Shown: positions 1 through 64,000 of the stretch, piece by piece
How positions within the stretch are numbered: position 1 is the first letter of the stretch
Layout of the letters: every line of letters begins with the position of its first letter
Assembly: GCA_009692555.1 (NCBI GenBank)
Contig: SHYY01000009.1
Location: 1 to 64,000 of the forward strand
Direction of reading: 5' to 3'
Origin: Myxococcales bacterium
GTDB taxonomy: Bacteria; Myxococcota_A; Polyangia; Palsa-1104; SHYY01
DNA: 64,000 nucleotides
The notes under the pieces: model-generated
What the model was told of the DNA's origin: nothing
Databases searched by the model: none
The model's input: the letters and a program-made list of their open reading frames with translations, nothing else
Translations under genes and position numbers: made by a program

Positions 1-259
1 ACTCGCTCACGTCGGAGCCCGTCTCCGGCACCCGCGGGCCGGTCACGGCGTGCTCCCGTCGGAAGCGCGGGGCGGTCGGCCGGCGCGCGGGGGCGGTTGG
101 AGCCCGTACGGGCCGCCCTCCGGCCCCGGACGCTGTCGGTGAGCAAAGATCTGATCGAGTAGTACTAGCGGGCGACCGCGCTCGGGGTGACCGCGCTCAC
201 TTGACAGGCTGCGGTCGCAGCGCGCATCGTGGCGCAGTCATTGACAAAGAGGACTTCGG
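1..259. other. Left-edge region with no recognisable gene
   Basis: All three forward frames are partly open, but their translations are Arg/Gly/Ala-rich and resemble nothing I recognise, so I do not call a gene. The decamer GACCGCGCTC occurs twice (174-183 and 189-198). A TTGACA hexamer lies at 202-207 but has no convincing -10 at normal spacing. The segment probably carries the promoter and leader of the secreted protein starting at 260. Confidence 0.4.
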
Positions 260-1156
260 ATGAATTCCAGAATCGGTCTCGCCGCGGCCGTCCTGCTGCT
301 CGCCGTCGCGCCTGCCGGAGCGCAGAACGCCACGCCGATGCTGGCGCAGCAGGTGAGTTCGATCGCCGCCTCGCTCGCGCCGGGGCAGGCGCCGGTGTCG
401 CAGATCTTCGGCTCCTTCGGAGCGCACCGCGCGCCGGTCAGCTTCATGGTCCCGCTCGCGGCCGGCACCTGCTACACCTTCATCGGCGCGGGCGGGATGG
501 GGGTGCGCGACGTGGACATGTTCCTGTTCGACCCGGGCAATCGCCGGGTGGGGCTCGATCGCCGTTCGGACAACTACTGCCAGATCACCTTCTGCACGCC
601 GTTCGCCGGGCCCTACCGCGTCGAGCTCAAGGTCAAGCGCGGCGAGGGCGAGGTGGCGGTCCAGGCCTTCGCCCCCGGCGGGCAGGCGCCGCCCCCGCAG
701 TATGCACCGCCGCCGCCTCCCGCGCTCCCGCCACCGACGGTGATTGTGCCCCCTCCCGCGCCGCGCGCGGTGCAGCCGATGGCGCCTCCGCCGATTGCCG
801 CGCCGATGGATATGCTGGGCGGGCAGCTCGCGCAGATGGCCGCGGCGGTGGCACCCGGGCAGCGGCAGTACGGGCCGGTGCTGGCCGGCTTCTCCTCCGA
901 GGGGCGCGGGCAGGATCTGTTCGTCACCCTCGAGGGCGGCCGCTGCTACACCTTCGTCAGCGTCGGGTCGCCGATGATCCGGCAGCTCAACAGCTACCTC
1001 TTCATGCCGGGCCGGGGGAAGCGGCTGGCGAGCGAGAGGTCGCGGTCCAACATGACCAAGATCACCCACTGCGCGGCGTTCCCCGGGCCCTACCACCTCG
1101 AGATCAAGGCGGAGGAGGGCGGCGGCGAGTTCCGGACTGGCGTGTATACACCGTAA
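260..1156 (+). CDS. Secreted protein with two repeated beta-type domains and a Pro-rich linker
   Basis: This 298-residue protein has a Sec-type signal peptide (residues 1-22, ending in AGA-Q). It is an internal duplication. Repeat 1 (about 24-136) and repeat 2 (about 184-286) share the order G-x-F, G-x-CYTF, hydrophobic strand, R/K-rich turn, ITxC and F-x-GPY-x-EIK/ELK. They are joined by a Pro/Ala linker (about 143-183). Cysteines recur at equivalent places (C71/C229 and C112/C271), suggesting one disulfide per domain in an oxidising compartment. I recognise no named family; the architecture suggests a periplasmic or surface binding module. The start is an ATG 9 bases after an AGAGGA-like Shine-Dalgarno. 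The gene abuts the convergent epimerase-cupin gene with no spacer. Confidence 0.75.
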   Translation: MNSRIGLAAAVLLLAVAPAGAQNATPMLAQQVSSIAASLAPGQAPVSQIFGSFGAHRAPVSFMVPLAAGTCYTFIGAGGMGVRDVDMFLFDPGNRRVGLDRRSDNYCQITFCTPFAGPYRVELKVKRGEGEVAVQAFAPGGQAPPPQYAPPPPPALPPPTVIVPPPAPRAVQPMAPPPIAAPMDMLGGQLAQMAAAVAPGQRQYGPVLAGFSSEGRGQDLFVTLEGGRCYTFVSVGSPMIRQLNSYLFMPGRGKRLASERSRSNMTKITHCAAFPGPYHLEIKAEEGGGEFRTGVYTP

Positions 1157-2719
1157 TTACTTCCGTCGCTGGGCGTCGGCCGAGGGCAGCCCGTCGTGGG
1201 GGCCGAGCTCGCGGCGCGGCGGATCGTCCCAGCGGCGCGCGTCGGCGAGCGAGGCCTGGCGCGCCGGATGGAGGGGGTAGAGGGTTCGGTCGCCGCGGCG
1301 GTCGTGCTCGCCGATCGAGAGCAGGGTCGCGTCGTTGGCGCTGTTGTTGAGGAGGGTGTGGCTGGAACCGGTGCCCGCGGGGAAGCCGATCACGTCGCCC
1401 GGACCGAGCCGGTGGAGGTGGCCGTCGAGCCACAGGTCGGGGGTGCCGGAGAGGACGTAGACCAGCTCCTCCTCGGCCGAGTGGGCGTGGGGCCAGGAGG
1501 TGCGGTGACCCGGGGGCAGGATGGCGTGATTGACCCCGAGGCGCCGGAGGCCAAGCGGCTGGGCGAGCGCGGCGTAACTGGCGAGCTCCTCGTCGCTGCC
1601 GGGGTAGCGATCGGCGGAGCGCGGGAACGCGGCGAGGTGGCGGATGCAGTCGGGGCGCGCGACGGGAACGGCAACGGGAACGCTAACTTCCTTTACCGCG
1701 TCAGCGGAGTTGTCTCCCCGGGAGCCGAGGCTAACTTCCTTTACCGCGTCAGCGGAGTTGTCTCGCCGGGAGCCGAGGGGAACGGCAACGGACAGGGCAT
1801 CGTCGACGGTGACGGGGACGGAATCCGCGGCGCCGATCGCCGCCTCTTCCGCCTCGATCTGCAGCTCTCCCTCGACGAACGTCGGGTAGCGGAGGGTGAT
1901 GCCGAGCTCGCGCTTCATCAGGTCGTTGCGGATCCGGCGACCCCGGAGGAGCGTGCGCGCGGTGCCCGATCCGTAGGCGGGGACCGATCGCGGCAGCGGG
2001 AGCCCGAGGCGCTCGCACATCCACGAGGTGTACTCCTTCTGCTGCGTCGGGCGATCGTCGGCCACGAGGTAGGTCGCGCCGGCCGGCGCCTTCTCGTCGG
2101 CGGCGAGGATCACCGAGACCAGATCGTCAATGTAGATCCGCGACACCCAGTGCACGCCGTCGTCGACCATCTTGAAGGTGCCCGCGCGCAGGCGGGCGCG
2201 CACACCGCGCCCCGGGCCGTAGATCGCTGCGAGCCGCAGGATCACCGTGTGCAGGCCGGCCGAGGTCGCGGACTGCACCGCCCCCTCGTCGGAGAGGCGC
2301 GCCGCCATCTGCCCGTCATCGTGCGCGACGTTGGTGTCCTCGTCGACCCAGTCGGCGTCGGGGCGGGTGCCGTAGAGCCCGGTGGAGCCGAGGTAGATGA
2401 ACGAGCGCACGCCGTAGCTGAGCGCGGCCTGTGCAGCGCGACGGAGCGCCTCGCCGGCGGGCATCCCGGCCACCGGCGGGATCGAGTAGACCACCGACGA
2501 GCTCATGGTGCCGGTGAGCGCCGGTCCGAACTGCTTCGGCTTCGCCGCGTCGATGGGGAACACCTCGGCGCCGAGCTCGCGCAGCGGTTCGAGGCGCGCG
2601 ACGTTGCGGGCGCAGACCCGCACCGGACGGCCGGCGGCGAGTGCGACGCGGGCGAGGCGATCGCCGACGTAGCCGCAGCCGAAGATGACGAGGGGCGGAC
2701 GGTGGGGGTCGATGGGCAT
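1157..2719 (-). CDS. NAD-dependent epimerase/dehydratase fused to a cupin domain
   Basis: The 520-residue protein has two domains. Residues 1 to about 290 form an extended SDR/epimerase Rossmann fold, with a GCGYVGDRL dinucleotide loop near the N-terminus, a YLGSTGLYG strand and an IYIDDLV segment. Residues about 385-475 form a single cupin barrel, with [13 protein letters not shown] and [19 protein letters not shown] giving likely metal-binding His/Glu. Sugar or sugar-nucleotide metabolism is likely, but the substrate is unknown. The linker (about 300-346) is unusual: it is encoded by a hexamer-rich stretch plus two tandem 48-bp units, so residues 315-346 are a repeated 16-residue block. This suggests a recent in-frame expansion or a fusion scar. 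It could alternatively be two genes fused by loss of a stop. The start is the ATG at 2719, divergent from pgi. Confidence 0.8.
1682..1777. repeat. Two tandem 48-bp units inside the epimerase-cupin gene
   Basis: Units 1682-1729 and 1730-1777 differ at a single base. They are flanked on both sides by GGAACGGCAACGG-type hexamer sequence. Because 48 is divisible by three, the reading frame is kept and each unit encodes 16 residues (core [11 protein letters not shown], or [11 protein letters not shown] in the other copy). Confidence 0.95.
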
Positions 2720-2795
2720 TCGCGGATTTTACATCCGCGCGACCCCTGGGTTACGGTCCATCGTGCAGCCCAACTGGATTGAGCGGAGGAGCCCG

Positions 2796-4409
2796 ATGAA
2801 GAGCGCGCGTCAGCTGTGGGAGGTGTACCGCCAGACCCTCTCTGTCGTCCCGGAGCTCGGGCTCTCGATCGACACGAGCCGGATGGACCTTCCGGAATCC
2901 CTGGCTGAATCGCTGCCGGGGCTCGCCGATCGGATCGCGCGAGCGCACCGCGAGATGGCGGCCGTGGAGCGCGGCGATCGGGTCAACAGCGACGAGGACC
3001 GCATGGTCGGGCACTACTGGCTGCGTGCGCCCGAGCTGGCCCCGACGCCCGAGATCCGGCGCGCGATCGAGGAGACGGTGGTGCGTGTGAAGCGCTTCGC
3101 CGGCGAGGTGCACGTGGGAAAGGTCCGCGGGGAGCGCGCCACGTTCACCGACGTGCTGGTGGTCGGCATCGGGGGATCGGCGCTCGGGCCGCAGTTCGTG
3201 GCGCAGGCGCTGGCGAGCGCGGCCGATCCGATGCGGACGCACTTCATCGACAACACCGACCCCGACGGGATCGACCGCGTCTTTACCCGCCTCGGCGACG
3301 GGATCGAGCGCACGCTGACCGTCGTGATCTCCAAATCGGGCGGCACGAAGGAGACGCGCAACGGGATGCTCGAGGCGGGGGCCAGGTATCGCGCCGCCGG
3401 GCTGGCCTTCGCGCGGCACGCCATCGCTGTCACCGGCGACGGGAGCGAGCTGGATCGCACCGCGGCAGCCGAAGGATGGATCGATCGCTTCCCGATGTGG
3501 GACTGGGTGGGCGGTCGCACCTCGGAGCTGTCGGCGGTCGGGCTCCTGCCGGCGGCGCTCGCCGGCTTCGATGTCGACGGGCTGCTCGCGGGAGCGCGCA
3601 CCTGCGACGTGGCGACGCGCCGTGAAGGCGGGCCGCTGCTGGCGAACCCCGCGCTCGCCCTCGCGCTCTCGTGGTACGTCGCCGGCGACGGGCGGGGCAC
3701 GAAGGACATGGTCATCCTGCCCTACAAGGATCGCCTCGAGCTGCTCTCGAAGTACCTCCAGCAGCTGGTGATGGAGTCGCTCGGCAAGGAGCGTGACCGC
3801 GACGGGAACGTGGTTCACCAGGGGATCGCGGTCTACGGCAACAAGGGCTCGACCGATCAGCACGCCTACGTGCAGCAGCTCCGCGACGGCGTGCAGAATT
3901 TCTTCGTGACCTTCGTCGAGGTGCTGCGCGACCGCGCGGGGCGCTCCCCCGAGGTGGAGGAGGGCGTCACCTCGGGCGACTTCCTCTCGGGCTTCCTCCA
4001 GGGGACGCGCCGCGCGCTCTACGAGAACGGGCGCGGCTCGATCACCATCACCATCCCGACGGTGGAGGCACGCACGATCGGTGCGCTGATCGCCCTCTAC
4101 GAGCGCGCGGTCGGCTTCTACGCCGCGATGGTGAACGTCAACGCCTACCACCAGCCAGGCGTGGAGTCGGGCAAGCGGGCGGCGGGTGCGGTGATCGCGC
4201 TGCAACGCAGCATTCTCGGCGCGCTCCGCGTGCGGACCGGATCGGCGCTCACCGTCGAGGAGATGGCCGGTGCGATCGGCGCGCCCGATGAGGCGGAGGT
4301 GGTCCTGAAGATCCTCGAGCACCTCGCCGCCAACCCCGACCACGGAGTGCGCGCGAGCGGGAGCGGGCCGTTCGACCGCCGCTACGCGATCGATTCACCG
4401 TCGGTGTAG
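2796..4409 (+). CDS. pgi: Glucose-6-phosphate isomerase
   Basis: This cytoplasmic enzyme interconverts glucose-6-phosphate and fructose-6-phosphate in glycolysis and gluconeogenesis. The 537-residue product shows the isomerase core: a [13 protein letters not shown] phosphate-binding segment, the SIS-domain SKSGGTKET loop, a [15 protein letters not shown] stretch matching the first family signature, [18 protein letters not shown] with the catalytic Glu/His region, and a C-terminal [10 protein letters not shown] segment carrying the conserved Lys. Length is normal for the bacterial family. I chose the ATG at 2796 because GGAGGAG lies just upstream. An in-frame start at 2685 would overlap the divergent epimerase gene. 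The next gene converges from the other strand. Confidence 0.96.
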
Positions 4410-4422
4410 AGGATACGGCGGG

Positions 4423-4779
4423 TTAGCGGCGGGCGGCGACCTGGATGATGATCCCGACCACGAAGAAGATCGAGCCGATGATGATCCCGGCCAGGGCGAG
4501 GCCCTCGCCCTTCTGCGTGCCGTTGCTCTTCTTGATCTGGCTCAGCGCGACGGCCGAGAGGATGATCCCGACGATCGAGCAGAGGAACGCGCAGATGAAG
4601 CCGGCGATCGCGAGGCCGTTGGTCTTCGGCATCATCGCGCCCCCGCCGGCACCGACGAACTGCTGGTTCATCGGCGGGATGGAGCCGGGAGCGCCGGCGG
4701 CGGCGATCGGGGAGCCGCACGCGGCACAGGCGGCGGCGGTGTCAACATTCGGAGCGGCGCAGCGTGGACAGAATGCCAT
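4423..4779 (-). CDS. Zinc-ribbon DUF4190-type membrane protein
   Basis: The 118-residue protein starts with a zinc ribbon (CPRC near residues 4-7, CAAC near 18-21), followed by a Gly/Ala/Pro linker. Two hydrophobic segments (about 55-76 and 92-114) are joined by the polar turn SQIKKSNGTQKGEG. This is the DUF4190 layout: two transmembrane helices with a short loop. The function of the family is unknown; the N-terminal ribbon suggests a small cytoplasmic metal-binding head on a membrane anchor. The ATG at 4779 has a GAGGAGGA ribosome-binding site. A good promoter lies upstream on the same strand at 4810-4838. Confidence 0.82.
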   Translation of the reverse strand: MAFCPRCAAPNVDTAAACAACGSPIAAAGAPGSIPPMNQQFVGAGGGAMMPKTNGLAIAGFICAFLCSIVGIILSAVALSQIKKSNGTQKGEGLALAGIIIGSIFFVVGIIIQVAARR

Positions 4780-4809
4780 GGGAATCCTCCTCCTCCAGTG
4801 GGTGGGGGC

Positions 4810-4838
4810 ATTATAACGCCCCGGGGTGCCCGGGTCTA
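4810..4838 (-). promoter_or_regulatory. Sigma70-type promoter for the DUF4190 gene
   Basis: Read on the minus strand, TAGACC (4838-4833) is followed by a 17-base spacer and a perfect TATAAT (4815-4810), about 30 bases before the start codon. Confidence 0.6.
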
Positions 4839-4848
4839 TACTCGCGTG

Positions 4849-5265
4849 GTGGATACGACGCGCGAGGCGGGACCTTCCCCGTACGGCCGCGGGATGCGCA
4901 TCGCCGCGGGCAGCCTGTTCGCCGCCTCATCGCTGGGGCTGGTGGCGATCACGGTCTTCAACCTGCAGGGCGCGCTGGGCGGCGGGACGCCCTGCCCTTT
5001 CAAGTTCGCGACAGGCCTGCGCTGCCCGCTCTGCGGGATGACCCGCGCAACCTTCAAGATGCTCCACGGGGATCTCGCCGGAGCCCTCCAGGTGCACCCG
5101 CTCGCGCCGCTCCTGTTCCTGCTCCTCGTCGGTGGGATGATGGCCTGGTTGCTCCTGGTGGCGACCGGTCGGGCGCCCCCGCTGCGGGCCCGGCCCCCGC
5201 TGTGGGCGGGCATCGCGTTCGTGGCCGCGGTGTGGACCGTGAACCTGCTCTTCGGCACCGGCTGA
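4849..5265 (+). CDS. DUF2752 family membrane protein
   Basis: This small membrane protein carries the DUF2752 signature CPLCGMTRA just after the first transmembrane helix, plus an earlier Cys (PCPFK). Three hydrophobic helices are visible: after the MRIAAG segment, LAPLLFLLLVGGMMAWLLL, and WAGIAFVAAVWTVNLLF. The family function is unknown. The start is uncertain. GTG at 4849 lies about 7 bases after a TATACT -10-like hexamer (4837-4842), which would give a leaderless message; ATG at 4894 is the alternative and would begin just before the first helix. It is divergent from the DUF4190 gene. Confidence 0.75.
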   Translation: MDTTREAGPSPYGRGMRIAAGSLFAASSLGLVAITVFNLQGALGGGTPCPFKFATGLRCPLCGMTRATFKMLHGDLAGALQVHPLAPLLFLLLVGGMMAWLLLVATGRAPPLRARPPLWAGIAFVAAVWTVNLLFGTG

Positions 5266-5434
5266 GCCTCAAAGGCCCGCCGAAGGCGGCTCCACAGCGT
5301 CCCCTGGGTCTTCGGGGACCGAGGCGGGGATTGACGATCTTGCGCCGGCAGATCTTGGAATTTCCGCGCCGCGCGTGGTACCGTGCGCGCATGGGCAGCC
5401 GGCCGTCGCTGACCGAGTACGACGGACACCGACG

Positions 5435-6379
5435 ATGAAGGTCCACTTCTGGGGGGTTCGCGGATCGTTTCCCGTTCCCGGACCCGACACCAACCGCTAC
5501 GGGGGGAACACCTCGTGCGTCGAGATCCGTCCCGAGGGTGGGCCGCGGATCATCATCGATGCCGGGACCGGCATCCGCCGCCTCGGCAAGGAGATGATGG
5601 CCACCGAGTTCGGCGAGGGGCGCGGCACCGCGCACCTGCTGGTCTCGCACACCCACTGGGATCACATCCAGGGGCTGCCCTTCTTCGCGCCGCTCTACCA
5701 GCGCGGCAACAAGCTCCACGTCTACGCCCGCCAGCGCGACGACACGCACCTCCGCTCGGTGTTCGCGTCGCAGACCGAGTCGCCCTACTTCCCGGTGCCG
5801 TTCGAGAGCGTCCAGGCCGACGTGGCGTTCCGCGAGCTGACCGAGGGGCAGAGCTTCGAGATCGGCCCGGTGAAGGTGAGCTGCACGCGCCTCAACCACC
5901 CCTGGATCGCGCTCGCCTACCGCCTCGACTGCGACGGTGCGTCGGTCGCGTACATCACCGACACCGCGCCCTTCCGCGACATCCTGATCGAGCAGGAGTT
6001 CATCCGCCAGCCGCCGCGTCCGGGCGATCCACTGAAGCCCGAAGACGCCGCCAAGCTGTCCGCGATGCGCGACGGCGTGGTGAGGCTGTGCGAGGGGGCC
6101 GACCTCGTCATCTACGACACCCAGTTCACGCCGCAGGAGTACGCCTCGCGCCCGCACTGGGGTCACTCCTGCCCCGAGGACGCGATCGAGATCGCCGAGG
6201 CGGCAGGCGCGAAATCGCTCGCCCTGTTCCACCACGCGCCCGAGCGCAGCGACGACGAGATCGACCAGATCCTCGCCGAATGCTCGAAGAAGACCAAGCT
6301 GCCGGTGATCGCCGCGGCCGAATCGCTGGAGATCGACGTCCGTGGCCCGATTCTCGATCCCGCCAAGGGCGCGCGCTGA
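5435..6379 (+). CDS. MBL-fold metallo-hydrolase (first of a tandem pair)
   Basis: The 314-residue protein has a metallo-beta-lactamase fold. The metal motif is SHTHWDHIQG near residues 70-79 (HxHxDH). The N-terminal FWGVRGSFPVPG and NRYGGNTSCVE motifs are typical of the PqsE/phosphodiesterase-like MBL subgroup. Later ligands are DTAPF (Asp) and LFHHAPERSDDE (His). The substrate is unknown; related proteins hydrolyse cyclic nucleotides or act as tRNase Z-like phosphodiesterases. The start is the ATG at 5435, which begins the conserved KVHFWGVRGS block. The stop overlaps the next gene's start (TGATG), so the two are translationally coupled paralogues. Confidence 0.85.
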   Translation: MKVHFWGVRGSFPVPGPDTNRYGGNTSCVEIRPEGGPRIIIDAGTGIRRLGKEMMATEFGEGRGTAHLLVSHTHWDHIQGLPFFAPLYQRGNKLHVYARQRDDTHLRSVFASQTESPYFPVPFESVQADVAFRELTEGQSFEIGPVKVSCTRLNHPWIALAYRLDCDGASVAYITDTAPFRDILIEQEFIRQPPRPGDPLKPEDAAKLSAMRDGVVRLCEGADLVIYDTQFTPQEYASRPHWGHSCPEDAIEIAEAAGAKSLALFHHAPERSDDEIDQILAECSKKTKLPVIAAAESLEIDVRGPILDPAKGAR

Positions 6380-7248
6380 TGGAGGCGACCTTCTACGGCG
6401 TACGGGGTTCGATCCCCGCCCCCGGCCCCGAGACCAATCGCTACGGCGGCAACACCTCGTGCGTCGCGGTGCGGACCAAGGGCGGGGCGCTGGTGATCCT
6501 CGACATGGGCACCGGTGCGGTGCAGCTCGGGCGCAAGCTGATGGGCGCGGAGTTCGGCCAGGGCAAGGGCACCGCGGCGATCCTGATCAGCCACGCCCAC
6601 TGGGATCACATCCAGGGCTTCCCGTTCTTTCCTCCGATCTTCGTTCCGGGCAATCGCTTCACCATCTACGGCCCGTCGCGCTCGTCGACCATGCTCGAGA
6701 ACATCCTCGAGGGGCAGATGAACCCGCACTTCTCGCCCCTCTACACGATGAAGAACCTCGGCGCGACGATCGAGATCGCGGCGGTCAACCTCGACGAGGA
6801 CGAGGAGTTCATCGAGTCGGGCCTGCTGGTGCGCGGGCAGCTCAATCCGCACGGTCCCACCACCGCGCTCGCCTACCGCCTCGAGGAGGAGATCGGCGGC
6901 GTGCAGCGCTCGCTGGTCTACGCCTCGGACGCCGGCTATCCCGCGTCGGGCCCCACGGACGCGGTGCTCGCGCTCTACCACGGCGCGGACATCCTGATCC
7001 ACGACAGCACGTACACGCCGGAGGATCGTGCGACGCGCCTCTCGCGCGGCTTCTCGTCGGTGGCGGACGCGGCGTCGAGCGCGGTGCGGGCCGGGGTGAA
7101 GCACCTCGTCATCACCCACTTCGATCAGGACTACAGCGACGACATGGTCGACGCGATGGCCGAGCGCTGCCGGCGTCTGCTCGACGAGCAGGGCGGGCGG
7201 AGCATCCAGCTCAGCGCCGCGCGCGAAGGGCTCACGCTCTCCGTGTAG
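6379..7248 (+). CDS. MBL-fold metallo-hydrolase (second of a tandem pair)
   Basis: A 289-residue paralogue of the preceding gene, sharing FYGVRGSIPAPGPETNRYGG, SHAHWDHIQGFPFF and a C-terminal THFDQDYSDD metal-ligand block. The metal site looks complete (HxHxDH, the Asp in YASDAGYP, a late His in LVITHF). The central region differs from its neighbour (GLLVRGQLNPHGPTTALAY in place of SCTRLNHPWIALAYR), which suggests a different substrate or a heteromeric partnership rather than redundancy. It starts on the ATG overlapping the upstream TGA, so the two genes should be co-translated. Confidence 0.85.
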   Translation: MEATFYGVRGSIPAPGPETNRYGGNTSCVAVRTKGGALVILDMGTGAVQLGRKLMGAEFGQGKGTAAILISHAHWDHIQGFPFFPPIFVPGNRFTIYGPSRSSTMLENILEGQMNPHFSPLYTMKNLGATIEIAAVNLDEDEEFIESGLLVRGQLNPHGPTTALAYRLEEEIGGVQRSLVYASDAGYPASGPTDAVLALYHGADILIHDSTYTPEDRATRLSRGFSSVADAASSAVRAGVKHLVITHFDQDYSDDMVDAMAERCRRLLDEQGGRSIQLSAAREGLTLSV

Positions 7249-7335
7249 GGAGATCGCTTCGCCGCGGCGTGCGATCCGACCGAGCCCGTTTCTGCGCCTG
7301 CGCGCGTCTCGTAAATGCGCTGGAATCAACCGCTT

Positions 7336-7371
7336 TTGTGCATCGCACAACGAAATGTTGCGCCGCACAAC
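7336..7371 (+). promoter_or_regulatory. Two tandem palindromes upstream of the PhaR-like gene (candidate operator)
   Basis: TTGTGCATCGCACAA (7336-7350) is a perfect 6-bp inverted repeat with a 3-base centre. GTTGCGCCGCACAAC (7357-7371) repeats the design with one mismatch, one helical turn-scale step downstream. They end about 20 bases before the start codon, where a repressor would block transcription. Autoregulation by the encoded PhaR-type protein is inference; known PhaR sites are also TGC/GCA-rich. Confidence 0.6.
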
Positions 7372-7391
7372 GGTTGCGATAGCATGGGTCC

Positions 7392-7850
7392 ATGTCCGAG
7401 AAGCCGCGCCGCCGCCGCGTTGTCGGCCCACCTGCCCAGCCGGGTGAGCGCCTGATCCGCAAGTACGGAAACCGTCGTCTCTACGACACCCGCGCCAGCC
7501 GCTACGTCACGCTCGAGGATCTGGTCGACGTGTTCGACAGCGACGAGCCGGTGCGGGTGGTTGACGCCGTCACCGGCGAGGATCTCACCAAGCGCGTCCT
7601 GGCGCAGGCGATCCTGTTCGAGGAGGGGCGTCGGCGCACGCAGATCATCCCGATCCAGCTCCTGCGGGCGCTGCTCCGCCACCGCGACGAGCGCGACTCG
7701 TTCGAGCGCAAGCTGGCCCGCGCCCTGGCCGAGATCGAGCCGGAGGCGGCCGAGACGCGCCCCGGCGGCGACGTCGACGAGCTGGCCGAGCTCAAGCGGC
7801 GACTGAAGGCGCTCGAGAGCCAGGTCAAGAAGAAGGGCGCGCGGAGTTAG
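7392..7850 (+). CDS. PhaR-type polyhydroxyalkanoate synthesis regulator
   Basis: The 152-residue protein opens with a basic segment and then the PHB/PHA accumulation regulator DNA-binding domain: IRKYGNRRLYDTRASRYVTL followed by DLVDVFDSDEPVRVVDAVTGEDLT and the ILFEEG helix (about residues 18-75). The C-terminal half is charged and coiled-coil-like (EPEAAETRPGGD to KRRLKALESQVKKK). In characterised bacteria such proteins bind DNA and PHA granules and repress phasin genes. No PHA synthase is in this window. The two palindromes upstream suggest autoregulation. A TAGCAT hexamer 7 bases before the ATG would place the transcript start at or next to the start codon. Confidence 0.85.
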   Translation: MSEKPRRRRVVGPPAQPGERLIRKYGNRRLYDTRASRYVTLEDLVDVFDSDEPVRVVDAVTGEDLTKRVLAQAILFEEGRRRTQIIPIQLLRALLRHRDERDSFERKLARALAEIEPEAAETRPGGDVDELAELKRRLKALESQVKKKGARS

Positions 7851-7862
7851 CTACAGCTACAG

Positions 7863-8180
7863 CTAGCCGGTCGCGACGATCCCGTCGGTGAGGTGGACCT
7901 CGCCGCACGGGCCCACCAGCAGCAGGCCGCCGCCCGCGTCGAGGCCGAGGCGCTCCACGTCCCCCGGGCCGAGGCGCACCGTCGAGTTGTCCTCGGCCGG
8001 GCCCACCACCGCCACGCCGTCGAGGCGGCCGTTGCGCCCGACCACCGACACGCGCTCGCGGGCCACGAAGCGGCCACCGGAGATCGCGATCCGCGGCTGG
8101 AGCTGCGCCGCCGCACCGAAGAGGGCATCGATGTGCACCGATCCGAGCCGCACAAAGCGCGGCGCATGCGGCTTGCTCAC
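7863..8180 (-). CDS. PduL-like single-domain protein (possible truncated phosphotransacylase)
   Basis: The 105-residue product resembles one beta-barrel half of PduL-type phosphotransacylases: RLGSVHIDALFG near the N-terminus, then RIAISGGRFVARERVSVVGR, VAVVGPAEDNSTVRLGPGDV and a C-terminal CGEVHLTDGIVATG. Full PduL is about 210 residues with two such barrels and a zinc site. Only one is here, and the usual HVHLS zinc motif is degenerate (VHID and VHLTD). Enzymatic activity is therefore doubtful; it may be a derived binding domain. The start is a GTG at 8180. It converges on the PhaR gene with a 12-bp gap made of two CTACAG hexamers. Confidence 0.6.
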   Translation of the reverse strand: MSKPHAPRFVRLGSVHIDALFGAAAQLQPRIAISGGRFVARERVSVVGRNGRLDGVAVVGPAEDNSTVRLGPGDVERLGLDAGGGLLLVGPCGEVHLTDGIVATG

Positions 8181-8274
8181 AGGGCGAGAATACCGCTCAC
8201 AGGTCGGCGCCACAACCCTTCGACCGACCCCAGGGCGAACAGGCAATCCAACCCGGCTCCGGTGCCGTTCCCGG

Positions 8275-10188
8275 TCAGCGAAAGCGCAACAGCCGCACTC
8301 CGAAGGGCGCCAGCGGGATCTCCAGGCTGGCCCCCGAGAAGGTCGTCCCGTCGCGGAGATCCTCGACGGTGGCTGCGCTGTCGAGGAGGACCGCCGCGGT
8401 GAGCGGCCGATTGGCGCGCGTCGCCACCAGCAGCAGCGCTGGACTGCCATCGGGATGGACGTGCAGCGCGGTATCGACGTCGGGCTCGCGGGCGGGCGCG
8501 GCGCGGCGGGCCCCGGACGTCCTGGCGAGCGCCTCCAGCGCGGCGGCGAGCGCGGCCGGATCCTCCAGCGCCTCGTGTGGGAGCAGCTCGCCCGGAAGCT
8601 CCGCCGCGTTTTCTTGCATTGCAGCATCGCGGTGCGGCCGGCGCGGACCGGAGAGCAGCTTGCCTCCCCCCTCGGCGAACGCGCGCAGGCGTGCGGCGAG
8701 GTCGGCCTCGAGGAAGTCGAAGGTCGGCACCACCAGCGCCTTCCGCTTTGCCAGGAGCTCCAGGGGAGCTCCCCCGTCGACGATCACGAACGGGAGGTGG
8801 GCGCGGGAGAGCGCGCCGATGATCGCATCGCGCCAGCGCGGGAGCTCGAGCTGCACCGGTCCGTCGAGGCCGAAGGTCGACTCGCGAGCCATCGCCTGCT
8901 CGTCGAGGCCGAAGAACTCGCCGAAGGCTGGTCCAAGCGGCCCGACGTGCGACGCGGCGACCCCGAGGCGGAGGTAGGAGCGCGGGATCACCAGGCCGAT
9001 CTCGGCGCGGCGCTCGAGCGAGGTCCAGCCGATCTCGCCGAGCGCGGAGTTGATCCGGCGCAGCACGTCGGCGAGGCCGGGGCGCACCGTGCCGTCGGGC
9101 CCCACCGGGCAGCCGTACCAGCGATCGCGCTCGACGACCATGTAGGCGTTGTACCCGGCGACGCCGTGGCCGAGCGCGTTCTGCAGCTGAGCGATGCTGT
9201 CCTCGTCGGAGAAGGGCGGTCCCCATGGGAAGGAGCCCATCCCCATCTCGGGCACGTAGGGCAGGCGCGACGAGCCGGCGAGGTGCAACGCGCGACGGCG
9301 GATGCGGTCGTAGTGGCGGCGCGGGTGGTACAGATCGACCCCCGCCACGTCGACCGCGGTCTCGGCGGCGGGCAGGTCGAAGACGTTCGCCTCCGTCGGT
9401 GGGAAGTTGTGGTAGCGCGGCACGCCGCCGAGTCCCACCTCGTCGAGGATCTTCGCCAGCGCGGCCAGCGCGGAGGTGGTCTGGCGCTCGCGGAACGCCA
9501 GCCAGGCGAGGTGAGGCGCGAGGTCGGAAGGTGTGCGCGCTGCGAAGCGGCGTGGCGGCTCCGCGCCTCCGGAACAGGCACGCCAGGCGAGCAGCGCCTC
9601 GTCGTGGTAGTCGCCGTCGTAGGCGCCGGAGCGGAAGAAATGGGCGTGCTCGTTATCGACCTGGATCGCCACCACCGGGCCGCGCGGGTGGAGACGCGGG
9701 GCGACCACCTCGGCGACCGCGGCGTACCAGCCGCGCACCTCGTCGAGAAAGGCGCTGGACGCGTACGAAGGCACCGGGAACCCGCGCGGCGGGATCATCA
9801 GCGCCGCGGGGGTCCCGCGGGCGGTGCGGGCGAGCATCCGCGGGTCGGAGACGATCCGCTCCGGGAAGCCGAACCACGTCAGCTCGGCGTTGATGTGCGG
9901 GCCCGGGCGCAAAAGCGCGAGCAGCCCCTCGCCCGCCGCAGCATCGAGGAACGCGCCCAGATCGCGCTGCAAGGTGAAGTCGAACTGCCCGGCGCGCACC
10001 TCGTGAATGCCCCACGGCACGTAGGTCTCGACGGCGACGAAGCCCAGCCCGCGGATCGCCTGGAGGCAGCGCCCCCAGTGCCTTGGCGGCGTGCGGAAGT
10101 AGTGCATCGCGCCCGAGAGCAGCGGCACATCGCGGCCCGCGATCCGGAGCCCGCGCGGGCCGAAGGAGACGCGCTCATCGGAGTTCAC
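8275..10188 (-). CDS. Glycoside hydrolase family 35-type beta-galactosidase
   Basis: The 637-residue protein starts with the GH35 TIM barrel: LLSGAMHYFRTPPRHWG, then VETYVPWGIHEVRAGQFDF, then LLALLRPGPHINAEL. The acid/base region is VVAIQVDNEHAHFF, corresponding to the family's QxENEYG, with the Glu retained. The nucleophile region is less clear, perhaps YVPEMGMGSF. The C-terminal third holds beta-sandwich-like modules (LVVPTFDFLEADL, LLSGPRRPH). No signal peptide is visible, so it is probably cytoplasmic and acts on oligosaccharides with terminal beta-galactosides. I chose the GTG at 10188; the open frame runs much further upstream, but that extension is low-complexity and not family-like. 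Divergent from the GNAT gene. Confidence 0.82.
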   Translation of the reverse strand: MNSDERVSFGPRGLRIAGRDVPLLSGAMHYFRTPPRHWGRCLQAIRGLGFVAVETYVPWGIHEVRAGQFDFTLQRDLGAFLDAAAGEGLLALLRPGPHINAELTWFGFPERIVSDPRMLARTARGTPAALMIPPRGFPVPSYASSAFLDEVRGWYAAVAEVVAPRLHPRGPVVAIQVDNEHAHFFRSGAYDGDYHDEALLAWRACSGGAEPPRRFAARTPSDLAPHLAWLAFRERQTTSALAALAKILDEVGLGGVPRYHNFPPTEANVFDLPAAETAVDVAGVDLYHPRRHYDRIRRRALHLAGSSRLPYVPEMGMGSFPWGPPFSDEDSIAQLQNALGHGVAGYNAYMVVERDRWYGCPVGPDGTVRPGLADVLRRINSALGEIGWTSLERRAEIGLVIPRSYLRLGVAASHVGPLGPAFGEFFGLDEQAMARESTFGLDGPVQLELPRWRDAIIGALSRAHLPFVIVDGGAPLELLAKRKALVVPTFDFLEADLAARLRAFAEGGGKLLSGPRRPHRDAAMQENAAELPGELLPHEALEDPAALAAALEALARTSGARRAAPAREPDVDTALHVHPDGSPALLLVATRANRPLTAAVLLDSAATVEDLRDGTTFSGASLEIPLAPFGVRLLRFR

Positions 10189-10324
10189 GGCCGGCGACGA
10201 TAGCACGGCGACGGTCCACCGCCGCCGCCCTCCGGGAGTCGGTACCTTCGAACTGTTCATGGAGGACGAGCAGGAACCGCCTGGGTCCTGGTGATCCGAT
10301 CCTGCTGACGGGCATACTTCGGCG

Positions 10325-10903
10325 ATGAACAAAGCGATCGACGTGCGCCCCGCGACCCGCGACGACTGGACGGCGATCGAGCGACTGTTCGGGCCGCGCG
10401 GGGCCTGCGGCGGCTGCTGGTGCATGTGGCCGCGCGTGACCCGGCCGGAGTTCGAGGCCGGCAAGGGGGACGAGAACCGCGCGCGCTTCCGCCTTCTGGT
10501 CGAGGCGGGCGAGGTCCACGCGGTCCTGGCGCGGAGCGGCGACGATCTGGTGGGCTGGTGCTCGTTCGGGCCGCGGTCGCAGTTCATCCGCTTCGACAAC
10601 TCGCGGGCGCTGCGAAGGGAACGGTCACCGTCGACGTGAGCGGTGGTGTGCTTCTACATCCCGACCGCCTGGCGCGGGCGCGGCGTCGCGAAGGCCCTCG
10701 CCGCAGCAGCGACGGCGCGGGCGTTTGCGCTGGGAGCGACGGAGGTCGAAGGCTATCCCGTGGTGCCGACGAAGGGAGCGATCCCGGGGCCGTTCGCCTG
10801 GACCGGCGTGCCGACGCTGTTCGAAGGGGCAGGCTATGTGAAGCTCCGCGGAGGCCCGGGCGCCCGGCCGATCTACCTGAAGCGCGGTACGCGACCGCAG
10901 TGA
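10325..10903 (+). pseudogene. GNAT acetyltransferase interrupted by an in-frame TGA
   Basis: The two halves are in the same frame. 10325-10636 encodes an N-terminal half with the family's GACGGCWCMWPRV and LVGWCSFGPR motifs. Then TGA at 10637-10639, then AVVCFYIPTAWRGRGVAKAL with the acetyl-CoA loop (RGRGVA) and a normal C-terminus to 10903. In relatives this position is a conserved Trp in a (V)WSVxCFF strand; here TGG has become TGA. There is no indel. The options are a nonsense pseudogene, a sequencing error, or readthrough. The rest shows no decay, so the change is either recent or not real. Ancestral role: N-acetylation of an unknown substrate. Confidence 0.85.
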
Positions 10904-11401
10904 AGTTCGGTGCGCCGCCGAGAGCTCAGCGACGGGAAACCGCCCCGCCTGGGGGTTTCCTGTGGGTCACCGACCATGAACCTTTGAACATCCGGATGTT
11001 AAAAAATTGTACTTGCCACGTAGGGTCACTACGATACCATGCGTGACCTCGACGATCGGAAACTGGGTCGAGTGGAAGTCGATGGACGCAGCTCACAACA
11101 ACGCCGGCATCGCAGCAAGCTCCCGCGCTAGCCGGCGCCGCAGCAGCGATCGGTGTGCATCCGCGCTGGCGCCCTGCAGCCGCCTCCGCGCGCGCGGTTG
11201 TCCCCAGGCAATCACAGGCAATCCACCGACTTATCCACAGCTAACTACCCGTTATCGCTTGACTAAGCAACACTGCTCCACTAGCGTTCCGAGTCGTTTC
11301 GCACCACACAACCAGTCCTGATTCGCACGATCCGACCGTGCGGCGATGTGCCGCTCGGCGTCGCTTTTTTTGCAATTGCACCAAAAGGGAGGTGGGGTCG
11401 A
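10904..11401. other. 498-bp intergenic region upstream of nrdJ
   Basis: No gene is seen. It is less GC-rich than its surroundings. It holds a hairpin (GGAAAC 10935-10940 pairing with GTTTCC 10955-10960, plus inner CCCC/GGGG) that may terminate the GNAT transcript. A perfect palindrome AACATCCGGATGTT (10987-11000) follows, running into an A-tract. DnaA-box-like sites lie at 11198-11239. A weak TTGACT/TAGCGT promoter pair (17-base spacing) begins near 11258, and GGGAGGTGGGG just before the nrdJ start serves as the ribosome-binding site. Confidence 0.7.
11198..11239 (+). promoter_or_regulatory. Two DnaA-box-like sites upstream of nrdJ
   Basis: TTATCCACA (11231-11239) matches the strict consensus DnaA box exactly. 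TTGTCCCCA (11198-11206) is one base from the TTGTCCACA form. They share orientation and lie about 160-200 bases before the nrdJ start. DnaA control of ribonucleotide reductase is established for nrdAB in E. coli; applying it to this class II gene is inference. Confidence 0.6.
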
Positions 11402-14332
<2,931 letters not shown>

Positions 14333-14368
14333 TCCGTCCTACCTCAAACTAACACCTGGCTTATCGCG

Positions 14369-14397
14369 AGCCCCCGGGGTCATCAACCTCGGGGGCT
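14369..14397 (+). terminator. Hairpin terminator after nrdJ
   Basis: AGCCCCCGG and its complement flank a short loop (14369-14397), giving a strong GC stem 36 bases after the nrdJ stop. The downstream T-tract is poor, so it is not a classical intrinsic terminator. Confidence 0.6.
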
Positions 14398-14471
14398 TCG
14401 TATTTCCGGAGCCCTACCGAGCGCCATAGCCCGCGCAACGGGGTCCCATCGCCGTGATATAACGCCCGGCC

Positions 14472-16313
<1,842 letters not shown>

Positions 16314-16375
16314 TTTAGACCCCGAATCGAATCCCTGGCCCGTCGCCGGACCGGCGACGCTTTCACGGGGAGCCC

Positions 16376-17326
16376 ATGAGCGCTCGACGGATGTTCGCGC
16401 TGCTCGCCGCGATGGCAGCTTTTCCGACCGTGTCGAGCGCCGCCCCGAGCGAGCTGTCGATCACCAACGCGTACGACGCCTTCGGGAAACCGCTCCCGGG
16501 CCTCACCAAGGACTTCGGGTTCTCGGCGGTCATCCGCTACCGCGGCAAGACGGTGCTCTTCGACGCCGGGACGAGCGCCGACATCTTCGAGAAAAACCTC
16601 CGCGCGCTCAAGGTCGACCCGCGGAAGATCGACGCGGTCGTGGTCTCCCACGGTCACCACGATCACATTGCCGGCGTCGACTTCCTCCTGTCGGTGAACC
16701 CCAAGGTCAAGATCTACCTGCCGAAGGATTTCTTCGCCTTGGGCGCCCCGATCAAGTTTCCATTCGCCGGTCCCGAGGCGGAGATCGGCAAGACCCTCCC
16801 CACCGAGCAATGCTATTTCGACTGCACGAAGGGAACCGCCGGGCTCGAAGTCGCCTCGACCGGGCGGTTCTGGAAGGCGAACGTCGAGTACGTCGAGGCG
16901 GTCCGCGAGATCCTGCCGGGCGTCACCCTCATCCCCTCCGTCTCGGAGCTGATGGGCACCTTCATGCGCTACCCCCCGAACGACAAGGAGCCGAGGCTCG
17001 TGGGAATGCCCGAGCTGTCCGCCGCCTTCACGACCGAGAAGGGCGAGGTGCTCGTCGTCGGGTGCTCGCACCGCTCGGTCGAGGTCATCATCAAGAGCGC
17101 GCGCGACGCCCTGAAGCGGAAGATCCACCTGGTCGCCGGCGGCCTCCACCTCATCCCCTACGATCGCGCCTACCTCACCGCACTCGCCGCGCGACTCAAG
17201 AAGGAGCACGGCGTCGAGACCATCGCGCCCGCGCACTGCACGGGACTACTCGCCTTCGCGATCCCGCGGGACGCTTTCGCCACGGCCTACCGCTTCTTCG
17301 GTCTCGGAGAGACGCTCCAGGTCTGA
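16376..17326 (+). CDS. Exported MBL-fold hydrolase of the dihydropterin-synthase-like group
   Basis: The 316-residue product has a Sec-type signal peptide (about 1-23, ending SSA-AP). Its MBL domain carries VVVSHGHHDHIAG (HxHxDH), a VVGCSHRS metal-ligand segment and a C-terminal APAHCTG. This motif set marks the subgroup often annotated as 7,8-dihydropterin-6-yl-methyl-aminobenzene phosphate synthase. Since the protein is exported, that enzymatic name is unlikely to describe its role here. GGGAG lies 5 bases before the ATG. No functional partners are evident. Confidence 0.82.
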   Translation: MSARRMFALLAAMAAFPTVSSAAPSELSITNAYDAFGKPLPGLTKDFGFSAVIRYRGKTVLFDAGTSADIFEKNLRALKVDPRKIDAVVVSHGHHDHIAGVDFLLSVNPKVKIYLPKDFFALGAPIKFPFAGPEAEIGKTLPTEQCYFDCTKGTAGLEVASTGRFWKANVEYVEAVREILPGVTLIPSVSELMGTFMRYPPNDKEPRLVGMPELSAAFTTEKGEVLVVGCSHRSVEVIIKSARDALKRKIHLVAGGLHLIPYDRAYLTALAARLKKEHGVETIAPAHCTGLLAFAIPRDAFATAYRFFGLGETLQV

Positions 17327-17357
17327 CCGACTGCTCGCCATCACCCGCCCGAATGCC

Positions 17358-17386
17358 TTGCCCGTCGAGGGATGGGGCGCTACAGT
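17358..17386 (+). promoter_or_regulatory. Promoter of the TerB-like gene
   Basis: TTGCCC (17358-17363), a 17-base spacer and TACAGT (17381-17386) lie 20 bases before the ATG at 17406, which also has an AGGAGG ribosome-binding site. Confidence 0.6.
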
Positions 17387-17405
17387 GCAACCTTCAGGAG
17401 GCATT

Positions 17406-17852
17406 ATGGATTTCTTCCACGAGGTGCAGATCAACGAGCCCCAGGCCGAGGCGATGGCGCGCGGGCTGTTTGCGGTCGCCAAGGTCGACGGAGTGCACGC
17501 GCGGGAGGCGGCGCTGGTGGCGTCTTTCTACAACGAGACGGGCGCGGCGGCGCACTCGCTGGCGGAGCTCGAAAGGCGGCAGACCATCACCGGCGACGAG
17601 CTGGTGGCGGCCCTGCACGCGCCCGAGCAGCGACGGCTGTTCGTGAAGACCGCGCTCCTGCTCGCCTGGGCCGACGGCGTGGTGACCCCGCAGGAGCAGC
17701 GGATCATCCACGGCTACGCCACGGCGCTCGGGATCGGCGGCGAGGAGCTTGGCAAGCTCGACGAGGCGGTCAAGGAGTACCTGCTGGCGCACCTCGCGCA
17801 CGTCAAAAATGTCGAGGCCACGGCGCAGGTCGCGCACAAATTTCGCGTCTGA
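17406..17852 (+). CDS. TerB-like helical protein
   Basis: The 148-residue, mostly helical protein has two TerB-type acidic signatures: VAKVDGVHAREAALV near residue 24 and LLAWADGVVTPQEQRII near residue 82, the D-G-x-x-x-x-E pattern typical of TerB/DjlA-like domains. TerB domains occur in tellurite-resistance and membrane-stress modules; no other ter genes are here, so no function is assigned. The start at 17406 is fixed by an AGGAGG site with ideal spacing and a promoter just upstream. It converges on the Uma2-family gene 2 bases after its stop. Confidence 0.7.
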   Translation: MDFFHEVQINEPQAEAMARGLFAVAKVDGVHAREAALVASFYNETGAAAHSLAELERRQTITGDELVAALHAPEQRRLFVKTALLLAWADGVVTPQEQRIIHGYATALGIGGEELGKLDEAVKEYLLAHLAHVKNVEATAQVAHKFRV

Positions 17853-17854
17853 GA

Positions 17855-18334
17855 TCAGATCGCGGCGACTGCGGCGCGGAAGTCGCAGACCGCCTGCGTC
17901 ACCGACGGGCGGTCGAGGAATCGGCAGGGCAGGTCGAGGTCGAGTTCGGGCAGCAGCTTGCTGCGTGGGGCGGCTTGGTAGGCTTCGCCGTCGAGTTGGT
18001 ACGCCTGGAGCTTGCCCTTCTGCCACACCCACACCTCGGCCACCCCGAGCTTCCGGTAGATCTCGAGTTTGTCGAGGCCGCCCGAGGTCCAGACCACCTC
18101 GATCGCCAGGTCGGGCCGGGTCGGGCGGCGGCGCCGCTTGCCGAATTCGTAGCACTCGTCGGGCTCCGCTCCCCGTCGCTTGCGCTGCTTCTTGATCGTC
18201 CACGATCCGACCGGCATGAACTCGATTCCCCGGTCGAGGCACCAAGCTTCGACGAGGCACCCGATCATGGACTTGATCGCTTCGTGGTCGTAGCCAGGGC
18301 TCATGATCTCCAGCGTCCCTTCGAGGAAGCACAT
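17855..18334 (-). CDS. Uma2-family (DUF820) nuclease-fold protein, probably 5'-defective
   Basis: Uma2/DUF820 proteins have a PD-(D/E)xK nuclease-like fold and unknown function. Visible here are LEGTLEIMSPGYDHE, RRRRPTRPDLAIEVVW (catalytic Asp and Glu-x-x region) and KLEIYRKLGVAEVWVW with the Lys. From the first ATG (18334) the protein is 159 residues. The conserved N-terminal segment VTWADYERLLEIRGDRSGPR lies in frame upstream to about 18463, and the frame stays open to 18490 with no ATG, GTG or TTG. So either a rare start codon is used or the original start has been lost. It lies 173 bp downstream of hisC on the same strand. Confidence 0.7.
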   Translation of the reverse strand: MCFLEGTLEIMSPGYDHEAIKSMIGCLVEAWCLDRGIEFMPVGSWTIKKQRKRRGAEPDECYEFGKRRRRPTRPDLAIEVVWTSGGLDKLEIYRKLGVAEVWVWQKGKLQAYQLDGEAYQAAPRSKLLPELDLDLPCRFLDRPSVTQAVCDFRAAVAAI

Positions 18335-18507
18335 GCGAGGCCCCGACCGATCGCCACGGATCTCGAGCAGGCGTTCGTAATCCGCCCAGGTGACGCCATC
18401 GAGGTGGACGAAGTGATCCTCCTTCGGCTCGTTGTCATCCGGCTCTTCCTGATCTGCGGGGCTGGTACCTGCGATGGGTCTGCATCGCGGTCAGGATAGC
18501 ACGTCGA

Positions 18508-19602
18508 TCAGCTCGCCAGCACCGCGCGCAGGGCGGTCAGAAAGCGGTCGTTTTCGTCCGGCGTACCGACGGTGACGCGCAGGCAGCCAGCGAGCGGGCC
18601 CGGGCGCGAGAGGTTGCGGACCAGCACGCCGCGTGAGGCGAGACCTGCGAAGACGCGGTGCGCTTCGGCGACCCGGATCAGCACCAGATTCGCCGACGTG
18701 GGGAACCACTCGACCCCGGGGAGGGTGGCGAAGGCGGCGCACAGGCGCTCGCGCTCGGCCACCACCTCGTCGACGTGGCGCGTCAGCTCGCCGGAGAAGC
18801 GGCGGATCGCCAGCTCGGCGGCGAGCTGCGGAAGCGTGCCGAGGTTGTAGGGGGGGCGCACCTTCTCCACCTCGCGGGCGAGCGCGGGCTGGGCGACGAG
18901 CACGCCGACGCGCAGCCCGGCCAATCCGATCTTCGAGTAGGTGCGCATCACCGCGCAGTTCTCGGCGCGGTCGACGAGATCGAGGAAGCTGGTGCGGGAG
19001 TAGGCGGCGTAGGCCTCGTCGACGATGATCACCACATCGGGATGCTCGAGCACCAGGCGCTCGATCGCCGCGCGCGGCCACTCGGTGCCGGTCGGGTTGT
19101 TCGGCGTGGCGACGAACACCAGGCTCGGGCGGGCACGGGCGAGGGTCTCGGCGAGGGCGTCGTAGTCGGCCTCGAAGCGCGGCCCGAGCGGCGCCTCGCA
19201 GACCTCCATCCCCGCGGCGGCGGCGGCGGTGCGGTAGACGACGAACGAGGGGCCCGGGTAGACCATCCGGGCCTCGCGCTCGCCTAGGCGCGGCTCGGCG
19301 AAGGTGGAGGCGAGGAGGCCGATCAGCTCATCGGAGCCGTTGCCGAGAACGAGGCGCTCCTCGGGCTGGCCGAGGTCGGCGGCGATCGCGGCGCGGAGGC
19401 GGGAGGCGCGTGGGTCGGGGTAGCGGTGGAGGGCGACGCCACGCACCTCCTCGGCGAGCGCGTCCAGGAACGCGGCCGGGGGCGAATAGGGGCTCTCGTT
19501 GGCGTCGAGCTTGACCGCCGCGGGGAGCGGCGGGACGTGGTAGGGGTCGAGCGGGCGGAGCGCGGCGCGGACGCGATCGCGCCATCCTCCACCGTCGCTC
19601 AC
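18508..19602 (-). CDS. hisC: Histidinol-phosphate aminotransferase
   Basis: This PLP enzyme converts imidazole acetol-phosphate to histidinol-phosphate in histidine synthesis. The 364-residue fold-type I protein shows LDANESPYSPP near the N-terminus, LGNGSDELIGLL, FVATPNNPTGTEWP, IIVDEAYAAYS, the PLP-lysine motif TYSKIGLAGLRVG and a C-terminal LVRNLSRPGPLAGCLRVTVG with the phosphate-binding Arg. All key residues are present. Its start overlaps the hisD stop by four bases, so the pair is a translationally coupled hisD-hisC operon. The other his genes are elsewhere. Confidence 0.95.
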   Translation of the reverse strand: MSDGGGWRDRVRAALRPLDPYHVPPLPAAVKLDANESPYSPPAAFLDALAEEVRGVALHRYPDPRASRLRAAIAADLGQPEERLVLGNGSDELIGLLASTFAEPRLGEREARMVYPGPSFVVYRTAAAAAGMEVCEAPLGPRFEADYDALAETLARARPSLVFVATPNNPTGTEWPRAAIERLVLEHPDVVIIVDEAYAAYSRTSFLDLVDRAENCAVMRTYSKIGLAGLRVGVLVAQPALAREVEKVRPPYNLGTLPQLAAELAIRRFSGELTRHVDEVVAERERLCAAFATLPGVEWFPTSANLVLIRVAEAHRVFAGLASRGVLVRNLSRPGPLAGCLRVTVGTPDENDRFLTALRAVLAS

Positions 19603-20903
19603 GACGACTCTCCACCGGGGTCGGCGAGTCGGATCGTCACCGCGCGCGCGTGCCCGGAGAGCCCCTCCGCCTCGGCCAGCGTGACGATGTCCTTGGCCTG
19701 CGCCACCAGCGCCTCGGGGGTGTAGCGGAGGATCGAGGTGCGCTTCAGGAAGTCCGATACGCCAAGCGGCGAGCCGAATCGCGCGCTCCCACCCGTCGGC
19801 AGGACATGATTCGGGCCGGCCAGGTAGTCGCCCGCCGCCTCGGGGGTGTGCGCCCCGATGAAGATCGCCCCGGCCGAGGAGATCCGCTCCGCGATCCGCT
19901 CGCCCCCGTCGACCAGCAGCTCGAGGTGCTCGGGGGCGAAGGCCTCGGTGAAGGCCAGCGCCTCGTCGAGCGAGCGGCAGACGATCGCCGCGCCGTGGGC
20001 CCGGAGTGCCTGTCCGGCGATCTCCCTCCGGGGCAGCGTGGCGAGCTGCGTCACCACCTCGTCAGCGACGGCGGCGGCGAGCGACTCGGAGGAGGTGACC
20101 AGCACGGCGTAGGCGTCCACATCGTGCTCCGCCTGGGCCAGCAGATCGGCGGCGCAAAGCGCCGGATCGGCGCGCGCATCGGCCAGCACCAGCACCTCCG
20201 ACGGGCCGGCGATCTGATCGATCGCCACGTCGCCGAACACCAGCCGCTTCGCCGCCGCGACGTAGGCATTGCCCGGCCCGACGATCTTGTCGACCCTGGG
20301 CACGGTGGCGGTTCCGTAGGCCAGCGCGGCGATCGCCTGCGCGCCCCCGATCGCGAACACCCGGTCGACGCCCGCCACCTCGGCGGCGAGCAGCGTCTCG
20401 GGGCAGGGCCCGGGCGTGACCAGGATCAGCTGGTCGACCCCCGCGACGCGCGCCGGAACCGCGGTCATCAGCACCGACGACGGATAGCGCGCGGTGCCGC
20501 CCGGGACATAGAGCCCGACCCGCGCCAGCGGCCGGACGCGCAGCTCGAGGTGGGCCCGCTCATCGTCGACGAGCGAGAAGCCGGTCACCCGCAGGCGCCG
20601 CGCCTCCTCCTCGTGAAAGCGCTCGATCCGGGAGTGGGCGCGCTCGATCGCCTCGGCCACCGGCTGGGTGACCTTCGCGGCCTCGCGGCGCCAGGTGTCG
20701 AGGTCGATCTCGAGGGCATCCACGGTGCGCCCCTCGAAGCGCAGGGTCAGCTCGCGCACCGCCTCGTCGCCACGGGCGCGCACGTCGGCGATGATCCGCC
20801 GCGCGGCCTGCTCCACCGCCGGGTCGACCGCCGAGCTGCGACGGCACAGCCGATCGAGGATCGATGCCCGATCGGGATCGGCGAGGCGAACGATGCGCAG
20901 CAT
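19599..20903 (-). CDS. hisD: Histidinol dehydrogenase
   Basis: This zinc- and NAD-dependent enzyme catalyses the last two steps of histidine synthesis. The 434-residue product shows RVGLYVPGGTARYPSSVLM, FAIGGAQAIAALAYGT, the signature stretch KIVGPGNAYVAAAK, DQIAGPSEVLVLAD, AQAEHDVDAY (Gln/His zinc ligands) and a C-terminal FAPEHLELL and GDYLAGPNHVLPT with catalytic Glu/His. Length is typical. It is the first gene of the hisD-hisC pair and divergent from metK; four 11-bp repeats lie between the two starts. Confidence 0.96.
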   Translation of the reverse strand: MLRIVRLADPDRASILDRLCRRSSAVDPAVEQAARRIIADVRARGDEAVRELTLRFEGRTVDALEIDLDTWRREAAKVTQPVAEAIERAHSRIERFHEEEARRLRVTGFSLVDDERAHLELRVRPLARVGLYVPGGTARYPSSVLMTAVPARVAGVDQLILVTPGPCPETLLAAEVAGVDRVFAIGGAQAIAALAYGTATVPRVDKIVGPGNAYVAAAKRLVFGDVAIDQIAGPSEVLVLADARADPALCAADLLAQAEHDVDAYAVLVTSSESLAAAVADEVVTQLATLPRREIAGQALRAHGAAIVCRSLDEALAFTEAFAPEHLELLVDGGERIAERISSAGAIFIGAHTPEAAGDYLAGPNHVLPTGGSARFGSPLGVSDFLKRTSILRYTPEALVAQAKDIVTLAEAEGLSGHARAVTIRLADPGGESS

Positions 20904-20955
20904 CCGGCCAAACTACGAAAACGCGGGGGCAAGGGCAAGGGCTTCCGAGCGCGTC

Positions 20956-20999
20956 TGAACGAGCCGTGAACGAGCCGTGAACGAGCCGTGAACGAGCCG
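20956..20999. repeat. Four exact 11-bp tandem repeats between hisD and metK
   Basis: TGAACGAGCCG is repeated four times without error (20956, 20967, 20978, 20989). The period is close to one DNA helical turn, and the array ends 8 bases before the metK -35 hexamer. This suits either a cooperative protein-binding site or a slippage-prone microsatellite; I cannot tell which. Confidence 0.9.
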
Positions 21000-21007
21000 G
21001 CGTCGCG

Positions 21008-21035
21008 TTGACAACCCACCCGACAGTGGTATGGT
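21008..21035 (+). promoter_or_regulatory. metK promoter
   Basis: A consensus -35 TTGACA (21008-21013), 16-base spacer and TATGGT -10 (21030-21035) lie about 40 bases before the metK start. Confidence 0.75.
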
Positions 21036-21076
21036 CCCGCCGTTTTCCGATCCCCCATCCCATAAGGAGTAGCACG

Positions 21077-22347
<1,271 letters not shown>

Positions 22348-22351
<4 letters not shown>

Positions 22352-22549
22352 GAGCCTGCTGGAGTAATGCGCCTACTGCGGTCGCCGATCCCTTCGGCCA
22401 TGCTTCGTCGGCTATCGCCGACGTGCAGCAAGCTCGGAGAGCAACGTCGCTCCTCCTCGGATTGCAGAAAGCAGTCCGTCGTCGTCGCTTCTCGCCTGGC
22501 CTCGGTCTCGGCGGCCTCGCTACGGCGCCTTACCCCAACAGGCTCCTAG
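22348..22549. repeat. 202-bp CTAG-bounded inverted-repeat element after metK
   Basis: The two ends begin CTAGGAGCCTG(C/T)TGG(A/G)GTAA and are complementary for about 26 bases with three mismatches; weaker complementarity continues inward for another ~25 bases. The interior encodes no believable protein. The left CTAG supplies the metK stop codon. The structure fits a MITE or a large RNA hairpin in a 3' UTR. No second copy is in the window. Confidence 0.8.
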
Positions 22550-22562
22550 AGCCCGGTCCGCG

Positions 22563-22742
22563 ATGGACGACACCGTCACCTGCCCGTACTGCGGCGAGGA
22601 GATCGATCTCGCCATCGACCAGGGCGGCGGCCAGGCCCAGGAGTACGTCGAGGACTGCGAGGTCTGCTGCCGCCCGATGAGGGTGTCGGTCTCCGCCAGT
22701 GACGAGGGCGAGTACGCCGCCTCCGTCTCCCGCCTTGACTAG
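22563..22742 (+). CDS. CPXCG-motif Cys-rich small protein
   Basis: The 59-residue protein has a zinc-ribbon-like layout: CPYCGEEIDLAID at residues 7-19 and CEVCCRPM at about 32-39, with an acidic centre. It matches the CPXCG-motif cysteine-rich family, small putative zinc-binding proteins of unknown role. It starts at the ATG 13 bases after the inverted-repeat element and ends 28 bases before the next gene, with which it may be co-transcribed. Confidence 0.85.
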   Translation: MDDTVTCPYCGEEIDLAIDQGGGQAQEYVEDCEVCCRPMRVSVSASDEGEYAASVSRLD

Positions 22743-22770
22743 CCAAGCTAGGGCACGAGGATCCCCCCGC

Positions 22771-23658
22771 ATGAATGTCGCCTTCCTCGGCCTCGGCACG
22801 ATGGGCGAGGCGATGGCAAGGAACGTGGCCCGTCGCGGTCACTCCCTCACCGTCTGGAATCGCACGCTCGCCAAGGCCGAGGCGCTGGCTCGCGCTCTTT
22901 CGGGAGTGCGGGTCGCGCCGACTCCGGCCGAAGCCGCGCGCGGCGCGGAGGTGGTGATCACCATGCTCTCCGATCCGGCGGCGCTCTCCGCGGTCTGTGA
23001 CGGGCAGGGCGGGGCGCTCGCCGGGATGCACTCCGGCGCCCTGCTGTGCGAGATGTCGACGGTAGATCCCAAGACAATCCATGTACTTGCGGAGCTAGCG
23101 GCCGCGCGGGGGGTGGATCTGCTCGACGCGCCGGTCTCGGGATCGCGGAGGCCCGCGGAGGACGGGACGCTCCTCATCCTGGCGGGCGGCGACGCGGCGG
23201 CCGTCGAGCGCGCGCGACCGGTGCTGGAGGCGATGGGGCGGGTGCGCCACGTCGGCCCGTCGGGGGCGGGCTCGGCGACCAAGCTGGTCTTGAACAGCCT
23301 CGGGGCGCACATGATGGCCGGCTACACCGCGGCGCTGGTCCTGGCCGCGAAGCTGGGGCTCGATCCCGCCCGCACCGTCGAGGTGATCCAGGGCGGAGCC
23401 TTCGCCTCACCGCTCTACGCGGCCAAGACGCCCAAGGTGCTGGCCGGCGACTTCACGCCCGATTTCCGCCTCGCGCTGATGCTCAAGGATCAGGAGCTGG
23501 TGATCGCCACCGCCCGCGCGCTCGGGCTCGATCTGCCGACGCTGGAGGCGGTGCGGGCGCTGTGCGAGCGCGCGGTCGCCGCCGGCTACGGGGAGCTCGA
23601 TCTCACGGCGCTGATCCGGGTGCTCGAGGATCAGGCGGGGATCACGGTGCGCGGGTAG
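22771..23658 (+). CDS. NAD(P)-dependent beta-hydroxyacid dehydrogenase
   Basis: The 295-residue protein belongs to the 3-hydroxyisobutyrate/GLYR family. It has the Rossmann GLGTMGEAMARN loop at residues 6-17, then VWNRT, the substrate-binding DAPVSGSRRPAEDGTLLIL segment, and catalytic Lys in GSATKLVLNSLG followed by the all-helical C-terminal domain. Such enzymes reduce or oxidise small beta-hydroxy acids or semialdehydes (3-hydroxyisobutyrate, tartronate semialdehyde, glyoxylate, succinic semialdehyde); the sequence alone does not fix the substrate. It converges on the cytochrome b operon. Confidence 0.88.
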   Translation: MNVAFLGLGTMGEAMARNVARRGHSLTVWNRTLAKAEALARALSGVRVAPTPAEAARGAEVVITMLSDPAALSAVCDGQGGALAGMHSGALLCEMSTVDPKTIHVLAELAAARGVDLLDAPVSGSRRPAEDGTLLILAGGDAAAVERARPVLEAMGRVRHVGPSGAGSATKLVLNSLGAHMMAGYTAALVLAAKLGLDPARTVEVIQGGAFASPLYAAKTPKVLAGDFTPDFRLALMLKDQELVIATARALGLDLPTLEAVRALCERAVAAGYGELDLTALIRVLEDQAGITVRG

Positions 23659-23673
23659 GTCGTTCGGTGAGGC

Positions 23674-24522
23674 TCAGATATTGAAGTACGAGCCGCAGAC
23701 CCACACGTACTTCACGTTCAGCGTCCAGCGCAGGATCATCTTGATCGGCAGCGACATCATCATCGCGAACATGCCCATCGTGATCGAGAAGCGCACCGCT
23801 CCCAGCGACCGGTAGAAGTCGACCAGCTTCTTCGGACCCTTGCCGCGACTGAGCAGCGGCATCATCGGCACGAACCACCCGTAGAGCGCGCCCGTCAGAA
23901 GCCCGCCGATGATGAACTGCGCCGTGTCGGTGCGCGCGCCGAGGATGTACGGCAGGTTGACGTTGGTCAGGGCCACCGTCTTGTGGGGATCCCAGAACTG
24001 CCCCGGCCAGAAGAAGTACCAGCCCGGCCCGCGCATGAAGGTGCCGAGGAAGATCAGCAGGATCCACAGCACCAGGAAGCCGAACAGGAAGGTCCAGACC
24101 GCGAACTTCCGCTCCTTGATCGTGTAGTACCCGTTCCCCTTCGGGTTCACGTCGATGTAGGGGATGACCATCAGCCCGATGATGATCATCGTCGGCAGGA
24201 TCACGCCCGCCATCCACGGGTCGAAGTAGACCAGCATCTCCTGCAGCCCGAGGAAGTACCAGGGCGCCTTCGACGGATTCGGCGTCTTGTTCGGATTGGC
24301 CGGCTCCTCGAGCGGCGCGTCGATGGTGATCGACCAGACGGTCATCACGATCATCACCACCAGCGCGCACAGGAACTCGAGGCGCACGAGGTAGGGCCAG
24401 GTGTGGATCCGGTTTGGGAGGTTGACCTCCTTCACCTTGCTCTTGGCGCGCTCGCCAGCGACGGCCACGGCCGGGGCAGCAGCGGCGGCGGGCGCATCGG
24501 GACTCGTTGTGATCTCAGCCAT
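23674..24522 (-). CDS. Cytochrome b subunit IV-like C-terminal half, bc complex
   Basis: This 282-residue membrane protein matches the C-terminal half of cytochrome b (petD/subunit IV-like). Visible are the Qo-site NPSKAPWYFLGLQEMLVYF (the PEWY equivalent being APWY), and several long hydrophobic helices (FLCALVVMIVMTVWSI, GVILPTMIIIGLMVIPYI, FLFGFLVLWILLIFLG, plus two more near the C-terminus). An Ala-rich cytoplasmic N-terminal tail precedes the first helix. It carries no haem ligands of its own. It is the last gene of the Rieske-cytochrome b operon, 32 bases after the b6-like gene, and acts in quinol oxidation at the inner membrane. No cytochrome c subunit is nearby. Confidence 0.88.
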   Translation of the reverse strand: MAEITTSPDAPAAAAAPAVAVAGERAKSKVKEVNLPNRIHTWPYLVRLEFLCALVVMIVMTVWSITIDAPLEEPANPNKTPNPSKAPWYFLGLQEMLVYFDPWMAGVILPTMIIIGLMVIPYIDVNPKGNGYYTIKERKFAVWTFLFGFLVLWILLIFLGTFMRGPGWYFFWPGQFWDPHKTVALTNVNLPYILGARTDTAQFIIGGLLTGALYGWFVPMMPLLSRGKGPKKLVDFYRSLGAVRFSITMGMFAMMMSLPIKMILRWTLNVKYVWVCGSYFNI

Positions 24523-24554
24523 TTCAGGTCTTCCTTGCCGAAGGTGGCCGAAGG

Positions 24555-25334
24555 CTACAGCGGCCCCGAGATGCCGCCGTCTTTCCGGATGCGCCAGAAG
24601 TGCACGATCATCAGGACCGACGCGATCACCGGGATGAAGATGCAGTGCAGCACATAGAAGCGCAGCAGCGTCGGCCCACCGACGAGGCGACCGGCCACCA
24701 GCAGCGAGCGCATGTCGTAGCGCGAGTTGACACCCACGAGGTCCGCGAACGGCCCCTCGTGACCGACCATCGGCGCCGCGCGCGCCATGTTGGTGCCGAC
24801 GGTGACCGCCCAGATCGAGAGCTGATCCCACGGCAGGAGATAGCCGGTGAACGAGAGCAGGAGCGTCATCACCAGCAGGTTGACGCCGATCACCCAGTTG
24901 AACTCGCGGGGCGGTTTGTAGCTGCCGGTCATGAACACCCGCAGCATGTGGATCCACACCGCGATCACCATCGCGTGCGCGCCCCAGCGGTGCATGTTGC
25001 GCATGATCATCCCGAACGGGACATCGAACTGGAGGTACTTCATGTCGTGGTACGCCTGCTCGCCGGTGGGACGGTAGTAGAACATCAGGATGATGCCGGT
25101 CACGACGAGGATCAGGTAGAACAGGAAGGTCACGCCGCCAGCGCACCAGGTGAAGCGGATGCGCACCGCGTGGCGCGGCATCTTCGACGGGTGGAGGTGG
25201 AGGAAGACGTTCGACGACACCTGCAGGATGCGATTGCGCGGGGTGTCGGCGTAGCCGTGCCGGAAGACCGACTTCCAGACCGGCGACTCCTTCACCTTCT
25301 CGAAAAACGATTCCTTGCCGTTCCCGTTGGCCAA
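24555..25334 (-). CDS. Cytochrome b6-like N-terminal half, bc complex
   Basis: This 259-residue integral membrane subunit has the cytochrome b6 pattern: four helices with paired haem-ligating histidines in [21 protein letters not shown] and near the C-terminus ([10 protein letters not shown] and LMIVHFWR). The [12 protein letters not shown]-type segment ([18 protein letters not shown]) is intact. A conserved Cys near the first transmembrane segment ([14 protein letters not shown]) may match the covalent-haem Cys of b6-type proteins. The split of cytochrome b into this half and the subunit IV-like gene is the b6f/green type rather than fused mitochondrial type. It overlaps nothing and follows the Rieske gene by 9 bases. 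Confidence 0.92.
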
Positions 25335-25343
25335 GTGCGGCTC

Positions 25344-25919
25344 CTAGGCTTTGAGCAGTGCGTCGGGGGCGAACCAGTTCTTGTTCGGATCATCCGCCTC
25401 GCCGCGATAGACGATCGCCATGTCGACGACGATCTGACCGTCCTCGGCGAGGCCGATCTTGAAGCGCTCGAGCGGGCGCGGCGCCGGCCCCTCGAAGTTC
25501 ACCCCCGTCCAGTTCGGCCCGCCCAGCCCGAAGTCGATCCCGCGGAAGCCCGAGCCGTGGCACGGGCACTTGAACTTGTTCTCCGCCTCGAGCCAGCGCG
25601 GCGTGCAGCCGAGGTGGGTGCACTTCCCGAACAGCGCCGCGATCGTGCCGTCGCTGTAGCGGATCAGCCAGAGGCGGAAGTCCTTGATCCACTTCTCGCT
25701 GACGGTGCCGGGGATGTAGTCGCCCGGCTTGCCGAGCTTGACGATGGTGTTCGGCTCGAACAGCACGCGCGGGTACATGAAGCGTCCGAAGGCTCCGGTG
25801 CCCACGCCGAGCGCGCCCAGCACCGCGCCCCAGCCGGCGAGCCCGAGGAAGTTGCGGCGCGACCAGATATGCTGGGTGGGGTCGCATCCTTCGCGGTTCA
25901 GGATGTCCAGGTTGGCCAT
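25344..25919 (-). CDS. Rieske iron-sulfur protein of the bc complex
   Basis: The 191-residue protein has a twin-arginine-like N-terminus (SRRNFLGLAGWG, about residues 21-32) followed by one hydrophobic helix, as expected for Tat-exported Rieske anchors. The 2Fe-2S site is complete: CTHLGC and CPCHGSGF, giving two Cys and two His. It is the first gene of the operon and moves electrons from quinol to a c-type cytochrome on the periplasmic face. I chose the ATG at 25919; an upstream in-frame start would add a charged extension without family support. Confidence 0.93.
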   Translation of the reverse strand: MANLDILNREGCDPTQHIWSRRNFLGLAGWGAVLGALGVGTGAFGRFMYPRVLFEPNTIVKLGKPGDYIPGTVSEKWIKDFRLWLIRYSDGTIAALFGKCTHLGCTPRWLEAENKFKCPCHGSGFRGIDFGLGGPNWTGVNFEGPAPRPLERFKIGLAEDGQIVVDMAIVYRGEADDPNKNWFAPDALLKA

Positions 25920-26060
25920 TTCTTCTGTCGGGTCCTTTCGGGGGAAAAGCCGCGACTCTTGTAACAAAGGGGTCCGGGAGCGTCAACCCTTTTTCGGCGG
26001 TCGCCCGTCGCCACCGGCGCGGTTCCAGGGGCGCGAAATCTTTGCTACTCTCGCCGTTTC

Positions 26061-26723
26061 GTGCTGTACCTTTTCGACCTCGACGGGACGCTCATGACCT
26101 CGGCCGGCTCGGGCGGGCGCGCCTTCGCCCGGGCGTGCGCGCAGGTGCTCGGGATCGCGCGCGCTCTCGACGGGGTGGTGCTGCACGGCAACACCGATCC
26201 GTTGATCCTCGAAGAGGTTTGCCAGCGCGCGCTCGGGCGCCCGCCGACTGCGGACGAGGCGACGGAAGTGATCGACGCCTACCTCGGCTGCCTCGGCGAG
26301 GAGCTGGCGCGTCCGCGGGTGGTGGAGGTGCTGCCGGCAGTGCGGGAGGTCCTCGCCACGCTCGCCACCCGCGGCGCGCTTTGCGGCCTCGCCACCGGCA
26401 ACGTCCTCGGGGGGGCGCGGCTCAAGCTGGAGGCGGCCGGCCTCTGGGAGCACTTCCCCTTCGGCGGCTTCGGCTCCGACTCCGCGGTGCGCACCGAGCT
26501 GGTCCAGGTCGCCATCGCGCGCGCCGAGCGCTTCGCCGGCCGCGCGATCGATCGACGGCAGATCCGGGTGATCGGCGACACCCCGCGCGACGTCGCGGCT
26601 GCGCGCGGCGCCGGCGTGCGGGCGGTGGCGGTGGCGACCGGAATCCACGACGTCGCGACGCTGCGCGCCACCGGCGCCGACGAGGTCCACCAGACGCTCG
26701 CCACCCTCCTCGACCCGCCCTGA
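26061..26723 (+). CDS. HAD-superfamily phosphatase (phosphoglycolate phosphatase-like)
   Basis: The 220-residue protein has HAD motif I LFDLDGTLM at its very start, a helical cap domain (about 15-85), motif II-like GLATGNV, a Lys/Arg-containing motif III area and motif IV GDTPRDVAAARGAG. It belongs to the GpH/phosphoglycolate phosphatase-type group; the substrate is not determined. Start GTG at 26061 lies directly before the motif; a TACTCT -10-like hexamer 9 bases upstream suggests an extremely short 5' leader. It converges on the next gene with 2 bases between stops. Confidence 0.85.
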   Translation: MLYLFDLDGTLMTSAGSGGRAFARACAQVLGIARALDGVVLHGNTDPLILEEVCQRALGRPPTADEATEVIDAYLGCLGEELARPRVVEVLPAVREVLATLATRGALCGLATGNVLGGARLKLEAAGLWEHFPFGGFGSDSAVRTELVQVAIARAERFAGRAIDRRQIRVIGDTPRDVAAARGAGVRAVAVATGIHDVATLRATGADEVHQTLATLLDPP

Positions 26724-26725
26724 AC

Positions 26726-27268
26726 TCAGTCCACCGCGATCGCCAGATCGAGGGGATGGGCGGCGTCCACCGACGGGAGCGGCGCGGGGCGAGCGCGCCA
26801 GGTGAGTCGGTCGCCGAGGTGGACTTCGACGGGGATGACTACCCGCCGATCCTTGTGGCGGTCGGACAGGACGACGCGGTGCGCCCCCGGGGTGAGCGCC
26901 ACCGTCGCTGCGAGGTCGCAGACGATCAGCAGCGGTCCGTCGCGACCACCCACCGTCACCGTCGGCGCCGCGCCCGGAAGGAGCACCACGGTCACCCCGT
27001 CGACGGTGAGGGCGACGAACGCGGTCGCCTCGCGGGCGAGGTGCCGCCCGAGGAGCGCGCGCTCGCCCGCCTCGAGGTCGCCCGAGCGATCCCGATCGAA
27101 GATCCCGGCGAGGGCCCGCGCCACGTCGCCGCGCGGCACGGCGTACTCGATGTTCAGCGACGCCGAGCCGCTGGACAGCGTCAACCGCTCGCGCTTCGGG
27201 ATGCGGTCCTCGTGCGCCACCGCCGGCGCCGAGGCGAGCAGGGCCGCCAGGGTTAGGAGGCTGATCAC
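26726..27268 (-). CDS. Predicted exported protein of unknown function
   Basis: The 180-residue protein begins with a signal peptide (ISLLTLAALLASAPAVA, about 1-20). Its body is beta-rich: a LNIEYAVPRGDVARALAGIFDRDRSGDLEAGE stretch with an EF-hand-like DRDRSGDLEAGE loop (Asp/Ser/Asp/Glu at plausible calcium positions), then VALTVDGVTV and a C-terminal strand region. I recognise no named family beyond the EF-hand-like loop. The GTG start at 27268 lies 8 bases from the edge of a 137-bp palindrome that separates it from the upstream response regulator. The frame is open further upstream, but only through that palindrome. Confidence 0.6.
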   Translation of the reverse strand: MISLLTLAALLASAPAVAHEDRIPKRERLTLSSGSASLNIEYAVPRGDVARALAGIFDRDRSGDLEAGERALLGRHLAREATAFVALTVDGVTVVLLPGAAPTVTVGGRDGPLLIVCDLAATVALTPGAHRVVLSDRHKDRRVVIPVEVHLGDRLTWRARPAPLPSVDAAHPLDLAIAVD

Positions 27269-27275
27269 AATTACA

Positions 27276-27412
27276 TTGCCACCTGGCTTCGCCTGCCGGG
27301 CATCTCGCGGCTTACGTCCTCGGACCCTCGGTCGGCGTACCGAGGGTACGCCTCGGTCGGGTCCTCCGGGCGCGCTCGCGATCTGCTCCGGCATGCTGTG
27401 CCGAGTTGGCAA
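27276..27412. repeat. 137-bp near-perfect palindrome
   Basis: The centre is an exact inverted repeat, GGCGTACC and GGTACGCC around GAG (27334-27352). Outward, both arms continue with high complementarity to matching termini TTGCC (27276) and GGCAA (27412). The symmetry centre (27344) is shared at every scale. It has no reading frame of its own. It fits a MITE-like insertion or a strong RNA hairpin between two minus-strand genes. Confidence 0.85.
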
Positions 27413-27446
27413 GTTAGTTATGGCCAGCCTCCTTGGCGCCGCGCGG

Positions 27447-28196
27447 CTACTTCCGCGCACGCGAGGCGTCGACGCGCTGCGCGCCCTCGAGCAGCAGGTG
27501 GGCGGTGGACATCCCGATCTCGTCGCGCCGCTCGACCCGGGTGTCGTCGAAGGTGAACGAGCCATCGCTCCAGGTCAGAAGCTCGAACACCAGCGACGCA
27601 CCGCCCTCTCCGCCGCGACCCCGCTGGGCGGCCACCACCCGGCCATCGTGCAGGTAGACGCAGGCGCTCTCCTCGCCGCGGTGGAGCGCGATCACGCCGC
27701 TGCGCCGCTCCAGCCCGAGCATCGACAGCAGCGTCGCCAGCCCGATCTGGTGGAGGGATCCGCAGAGGCCGGCGGGCGCCGCCTCGTCGATCGCGACCAG
27801 CGCCGCGTTGGTGATCGCCTCGTCACGCCACTTCAGCGCCCGCTCGACGCGGAGGAGCAGCTCCTGCGGATCGAACGGCTTCGGCAGGTAGTCGTCGGCG
27901 CCGAGCCGGAGCCCGCGCAGCCGATCCGCCTGGCTCACCAGCGCGGTCAGGAAGATCACCGGCACCAGCGAGAAGTCGTGCCGCGACCGAAGTGCCCGGA
28001 CCAGCTCGAAGCCATCGCGGTGCGGCATCATCACGTCGGTGATGATCAGATCAGGACGCACCTCGAGCGCCACGGCGAGCCCCTCGTCACCGTCGCAGGC
28101 GGTGAACAGCGTTCGCCCGGCGCGCCCGAGGTAGGCCATCACCAGCTCGCGGATGTCGCGGTTGTCGTCGATGATCAGCAGCCGGTGGCCGCTCAC
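27447..28196 (-). CDS. Response regulator with a DUF4388/PATAN-type output domain
   Basis: The 249-residue protein has a CheY-like receiver (residues 1-125): LLIIDDNRDIREL with the acidic pair, phospho-acceptor Asp in LIITDVMMPHRDG, Thr in IFLTAL and Lys in DDYLPKPFDP. The second half (about 145-240) is a PATAN/DUF4388-like domain (LHQIGLATLLSMLGLERRSGVIAL...VVAAQRGRGGE...LLTWSDGSFTFDD). That combination is common in deltaproteobacteria and cyanobacteria and is thought to act through protein contacts rather than DNA binding. No partner kinase is adjacent. A palindromic element follows the gene. Confidence 0.88.
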   Translation of the reverse strand: MSGHRLLIIDDNRDIRELVMAYLGRAGRTLFTACDGDEGLAVALEVRPDLIITDVMMPHRDGFELVRALRSRHDFSLVPVIFLTALVSQADRLRGLRLGADDYLPKPFDPQELLLRVERALKWRDEAITNAALVAIDEAAPAGLCGSLHQIGLATLLSMLGLERRSGVIALHRGEESACVYLHDGRVVAAQRGRGGEGGASLVFELLTWSDGSFTFDDTRVERRDEIGMSTAHLLLEGAQRVDASRARK

Positions 28197-28254
28197 GCCG
28201 CGACTCTAGCAGCGCTCCGGGCGTCGGTCAAAAGCGGTGGGCCACGGCTGTGTG

Positions 28255-30930
28255 CTACGGCACGCCGGGCGCGGTCCAGCCGTCTGCGGCGGTGTCGACG
28301 TACACCGGATTGGTGTAGCCGAACGGATCGCCCGCCGCGACGGGGGACATCGACTTGCCGCCGCGCGCCACGACCACGTACCAGGTGTCGCGCGCCGGCT
28401 TGACGATCACCGCGCCGTCGAGGCGCACCACCTTGCCCTTCGCCTCGGCGGGGTCCAGCGCCATCGAGAGCACCGCGCCGGGATCGCCCTCCGCGCGCTG
28501 CTCGAACGCCCCCGGCCCCTTCCGCGCGAGCGGGAGCGGGCGGCCATTGGCGTACACCTCGAACGACGCGGCGTCGATCCACGACGGCGCCTGCACCTTC
28601 ACTCCGAGGCTGGCCGAAGCCGCTCCCGCCAGCGCGACCACCTCGCCGCGTCCCATCCGCGGCTGCCCGTTCAGCGTCGTGGTCACGAACAGGCCGTTCG
28701 AAACGGTCACCTTCTGTGCCTTGATCGCCGCGACGATATCGCCCTCCTTCGCCGCCCGCGGATCGTCGGTGCCGACGAAGACGAAGCTGCGCGGCCAGCC
28801 CGAGCCGTCGTTGCGCCCGTGGGTGTCGGAGTTGCCGAGCGCCGCGAGCGTCTTGCCGAGGTTGAGCAGCCCGAAGAAGTCGCGCATCGCCGGGATCCCC
28901 GACGGCGTGTCGCCCGATTTTTTGTGCACCGCAGCATCGTTGGCGGCGAGGAAGTAGGCCGGCGTGGCGAGGTCGGAGTTCACCTCCAGCGCGTCGAAGC
29001 CGTCGATCGGGAAGTCGCGCGCCGCGAGGCCGGTGGTGGGATCGAACTTCACCGCGTTGAAGAAGCCGGCCAGCGAGTTGGTGCGCGGGTGGCTGACGTG
29101 GAGCACCGCCTCCTGCGGCTCGGCGTGGACCCGCACCGTCAGCTCGCGGATGGTGCGGCGCGCCCAGAACTTCGCGCCCACCTTGGCGTAGGGATCGGCC
29201 GCATCGACGGTGAGCGGGTAGCCGTTGAAGTGGCCGACGCCGTTGACCGAGATCTCGTTGCCGATCATCGCGTTGATGAAGCGGCTGGCGTCGGGGCCGA
29301 GCGCGGCGATGTGGGGGCGGAAGTCGGTGACGTTGTCGTGATCGGTCGCGGCGGGGAACTCGACCCCCTCGGCCATGTCCTCGATCACCCGCTCGCGCAC
29401 CGGCACCGGCGAGTCGATCGAGCCCTGGGTGTGCTGGTGGTAGTCGCCCGCCAGCCAGCCGGTGGTGTCGACGACGCGCGTCAGATCCGCCTTCAGCGTC
29501 GCGGTGCCGCCGGCCGCGAGCACGATGTTGTCGACGATGGTCAGCTCGTACTCCGGGCCGCGCGAGACGGTGGCGCGGTAGGTGCCGGGCTTGAGCAGGA
29601 GGGTGCCTTTGCCGTCGGGCGTGAGGGCGACGCCGGAGAGACCGAAGCGCTCGTTCTCGGTCGGATCGGGGCCGAAGCGCGCGTCGGGGCGCTCCGCGTT
29701 CTGCGACGAAAACGACACCTTCGCCGGGACGCCGAGGCGGGCGCCGCCGATCCCCTCACCGATATCGAGGCTCACCTGACCGAAGCCGCCGACCGGCAGA
29801 TCGCGCCCGGCCACCCCGTCCATGCCGAGGGAGATCGCCGTCGCTGCGCCATGCACGCGCCCGATCCCGCCGGTGATCGCCACGTACTCTCCCGGCGGCG
29901 CCTCGAAGCGGTAGCTCCCGTCGGCCGCGCTCTTCGCCTGGTCGATGCAGGTCGAGGCCGCGCTGTAGGGAGCCCGAAACAGCGTCACCCGCGCGCCCGC
30001 CACCGGCGTCTGTCCGTCGAGGACACGGCCCGAGAGCAGGGCGGTGGCGATCCCGCGCAGCGCGTACATCGGCCCGCTCACCGACGCTGCGTCGCCGCCG
30101 CCGACCACCAGGTAACGCGTGACCGATAGGCTGCCCCCCTCGGGCACCGGCTGCGACACCAGCAGCGCCGCGGTCCCCGAGGCGTCGACGATCGGGATGC
30201 TCAGGTTGCCGGCGGGATAGACGTAGCCGTAGGACGTCCCCTCGCCCGACGAGGCGAGGAAAGTGACTGTCTTGCTGCCGCCAGTGAAGCCGTTCTCGGG
30301 GGAGACCACCGCCAGCGACGCGCCGAAAGAGAGGAAGTCGCCGAGGCCGAGGTTGAGGATCGACTGCCCGGCGCGGGCGCGGTAGGTGGTGGTGATCTTC
30401 AGGTAGGGCACGTCGGCGGCGAGCTCGTAGTCGACGGTGACCTCGCCGCCATAGCCCTGCGCGAGGTCGTCGATCTGCGGCAGGATGTCGGTCGGCGCGT
30501 CGGTGCCGCGCACCCGCAGGATCGCCGGGCCGCCCTTCGTCCCGTCGGAGACGACCTCGATCGCGCTCGGGTTGACGCCGCTCAGGCCGACCAGGGGGAA
30601 CGCTTCGCGGAAGAGATCGTTACCGTTTTTTCCGTTGTCTCCTGGGCGAACCAGATCGACGTCGATCAGGTTGCCACCGTAGAGATCAAGCCCGACCGCC
30701 ACACCGACGTCCTGGATCAGGAAGCGCGCGCGGGCGTTGTAGAGCTTCCACACGTCGCCCACGCGGCCGTAGGCGACCGGGCCACCGATCAGCTCGCTCT
30801 CCTTCGTCACCTTGCCGGCGCGCGCCTGACCGGCGACCAGCACCCCGTCGAGCGGCGGCCCGTCGGCCGGTTTTCCCGCGTGGCACGAGAGGCCAAGGGC
30901 GGCCAGCACCGCCCCACGCGCCCGCCTCAT
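28255..30930 (-). CDS. Predicted lipoprotein with a PHP-type metallo-hydrolase domain
   Basis: The 891-residue protein starts with a lipoprotein-like signal (MRRARGAVLAALGLSC, lipid Cys about residue 16). The N-terminal half (about 20-480) is beta-rich, with a galactose-mutarotase-like or carbohydrate-binding flavour and Ig-like repeats (SGRVLDGQTPVAGARVTLFR). The second half holds a PHP/CehA-McbA-type domain: WLAGDYHQHTQGSIDS (HxH metal motif), EFPAATDHDNV, and GNSDTHGRNDG late in the protein. Such domains bind two or three metals and often act as phosphoesterases. The substrate is unknown. It probably sits at the inner or outer membrane facing the periplasm. I chose the ATG at 30930 because it begins the lipoprotein signal. 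Confidence 0.78.
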   Translation of the reverse strand: MRRARGAVLAALGLSCHAGKPADGPPLDGVLVAGQARAGKVTKESELIGGPVAYGRVGDVWKLYNARARFLIQDVGVAVGLDLYGGNLIDVDLVRPGDNGKNGNDLFREAFPLVGLSGVNPSAIEVVSDGTKGGPAILRVRGTDAPTDILPQIDDLAQGYGGEVTVDYELAADVPYLKITTTYRARAGQSILNLGLGDFLSFGASLAVVSPENGFTGGSKTVTFLASSGEGTSYGYVYPAGNLSIPIVDASGTAALLVSQPVPEGGSLSVTRYLVVGGGDAASVSGPMYALRGIATALLSGRVLDGQTPVAGARVTLFRAPYSAASTCIDQAKSAADGSYRFEAPPGEYVAITGGIGRVHGAATAISLGMDGVAGRDLPVGGFGQVSLDIGEGIGGARLGVPAKVSFSSQNAERPDARFGPDPTENERFGLSGVALTPDGKGTLLLKPGTYRATVSRGPEYELTIVDNIVLAAGGTATLKADLTRVVDTTGWLAGDYHQHTQGSIDSPVPVRERVIEDMAEGVEFPAATDHDNVTDFRPHIAALGPDASRFINAMIGNEISVNGVGHFNGYPLTVDAADPYAKVGAKFWARRTIRELTVRVHAEPQEAVLHVSHPRTNSLAGFFNAVKFDPTTGLAARDFPIDGFDALEVNSDLATPAYFLAANDAAVHKKSGDTPSGIPAMRDFFGLLNLGKTLAALGNSDTHGRNDGSGWPRSFVFVGTDDPRAAKEGDIVAAIKAQKVTVSNGLFVTTTLNGQPRMGRGEVVALAGAASASLGVKVQAPSWIDAASFEVYANGRPLPLARKGPGAFEQRAEGDPGAVLSMALDPAEAKGKVVRLDGAVIVKPARDTWYVVVARGGKSMSPVAAGDPFGYTNPVYVDTAADGWTAPGVP

Positions 30931-31020
30931 GAGATGAGCCGCCGCCCGAGGAGCGCCTCGGCGCGGACGCAACCGACACACGGTGTGGCGGAATTGATCG
31001 TGACTTGGGTCATTTTCGCC

Positions 31021-32856
31021 TCATTTCAGGGGCAGGTCTTCCGCGAGGTAGGCGAGGATCACCTCGTCGAGGCTCCTCTCGGACACCAGATCGGCGCCGA
31101 AGAGGTTCGCCGCGGGTGGCTCCGTGTCGCGTGGCTCACCTCCCCGCGGCGCCGCCATGACCGCGGTCGCGACCGGACGCCGCGGCATGGCGGTCATCCC
31201 GTCGCTGACGATGACAGCGGGGCGGGCCACGACGACTCCTTCCGCCGACCGACCGGTCGCGAAGGGCTGAACAGGCTGGTGGCTCTTCGGGCGCGGGCCG
31301 GCGAAGGAGGGCGGCGGCCGACCCGCCGGGCGGGACTCCAGCGCCACGGTGCTGCGTCGCGGAGGCGAGCCCAGCGGCCGCGAGGTGCCGCCGGGAGCGG
31401 CGGGCGTGGTCGGCGCCCGAGCCGCGGCAGACCCTGGGCGACCGATGATCCGCTGCGGAGTGGGCGCGACCGGCCGGACGATCCCCGAGGGAGGACCCGG
31501 CACGGGAGACGGTCGTCTCGCCACGGATGGCACGGCTGGGGCCGCAGGACGGACCGCCGCGGGCGCCGACGCGACAACCGACACTGGCGGCGAGGGCCGG
31601 GCGGCCGGTGACACGGCTGGGCCCGGGGAGCGAGGCGGCGGCGCAGCCGACTCGGGGGGCCTGGCCGCGGCCGAGGGGCGAGCCGGCGCGGGTGCCGACG
31701 CGGGGGCCGCCGGTCGGGCCGGAGCCGCCACCGGCGCCGCGTCGAGAGCCGCCGGGTGGGCCGCGGGCTCTGCAACTTGCGCCGCGGGAGGGGACGGAGG
31801 AGCTGCAACGGATGACGTGGGCGCTGCTACCGACGCCGGCGGCGCAGGAGGCACCACCGACGGGGAGCGCGCGCGCGCCGCGGCCGGCACCGGGGGCGGC
31901 GAAGGGCGGACCACCACCGGAGACGGCCCGGATGGCGCATGGGACGGTCTCGGTGCGGCCTGCATCCCCGGCGCGGGCGCCAGCGGCAGCGCGGGCGCGC
32001 CGGCCACAGGCGCGACTGCCACGGGAGGTAACGCTCCGGTAGGCGCCGGCCGGCTGATCCGCGGCGGCGGGGGAGGGGGCGGCACAGCGCGCGCCGCTGC
32101 ACGGGCTGGCGACGGCAGCGCGGGAGCGGCGGCCGGTCGGGATGGCACCGGCGGTGGCGGCGGCGGCCGGAGAGCAGGCTGCGCTGTTTCCGGGGCTGGC
32201 GCCGGGGAGGCCGCGATGGCCGCGGGCACGGGTGCCGGGGCATCCAGGGCCGGCGCGGCTTGGCCCGGCGTCGCGATCGCGGCGCCGGCGGCGACCGCCC
32301 CCATGAGCGCAGCCGAGAGACCATCGCGCAGCGTCGCTCCCGGCTCCTCCGCACCTCCATACCCGTCGGGGAGCGTCGCATCGGGATCGAACGGCAGGCG
32401 GATCGATTCTCGCAGCGTCGCGTTGGGATCGAAGGGCTCGCTGAGCACCGGCGCACCGGCGAGCGCCGCCAGGCTCGCGACTGCCCCGGGACTCGCGGCG
32501 ACTGCGACCGCCAGCGCCGGCCCGGGGGCAAGATCGAGCGCCGTCGCCACGTCCTCCTCGGACTCTGCGACGCTGGCCGCGCCGCCTTCGGGCCGTGGCA
32601 GCTTGGGGTCGAAGGCACCCGCCCGGACGTCCCGCAGCATCGCCTTGTGCTGCGACTGCATCACCTGCTGGATCGCGTCGTCCTCGTCTTCCGGATTGTA
32701 GTCGGCGCGCTTCGAGCCGAGGATCGTCCCACCGAGGAAGACGTGGGTGAAGATGTGGGGGTTCTGCAGCCCCGAGTCCTCGGTCTGAACGTGGAGCAGA
32801 TGCCCCGCGTGCCGGACGTTGTGATTGTACCCGTTGAGCGGGGGGCGAGCCTTCAT
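31021..32856 (-). CDS. Large Ala/Pro-rich protein with conserved terminal domains
   Basis: The 611-residue protein has three parts. Residues 1 to about 75 form a small conserved domain (GYNHNVRHAGHLLHVQTEDS, then PHIFTHVFLGGTILGSKRADY) that I associate with deltaproteobacteria/Myxococcota. A very long, low-complexity Ala/Pro/Arg region follows (about 110-550). A short C-terminal helix pair closes it (LFGADLVSERSLDEVILAYL). It resembles scaffold or adaptor proteins with a disordered linker; no enzymatic motif is seen. The middle is the kind of sequence where an annotation pipeline could misjudge start or frame, but both ends are family-like and in one frame. Confidence 0.75.
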   Translation of the reverse strand: MKARPPLNGYNHNVRHAGHLLHVQTEDSGLQNPHIFTHVFLGGTILGSKRADYNPEDEDDAIQQVMQSQHKAMLRDVRAGAFDPKLPRPEGGAASVAESEEDVATALDLAPGPALAVAVAASPGAVASLAALAGAPVLSEPFDPNATLRESIRLPFDPDATLPDGYGGAEEPGATLRDGLSAALMGAVAAGAAIATPGQAAPALDAPAPVPAAIAASPAPAPETAQPALRPPPPPPVPSRPAAAPALPSPARAAARAVPPPPPPPRISRPAPTGALPPVAVAPVAGAPALPLAPAPGMQAAPRPSHAPSGPSPVVVRPSPPPVPAAARARSPSVVPPAPPASVAAPTSSVAAPPSPPAAQVAEPAAHPAALDAAPVAAPARPAAPASAPAPARPSAAARPPESAAPPPRSPGPAVSPAARPSPPVSVVASAPAAVRPAAPAVPSVARRPSPVPGPPSGIVRPVAPTPQRIIGRPGSAAARAPTTPAAPGGTSRPLGSPPRRSTVALESRPAGRPPPSFAGPRPKSHQPVQPFATGRSAEGVVVARPAVIVSDGMTAMPRRPVATAVMAAPRGGEPRDTEPPAANLFGADLVSERSLDEVILAYLAEDLPLK

Positions 32857-32926
32857 GGTCGTGCCGCCGCGCAGTCTATCACACGCTCGCCGGGCGTTGG
32901 TGGGGCGCGCCCAGGGCGCCCAGAAC

Positions 32927-33262
32927 GGGTGCTTAACAGCGGAGGGGGCCCTCTTGCTGGCTCTTGCTCGTCACGTAGTCGTAGTCGTCGTCGTAGTCGT
33001 AGTCGTCCCGTCCGCAGCGACGGCAATCGAACTTCCTCCCGCAAAAAATTCCTCCTGCCAACCGACCACCCTGGCCACAAAGGAGGATGCCCATGCTGGC
33101 CTACCAGAAGCTCGACGTCACAGGCCATGGAGTTGCTGACCCGCATCGTGGAGATGCTCGCGCGCATGTGCCGGAGAGGTGATCCCCCGCGCGAGAGTGC
33201 CCCTGAATCGACTACGACTACGACTACGGGAGCGGAGGGACCCCCTTCTCCGTTAAGCACCC
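32927..33262 (+). mobile_element. Hairpin-forming transposable element, copy A (internally deleted)
   Basis: Termini are GGGTGCTTAAC (32927-32937) and its exact complement GTTAAGCACCC (33252-33262). Inside the left end lies a run of GTAGTC hexamers (one degenerate); inside the right end, three GACTAC. Perfect 9-bp direct repeats GCCCAGAAC flank it (32918-32926 and 33263-33271), a target-site duplication. Compared with copy C, about 254 bases of the internal gene are missing, leaving only its first codons and its 3' end. It lies between the divergent Ala/Pro-rich and DUF1232 genes. Confidence 0.92.
33087..33182 (+). pseudogene. Deleted four-helix-bundle protein gene in copy A
   Basis: The remnant encodes MPMLAYQKLDV, then jumps after GACGTC to the gene's 3' end in a shifted frame and stops after 31 codons. 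The second ATG (33093) has an AGGAGG site at ideal spacing and starts the family-like MLAYQKLDV, showing where the ancestral start was. Confidence 0.8.
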
Positions 33263-33312
33263 GCCCAGAACATCCAACTTGAAAATTCCGCGTCGGACAG
33301 GTATGAGGAATC

Positions 33313-33900
33313 ATGAGCGCCAAGGAGGCGGAGCGCAGCTTCCTCGCCAATATCAGCGATCATCTCCTCTCGCTGCCGTTCGATCTGAAGGTCCTCCAGG
33401 AGGCCGCTTCCGATCCGGACCTCGACCCCGCGGCGCGTGAAATCGCCGCCGGAGCGATCACCTACGCGCTCCTGCCCCAGGAGGGCGACGGCCCGCTCCG
33501 CTTCGTCGACGACATCCTGCTCGTGCGCGCCGCGTTCGCCGCGGTGGCCGCCCAGGGAGGCGACGCCTTCGACGCCTTCCGTGCCCGCTTCCCCGAGATC
33601 TACGACCAGCTCGACGAGGAGACGCGCCTCTACGAGCAGCAGCTGGCCGGCCTGTGGCACTGGATCGCCGGCAAGATCGCCTCCTTCCCGCGCCTCACCT
33701 ACAAGGGGAAGCGGGCCGCGCAGTACCTCGAGAGCGAGGACAACCTCGCGCTGCTCTACGAAGAGGGCCTGGAGTTCCAGACCAACTACAACGTCACCGA
33801 GGAGCAGGTCCGCAACAAGCTGCGCAGGCAGGAGCAGATCGTCGAGCTGCTGAGCAAGCGAAAGCACGCCGAAGAGGCCAAGAAGATCAGCGCGGCCTAG
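33313..33900 (+). CDS. DUF1232 (YkvA-like) domain protein
   Basis: The 195-residue protein has a DUF1232/YkvA-like domain at about residues 20-85: PFDLKVLQEAASDPDLDPAA followed by AAGAITYALLPQEGDGPLRFVDD and an ILLVRAAFAAVA helix. The C-terminal half is charged and helical (NKLRRQEQIVELLSKRKHAEE), possibly coiled coil. The family function is unknown. Its TAG stop is part of a CTAG that begins a repetitive segment (33897 on), so the gene's end is defined by the insertion of repeat DNA. It is divergent from the Ala/Pro-rich gene, with transposable copy A in the shared upstream region. Confidence 0.8.
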   Translation: MSAKEAERSFLANISDHLLSLPFDLKVLQEAASDPDLDPAAREIAAGAITYALLPQEGDGPLRFVDDILLVRAAFAAVAAQGGDAFDAFRARFPEIYDQLDEETRLYEQQLAGLWHWIAGKIASFPRLTYKGKRAAQYLESEDNLALLYEEGLEFQTNYNVTEEQVRNKLRRQEQIVELLSKRKHAEEAKKISAA

Positions 33901-34066
33901 TGTCCCGACACAGAAGTTCGCAGTAGAAAAAGGCCGCGCTCGGCCGCGGCACGCCGGCAAGTGCCGTCGTGAGCAGGGGTGGGGACCCCGACGGACGTGG
34001 GCTTGCCCCCAGGATCGATTGGGGGAGGGCCGACGGGGCGGGGCGGCACGCACCGTGGGATCGTGC

Positions 34067-34118
34067 CTAGTGTGCTGGCCGGGAAATTCTGCAAAGAATT
34101 TCTCGGCCAGCACGCTAG
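34067..34118. repeat. 52-bp CTAG-bounded hairpin between convergent genes
   Basis: The arms are 24 bases long with two mismatches (CTAG-x-GTGCTGGCCG-x-GAAATTCT) around a 4-base loop. The right CTAG contains the murI stop codon on the minus strand. The DUF1232 stop lies in another CTAG at 33897-33900, with a related repeat-like segment between. It can serve as a bidirectional terminator and may derive from an insertion at a CTAG target; a 4-bp CTAG target is known for some IS5-family elements. Confidence 0.85.
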
Positions 34119-34951
34119 AGGTCGACCTTCTCGACGGTGGCGATGGGATGGCCGAGGAAGCGTGCGGCCACCTCGGCGAACCGCGCATCGTCGGTGACGA
34201 AGCAGGAGAGCCCGCCCGCTCCACCGGCGAGCAGCCCCGCCTGGGAGAGGATGCGATCGGCCGCGCGCGCCATCGCCTGGGCCGAGTCGACCAGTGCGAT
34301 CGGGCGGTCCCACAGGCGCTCGGCGGTGCGGGCGAGCAGCGCGCGGACCAGCGGGTAGTGGGTGCAGCCGAGGACCAGCACGTCGAGGTTTGGGGCCGCG
34401 GCGCAGAGCTCACCGAGGTAGCGCTCCGCGATCGCAGCGGCGGCGCGGTCCTCGAGCCGATCGCCCGCGCCGCCCAGCCAGCCCTCCTCCACCAGCGGCA
34501 CCAGCAGCGGGCAGGCGAGCTGCGCGACGCGAATGCGCGGATCGCGCGCCGCGATCGCGCGCGGATAGGAGCCCGAGCGGACCGTACCGAGCGTGCCGAT
34601 CACCCCGACCTCGCCGCGCACCGTCGCCGCCACCGCCTCGTCGGCTCCCGGCTCGACCGCCCCGAGCACGGGAATCGCCAGGTCGGCCGCCAGCGCATCG
34701 AGCGCGTACGCCGACGCCGTGTTGCAGGCCACCATCAGGATCTTGATGTCGCGGCCCATCAGAAAATGGGCGCTCATGCGCGAGTAGCGGACGACGGTCT
34801 CCCCGCTCTTCGAGCCATAGGGAACGCGGGCGGTGTCGCCGAGGTAGAGGATTTTTTCGGAGGGGAGTCGTTCGGTGAGCGCGCGGACGACGGTGAGTCC
34901 GCCGAGGCCGGAGTCGAACACGCCGATCGGCTGTCGACCGGCGTCAGCCAT
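34115..34951 (-). CDS. murI: Glutamate racemase
   Basis: The 278-residue cytoplasmic enzyme makes D-glutamate for peptidoglycan. It has the family start PIGVFDSGLGGLTV, both catalytic cysteines (VACNTASAYAL and VLGCTHYPLV), PYGSKSGETVV and the paired Asp/Glu residues expected around them. Length is normal. I chose the ATG at 34951, which begins the conserved block; a longer in-frame start at 35044 would run through the small gene upstream. The stop codon lies within a CTAG hairpin. Confidence 0.95.
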   Translation of the reverse strand: MADAGRQPIGVFDSGLGGLTVVRALTERLPSEKILYLGDTARVPYGSKSGETVVRYSRMSAHFLMGRDIKILMVACNTASAYALDALAADLAIPVLGAVEPGADEAVAATVRGEVGVIGTLGTVRSGSYPRAIAARDPRIRVAQLACPLLVPLVEEGWLGGAGDRLEDRAAAAIAERYLGELCAAAPNLDVLVLGCTHYPLVRALLARTAERLWDRPIALVDSAQAMARAADRILSQAGLLAGGAGGLSCFVTDDARFAEVAARFLGHPIATVEKVDL

Positions 34952-34959
34952 GGCGGTGG

Positions 34960-35139
34960 TCAGCCTGTTTGCGGAAGCGCCAGTTCCCCGCCGCAGGCGC
35001 TGGCGCGGCGCGAGAATCGCCAGAGCAACTCGATGAAAGTACATGGCTTATCATGGAGTTCCACGTAAAAGTGCCAGATCCCGGGGAACGTGTCCTCGAT
35101 CGCCTGGAAGTCACTTTCGGTGATGAAGCCCTGCAGCAT
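34960..35139 (-). CDS. Small protein of unknown function upstream of murI
   Basis: A 59-residue reading frame on the murI strand, ending 8 bases before its start. The product begins MLQGFITESDFQAIED and contains FPGIWHFYVELHDKPCTFIE, a plausible folded stretch. Codon use is less GC-biased than neighbouring genes, so it may be acquired or not a real gene. I recognise no family. Translational coupling with murI is possible. Confidence 0.4.
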   Translation of the reverse strand: MLQGFITESDFQAIEDTFPGIWHFYVELHDKPCTFIELLWRFSRRASACGGELALPQTG

Positions 35140-35304
35140 GATGGCGGGTATAGCAAGCGTCGCGCCTTCCTGGATACGTGAAAATTATGGTATTTCGCGA
35201 TTCGCCCCGCGGTAGCCGCGCTGCGGGGGGGAATCTGCGGAGCCGCCTTCGGAGGGTCAGTTAGGCCCAAGGGATGGCGGCTTGTCAACACGGCCCTCGA
35301 CTTC

Positions 35305-35514
35305 GGGTGCTTAACGGAGAAGGGGGTCCCTCCGCTCACGTAGTCGTAGTCGTAGTCGTAGCCTGGCAGGAGGAATTTGTTGCGGGAGGAACTTCGATTG
35401 CCGTTGCTGCGGACGGGACGACTACGACTACAACTACGACTACGACTACGACTACGTGACGAGCAAGAGCCAGCAAGAGGGCCTCAAGAGGGCCCCTTCC
35501 GCTGTTAAGCACCC
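35305..35514 (-). mobile_element. Hairpin-forming transposable element, copy B (gene-less)
   Basis: It shares both 11-bp termini (GGGTGCTTAAC at 35305-35315, complement at 35504-35514), the hexamer arrays (four GTAGTC on one side, six GACTAC on the other, one degenerate) and the leader segment, in reverse orientation to copies A and C. The protein gene is absent, the junction falling just before where its ribosome-binding site would be. Perfect 9-bp duplications CTCGACTTC flank it (35296-35304 and 35515-35523). It lies between the divergent small-ORF/murI pair and the HD gene; its right end may supply part of the HD gene's promoter. Confidence 0.93.
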
Positions 35515-35559
35515 CTCGACTTCTGCTATCGTCACCGCGCTGCGAAGGCCGCTTCCCGG

Positions 35560-36510
35560 ATGACCCACGATCAACCACCTCCCATCGACGCGCCGCCGCG
35601 GTTCGATGACCCGATCGCCATGCTGGGCCAGGTCGTGGCGATCGCGCTCGACGGGAACCTCCCGGCGCCGGCCGCGACCGAGGCGGCGCGCGCGCTCGGG
35701 GCGCAGATCCGGGCCCTGCCGCCAGCGACGGTGCGCGACCTGTTCACCGCGATGCTGGTGGGGCATCACGTCCACCTCGCGCTGCAGTGGCTGCACGACG
35801 CGGGGGTGCTGGCGCTGTGGCTGACCGAGCTCGAGGCGACGGTCGATTTTTCGCAGGAGGCGGGGCGGCGCCACAAGGACGTCTGGGAGCACACCAAGCA
35901 GGTGGTGCGGCAGGCGGTGCCGCGGCCCGATCTGCGCTGGGCGGCGCTGCTGCACGACATCGGCAAGGTGCCCACCCGCACCTTCACCCCCGACGGGGGC
36001 GTCCACTTCCACCGCCACTCCGAGGTGGGCGCGCGGATGTTCGAGGACGTGGCGCGGCGCTTCGCCTTCGACAAGCCGACGCGGCACAAGGTGAAGTTCC
36101 TCGTCCTCCACCACCTGCGCGCCAATCAGTACGATGGCTCGTGGACCGACTCGGCGGTGCGGCGCTTCGACCGCGAGATGGCGCTGCACCTCGACGATCT
36201 GCTCGACCTCTCGCGGGCCGATATCACCTCGAAGCGGCCGGGCAAGCGCGAGGCAGCGCTGCGCTCGATCTCCGAGCTCGCGCGGCGGATCGAGGCGCTG
36301 CGCGCGGAGGATGCGATCCAGCCGCCGCTGCCGCCGGGGATCGGCAACGTGATCATGGAGCGCTTCGCCCTGCCGCCGTCGCGGCGGATCGGGGAGCTCC
36401 GCGAGGCGCTCGAGGCGGCGATCGATGCCGGCGCGCTGGAGCCGCGGCGGGAGGCCGAGTACTATCTCGCCCACGTTGCGAAGCTCCTCGAACCGCCGGG
36501 TAATCCGTAG
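35560..36510 (+). CDS. HD-domain protein related to CCA-adding enzyme C-terminus, lacking the nucleotidyltransferase
   Basis: The 316-residue protein has an HD metal-dependent phosphohydrolase domain: [22 protein letters not shown] (HD pair) and a later [13 protein letters not shown]. Its order and the C-terminal helices resemble the HD and body regions of bacterial tRNA nucleotidyltransferases (LADI...[18 protein letters not shown]). The N-terminal polymerase head (G-S/G-G-x-DD/DE) is missing and replaced by a Pro/Ala stretch, so CCA addition cannot be its role. A stand-alone phosphohydrolase is likely. The start ATG lies after transposon copy B. It overlaps the next gene by 35 bases. Confidence 0.82.
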
Positions 36511-37579
36511 CGCGCTGCTGGTGATTGTTGCGCTGCAGCAAGCGGCGCGCGCCGCTCCCGGGCCGGCACCGTTCCAGCGCGGCGTCTGCTACGCGCACAC
36601 CTGGCGCGATGGCGGGCGCGATGGCTACGGGAGCGAGGCCTCGGCGAAGACGCTCGGGCGGCTGCGCGCGCTCGGAGTGGAGTGGCTCTCGCTGACGCCG
36701 TTCGGCTTCATGGAGTCGCCCTCGTCGACGGCGATCGAGGTGACCCAGCGGGCGGGTACGGAGAGCGATGCGCGCCTGATGGTCGAGGCGAAGCGGGCGC
36801 ATGCGCTCGGGATGAAGGTGGCGCTGAAGCCGCACCTCTGGATCCACCGCGGCGAGTGGCAGGGCGCGCTGACCTGGAAGGATGACGAGGCGTACCGTCG
36901 CTGGTTCGCCTCGTATCGCGAGTTCGTGCGGCGCTACGCGCTGCTGGCGGAGCGGGCGGGCTTCGACCTGTTCGTGATCGGCACCGAGCTGAAGACGGCG
37001 ACAGCGCGCGATCCCGCTGCGTGGCGGCGGCTTGCCGGCGAGGTGCGCGCGATCTATCGCGGGCCGATCACCTACGCCGCGAACTGGGACGAGGCTTCGG
37101 GGGTGGGCTTCTGGGATGCGCTCGACTTCATCGGCGTGCAGGCCTACATGCCGGTGACCCCGCGGCGCGGTGCCAGCGTCGATGAATTGCGCGCCGGGTG
37201 GCGGAAGATCGCGACCGATCTGGCGGCGCTTTCGGCGCGGGCGGGGCGGCCGATCGTGGTCACCGAGATCGGCTATCGCGCGACGCGGGATGCGGCCACC
37301 GCGCCGGCGACGTGGCCGGAGAACGATCCCGACCCGCGCTTCGATCCCGGGCATCAGGCGGCCTGCTATCGCGCCGCGCTCGAGGCGCTGTGGGGCCAGC
37401 CGTGGCTGGCCGGGATCTACATCTGGAAGTGGTTCACCGACTCGCGGGACGAGCAGGGGCCGACCGATTTCTCGCCCGCCGGGAAGCAGGCGGAGGGGGT
37501 CCTCGGCGAGTTCTACCGGAAGCCCAAAGCGGGCAGCCGACCGACGACCGTCCGGGGCCCTCCGCCGAAATCTCCTTGA
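36476..37579 (+). CDS. Exported TIM-barrel glycoside hydrolase-like protein (GH113-like)
   Basis: The 367-residue protein starts at a TTG that yields a signal peptide ([17 protein letters not shown]). The mature part is a TIM-barrel with glycosidase landmarks: [43 protein letters not shown] (acid/base-like Glu), [11 protein letters not shown] and [11 protein letters not shown] (nucleophile-like Glu) and [11 protein letters not shown]. These match the GH113/GTA-TIM-like endo-mannanase group. A polysaccharide substrate in the periplasm or outside the cell is expected; which one is unknown. The start overlaps the end of the HD gene. Confidence 0.75.
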
Positions 37580-37675
37580 CGGGGAGGCATCCCTCTGGAA
37601 ATACGTGGGGCCACTTCGCGGTTGTGGCGTCGCGATCTCTTCTCAACCGTTGGCATCAGGCTGTGGGCTGAACAC

Positions 37676-38638
37676 ATGATCCAGGTCGAAGGACTCACCA
37701 AGTACTACGGAGCGCTCGCGGCGATCCGGGACCTCACGTTCGCGATCGATCGCGGCGAGGTGATCGGCTTCCTCGGGCTGAACGGGGCCGGGAAGTCGAC
37801 GGCGCTGCGGGTGCTCGGCTGCGTGCTCCTGCCGACGTCCGGGCGGGTCACCATCGACGGCTTCGACGTGGTGCGCGATCCGCACGAAATCCGCAAGCGC
37901 ATCGGGTTCTTGCCCGATACGCCGCCGCTCTACACCGAGATGACGGTGGGGGCCTACCTGGAGTTCGTGGCGCGCCTCCGCGGCGTGCCTTCGGGACGGG
38001 CGAAGGCGCGGACGATCGAGGTGGAGGAGCGGACGGCGACCCGCGACGTCCACGATGAGGTGATCGGAAACCTCTCGCACGGGTTCAAGCAGCGCATCGG
38101 GATCGCGCAGGCGCTGGTGCACAACCCGAAGCTGCTCATCCTCGACGAGCCCACCTCGGGGCTCGATCCGGTGCAGATCGTCGAGATGCGGCAGCTGATC
38201 AAGGGCTTGAAGGGCGAGCACACCATCCTGCTGTCGAGCCACATCCTGTCGGAGATCAGCCAGACCTGCGATCGGCTGCTGGTGATCCAGGGCGGCGAGA
38301 TCGTCGGTCAGGGGAGCGAGCAGGAGCTGGCGACGCAGATGGGCTCGGGGGGCTATCTCGAGATCGAGATCGGCGGGCCTTCCCAGGGAGAGGGCCGCGC
38401 GCCGGTCGAGAAGGCGCTTCAGGCGGTGCGGGCGGTGGCCGGGGTCCTGAGCGCTTCGGTGATCCGCGAAGAGGCGCATGTCGCGCAGATCAAGCTCGAT
38501 GCGCCGGCGGCGCTGTGTCCGCAGGTGGTGCGCGCGCTCGTCGCTGCCGATATCGACGTGATGCGCGTCGGGCGCGGCTCGGCGCAGCTGGAATCGATCT
38601 TTCTCAAGCTCACCCAGACCGGGGGTCAGCCCTCATGA
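37676..38638 (+). CDS. ABC transporter ATP-binding protein (GldA-like)
   Basis: The 320-residue ATPase has Walker A GLNGAGKST (about residues 35-43), a divergent signature NLSHGFKQR, Walker B LLILDEPTSGLDP and H-loop LSSHILSE. A C-terminal extension (about 230-320) is typical of ABC-2/GldA-type importers or exporters. It is the first gene of a four-gene operon with ATGA overlaps, whose gene content (ATPase, permease, GldG-like, DUF4340) resembles the Gld ABC complex of gliding bacteria and equivalents in Myxococcota. The transported molecule is unknown. Confidence 0.88.
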   Translation: MIQVEGLTKYYGALAAIRDLTFAIDRGEVIGFLGLNGAGKSTALRVLGCVLLPTSGRVTIDGFDVVRDPHEIRKRIGFLPDTPPLYTEMTVGAYLEFVARLRGVPSGRAKARTIEVEERTATRDVHDEVIGNLSHGFKQRIGIAQALVHNPKLLILDEPTSGLDPVQIVEMRQLIKGLKGEHTILLSSHILSEISQTCDRLLVIQGGEIVGQGSEQELATQMGSGGYLEIEIGGPSQGEGRAPVEKALQAVRAVAGVLSASVIREEAHVAQIKLDAPAALCPQVVRALVAADIDVMRVGRGSAQLESIFLKLTQTGGQPS

Positions 38639-39360
38639 GTGCCACGTTCCTGATCGCGCGCCGCGAGCTTGGCGCCTACCTGCGGTCGATGATCGGGTGG
38701 GTGATCATCGCCGGCGTGCTGGCCGTCGATGGCCTGCTGTTCAACGCCTTCGCGCTCGGGGGCGGCGACAAGCGCTCGTCCGAGGTGCTGAGCCTGTTCT
38801 TCTACTTCTCCAGCGGCACGACGATGATCGCCAGCGTGCTGATCGCGTTCCGCCTGCTGGCCGAGGAAAGGCAGACCGGGACGATCAACCTGCTCTATTC
38901 GTCGCCCATTCGCGACGGCGAGATCGTCCTCGGTAAGTTCCTGTCGGCGCTGGCGTTTCTGGCGATCGTCACGCTCGCGACGGGGTTCATGCCGATGCTG
39001 GTGATGATCCACGGCAAGGTGTCGTACGGGCACGTCGCGGGCGGGTATTTCGGCCTCCTCCTCCTCGGCAGCGCGACGCTGGCGATCGGGACCTTCGGGT
39101 CGGCGCTGACGCGCTCGCAGGTGCTGGCGGCGATCCTCTCGGCGTGCATGGTGGTGGCGATGCTGGTGGCGTGGCTGCTCGGGCGGATCACCGAGCGGCC
39201 GCTATCGGAGGTGTTCTCGAACCTGTCGCTGCACGGGCTGCACTTCCAGCCCTTCCAGGCGGGGATCGTCCACCTGCGCGATGTGGTCTATTACCTCGCG
39301 GTCACCTACGTGGCGCTGTTCGCGGCGACGCGGGTGCTCGAAGCCCGGCGGTGGAGGTAG
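38635..39360 (+). CDS. ABC-2 type permease
   Basis: The 241-residue membrane protein has six hydrophobic segments with an ABC-2/ABC-type permease pattern: MIGWVIIAGVLAVDGLLF, LLAEERQTGTINLLYSSPI (cytoplasmic coupling helix-like EERQTGT), ALAFLAIVTLATGFMPML, YFGLLLLGSATLAIG, ILSACMVVAMLVAWLLG and a final YYLAVTYVALFAA. It resembles GldF. Its ATG overlaps the stop of the ATPase gene (ATGA) and it precedes the GldG-like gene by 3 bases. Confidence 0.88.
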   Translation: MSATFLIARRELGAYLRSMIGWVIIAGVLAVDGLLFNAFALGGGDKRSSEVLSLFFYFSSGTTMIASVLIAFRLLAEERQTGTINLLYSSPIRDGEIVLGKFLSALAFLAIVTLATGFMPMLVMIHGKVSYGHVAGGYFGLLLLGSATLAIGTFGSALTRSQVLAAILSACMVVAMLVAWLLGRITERPLSEVFSNLSLHGLHFQPFQAGIVHLRDVVYYLAVTYVALFAATRVLEARRWR

Positions 39361-39363
39361 ACC

Positions 39364-41232
39364 ATGGGCGGGCCTAGCCTGATGGTTTCGGCGATCTACC
39401 TCGTCGGTATGCTGCTGGTGTTCGTGGGGGAGCGCCTGATCGGCGCGGGATCGGCGCGCTGGCTGACCGCGGCGGGCGTGGCGCTGGTGGTGATCGCCGA
39501 GGCGCTGCGTGACCTCCGGCGGCGGCGCGGCGAAGAAGATCGGAAGAAGGTGGAGGGGACGCTGCTCCTGCTCCACCTGCTCGGTGTGGCGGCGCTGGCG
39601 CTGTACTTTGTACAGTCCGACCTGTCGTCGAAGCTGTTCGATCAGCCGTTCGAGCGCGGGTGGCCGCGGCTGCAGGTGGTGCTGGCGGCGCTCTGGCCGG
39701 CGCTCTGGCTCGGATCGGTGATCCCGACGATCCTGGTCGAGCTCGCCTATGCTTCGGTGGCGCGGGCGCCGAAGCTCGAGGGCGGAAGAATTCGCGACGC
39801 GATGTTCTCCGGCTTCGGGCTCGCCGGGGCGCTGGTGTTCGCGTTCTCGGTCGGCTTCGTCGCGACGTCGCGCGACAAGAAAATCGACCTCTCGTATTTC
39901 AAGACCGCCAAGCCGGGGGAGTCGACGCGCAAGCTGGCGCACACCCTCGATCAGCCGGTGCAGGTGGCGCTGTTCTTTCCGCCGGCGAACGAGGTCCACG
40001 AGGAGGTGGCGAACTACTTCGCGGACCTGGTCGCCGAGTCGAAGATGATCGAGGTCAAGGAGTATGACCACGCGGTCGACCCGGCGAAGGCGAAGGAGCT
40101 GGGCGCCTCGGGCAACGGGATCATCATCGTCGGGCGCGGGACGCGGCGGGAGCAGCTCTCGCTCGGTCTCGAGATCGAGTCGGCGCGCAGCCAGCTCGCC
40201 AACCTCGATCGCGATATCCAGAAGCGGCTCCTGCAGGTGGCGCGGCCGCAGCGGAAGGTCTACCTCACCGTCGGACACGGGGAGCGATCGGGCGAGCCGG
40301 CGAACGACACCGACAAGCGCGCCACGCTGCGCGACACGAAGGATCTGATGTACCAGCAGGGCTACCAGGTGAGCAACCTGGGTGCGGGCGACGGGCTCGC
40401 CACCGACGTGCCGACCGATGCGGCGGTGGTGCTCGTGATCGGCCCGCAGAAGCCGCTCCTGGCCGAGGAGGCGGCGGCCCTCGGGCGCTATGTCGAGCGC
40501 GGTGGGCGACTGATGGTGGCGCTCGATCCGGACGCGGGGCCGGCGGCGGGGATGGATTTCAAGGAGCTGCTCGGTCCGCTCGGCCTTTCGTACACGCCGG
40601 TGGGGCTGGCCAACGATCAGGTCTACGCGCGGAAGGGCTACCAGCAGAGCGATCGGGCGAACATCGTCACCGGTTCGTTTTCGTCGCACCCGTCGGTGAC
40701 GTCGCTCGGGCGGCTGGGGATGCGGGCGCCGCTGGTGCTGTTCGGCGCGGGGTCGCTCGAGGAGGCGAAGGACAAGCCGAGGAACGTGTCGGTGAACTTC
40801 ACCATCCACGCGCACACGGCGACCTGGAACGACGCGAACGGGAACTTCGCCTTCGATGCGCCCGCGGAGGTGCGGAAGGCGTGGGAGCTCGGTGCGGCGG
40901 TGGTCCGCAAGAAGCCGGAGGCGACCAAGACCAGCGAGGAGGGGCGCGCGCTGGTGCTGGCCGATTCGGACGCGATCTCCGACGGCGTGGTGATGAACCC
41001 GGGCAACGCCTACTTCCTCATCGACGGCATGAAGTGGCTGCTCGGCGAGGAGGCGATCACCGGCGAGATCTCGAGCGAGGCCGATGTGCCGGTCGCGCAC
41101 ACCAAGAAGCAGGACGTGATCTGGTTCTACTCCACCATCTTCCTGGCCCCGGCGCTGGTGCTCGGCATCGGCTTCTTTGCCAGCCGCCGTCGAAGGCCAC
41201 GCCGGAAGGCGGGCGCGAAGGAGACCGCATGA
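39364..41232 (+). CDS. GldG-like ABC complex component
   Basis: The 622-residue protein has N-terminal transmembrane helices (AIYLVGMLLVFVGERL, LLLLHLLGVAALALYF and two more by about residue 170), a long periplasmic domain of the ABC-type uncharacterised transport/GldG family (QPVQVALFFPPANEVHEEV, YLTVGHGER, VVLVIGPQKPLLAEEAAAL) and a C-terminal helix (STIFLAPALVLGIGFFASRRRR). GldG proteins pair with GldF permeases. The C-terminus overlaps the next gene by four bases. Confidence 0.85.
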   Translation: MGGPSLMVSAIYLVGMLLVFVGERLIGAGSARWLTAAGVALVVIAEALRDLRRRRGEEDRKKVEGTLLLLHLLGVAALALYFVQSDLSSKLFDQPFERGWPRLQVVLAALWPALWLGSVIPTILVELAYASVARAPKLEGGRIRDAMFSGFGLAGALVFAFSVGFVATSRDKKIDLSYFKTAKPGESTRKLAHTLDQPVQVALFFPPANEVHEEVANYFADLVAESKMIEVKEYDHAVDPAKAKELGASGNGIIIVGRGTRREQLSLGLEIESARSQLANLDRDIQKRLLQVARPQRKVYLTVGHGERSGEPANDTDKRATLRDTKDLMYQQGYQVSNLGAGDGLATDVPTDAAVVLVIGPQKPLLAEEAAALGRYVERGGRLMVALDPDAGPAAGMDFKELLGPLGLSYTPVGLANDQVYARKGYQQSDRANIVTGSFSSHPSVTSLGRLGMRAPLVLFGAGSLEEAKDKPRNVSVNFTIHAHTATWNDANGNFAFDAPAEVRKAWELGAAVVRKKPEATKTSEEGRALVLADSDAISDGVVMNPGNAYFLIDGMKWLLGEEAITGEISSEADVPVAHTKKQDVIWFYSTIFLAPALVLGIGFFASRRRRPRRKAGAKETA

Positions 41233-42206
41233 GGGCGCGCGGCGCAGCGATCCAGGGAGGGCTGGCGACGGTCGGGCTGGTCCTGGCGTACACGACATGG
41301 CAGCGCGAGCCGGAGCGGGCACCGGGCGAGGTGGTGGTGCTGGAGGCCACCCAGAACGAGATCGCCAAGGTGCGCTACGAGGAGGGCGCGAAGTGGGTGG
41401 AGCTGGAGAAGCGCGCCGATGGCGTGTGGCTCCGCACCAGCCCGAAGGAGCCGCCGAAGACGCCCGAGCGGGAGCTACATGGCAACGAGAACGCCGACAA
41501 ATTGCTCGGGAAGTTCGCGCCCTTGCGGGCCTCGCGCGCGCTCGGGGTGATGGCCGCGGACAAGCTGAAGGAGCTCGGCCTCGATGCGCCGAAGAAGAAG
41601 CTCGAGATCACCGCGCGCGGGAGCAAGGTGGTGTTCTCGATCGGCGCGTCGCCCTACGGCGTGAGCGATCCGTATGTGAAGGACGAGCGGGACGGGCGGG
41701 TGTTCGTGCTCAGCGGCTCGACGCTCTCGGACCTCGACTCGGCGGCGCTGCGGCTGGTCGATCGCACCGTCCACACCTTCCAGCCGAGCGAGTTCGACGG
41801 GCTGACGCTCACCGCGGGCGGGAAGACGCGGGAGCTGGTGCAGACCAACCCGGAGAACGTGCTGGCGGCCAAGCTGGCGTCGAAGAAGACGCCCGACAAG
41901 CCGGATGACCTCGCGCGCAACTGGCACGACAAGGTGTGGCGGATGGTGGTGGTCGATGTGCTCGGCAAGGGCGAGGTTCCGGCGGCGGGCGCACCGTCGG
42001 TGGCGGCGCGGATCGAGTACACCTTGCACGGCAAGTCGCGCGGCTTCGTGGAGCTCGGGAAGACCACCGTGGCCGTCCTGCCGGGGGCCCCGGGATCGGG
42101 GACCGAGGTCTACTTGCGGACCGAGCACACCGCGGGCTGGGTGAAGGTCCCGGCGACGGCGGAGGAGATCTTGAAGGAAGCGGAGAAGGTCGCGGCCACG
42201 GAGTAG
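41229..42206 (+). CDS. DUF4340 domain protein of the GldA/F/G-like operon
   Basis: The 325-residue protein has one N-terminal helix (GGLATVGLVLAYTTW) and a periplasmic DUF4340 body: beta-rich repeats with KWVELEKRADGVWLRT, ADKLKELGLDAPKKKLEI and VFVLSGSTLSDLDSAALRLVDR. DUF4340 genes routinely follow GldG-like genes, supporting one transport or envelope machine. It begins on an ATG overlapping the previous stop. It converges on the OmpA-family gene. Confidence 0.85.
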   Translation: MRARGAAIQGGLATVGLVLAYTTWQREPERAPGEVVVLEATQNEIAKVRYEEGAKWVELEKRADGVWLRTSPKEPPKTPERELHGNENADKLLGKFAPLRASRALGVMAADKLKELGLDAPKKKLEITARGSKVVFSIGASPYGVSDPYVKDERDGRVFVLSGSTLSDLDSAALRLVDRTVHTFQPSEFDGLTLTAGGKTRELVQTNPENVLAAKLASKKTPDKPDDLARNWHDKVWRMVVVDVLGKGEVPAAGAPSVAARIEYTLHGKSRGFVELGKTTVAVLPGAPGSGTEVYLRTEHTAGWVKVPATAEEILKEAEKVAATE

Positions 42207-42247
42207 CGGTCGGGGTAAAGGCGGGCTAACGGTGGGCCAACGGGGGG

Positions 42248-43258
42248 CTACCGGCCTTTCCACTCGGTGGTGGTGCTCGCGCCCGCCTGGTCGGCGGTGA
42301 GGACGTAGTCGACCCGGCGATTGGCGCGCTCATCGGTTTCGTCGGGCGTCTTCACCCTCGGGCGATCTTCGCCGTGGCCCTCGCCGGAGACCGGGATCGG
42401 CAGCCCTTTCTTCTTGAAGTAGAGGGCGATCGCGGTGGCGCGCTCCGACGAGAGGCGCTGATTTTTTTCCTTGGTCCCGAGGGTGTCGGTGTGGCCCTGG
42501 ACCAGCAGCCGGCAGCGCACGAAGCGCTTCGCCTTGTCGGACGTGGCGACGATCCGGCGGTAGGCCTCGTCGAGCTTGGCGCGCTCGGAGTCCTCGATCA
42601 CCGCGCTCCCGCTGGCGAAGTTGACCTCGTCGTGCGGGATCTCCACGCGCAGGGACGTGAACAGCCCGTTGGAGGCGAAGCCATCCACGTCGGTGACGCG
42701 GAGCTTGAAGCGGGTGACCTCGGTGCTTTGCACGTTCCACCCGACCTGGAGGCGCGCCTCCGGGAGGGCGCCCTCGAAGCTGGCCGTGACGTGATCGATC
42801 GTCTTGCCGTTCTCGTCGATCACCGTGAGGTCGGCGTTTTTCGCGGAGCGCGAGAGCGAAAAGTCGAGGAGGTTCTTTTCGAGGTCGAACTTCGCCAGGG
42901 TGATCTTCGGCTCGGCGACCACCACCGTCTCGAAGGTGAGGTCGCTCTGCCACGACTCGCCGCTCTCCATCGCCACCTTGAGCGTGCCCTGGTAGTGCGA
43001 GCGGCCCGGCGCGCCGTCGCCGATCGGGAAGGCGAACGACTGGCCACCGCGCAGGCCGGGGTGGCGCCCGAGGGCCGTGCCGCCCTCCGCGCGGGTGAGC
43101 GTGAGCTCGAGGTCGGACACGCGGATCACCGCGCTCACGGTGAGCGTCGGCCTCTTCCCGGCGGGGACCTGGTTCTGGACCTTGATCATCACCGGCTGCG
43201 CGGCGGCGCGGGACGGCGCGTGGGCGAACAGGGCAGCGAGGAGGGCGGCGCGGATCAT
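42248..43258 (-). CDS. OmpA-family peptidoglycan-binding protein
   Basis: The 336-residue protein has a signal peptide (residues 1-20), a beta-rich N-terminal region with a KVQNQVPAGKRPTLTVSA start, and a C-terminal OmpA-like domain (about 220-325): VNFASGSAVIEDSERAKL, LLVQGHTDTLGTKEKNQRLS, RATAIALYFKKKGLP and DERANRRVDYVLT. The Asp and Arg that bind diaminopimelate are present. It probably anchors the envelope to peptidoglycan. It is convergent with the Gld-like operon and divergent from the RHH-like gene at 43565. Confidence 0.88.
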   Translation of the reverse strand: MIRAALLAALFAHAPSRAAAQPVMIKVQNQVPAGKRPTLTVSAVIRVSDLELTLTRAEGGTALGRHPGLRGGQSFAFPIGDGAPGRSHYQGTLKVAMESGESWQSDLTFETVVVAEPKITLAKFDLEKNLLDFSLSRSAKNADLTVIDENGKTIDHVTASFEGALPEARLQVGWNVQSTEVTRFKLRVTDVDGFASNGLFTSLRVEIPHDEVNFASGSAVIEDSERAKLDEAYRRIVATSDKAKRFVRCRLLVQGHTDTLGTKEKNQRLSSERATAIALYFKKKGLPIPVSGEGHGEDRPRVKTPDETDERANRRVDYVLTADQAGASTTTEWKGR

Positions 43259-43564
43259 CGAGCGGAAGGATAGCGCCGATCTGCGGGGAGGGCCGTCGCG
43301 CGAGCAGAGAGGATTTCGACCGGATTCACAGGTGATCGAAATTGATCGGCTTTTCGCTCATTCGGCGCGATCGGAATGGGTGATTCCGGGACGCGCGGAG
43401 GATCGCTGCTCAGCGATGGAGATGTAGGGGAAAATGCGATCGTTCGGATAAAACATTGACTCTTCGTTTTTTCGCTTGACGAACGATCGACCGAAGATCA
43501 GATTCCGACTGTTCGCGGCGGTGACCTCGGCTGGCAGCAGCGCCCTCGTCCAAGGAGCGATTGA
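43259..43564. other. 306-bp divergent intergenic region with an inverted repeat
   Basis: No gene seen. It contains an AT-richer stretch (about 43425-43480), and a 10-bp inverted repeat CGATCGTTCG (43437-43446) with CGAACGATCG (43480-43489) that brackets it. This is a candidate operator for the ribbon-helix-helix-like gene downstream, or for the OmpA gene, or both. Confidence 0.65.
43437..43489. promoter_or_regulatory. Inverted repeat, candidate operator
   Basis: Exact 10-bp arms CGATCGTTCG and CGAACGATCG, 33 bases apart, enclose a TTGACT hexamer and T-rich stretch about 80-110 bases before the 43565 start. RHH regulators often autoregulate through such sites; the link is inference. Confidence 0.5.
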
Positions 43565-44050
43565 ATGTCCAAGAAGCAGACCCGGCGGTCGATCTCGGTG
43601 CGCGGCACGACCTACGTCCGCTTGAAGAGCTACTGCGAGGCGGCCTCGCTCTCGATGAGCGATTTCGTGGAGCAGCGGATCGCGAAGTACCTCGAAGGCC
43701 AGCCTGGTGCCGTCGCTCCGGCCCGGCCGCTCCTGAGTCGCGCCGAGGCGCGCCCGGTGGCCGCCAAGCCTGCGCCGGCGCGCGTGGCGATCGCCCGGAG
43801 CGAGCGCACCTCGACGCCGATCCGATCGGAGGCGCCCGCCGCTCGCGTGGCCCCTGTCGTTTCCAGGAGCGCCGTGACGCTGAAGAAGCCGGCGATCGCC
43901 GCGCTCCGCGTCTCCCACCCTGCGCCGCGGCCCCCGGTGGCCCAGGAGCGCGCCGGCGGGGGGCGTCCGGCGCCGACGCCCGCCTCGCAGATCGTGAAGA
44001 AGCGGGTGTCGGGCGACGACCGCAATGACTACCGGGCGATTCGCTTCTAA
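43565..44050 (+). CDS. Small protein with an RHH-like N-terminus
   Basis: The 161-residue protein opens with TRRSISVRGTTYVRLKSYCE then ASLSMSDFVEQRIAKYL, a strand-helix-helix order resembling ribbon-helix-helix antitoxin/repressor domains (residues about 6-45). The rest is an Ala/Pro/Arg-rich, probably disordered basic tail. Gene regulation or nucleic-acid binding is plausible. No toxin is adjacent. The start is an ATG four bases after GATTGA, without a strong ribosome-binding site. It converges on the amidohydrolase gene. Confidence 0.65.
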   Translation: MSKKQTRRSISVRGTTYVRLKSYCEAASLSMSDFVEQRIAKYLEGQPGAVAPARPLLSRAEARPVAAKPAPARVAIARSERTSTPIRSEAPAARVAPVVSRSAVTLKKPAIAALRVSHPAPRPPVAQERAGGGRPAPTPASQIVKKRVSGDDRNDYRAIRF

Positions 44051-44061
44051 CTCGCCTCGCG

Positions 44062-45399
44062 CTAGCCGAGGCGGGTCCGGGAAGCCACCCGCCTGGCCTC
44101 GTCCGTTCCCCGCGCCAGCACCTCGGGAAGATCCAGCCCGGTCGCGTCGGTGAGACGGCGGTCGCGAAGCAGCGCGCGGCCGTCGACGATCACGTCACGC
44201 ACGTCGGACGATCGGGCGGCATAGACCAGCGTCGACGTCGGGTCATGCATGGGCACGAGGTGGGCAGCCTGCAGGTCGACCACGATCAGGTCGCCGCGCT
44301 TTCCGGCCTCGAGCGAGCCGATCTCCGCCTCGAGGCCGAGCGCGCGTGCGCCACCGAGCGTGGCCAGCTCGAGCGCGGTGGAGGCGCCGATCGCTCGCGC
44401 CCCGGCGCGGTGCTTGTGCAGGAGCGCGGCGAGGCGGAGCTCGAGGAAGGCGTCGAGATTGTTGTTGCACGGCGCACCGTCGGCGCCGAGCGCCACCGAG
44501 ACGCCGGCCGCGAGCAGCTCCGGCACCGGGGCGATCCCCGAGGCGAGCTTCAGGTTCGACGACGGACAGTGCACGACGTGGGTGCCGTGGGCGGCGAGCA
44601 GGCCGCGCTCCTCGTCGGTGACGTGGACGCAGTGGGCGAGGGTGACGCGGGCTCCGCCGAGGCCGATCCGGTCGAGCCAGGCGATGTTGTCGGCGCCGAA
44701 GCGGGCGCGCACCAGCGCCACCTCCGCCACCTGCTCGGAGGCGTGGGTGTGGACGCGCGCGCCGGCGCGGCAGCGAGCGGCGGTCTCGTCGAGCAGCTCG
44801 TCGGAGCAGGAGAGGACGAAGCGCGGCGCGTAGGCGTAGCCGAGCCGTCCGCCGTGCGCCTGTGAGCCGCTCCAGCGACGGGCGAGCGCGTCCGACTCGT
44901 CGAGCGCGGCGCGGGTCGACTCGCGCAGGCCGGAAGGCACGCCCTCGCCGTGATCCATCATCGCCTTGCCGCAAACCGCGCGCAGCCCGGAGCGGCCGAT
45001 CTCGTCGGCCAGCGCGTCGGTCTCGTGGACCGTCCCCATATCGAGGATCGCCGTGGTGCCGCCGCGGATCAGCTCGGCGCACGCGACGCGCACGCAGGCG
45101 CGCATCGCCCGCTCGTCGAGCGCCGCCTCGTAGGGCCACACGCGCTCGCGCAGCCACTCGAGCAGCGGGAGGTCATCGGCCGCGCCGCGACAGAGCGTCT
45201 GGCAGACATGGACGTGCGCCTGCACCAGCCCCGGAGCGACCAGGCACCCGCCGGCATCAACAACCGTCTCGACGCGGAAGCCCTCGGGGGGCGGCCCACC
45301 GACGGCGAGGATCCGCCCGGCTGCGATGTACACCGACCCCTCGATCACCCGCCGCGCGGGGTCCATCGTGACCACCGTGCCACCGCGCACCTCGATCAT
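44062..45399 (-). CDS. Amidohydrolase, nucleoside/base deaminase-like
   Basis: The 445-residue TIM-barrel amidohydrolase has HVHV (first metal pair), HTHASE, HCVHVTDEE and GADGAPCNNNLD (catalytic Asp), matching the MtaD/S-adenosylhomocysteine deaminase and related deaminase group. It is the last gene of the nucleoside-salvage operon, starting 9 bases after cdd. That context favours a purine-type deaminase (for example adenosine, methylthioadenosine, or guanine); cdd already covers cytidine. The precise substrate is not fixed by the sequence. Confidence 0.82.
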   Translation of the reverse strand: MIEVRGGTVVTMDPARRVIEGSVYIAAGRILAVGGPPPEGFRVETVVDAGGCLVAPGLVQAHVHVCQTLCRGAADDLPLLEWLRERVWPYEAALDERAMRACVRVACAELIRGGTTAILDMGTVHETDALADEIGRSGLRAVCGKAMMDHGEGVPSGLRESTRAALDESDALARRWSGSQAHGGRLGYAYAPRFVLSCSDELLDETAARCRAGARVHTHASEQVAEVALVRARFGADNIAWLDRIGLGGARVTLAHCVHVTDEERGLLAAHGTHVVHCPSSNLKLASGIAPVPELLAAGVSVALGADGAPCNNNLDAFLELRLAALLHKHRAGARAIGASTALELATLGGARALGLEAEIGSLEAGKRGDLIVVDLQAAHLVPMHDPTSTLVYAARSSDVRDVIVDGRALLRDRRLTDATGLDLPEVLARGTDEARRVASRTRLG

Positions 45400-45408
45400 T
45401 TCATGCCC

Positions 45409-45804
45409 TCACGGGAGGGCGTCGCCGCGGAAGGCGCGCGGGAGGAGCTCGTCGATGGTGGCGTGGGCGACCTCCCCGCGATCGTTGACCATCGTGATCG
45501 CGAGGTCGCGCGAGAACTCGGCCAGCGTCTGGCGGCACATCCCGCACGGGCCGGCGGGCGGCGAGGAGGCGGTGGCGACGGCGATCGCGGCGATGTCGCG
45601 CGCGCCGGCCAGCACCGCGGCGATCACCGCGCCGCGCTCGGCGCACACCGAGAGGCCGTAGGAGGCGTTCTCGACGTTGGCCCCGGTGAAGACGCGCCCG
45701 TCGCGGGTGCGCAGCGCGGCGCCCACCTGGTAGCCCGAGTAGGGAGCGTAGGCGAGGGCACGCGCCACGAGGGCGAGGCGGATCAGCTCCTCGTCGCGGG
45801 TCAC
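45409..45804 (-). CDS. cdd: Cytidine deaminase
   Basis: The 131-residue zinc enzyme converts (deoxy)cytidine to (deoxy)uridine. Motifs are SGYQVGAAL, the NVENASYGLSVCAERGAV block (Cys-Ala-Glu with catalytic Glu) and PCGMCRQTLAEF (two zinc Cys). The homotetrameric short form has exactly this three-Cys arrangement and length. It starts at a GTG that overlaps the punA stop (GTGA) and ends 9 bases before the amidohydrolase gene. Confidence 0.95.
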   Translation of the reverse strand: MTRDEELIRLALVARALAYAPYSGYQVGAALRTRDGRVFTGANVENASYGLSVCAERGAVIAAVLAGARDIAAIAVATASSPPAGPCGMCRQTLAEFSRDLAITMVNDRGEVAHATIDELLPRAFRGDALP

Positions 45805-46658
45805 GTCGAAGGCTCCCGCGCGCCGAGGGCAAGGATGTGGGCGAGGATGCGATCGAGGAGCGCGATGAAGGTCTCGCGCACCCGGCCGGCGGTCTCGGTG
45901 ACCTCGGCGTGGGAGAGCTTCTGGTTGGTGATCCCCGCGGCGAGGTTGGTGACGCAGGAGAGGCCGAGGACGCGGGCCCCCATGTGGCGCGCGGCGATCA
46001 CCTCCGGCGCGGTCGACATGCCGGCGAGATCGGCGCCCAGTGCGCGCAGCATCCGCACCTCGGCGGGGGTCTCGTAGGCCGGTCCGGGCGAGCAGGCGTA
46101 GACGCCCTCGCGGAGGGTCAGGCCGAGCTCGTTGCCGGCGCGCGCGGCGATCGCCCGGAGCGCGAGGTCGTAGGCGTCGCTCATGTCGGGGAAGCGCGGG
46201 CCGACGGCGGGGTCGTTCTCGCCACGCAGCGGCGAGTCGGCGAGGAGGTTCAGGTGATCGGAGAGGATCACCAGGTCGCCCGGGCGGAGCGCGTGATCGA
46301 TCCCGCCGGCGGCGTTGGTGATGATCAGCGTGTTGCAGCCCGCGGCGCAAAGCGCGCGCACCGGCCACACCACCGTCGCGAGATCGTGTCCCTCGTAGAA
46401 GTGCACCCGCCCCTGCATCGCCAGCACCTCGATCCCCGAGGCGTGTCCATGGACCAGGTTCCCGGCGTGCCCCTCGACCTTCGAGGAGGGAAAGCCCGGC
46501 AGCTCCCCGTAGGGGATCACCGTCCGCCCTGCCAGCCGATCGGCGTAGCCGCCGAGGCCCGAGCCGAGCACCAGCCCCACCTTCGGGGCCGCGCCGGCGG
46601 GGAGCCGCGCGCGGATTTGCTGCGCCGCAGCATCAAGCGCCTGCCGGAGTGGACTCAT
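45801..46658 (-). CDS. punA: Purine nucleoside phosphorylase
   Basis: The 285-residue enzyme phosphorolyses (deoxy)inosine and (deoxy)guanosine to base and (deoxy)ribose-1-phosphate. It is the trimeric PNP-I type: LVLGSGLGGYADRL, SKVEGHAGNLVHG, LAMQGRVHFYEGHDL, TNAAGGIDHALRPGDLV and LGLSCVTNLAAGI. The gene overlaps deoA (ATGA) and cdd (GTGA), so it is translationally coupled on both sides. A deoD symbol would fit the hexameric type, which this is not. Confidence 0.93.
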   Translation of the reverse strand: MSPLRQALDAAAQQIRARLPAGAAPKVGLVLGSGLGGYADRLAGRTVIPYGELPGFPSSKVEGHAGNLVHGHASGIEVLAMQGRVHFYEGHDLATVVWPVRALCAAGCNTLIITNAAGGIDHALRPGDLVILSDHLNLLADSPLRGENDPAVGPRFPDMSDAYDLALRAIAARAGNELGLTLREGVYACSPGPAYETPAEVRMLRALGADLAGMSTAPEVIAARHMGARVLGLSCVTNLAAGITNQKLSHAEVTETAGRVRETFIALLDRILAHILALGAREPST

Positions 46659-47965
46659 CGCATCACCTCGATCACCAGGGGTCTGGTCGCCTTGGGAGCC
46701 GCCGGCTCGTCGCTGATCCGGTATGCGCGTTCGATCCGTCGCCGGGCCTCGTCCAGCCCGCGTCCGTCCCGATGGTGCAGTGCAACAACGGGCTCGCCGC
46801 GACCGACCGGCTCGCCGACCTTGCGCAGGAGCTCCAGGCCCACCGCGGGATCCACCGCGTCCTCCTTGCGGAGGCGTCCCGCGCCGAGGGCGAGCGCGGC
46901 GAGGCCCACCTCGTCGGCCTTGATCGCCGCCACCGTCCCGGCGCGCGGCGCCACCACCACCGAGGCGGTCGCCACCGTCGGCAGCTTCTGCTCCAGGATC
47001 GCCCTCGGATCGCCGCCCTGGGCCGCGACGATCTCGGCCAGCTTGGCGAGCCCCGCGCCGCTCTCGATCGCGCCGATCATCTTCGCCCGCCCTGCCGCCT
47101 CGTCCGCCGCCACGCCGCCGAGGACCAGCATCTCCGCGCCGAGGGCGAGGGTCAGCTCGCGGACATCCGGCGAGCCCATCCCGGTGAGGGTGAGGATCGC
47201 CTCTTGCACCTCGATCGCGTTGCCGACGCGCCGGCCGAGCGGCTGGTCCATGTCGGTGAGAAACGCCGTCACCCGCTTGCCCGCGCCGCGCCCGATCGCT
47301 ACCAGGGTCTTCGCCAGCGTGCGCGCCTGCTCGAGCGTCTTCATGAAGGCCCCCGAGCCGACCTTCACGTCGAGCACCAGCGCATCGATCCCCTCGGCGA
47401 GCTTCTTCGAGAGGATCGACGAGGCGATCAGTGGCACCGATTCGACCGTTCCGGTGACGTCGCGGAGCGCGTAGAGCTTGCGGTCGGCCGGCGCGAGGCG
47501 CTCGGTCTGTCCGCAAAGCGCGCACCCGACGGTGGCGAGCTGCGAACGGAACTTCTCGATGGTGAGGTTGACGCTGAAGCCGGGGATCGCCTCCAGCTTG
47601 TCGAGGGTGCCGCCGGTGTGGCCGAGCCCGCGTCCGGAGATCATCGGCACCGGCACGCCGCAGGCAGCGACGAGCGGGGCGAGGGCGATCGAGATCATGT
47701 CCCCCACCCCGCCGGTGGAGTGCTTGTCGACCTTGATCCCCGGGATCTCCGAGAGATCGAGCACGTCGCCGGAGTGGAGCATCGCCAAGGTCCAGGCGTC
47801 GAGCTCCCGGTCGTCGAGCCCGCGGAAGTAGACCGCCATCAGCAGCGCCGCGGCCTGGTAGTCGGGCAGCGTCCCGTCGGTGTAGGCGGCGATCAGGGCC
47901 CGGATGTCGTCCGGGGCGAGCGCCCCGCCGTCGCGCTTCTGGCGGATCAGCTCGGCGACGTTCAT
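46655..47965 (-). CDS. deoA: Thymidine/pyrimidine-nucleoside phosphorylase
   Basis: The 436-residue protein matches the family of anthranilate phosphoribosyltransferase-like fold: IKVDKHSTGGVGD (phosphate-binding), GRGLGHTGGTLDKLEAIPGF, VTGTVESVPLIASSILSKK and the C-terminal barrel-sandwich domain. It phosphorolyses (deoxy)thymidine/(deoxy)uridine to base and sugar-1-phosphate. The start ATG abuts the deoC stop. Whether it is thymidine-specific (deoA) or broad (pdp) is not certain. Confidence 0.93.
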   Translation of the reverse strand: MNVAELIRQKRDGGALAPDDIRALIAAYTDGTLPDYQAAALLMAVYFRGLDDRELDAWTLAMLHSGDVLDLSEIPGIKVDKHSTGGVGDMISIALAPLVAACGVPVPMISGRGLGHTGGTLDKLEAIPGFSVNLTIEKFRSQLATVGCALCGQTERLAPADRKLYALRDVTGTVESVPLIASSILSKKLAEGIDALVLDVKVGSGAFMKTLEQARTLAKTLVAIGRGAGKRVTAFLTDMDQPLGRRVGNAIEVQEAILTLTGMGSPDVRELTLALGAEMLVLGGVAADEAAGRAKMIGAIESGAGLAKLAEIVAAQGGDPRAILEQKLPTVATASVVVAPRAGTVAAIKADEVGLAALALGAGRLRKEDAVDPAVGLELLRKVGEPVGRGEPVVALHHRDGRGLDEARRRIERAYRISDEPAAPKATRPLVIEVMR

Positions 47966-48919
47966 TCAGTACGCGCCGGGCTTGCTCTTGCCCTTTGCTT
48001 CGGGTTCCTTCTTGGCGGTGCCGGTGACGATCGCCACCGACGCCGAGGCGCCGAGCCGGCTGGCTCCCGCGGCGCGCATCTTTTCGGCGTCCTCCTTGGT
48101 GCGCACGCCGCCCGAGGCCTTGACTCCGAGCTCGTTGCCGACCAGACGGCGCATCATCGCGATGTCCTCGACCGTGGCGCCCCCTGGACCGAAGCCGGTG
48201 GAGGTCTTCACGAAGTGGGCGCCTGCGACCTTCGAGAGCGAGACCGCGATCACCTTCTCCTCGTCGCTGAGTAGGCCGGTTTCCAGAATGACCTTCACCC
48301 TGGCCGGGCGTGCCGCCTCGACGACCTTGCGGATGTCATCGGCCACCAGGGCGAAGTCGCGCGACTTCATCGCGCCGACGTTCAGCACCATGTCGATCTC
48401 GTCGGCGCCGGCGCGGACCGCCTCGCGCGCCTCGAACGCCTTCGCGGCGGGCACCATTGCCCCGAGGGGAAACCCGACCACCGCGCACACCATCACCCCC
48501 GAGCCCCCGAGGTGGCCGCGCGCCCGCGCGACGTTGGTCGAGTTCACGCACACCGACGCGAAGTGGTACTTGCGCGCCTCTTCGCATAGCTTGCGGACGT
48601 CGTCCGCCGTCGCGTCCGCTTTGAGGAGCGTGTGATCGATCATCCCGGCGAGGGCGCTGTCGACCGGGCCGGTCTCGGGGCCGGCGCCGAGGCGGACCGC
48701 CCCTTCCGCGGCCACCGCCAGCGCCGCCCCTGGCTTGCGAACGACGCAGTGTCCGCAGCCCGAGCAGTGCGCGGGATCATCGTCGCAGGGCTGGTCTCGG
48801 AGAGCGGTGGCGAGCGCGGAGGGCAGCGGCGCGAGCACCGGCAAGGCGGCCCCACCAAGGCGCGCACGGACCCGGGAGGCGATCGCCTCCACGAGCTGAT
48901 CAAGATCGGGGTCGGCCAT
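47966..48919 (-). CDS. deoC: Deoxyribose-phosphate aldolase with a Cys-cluster N-terminal extension
   Basis: The 317-residue protein has a C-terminal DERA TIM-barrel: [45 protein letters not shown], the Schiff-base Lys in [13 protein letters not shown], and [11 protein letters not shown]. The enzyme splits deoxyribose-5-phosphate to glyceraldehyde-3-phosphate and acetaldehyde, the endpoint of the operon. A ~95-residue N-terminal extension holds [16 protein letters not shown], a four-Cys cluster that could bind zinc or an Fe-S centre. I chose the ATG at 48919. First gene of the deoC-deoA-punA-cdd-amidohydrolase operon. Confidence 0.92.
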
Positions 48920-48974
48920 GGAAAGTGGATGAATACCAATTGGTTCGGAGGGCGTCAACCGAAAGGAGGGCGGC

Positions 48975-49570
48975 GGGTGCTTAACAGCGGAGGGGGCCCT
49001 ATTGCTGGCTCTTGCTCGTCACGTAGTCGTAGTCGTAGTCGTAGTCGTAGTCGTCCCGTCCGCCGCGACGGCAATCGAACTTCCTCCCGCAACAAATTCC
49101 TCCTGCCAACCGACCCCCCTGGCCTCCAAGGAGGATGCCCCTGCTGGCCGACCAGAAGCTCGACGTCCATCGCCGCGCCATCGAGCTCCTCGCCCTTGCG
49201 TCGCAGATCGCGACGAGCGCCCCCAGGGGGAACTCGTTTCTCACTGATCAGCTCCAACGTGCGGCGCTCTCCATCCCCTGGAACATCGCCGAGGGAGCGG
49301 GCCGCTTCGGAGCGCCGGAGGGCGCCCGCTTCTACCGCATCGCCCGGGGCTCCGCGATGGAGTGCAAGGCGATCGGGGATGCCTTGGCGGTCCTGCAACT
49401 CGCCTTGGAAGACACTCGGCGACAGGCCATGGAGCTGCTGACCCGCATCCTGGAGATGCTCACGCGCATGTGCCGGAGAGGTGATCCCCCGCGCGAGAGT
49501 GCCCCTGAATCGACTACGACTACGACTACGACTACGTCAGCGGAGGGACCCCCTTCTCCGTCAAGCACCC
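48975..49570 (+). mobile_element. Hairpin-forming transposable element, copy C (full length, carries a gene)
   Basis: Left end GGGTGCTTAAC (48975-48985); right end matches its complement with one change (GTCAAGCACCC, 49560-49570). Five GTAGTC hexamers near the left pair with four GACTAC near the right. Between them lies a four-helix-bundle protein gene. No 9-bp target duplication is visible here (the flanking 9-mers differ), unlike copies A and B. It sits between the divergent deoC operon and the gene at 49612. In RNA, the ends would fold into one long stem with the gene in the loop, like 23S rRNA intervening sequences. Confidence 0.9.
49098..49135 (+). promoter_or_regulatory. Anti-Shine-Dalgarno hairpin before the element's gene
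   Basis: TCCTCCT (49098-49104) is exactly complementary to AGGAGGA (49129-49135), the ribosome-binding site that runs into the start ATG. A hairpin would hide the site. The same pair is present in copy A, so it is a conserved part of the element. Confidence 0.55.
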
Positions 49571-49602
49571 GGCGCGTCCGCGGCGCTCGCCATGGTGAGT
49601 AG
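49135..49602 (+). CDS. Four-helix-bundle protein of the 23S-intervening-sequence/Avd-like family
   Basis: The core (about residues 6-118) matches the four-helix bundle family: QKLDVHRRAIELLALA, TDQLQRAALSIPWNIAEGAG, RFYRIARGSAMECKAIGDAL and a last helix MELLTRILEMLTRMC. The family is named for ORFs in 23S rRNA intervening sequences and for Avd, the accessory protein of diversity-generating retroelements; its general role is unclear but it binds nucleic acids. The ancestral ATG seen in copy A (second codon pair, with ideal SD spacing) is CTG here (49141), leaving an ATG directly on the SD. There is no stop before the right hexamer array, so the protein gains a (Thr)n tail ending at 49602. Confidence 0.75.
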   Translation: MPLLADQKLDVHRRAIELLALASQIATSAPRGNSFLTDQLQRAALSIPWNIAEGAGRFGAPEGARFYRIARGSAMECKAIGDALAVLQLALEDTRRQAMELLTRILEMLTRMCRRGDPPRESAPESTTTTTTTTSAEGPPSPSSTRRVRGARHGE

Positions 49603-49611
49603 CCCGGTGCT

Positions 49612-49968
49612 ATGCTTGCTGCCCTCGGAGGCCACTTGGCGCGCCTGTTCATATCGCAGGGACGGATGGACCGCTGGCTCGAAGAGGGCAAGGTCCAGCT
49701 CGTCGGTGAGGTCATGTCGCTGCCGGCGCTCGGCCGCAGCTTCCGGCTCAAGCCCGCGGTGCACTTCACGCGCATCGTCTCGGACGAGATCGATCACCAC
49801 ATGCTGGTCGGGCGGGTGAAGACGCGCGAACAGCTCGCGGCCCTCGGCGCGGAGTGCTACGCCAGCTCGGTGCTCCTCGGCGAGAGCGCCTACGAGTGCG
49901 AGCCTGGCTTCGTCGGCGAGGTCACCGGCTCCGCCCTGATCGGCGCCGGCATCCAGCGCCTGGAGTAG
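49612..49968 (+). CDS. Conserved protein of unknown function upstream of ccsA
   Basis: The 118-residue protein from ATG 49612 contains GRMDRWLEEGKVQLVGEVMSLPALGR and a C-terminal YASSVLLGESAYECEPGFVGE. It seems a small soluble protein; I know similar Myxococcota sequences but no function. A TATGCT -10-like hexamer overlaps the first ATG, so the true start could be downstream (for example 49666). It precedes ccsA by 9 bases and may share its transcript, with transposon copy C just upstream. Confidence 0.65.
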   Translation: MLAALGGHLARLFISQGRMDRWLEEGKVQLVGEVMSLPALGRSFRLKPAVHFTRIVSDEIDHHMLVGRVKTREQLAALGAECYASSVLLGESAYECEPGFVGEVTGSALIGAGIQRLE

Positions 49969-49977
49969 GATCCCGAA

Positions 49978-50787
49978 GTGCCCCCCGCATTTCCCCTCAC
50001 GCTCGCGCTCTACGCCGTCTCCTGCACGCTCTACCTGGCCCACTCCTCGACGGGCGAGCGGGCCACCCAGCGCCTCGCGGACGTGGCGCGGATCGCCCTC
50101 GCCGCCGCCTTCGTCTCGCACGCCGTCGACATCGGCTACCTGTGCGTGCAAGGCACCCACCCGTTCGTCGATGTGCGCGAGGTGCTCTCCTTCCTCGCCT
50201 GGCTCACGATCGGCGCCTACCTCGCCACCACCTTCCGCTACCCGCTCCCATTGGTCGGCGCGCTGCTCGTGCCGGTGACGATCGTCCTGGACGTTGCGGC
50301 GCGCCTCGGTCCCGCGCGCGGCGGCCCGGCGCACGCCTCGACCCTGCTCGGGACGATGCACATCGGCCTCGCCACCGCCGGCGTGGCCATCTTCGCCGTC
50401 GCCGCGGTCGACGCAGCGGTCTACCTGGTCGCCGAAGGGCAGCTCAAGCGACGCCGCTTCGGCCCCCTGTTCAAGAAGGGGCCGCCGCTCGAAAAGCTCG
50501 ACCAGCTGAACCGACGCTGCATCCTCCTCGGCTTCCCGCTCTTCACCGTGGCGATGATCACCGGCACGATCTGGGTGATGCGCCTGCAAGGCGGTGGCGC
50601 GCACCGTCTGCTGACGCCGCAGTACGCGATGTCGACGCTGGCCTGGGTGCTCTTCGCCGGCCTGCTGGTGGCGCGGGTGGCGGTGGGGCTGCGCGGCCGT
50701 CGCGCGGCGCTGGTGACGCTGGCCGGCTTCGGAGCGGCCCTCGGCGTGGTGGCGATCTACTACCTTCGGGGCCCGGCCGGTGTCTGA
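49978..50787 (+). CDS. CcsA/HemX-like cytochrome c assembly protein
   Basis: The 269-residue integral membrane protein has about eight hydrophobic helices and the cytochrome c assembly/HemX pattern, with a WVMRLQGGGAH segment and several conserved His residues (AHSSTG, SHAVDIGYL, MHIGLATAG) that could bind haem. Directly before hemA, this is the HemX position seen in Bacillus and in deltaproteobacteria, where such proteins modulate haem synthesis or handle haem for cytochrome c. It starts at a GTG and overlaps hemA by 8 bases. Confidence 0.85.
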   Translation: MPPAFPLTLALYAVSCTLYLAHSSTGERATQRLADVARIALAAAFVSHAVDIGYLCVQGTHPFVDVREVLSFLAWLTIGAYLATTFRYPLPLVGALLVPVTIVLDVAARLGPARGGPAHASTLLGTMHIGLATAGVAIFAVAAVDAAVYLVAEGQLKRRRFGPLFKKGPPLEKLDQLNRRCILLGFPLFTVAMITGTIWVMRLQGGGAHRLLTPQYAMSTLAWVLFAGLLVARVAVGLRGRRAALVTLAGFGAALGVVAIYYLRGPAGV

Positions 50788-52189
50788 CGTGCTGGTCGTC
50801 ACCGGGCTGTCGCATCACACCGCCCCCGTCGACGTGCGCGAGCGCGCCGCGTTCCAGGAGGGTGAGCTGGAGGAGGCCAACCGGCGCCTGGCCGGTCACG
50901 CCAGCGAGACGATGATCCTCTCGACCTGCAACCGGGTCGAGATCTACCTGACCCTGCCCGATCCGGCCGGGGCGGCGGAGCGCGGGCGCCGCGCCGTCGA
51001 AAAGCTGCTCGCCGAGGTCCGCCTTCTCGACGCCGTGGTCGTCGGGCCGCACCTCTACACGCACACCGGCGAGGACGCCGTCCGCCACCTGTTCCGGGTC
51101 GCCTCGAGCCTCGACTCGATGGTGGTCGGCGAGCCGCAGATCCTCGGCCAGGTGAAGGATGCCTTCCAGCACGCCACGCGCGCCGGAACGATCAGGAACA
51201 CCCTCGGGCGCGTCCTGCAACGCGCCTTCGCGGCCGCGAAACGGGTCCGCACCGAGACCGAAGTGGCGCGCTCCTCCTCATCGGTGGCGTCCGCCGCGGT
51301 GGAGCTCGCGCGCCACATCTTCGGCGACCTGACGGGCAAGGAGGTGCTGGTGATCGGCGCAGGCAAGATGGGCGACCTCGCCGCGCGCCATCTCGTCTCG
51401 GCCGGCGCCGGGCCGCTGCTGGTGACCAATCGCACCTTCGAGCGCGCCCAGTCCCTGGCGGGCCGGATCGGCGGCAAGGCGCACCCGTGGGAGTCGCTGC
51501 CGCAGCTCTTGACGGTCGCCGATATCGTCCTCTGCTCGACGGGGGCGCCGGAGCCGGTGGTGAAACGGGAGATGGTGCAGCGGGCGATGAAGGCGCGCCG
51601 AGGGCGCTGGCTGTGCTTCATCGACATCGCGGTGCCGCGCGACGTGGAGGCCCAGGTGGGCGACGTGGAGAACGTCTACCTCTACGATGTCGACGCGCTG
51701 TCCTCGATGGTGGACGATCACCTCGCCGAGCGGCGCCGCGAGGCGGAGATCGCCGAGCGGATCATCGCCGAGGAGGTGCAGCGCTTCTTGGTCGCTGAAA
51801 GGAGCCTTGGCGTGGTCCCGACGATCCGGGCGCTGCGCGAGCAGTTCTCGTCGGTGGCGCGGGCCGAGGTGGCGCGAACGCTGGGCAAGCTGGAGGGGGC
51901 ATCGCAGCACGATCGCCGCGTGATCGAGGCGCTGGCGGAGGCGATCGTGAACAAGCTCTTGCACGCGCCGCTCACCGCGCTCAAGCGCGAGGGCGAATCC
52001 GACGGCCTCGTCTCCGCGACACGAACGCTGTTCGCCATCGAGGAACCGCCAGCCTCGGGAACGATCTTGCCCCCTCTCCCGCCCCCGGGAGAGGGTAGGG
52101 GTGAGGGTCCCTTGGAAACGGGCTCGGGCTCGGGCTCGGGCTCGGGATCGTCGCTGGGCGGGACCCTGGAAGCCGGGCGGGCCAAGTGA
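50780..52189 (+). CDS. hemA: Glutamyl-tRNA reductase with a repeat-derived C-terminal tail
   Basis: The 469-residue enzyme reduces glutamyl-tRNA to glutamate-1-semialdehyde, the first step of C5 haem synthesis. It has LSHHTAPVDVRERAAF, the catalytic-Cys motif LSTCNRVEIYL, GEPQILGQVKDAF, the Rossmann VLVIGAGKMGDLAARHL and the C-terminal dimerisation helices. The family normally ends around residue 420. Here a ~48-residue tail is encoded by a REP-like palindrome (52072-52095) and a run of GGCTCG hexamers (GSGSGSGS). Start GTG overlaps ccsA; the TGA overlaps the hemC start. Confidence 0.94.
   Translation: MSDVLVVTGLSHHTAPVDVRERAAFQEGELEEANRRLAGHASETMILSTCNRVEIYLTLPDPAGAAERGRRAVEKLLAEVRLLDAVVVGPHLYTHTGEDAVRHLFRVASSLDSMVVGEPQILGQVKDAFQHATRAGTIRNTLGRVLQRAFAAAKRVRTETEVARSSSSVASAAVELARHIFGDLTGKEVLVIGAGKMGDLAARHLVSAGAGPLLVTNRTFERAQSLAGRIGGKAHPWESLPQLLTVADIVLCSTGAPEPVVKREMVQRAMKARRGRWLCFIDIAVPRDVEAQVGDVENVYLYDVDALSSMVDDHLAERRREAEIAERIIAEEVQRFLVAERSLGVVPTIRALREQFSSVARAEVARTLGKLEGASQHDRRVIEALAEAIVNKLLHAPLTALKREGESDGLVSATRTLFAIEEPPASGTILPPLPPPGEGRGEGPLETGSGSGSGSGSSLGGTLEAGRAK
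52072..52095. repeat. REP-like palindrome inside hemA
   Basis: CCCTCTCCCG and CGGGAGAGGG, 4 bases apart, followed by GGTGAGGG. This palindrome type is widespread in proteobacterial intergenic space and is in frame at the end of hemA. A second copy is in trmFO (60247-60270). Confidence 0.85.
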
Positions 52190-53118
52190 ACCTCCGGATC
52201 GCCACCCGGGGGTCGAAGCTAGCGCTGTGGCAGGCGCATCACGTGAGCCGGCTGCTGCGCGCCGCCGAGCCCGGGCTCACCATCGAGCTGGTCGTGCTCA
52301 TCACCGTCGGTGACAAGATCCTTGACCGCCCGCTCTCCGAGGTCGGCGGCAAGGGGCTGTTCGTCAAGGAGATCGAGGAGGCGCTGCTCGACGGACGGGC
52401 CGATGTGGCGGTCCACTCGATGAAGGATCTGCCGGCCGAGATCCCGCCCCGGCTCACCCTGGCCGCGGTGCCCGAGCGCGAGGATCCACGCGATGCGCTG
52501 CTGGTGCGCCCCGGCCTCGCCGCAGCGATGGTGGCGGAGCTGCCCGCCCGAGCCCGCGTGGGCACCTCGAGTCTGCGCCGGATGTGCCAGCTCCGCGCGG
52601 GCCGCGGCGACCTGGAAGTGTTGCCCCTGCGCGGCAACGTCGACACGCGGATCCACAAGCTCGACGACGGCCAGATCGATGCCGTCGTGCTGGCGCTGGC
52701 CGGGCTGCGCCGTCTCGGCCTCGAAGAGCGGGTGACCCAGGTGCTCCCGGTCCACGAGTCGCTGCCCGCGATCGGGCAGGGCGCCCTCGCGATCGAGACC
52801 CGTGCCGACGACGCGGCCACCCGGGCTCGCGTTGCGCGCTTCCATCACCGGCCGACCGCGATCGCAGTGGCGGCCGAGCGCGCATTCCTCGCCCGCCTCG
52901 ATGGGAGCTGTCGCACCCCGATGGCCGCCCACGCCACCCTCGAAGGGGATCATCTCCAAATCGCCGGGCTGGTCGGGCGACCCGACGGCAGCGAGATCCT
53001 CCGGGACGCCGTGGAGGGTCCCGCGGCCGCTGCCGAGCACCTCGGCGTAATACTCGCGGAACGCCTTCTGGCCCGAGGCGCCGAGACAATCCTGAAGGAC
53101 TGTTCGCCGACGCGCTGA
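52186..53118 (+). CDS. hemC: Porphobilinogen deaminase (hydroxymethylbilane synthase)
   Basis: The 310-residue enzyme polymerises four porphobilinogens to hydroxymethylbilane. It has IATRGSKLALWQAHHV, GKGLFVKEIEEALLDGRADVAVHSMKDLP, the DPRDALLVR segment, LRGNVDTRIHKLDDGQID, and the dipyrromethane-attachment Cys in LDGSCRTPMAAHA. All active residues are present. It is coupled to hemA by a four-base overlap (GTGA). hemD is not adjacent; the following 550 bp has no gene. Confidence 0.95.
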   Translation: MNLRIATRGSKLALWQAHHVSRLLRAAEPGLTIELVVLITVGDKILDRPLSEVGGKGLFVKEIEEALLDGRADVAVHSMKDLPAEIPPRLTLAAVPEREDPRDALLVRPGLAAAMVAELPARARVGTSSLRRMCQLRAGRGDLEVLPLRGNVDTRIHKLDDGQIDAVVLALAGLRRLGLEERVTQVLPVHESLPAIGQGALAIETRADDAATRARVARFHHRPTAIAVAAERAFLARLDGSCRTPMAAHATLEGDHLQIAGLVGRPDGSEILRDAVEGPAAAAEHLGVILAERLLARGAETILKDCSPTR

Positions 53119-53671
53119 AAACAAAAAACTCCAATCAGCGAATCAATCCCTTGATTGATCGCCAACTGGAGCGTGATTGCGACTGGATTGAAAGCAGATT
53201 GCCGGAATGTCGTTCGGGGGGCGGCGTCGGAAACGCGTGGGCCCTCAGGGGCCTACACTCAGCGTCGGCCGCGAATTGCGGCACGAATCGTCTGACCAAT
53301 TGCGGTCCTCGCCGCCCCCGTCACGATCGCTCATTCTCTTCCAGTGAGCACCTCCTCCGGTTTCCGGTGGTGGCATCGGAGTCGACAGTGCACCTGCGAC
53401 GCGCGAAGATCTTGAACGATCCGCCATCGCTGTCCGCGGCCAGAATCAGTCGCCGGACTCTGCCCGTCTTTGACTCCCGAGCCGGTCCACCTTCTGGTCC
53501 GATAGTGCTACTCTGACCGGGCGCTGTCAATAAGAGTTTCGAAAATATTTCAATGGTCCCCGCCACTCCACGGAAGCTTCGGCGAGGGCGGCGTAGAGTG
53601 GCGAACTGAGCGAGCCCGGCACTCCCGATCCGTCCGTCCCGTCCGTCCCGTCCGCCCGTCCCGGCCACTCC
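53119..53671. other. 553-bp non-coding region after hemC
   Basis: Between the hemC stop and the convergent DUF4911 gene I see no plausible gene: all frames are short or shadow-like. The region is AT-richer than its surroundings near 53119-53180 and 53510-53560. It has a hairpin at 53138-53162 and a microsatellite-like CCGTCCGTCC stretch at about 53631-53665. It may contain an undetected RNA or decayed gene. Confidence 0.6.
53138..53162. terminator. Hairpin downstream of hemC
   Basis: ATCAATC and GATTGAT enclose a 4-base loop, with flanking GCG/CGC extending the stem. A-rich sequence lies on its left (53119-53130), so it would read as hairpin plus T-tract on the minus strand. Likely a bidirectional or minus-strand terminator. 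Confidence 0.4.
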
Positions 53672-53935
53672 TCACACTGGGTCTCCGGGGGCTGGTGTCG
53701 CCGCCCCGAGGTCGCTCCAGTCGGCTGGCCTGACGATCTCGCACAGACCGATCTCGGCGCTGAGCCGCTCCGCCAGAGCGCCGGCTTCCGCCTCGCGCCC
53801 CTCCGCGACCATCCACTCCACCTCGCCGCGTCCCGGGTCGTGCGAGCGCACCACCGCGAGCCCGTCGTAGCCATCGACGATCGCCCGCAGGTAGCCGATC
53901 TCGTGGAGCGGCACCCGAAAGTAGCGGGATGTCAT
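53672..53935 (-). CDS. DUF4911 domain protein
   Basis: The 87-residue protein contains RYFRVPLHEIGYLRAIVDGYDGLAVVRSHD and then EVEWMVAEGREAEAGALAERL, matching DUF4911, small proteins of unknown function common in deltaproteobacteria. A compact alpha/beta fold is likely. The start ATG at 53935 is divergent from the YbgF-like gene; its stop lies near the end of the 553-bp non-coding region. Confidence 0.78.
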   Translation of the reverse strand: MTSRYFRVPLHEIGYLRAIVDGYDGLAVVRSHDPGRGEVEWMVAEGREAEAGALAERLSAEIGLCEIVRPADWSDLGAATPAPGDPV

Positions 53936-53956
53936 CGCCGCCAGCGTACGGCTTTT

Positions 53957-53985
53957 TTGCTTCGCCCGGAAGAGGCCGGTACAAT
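53957..53985 (+). promoter_or_regulatory. Promoter of the CpoB/YbgF-like gene
   Basis: TTGCTT (53957-53962), a 17-base spacer and TACAAT (53980-53985). Transcription would begin about 5 bases before the ATG at 53997, so the message has almost no leader. Confidence 0.7.
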
Positions 53986-53996
53986 TCGCGAATCTC

Positions 53997-54938
53997 ATGC
54001 GGCGAGCGCTCTGCCTGATCGTCTGTGCCGGGGGCTGTGGTCCTGCCACCCTCGGTGCGGAGGTGCGCGACCTGCGCGTTCGCCTCGAGGGAGCGGAGCG
54101 GGCCCGCGCCGAGCTGCAGCACAAGGTGGATGAGCTCGACAATCGACTGTTTCTCCTCACCGATCAGGTGGACAGCCAGAAGGTGGCGCTCTCCCGGCGC
54201 GGTGGCGCGCCGTCGCTGCCGGTGATCACGCTGCGGCCCGAGCCGGTGGCCGACGAGCAGCCGCGCGAGAGCAGCGAGACCGCGCAGGATGATCGCCCGG
54301 CCGCGCCTCTCTCGGCCACGCGACGGCCGCTGCTGCAGCTCGAAGGGCGCCCGTCGCAGGAGTCGCGCCCGCTGCTCGCGGAGGCGCGTTCGCCAGCTCG
54401 TCCGACCCAGGCCCAGCCGCTCGTCGCTGACACGGCGGGCAACCTCGGCATCGTCAAGCTCCCCGACCGGGGCGTGCCGAAGAACCCGCCCCATGGCACC
54501 GCGTCCGGGGCGCCTGATGCGATCCCGAGCGAAGCCGCGCCGGAGGGTGAGCCGCTGGCCCTCTACCGTGCTTCGTACGCACGTCTGATGGCGGGCAGGA
54601 ACGAAGAGGCGGCCGCCGATTTCCGCGCGTTCGTGCGGCGCTACCCGCGACACGACTACGCCGACAACGCCCAGTACTGGCTCGGCGAGGCCCTTTACGC
54701 GCGCAAGGACTACGCGTCGGCCGCCCCGGAGTTCCAGTCGGTGGTGGCGCGCTGGCCCTCGGGGAACAAGGCCCCCGACGCGCTCCTGAAGCTCGGTTAT
54801 TGCCTGCTATCGCTCGGTGAGGTCGCCAAGGGGCGCGCCGTGCTCTCGCAGGTGGCGGAGCACTATCCGCGCACGGAGGCCGCGCAGCTCGCCGAGCGCC
54901 GACTGCTCGAGCTGCCTCGAACGGAGGGTTCCAAGTGA
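53997..54938 (+). CDS. CpoB/YbgF-like Tol-Pal associated protein
   Basis: The 313-residue protein starts with a lipoprotein-like or Sec signal (LCLIVCAGGCGPATLGA), a coiled-coil segment (RLEGAERARAELQHKVDELD), a Pro/Ala linker, then tandem TPR-like repeats from about residue 180 (ALYRASYARLMAGRNEEAAA, NAQYWLGEALYARKDYASAA, LLKLGYCLLSLGEVAKGRAV). That is the CpoB/YbgF layout: trimerising coiled coil plus TPR in the periplasm, coordinating Tol-Pal and peptidoglycan synthesis. No tol genes are beside it. It overlaps the LysM gene by four bases. Confidence 0.85.
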   Translation: MRRALCLIVCAGGCGPATLGAEVRDLRVRLEGAERARAELQHKVDELDNRLFLLTDQVDSQKVALSRRGGAPSLPVITLRPEPVADEQPRESSETAQDDRPAAPLSATRRPLLQLEGRPSQESRPLLAEARSPARPTQAQPLVADTAGNLGIVKLPDRGVPKNPPHGTASGAPDAIPSEAAPEGEPLALYRASYARLMAGRNEEAAADFRAFVRRYPRHDYADNAQYWLGEALYARKDYASAAPEFQSVVARWPSGNKAPDALLKLGYCLLSLGEVAKGRAVLSQVAEHYPRTEAAQLAERRLLELPRTEGSK

Positions 54939-56161
54939 AAAAGACCCGGTACATCCTTGCCATCGCGCTGCTCCCCGGGGCGGCGTGGGGACAAAATTTG
55001 AGTGATCTGAACCCACCCACGCCCGTGGCGCCCGCGGCAGCGACGCCCGCGCAGCGTCTCCTCCCCGGACTGGGTGCCGCGGGCGGAGCCGAGGGAGCCA
55101 CCGTTCCGCGGGCCGACCCCGCGAAGGGCGGCCCGGGCCTGCGGGGGACCGGCCAGGCCGTCCTGGGCGACGAGGAGGGCGAAGGCGATGCTGGGGAGGG
55201 CGCATCCGGCGACGGAGAGCGCGTCCCGGAGGTCCACTCGGTGCGCAAGGGCGACACGCTGTGGGACATCTCCAACTCCTACTTCCGGAACCCGTGGTAC
55301 TGGCCGAAGCTCTGGTCGTTCAACCCGCTCATCACCAACCCCCACTGGATCTATCCGAACGATCTGGTGCGCCTGTATCCGCCCGGCCAGGCCAGTCCCG
55401 ACATGCCGAAGCCGGCCACCCAGGACACGCCCGAGACGCCACGCCTGACGGCGGCCGCCCGCCCTGCGCCGACCGGAATCACGCTGCGCCAGAATGGCTT
55501 CGTCGACCGCGGCGAGCTGGACGCAGCGGCGAGCATCGTCGGATCGCGCGAGGAGAAGATCATGCTCGCGACCCTCGATGAGGCCTACATCGAGTTCCGC
55601 GCCGACCGGCCCCTCAAGAACGGCGAGCGCTACACGATCTATCGCGTGCTCAACGAAGTGAAGCATCCCGAGGACGGTCGCGTGCTGGGCTCGATCGTCG
55701 AGATCATGGGTGAGGTGGAGGTGCGCGGGATCACCGAAGGGCGGATGGCGCGCGGGGTGATCCTGGACGCCATCGAGCCGATCGAGCGTGGCTATCGCGT
55801 CGGGCCGCTTCGCCGGCAGTTCAAGCTGGTGGATCCGCAGCCGTGCAAGGTCGACCTCGATGCGGTGGTGGTGGAGACGCTCCGGCCGACCCAGCTGGTG
55901 GGCGGGGAGACCCTCATCTTTCTCGACCGTGGCCGCGCCGATCAGCTCGAGGTCGGCAACCGGCTGGTCGCGGTCCGGCGCGGCGATGGCTACCAGCCGC
56001 TGCGCAGCGTCCGCGACGGCGAGGATCGGCGCTTTCCGCGCGAGGTGGTGGCCGAGGTCCTGGTGGTCGACGTGCGCGATCGGACGGCGGCCGGCATCGT
56101 CATCCGCACCATCAAGGAAGTGCGGATCGGCGAGCGCCTCGAGGCCCGCAAGGGGTACTAG
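54935..56161 (+). CDS. Exported LysM-domain protein
   Basis: The 408-residue protein has a signal peptide (residues 1-20, MKKTRYILAIALLPGAAWG). After an acidic Gly/Pro region comes a LysM domain (about 93-150): VHSVRKGDTLWDISNSYF, then YWPKLWSFNPLITNPHWIYP. This binds peptidoglycan. The C-terminal half is beta-rich with repeats (RIVLNEVKHPEDG-like, LVDPQPCKVDLDAVVV) resembling the LysM/FlgT-like outer-envelope proteins of deltaproteobacteria. Coupled to the YbgF-like gene, it likely helps in envelope maintenance. Confidence 0.83.
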   Translation: MKKTRYILAIALLPGAAWGQNLSDLNPPTPVAPAAATPAQRLLPGLGAAGGAEGATVPRADPAKGGPGLRGTGQAVLGDEEGEGDAGEGASGDGERVPEVHSVRKGDTLWDISNSYFRNPWYWPKLWSFNPLITNPHWIYPNDLVRLYPPGQASPDMPKPATQDTPETPRLTAAARPAPTGITLRQNGFVDRGELDAAASIVGSREEKIMLATLDEAYIEFRADRPLKNGERYTIYRVLNEVKHPEDGRVLGSIVEIMGEVEVRGITEGRMARGVILDAIEPIERGYRVGPLRRQFKLVDPQPCKVDLDAVVVETLRPTQLVGGETLIFLDRGRADQLEVGNRLVAVRRGDGYQPLRSVRDGEDRRFPREVVAEVLVVDVRDRTAAGIVIRTIKEVRIGERLEARKGY

Positions 56162-56293
56162 TCTTTCGGGGGCCATGACCCCCATTCATAATCTAACTAT
56201 CCGATACTGAAGCAGTTCCTCGATGTGTCTTGACGGCGCAAGGGGCGGTGGCTATCTCTTACCACCCTGAAAACGCCTGGACCCACCGCCTCC

Positions 56294-57124
56294 ATGAACC
56301 CACAAGAAATGACCCCCGGCCAGCCTCTCTGGCCGTCGCGCCTCGGCGCCGTTGTCGACGCACCGCCGGTGCTGTGGGTGCGGGGCGTTCTTCCGGTGGG
56401 CAGGGCGGTCGCGGTGGTGGGTGCCCGGAACGCCGGCAGCGACGGGAATGCGGCCGCGGCGGCGGTGGCGGCGGGGCTGGCGGAGCGGGGCGTCGCGGTG
56501 GTTTCCGGTGGTGCGCGCGGCATTGACGCTGCGTCTCATCGCGGCGCCCTGGAAGCCGGCGGAACGACCGTGGTGGTGCTCGGGACGGGCGTCGATGTGC
56601 CGTACCCGCTGGAGCACGCGCCGCTGTTCGATGAGGTGGTCGCACGCGGCGGCGCGGTGCTCTCGCAGTTCCCGCCCGGCACGCAGCCAAGCCGCTGGAC
56701 CTTCCCGGCGCGCAACCGGGTGATCGCCGGGCTCGCCGAGGCGGTGGTGGTGATCGAGGCCGGGAGCGCCTCGGGAGCGCTCTACACCGCCGCCGCCGCG
56801 AACGACTATGGACGGCCGGTGATCGCCCTCCTCGGATCGCCGGGCTGCGACCGGCTGGCAGCATCGGGCGCGCTCGCCGCCCGTGACGCGGCCGAGGTGC
56901 TCCTGCGCATTGACGGAGCCCGGGTTCCTGCGCCGCCCCCGCCCGCCGATCCCCGGGCCGCCCGCCTCTACGACGCACTGGACGCCACACCGCGTGACCT
57001 CGGGGAGCTCGCGGCCCGCGCCGGAGTGCGCCCCGATGAGGCGCTCGCGCTGGCGATCGATCTTGAACTGGGTGGCCTCGCCGCCCGCGCCGCCGGAGGG
57101 CGTTACCACCGGTTGACCTGGTAG
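56294..57124 (+). CDS. dprA: DNA-processing protein DprA
   Basis: The 276-residue protein has the Rossmann DprA core: VAVVGARNAGSDGNAAA, VVSGGARGIDAASHRGAL, VVLGTGVDVPYP and GAVLSQFPPGTQP, then FPARNRVIAGLAEAVVVIEAGSASGAL. A C-terminal winged-helix-like segment follows. DprA loads RecA on incoming single-stranded DNA in natural transformation. It heads the dprA-topA-trmFO-xerC-hslV block, a conserved order. The N-terminal SAM domain of some DprA proteins is absent. Confidence 0.9.
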   Translation: MNPQEMTPGQPLWPSRLGAVVDAPPVLWVRGVLPVGRAVAVVGARNAGSDGNAAAAAVAAGLAERGVAVVSGGARGIDAASHRGALEAGGTTVVVLGTGVDVPYPLEHAPLFDEVVARGGAVLSQFPPGTQPSRWTFPARNRVIAGLAEAVVVIEAGSASGALYTAAAANDYGRPVIALLGSPGCDRLAASGALAARDAAEVLLRIDGARVPAPPPPADPRAARLYDALDATPRDLGELAARAGVRPDEALALAIDLELGGLAARAAGGRYHRLTW

Positions 57125-57152
57125 GACCCAGACGGGAGCCGATCCAAAAACG

Positions 57153-59528
<2,376 letters not shown>

Positions 59529-59545
59529 GGCGGGGGATTGCTTCC

Positions 59546-61050
<1,505 letters not shown>

Positions 61051-61054
<4 letters not shown>

Positions 61055-61998
61055 GTCCGGCGAGCGCCACGGACGCGATCTGGATCGCCGCCGCTGCGCG
61101 CCTTGGAGCGCCCGTCGTGCGCGGCGGCGACGCCTACGTCCACTGGGACGGCGCGACGCTCCATGTCGCCGACGACGAGCACCTCGATCCCGACGACACC
61201 GTCGCACAGCTCGTGCTCCACGAGATCTGCCACGCGCTGGTCGAGGGACCCGTGGCGATGCGCCTGCCCGACTGGGGCCTCGACAACGCCAGCGGGAGGG
61301 ACGTCGCGCACGAGGCGGCCGCGGTGCGTCTCCAGGCCCACCTCACCGGAGCCTTCGGCCTGCGCGGCACGCTGTTTCCGACCACCGAGGTGCGCGCGCT
61401 GTTCGAGGCGCTCCCCGCGGACTCGTTCGTACCGGTCCCCCTCGATGACGGCGCCGAGTCGGTGCCGATGGCCCGCGTGGCAGCCCTGCGGGCGGCCAGC
61501 GATCCCTTTCACCCGGTGCTGCGCGAGGCGCTCGCAGCGACGGCGGCCCTCGCAGCGAGGCCGGTCCATCCGATCAGTGGCCTCCCACTCGGCCCGGCAG
61601 GCGCTACCTGCGGCGGCTGCACCTGGCGCACCCCGGGCGGTTTCTGTCGCCAGGCTCCCCGGCGCCACAGGGTCGCCCGCGAGGACGAGCCGGCCTGCGC
61701 GCGCTTCGAGGGCGCCCTCGACTGCCTGACCTGCGGCGCCTGCTGCCGCAGCGCCTACGACTCGGTCACCGTCGGACCGCGCGACCCGGTGCTTCGCCGC
61801 CACCCCTCGCTCGTCACGCACCGCGGGAACTACCTCGAACTGCGGCGCGAGGGCGATCGCTGCGCGGCGCTCACCGGCCCAATCGGCGGCCCGTTCACCT
61901 GCACCATCTACGACGATCGCCCGCGCTGCTGCCGCGACTTCGAGAACGGCGGCCGCCACTGCCTCGAAGCCCGCCGACGGGTCGGCCTGACCTTCTAG
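61051..61998 (+). CDS. HExxH-containing protein with a C-terminal cysteine cluster (YkgJ-like)
   Basis: The 315-residue protein pairs two modules. The N-terminal half has QLVLHEICHALVEGP, a zinc-peptidase-like HExxH helix, but no clear third ligand. The C-terminal half has a YkgJ-type Fe-S/zinc Cys cluster: CGGCTWRTPGGFC, CLTCGACCRSAY and CTIYDDRPRCCRDF. YkgJ-like clusters are thought to bind Fe-S or zinc; a HEICH fused to one is unusual. Start GTG 61051 overlaps the trmFO stop. Immediately after its TAG stop, in the same frame, lies a nucleotidyltransferase remnant. Confidence 0.75.
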
Positions 61999-62136
61999 AA
62001 GCTGCTCGCTCGATTCCTCGTGCCGATCGATCTGCTGCTCTACAGCGAGGCGGAGGCGGAGCGCTGGCGCGAAACGACGAACCACGTTGTCGGTCGCGCG
62101 CTACGCGAGGGCCGTGTCCTGCATGAGCGAGCGTGA
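61999..62136 (+). pseudogene. C-terminal fragment of an MNT nucleotidyltransferase
   Basis: The frame reads KLLARFLVPIDLLLYSE then RWRETTNHVVGRALREGRVL, the tail of minimal nucleotidyltransferases (MntA-type antitoxin partners of HEPN toxins). The catalytic GSx(9)DxD head is gone. The fragment begins directly after the upstream gene's stop and ends overlapping the HEPN start (ATGAGCG... around 62123). Confidence 0.75.
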
Positions 62137-62502
62137 GAACGCGGCGCTGCTCCTCACCATGGCGCGCAAGGATCTCGTCGCGCTCTCGGGGATGGGGGAC
62201 CAGACGACCTTTGCGGAGGAGATCTTCGGGTTCCACGCGCAGCAGGCCACGGAGAAGGCGCTGAAGGCCTGGCTGTCGCTGGTATCCGTCGAACACCCCA
62301 GGACCACGATCTCAGGCTGTTGCTGGCGTTGCTGGAGCGAGCGGCCGTCGACGTCGCTCCTGGATGGGAGCTGGTGGCGCTCGACGTGTTTGCCGTGCAG
62401 TTCCGATACTCGATCCATGAGGACCCGGGCGAGCCCCTGGATCGGGAGGGCATCACGGCTGCCTTGGCCGCGCTGGTTGATGCCGTTTCGCGTCTCTCCT
62501 GA
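62123..62502 (+). pseudogene. HEPN-domain gene with a one-base frameshift
   Basis: The first frame gives MSERENAALLLTMARKDLVA and FGFHAQQATEKALKAWLSLV (the HEPN nucleotide-binding/RNase helix). Near 62304 a base is missing: with one extra C the frame would continue as RTHDLRLLLALLERAA (the family's H-D-L motif) and run cleanly to the stop at 62502 (...GITAALAALVDAVSRLS). It follows the MNT remnant, forming a decayed HEPN/MNT toxin-antitoxin pair. A sequencing error in the HEPN gene is the alternative. Confidence 0.8.
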
Positions 62503-62578
62503 GGCGTGGGAGTAGCCTCCTTCGCGAGCCCGCGAACGCAAAGTTGCCCCGTCGCCCGCGGCGCGGGATGATCCCGCC

Positions 62579-63502
62579 GTGGAAGAGCTCCTGCGCTCCT
62601 TTTGCGAACACCTGCGCTCCGAGCGCCGCGCGTCGCAAAACACGATCAAGGCCTACCTCGCCGACTGCGCCGAGCTGCTTGCGTTCGTCCGGGAGAAGCG
62701 GCAGCGCGCGCCCTGTCCGGCCGACCTTGACATCCCGATCCTGCGCTCCTACGTTGCCTCGCTGTTCGGACGGAACGAGGCGGTCACCGTCGCGCGGAAG
62801 CTCTCATCGATCCGCGCCTTCCTCCGCTTCCTCCGCCGCCAACGGCTGATCGAGGAGAACGTGGCCGTCCTGGTTCGACCCCCGAAGACCAAGCGCCTCC
62901 TGCCGCAGTTCCTGACCCCCGAGCAGGCCGCCGCGCTGGTCGAGGAGCCGGCCGAGGAGCGGCCTTCCCGCCGGACCTCCGACGAGAGCACGCGCGATCA
63001 GGCGCTGCTCGAGCTGCTCTACGGCACCGGGCTGCGCGTCGGCGAGGCGGTGGCGCTCGACCTCGACGACCTGGAGACGGACACCGTGCGCGTCCAGCAC
63101 GGCAAGGGCGACAAGAGCCGGATCGTGCCGCTCGGCGCGAAGGCACGCCAGGCGCTTGACGCGTGGCTGGCGGTCCGCCCGTCGCTGCGGCACCACCGGA
63201 CCGGCCTGCTCGACCCCTCCGCGCTGTTCGTCACCCGGCACGGGCGGCGCCTGCAGACCCGCCAGGTGCGCCGCCTGGTTGACCTCCACGCCCTCGGCGC
63301 GGGTGTCCCGAAGACCCACCCACACGCGCTCCGCCACAGCTACGCCACCCACCTCCTCGGCTCGGGAGCCGACCTGCGCTCGATCCAGGAGCTGCTCGGC
63401 CACTCATCGCTGAAGACCACCGCGCGCTACGCCCACGTCGACCTGCAGTACCTTCAGGACCAGTACGCCCACCACCCGCACGCCGAGAAGACACGCAAAT
63501 GA
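62579..63502 (+). CDS. xerC: Tyrosine recombinase XerC
   Basis: The 307-residue site-specific recombinase resolves chromosome dimers at dif. It has an N-terminal SAM-like core-binding domain ([20 protein letters not shown]) and a C-terminal catalytic domain with all key residues: GTGLRVGE (Arg), [14 protein letters not shown] (Lys), [14 protein letters not shown] (His-x-x-Arg), [16 protein letters not shown] (His/Trp position and the nucleophilic Tyr). Start GTG at 62579. It is followed 22 bases later by hslV, the usual order. Confidence 0.95.
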
Positions 63503-63524
63503 GGACCCCCAGGAGGATCCGAAG

Positions 63525-64000
63525 ATGAGGATTCGATCCACCACCATCCTCGTGGTCCGTCGCGGCGGCGAGGTCGTGATCGGCGGCGATGGCCAGATCA
63601 CCGTCGGACAGACGGTGATGAAGGGCGCCGCGAAGAAGGTGCGGAGGATGCACGAAGGGCGGGTGATCGCCGGGTTCGCCGGCTCGGCCGCCGACGGCAT
63701 CGCGCTGTTCGAGCGCCTGGAGGGCAAGCTCAAGGAGTACAACGGCAACCTCACCAAGGCCTCGGTGGAGCTGACCAAGGACTGGCGCGTCGACCGCGCG
63801 CTGCGCCGCCTCGAGGCGATGATCATCGTCGCCGACCGCGAGCACACCTACCTGCTGTCCGGCACCGGCGACGTGATCGAGCCCGACGAGGGCAGCGTGG
63901 CGATCGGCTCCGGCGGCCCCTACGCGCTCGCCGCGGCCAGGGCGCTCCTCTCCCACACCGAGCTGCCGGCGCGCGCGATCTGCGAGGCGTCGCTGAAGAT
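63525..64000 (+). CDS. hslV: ATP-dependent protease subunit HslV (incomplete at window end)
   Basis: The first 158 residues of the HslVU protease core. It begins [20 protein letters not shown], where Thr6 or Thr7 is the N-terminal catalytic Thr after processing, then [15 protein letters not shown] and [21 protein letters not shown], and a later [11 protein letters not shown]. It is preceded by AGGAGG. The gene runs off the window, so its C-terminus and any hslU cannot be seen. Confidence 0.93.

Follow-up and report, generated by a model that had tools for sequence, protein, structure and literature searches.

The intervening sequences of 23S rRNA genes, for example in Coxiella and Leptospira, carry an S23p frame and are treated as selfish elements for which transposition has been proposed but is unproven (PMC4990558). 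In the passages of that article that cite Burgin 1990 and Ralph and McClelland 1993, transposition of rRNA intervening sequences and a need for the ORF in mobility are both proposed, not shown. Prokaryotic MITEs are short, gene-less and multicopy, have terminal inverted repeats and target-site duplications, and are moved in trans (PMC10969869). The gene-less copies described here share these MITE features; they differ in that the parent carries S23p and no transposase and in that a hexanucleotide array of variable make-up fills the inside. A tandem-repeat array within a MITE has a parallel in the minisatellite MITE of Porphyromonas gingivalis (PMC4596501), although repeat and host are different there and an S23p gene goes unmentioned in its abstract. 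Our search of the open-access literature, which most subscription journals fall outside, found no paper with an earlier description of such elements.

Three copies of the element, A, B and C, lie in the window (the whole 64,000-nucleotide stretch of DNA that was analysed). Their features and those of their flanks are as follows.

35296 to 35304, no strand: 9-bp target-site duplication CTCGACTTC, left of copy B
35305 to 35514, minus strand: copy B, gene-less element, 210 bp, in the opposite orientation to A and C
35305 to 35329, plus strand: terminal inverted repeat at one end of copy B, 25 nt, 80% complementary to its partner
35336 to 35361, plus strand: (GTAGTC)n hexamer arm of the copy B hairpin, 26 nt, 100% complementary to its partner arm
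35362 to 35363, no strand: 2-nt filler where the two sides of the deletion in copy B are joined, a junction unique in the genome
35434 to 35459, minus strand: complementary (GACTAC)n hexamer arm of copy B, pairing with 35336 to 35361
35474 to 35495, no strand: 11-bp near-perfect tandem duplication near one end, private to copy B
35490 to 35514, minus strand: terminal inverted repeat at the other end of copy B, pairing with 35305 to 35329
35515 to 35523, no strand: 9-bp target-site duplication CTCGACTTC, right of copy B
32918 to 32926, no strand: target-site duplication GCCCAGAAC, left of copy A
32927 to 33262, plus strand: copy A, 336-bp element with the S23p gene cut to a remnant of about 31 codons; class-A junction, 8 sites
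33263 to 33271, no strand: target-site duplication GCCCAGAAC, right of copy A
48975 to 49570, plus strand: copy C, full-length element, 596 bp; its 9-bp flanks do not match
49135 to 49602, plus strand: S23p reading frame of copy C, extending out past the right end (TIGR02436, PF05635)

The initial annotation had described a gene-less copy with intact ends and a perfect 9-bp duplication, and this was borne out: copy B has both ends, no coding sequence of the family, and CTCGACTTC repeated without mismatch over 9 bp on its two sides. Its ends are GGGTGCTTAAC and GTTAAGCACCC, with GGGTGCTTAAC read inward from each side. When one mismatch was allowed, the GGGTGCTTAAC pattern matched the window six times against 0.23 expected by chance, and these six matches are the two ends each of copies A, B and C. 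Copy B folds into a near-complete hairpin (DNA MFE -61.7 kcal/mol, z -9.2) that none of 200 shuffles equalled. A microRNA match (MIR898) over copy B was rejected, as it scored below the gathering score of that family and reflects the hexamer hairpin. With its terminal inverted repeats, target-site duplication, short length and lack of a transposase, copy B has the structural features of a MITE.

The gene missing from copy B, which the initial annotation had not recognised, is S23p (23S rRNA intervening-sequence protein), not a transposase, and full-length copies are therefore without a transposase too. In full-length copies such as copy C, AAGGAGG precedes a single reading frame, which in copy C matched TIGR02436 (E 2.6e-18) and PF05635 (E 9.1e-19). 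With the 23S rRNA intervening sequences, which are bordered by stem-forming complementary sequences (PMC4990558), the elements have in common S23p as sole gene and a hairpin form. The present copies differ from those sequences in lying between ordinary genes and in their GGGTGC ends, hexamer arms, 9-bp duplications and number, about 200. Copy B itself is not in a 23S or 16S rRNA gene, since an Asp/Glu racemase-like gene is its neighbor on one side and an HD-domain gene on the other; no rRNA match was found between 32500 and 36000 of the window or at 13 related S23p loci.

The S23p family had 114 matches in this genome (G000) and none in 14 control genomes. It is present in 22 of 38 relatives, so that elements in several families of the class have kept the gene; on plasmids there were distant matches only. 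An array with a period of six was found within 500 bp of 10 of the 20 S23p loci examined, as compared to 14 of 400 random windows (controls taken from G000 itself). In another genome, G032, S23p genes occur as convergent pairs with a strong hairpin before each gene and no GGGTGC ends (L107-L113); these pairs are flanked by (CACTGG/CACTGA)n arrays, an arrangement seen at seven or more places.

The genome is a 6.1-Mb MAG, 80% complete and in 283 contigs, of which 1.69 Mb was read directly as stretches. A 22-base end pattern (3 mismatches or fewer) matched it 395 times, while the reversed control pattern gave 0 matches; there are therefore about 200 element copies. The first 1.49 Mb read directly contained 68 left and 69 right ends and only four others. 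We compared the flanks of 36 complete copies (39 flanked pairs minus three alternative pairings of the same copy), among which high-copy forms are under-sampled because many contigs end inside elements. A perfect 9-bp duplication was present in 16 of them and one with a single mismatch in 7 more. When flanks of different copies were paired at random, only 3 of 1482 pairs agreed as well. Copy L069 gives direct evidence of insertion with duplication, since it sits in a 59-bp repeat of which several uninterrupted paralogues hold TGCCGCCTG once, the exact sequence that is duplicated around this copy. Apparent empty sites for L002, L029 and L196 were discarded as self-matches to each copy's own flank. 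Chance, meaning a random hairpin beside a coincidental 9-mer, might be considered in a GC-rich and repetitive genome, yet it is refuted by the counts of ends, by the 23 of 36 duplications within one mismatch and by the empty sites, and we give it practically no weight.

Other repeats were seen in the same genome. The REP-like 59-bp repeat (AGTCCCC, ACCCAGGGGACGC, TGGTGCCGCCTGCGGCGGGTCG in that order), one copy of which is the L069 target, was seen at L184:11180-11238, at L150:10030-10145 and at some ten further places. A 73-bp miniature at L196:170-242 (G000:C56) has both ends, almost no interior and non-matching flanks. A divergent end, GGGTGCTTGACGGCGGAGGGGGCCC, is followed by GTGCAC hexamers from L144:10282 onwards (G000:C68) and possibly marks a second subfamily. 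Four more small dispersed hairpin repeat families, gene-less and of about 200 bp, were noted at L141:4035-4244 and L238:12831-13048, in L131/L171, in L152/L181 and in L169/L176.

To compare the gutted forms, deletions were mapped on the coordinates of copy C and counted in a partial, non-random sample of copies. Class A, to which copy A belongs, has the junction 193/448 and was found at 8 sites with unrelated flanks, and a perfect 9-bp duplication surrounds four of these copies; about 31 codons are left, and beyond the first 11 they are not S23p. Class D (junction 167/309, with the same filler in all) was found at 10 sites with different flanks and its frame is destroyed. No copy of either class keeps the S23p frame. 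Other deletions are private, including those of copy B, L002, L045, one copy in L143 and a 207-bp copy on C16 (139/520). In addition, a chimeric gene-less copy of 199 bp (L164:8777-8975, G000:C23) joins a standard right end to an unrelated left half with GTCGCC repeats, and is flanked by the perfect 9-bp duplication GCCGAGGAC.

A similar result was obtained in a sister species of the same genus, Myxococcales bacterium BP4.bin10 (G001, JAJXSP01), where the ends of S23p elements read GGGTGC[C/T]T and the hexamers are different. Three gene-less copies there have one junction in common, by which the S23p frame is lost from its start codon up to a point just short of the stop, and one of the three is flanked by a perfect 9-bp duplication, CCGCCCCGT. 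As this species has its own shared gene-excising junction, gutting followed by spread occurred independently in two species. Across 143 other genomes of the class, the exact ends were found beside S23p in G001 only; the remaining end matches were nearly all isolated, had 3 mismatches and were at control level. Five identical copies of GGGCGCTTGACAGCGCCGGGGG on contigs C40, C47, C148, C151 and C154 of genome G009 may be a further dispersed repeat whose ends are similar.

Since the class A, class D and sister-species junctions each recur at several sites, gutted forms are mobilised in trans and can be regarded as MITEs derived from an S23p element. S23p is dispensable in cis, because these forms spread. 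The initial annotation had supposed that ends alone may suffice for an enzyme acting in trans, which would make copy B a MITE-like satellite of a hairpin element; both ideas are supported by its gutted siblings, while for copy B itself neither movement nor dispersal was seen. Its junction, in element orientation (minus strand), reads CTCCTGCCA, then GG, then CTACGAC, just as the annotation gave it, and corresponds to about 152/540 with the 2-nt filler; the filler and the 11-bp tandem duplication are additions to what the annotation described. This junction had a single match in the whole genome at 3 mismatches or fewer, so the search that the annotation proposed gave no sign of movement in reduced form.

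In the other reading offered by the annotation, deletion after insertion, copy B would have arrived as an ordinary insertion of the full-length S23p element, lost its middle later by local deletion and never moved in its gutted form. The junction found once and the private marks that no other copy examined has in common (the 11-bp tandem duplication has no second copy in the sequence examined) favor this explanation, as do a filler without clear homology, which suits end joining, and the private deletions known in other copies. On the other hand, a gutted form that had made a single jump would be indistinguishable, the deleted forms of classes A and D demonstrably move in this genome, and all three of the shortest copies (copy B, the 207-bp copy on C16 and the 199-bp copy on C23) keep perfect 9-bp duplications, i.e., look young. 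We therefore regard such a local deletion as having close to an even chance, and whether copy B moved in gutted form or lost its gene after inserting is about evenly balanced.

What moves these elements was addressed by searching for DDE_Tnp_1, Mutator, Y1, rve and ISKra4 transposases. The first three families were absent from G000, a MAG that is 80% complete. One partial rve match was rejected as the mover, being without GGGTGC ends. In the 1.69 Mb read, no copy joined a transposase to the exact ends of the element; candidates for larger elements of 1.6-2.0 kb in contig C68 proved to be host genes between separate ends. In REPIN/RAYT systems, many chromosomal hairpins are moved by a gene located elsewhere. 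The present elements resemble these in their many hairpins and a mover encoded elsewhere; they differ in their 9-bp duplications and in that no Y1 transposase (Y1_Tnp, RAYT) was found in G000, G001 or G032.

The ISKra4 family was taken as a lead for its GGG-type ends and 9-bp duplications. There were five ISKra4 matches in G000 and one in G001, so each of the two genomes of the genus with S23p elements has this transposase. A complete gene lies in a 1726-bp element at L259:1282-3007 (G000:C276) with the ends GGGTGCAGATCC and GGGTGCGGCTCC, which are alike at 24 of 36 positions. Like the S23p elements this resident copy starts with GGGTGC at both ends; unlike them it carries a transposase, its ends differ from theirs beyond those six bases, and it has no 9-bp duplication of its own. 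In place of a short duplication, a diverged direct repeat some 130 bp long lies to each side of it. A DDE enzyme acting in trans is probably the mover, this being the best-supported mechanism, and the resident ISKra4-family transposase is the best candidate for it, if a tentative one with somewhat less than an even chance.

It could be speculated that S23p is itself a recombinase, in which case the intact copies of it would serve full-length and gutted elements alike in trans, with no DDE transposase. S23p is the only gene of the element, it has over 100 matches in a genome from which the commonest transposase families are absent, and its frame is kept in about 6 of the 11 readable full-length copies (copy C plus at least five others). 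However, this is improbable, as short staggered duplications are the usual product of DDE enzymes. In addition, S23p is a four-helix bundle of about 110 residues for which no catalytic activity is known (PMC4990558). Its closest solved structure is Xanthomonas XCC0516 (2gsc, E 1.8e-11), a pentamer of four-helix bundles (PMC4990558). Furthermore, in a comparison of six intact copies dN (0.049) exceeded dS (0.029), which leaves no visible sign of purifying selection on individual copies.

Another possibility is an RNA route, in which a resident reverse transcriptase copies the hairpin RNA with help from S23p, which would be related to the accessory protein Avd. Reverse transcriptases were found in all four S23p genomes tested as compared to 3 of 14 controls, and G000 has one like those of diversity-generating retroelements. 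This is very unlikely, however: that enzyme is not at the element, as it would be in a diversity-generating retroelement, and instead adjoins its own Avd-like gene on another contig, C218; a second match looks like a group II intron fragment; and terminal inverted repeats together with a duplication fixed at 9 bp are marks of DNA transposition. The cassette on C218 (L252, 1117-3552), which resembles a diversity-generating retroelement, encodes a reverse transcriptase with IGNLTSQ and YCDD motifs and an Avd-like four-helix frame, and has a C-type-lectin/FGE-like frame on the opposite strand.

We consider it likely that copy B, MITE-like and without a gene, arose by deletion from an S23p transposable element of about 600 bp. 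The parent consists of terminal inverted repeats starting with GGGTGC, inverted (GTAGTC)n/(GACTAC)n arms and S23p as its one gene, and the family inserts with 9-bp target duplications. Nothing encoded by the element is needed in cis, because copies with the gene removed or frame-shifted multiplied. A DDE transposase, for which the resident ISKra4 is the candidate, may act in trans on the GGGTGC ends. S23p would then be an accessory of full-length elements or a passenger in them; it may act in trans or at an RNA stage of the hairpin.

These elements bear on the spread of rRNA intervening sequences, whose origin and mobility, like the role of S23p, have been debated since about 1990. In the present elements, of which there are about 200 copies, S23p is the only gene and every sequence mark of DNA transposition is present. 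An attractive reading is that rRNA intervening sequences may be members of the same class. A broader proposal, which we hold to be rather doubtful, is that S23p genes mark a widespread class of small transposase-less DNA transposons in which S23p would help a foreign DDE transposase of the ISKra4 type to mobilise hairpin-armed elements; rRNA intervening sequences, with or without an S23p frame, would then be members that landed in rRNA, where the hairpin would allow RNase III to excise them. The many gene-less copies that still spread are natural knock-outs, with which it can be tested directly whether S23p is required, both in cis and in trans.
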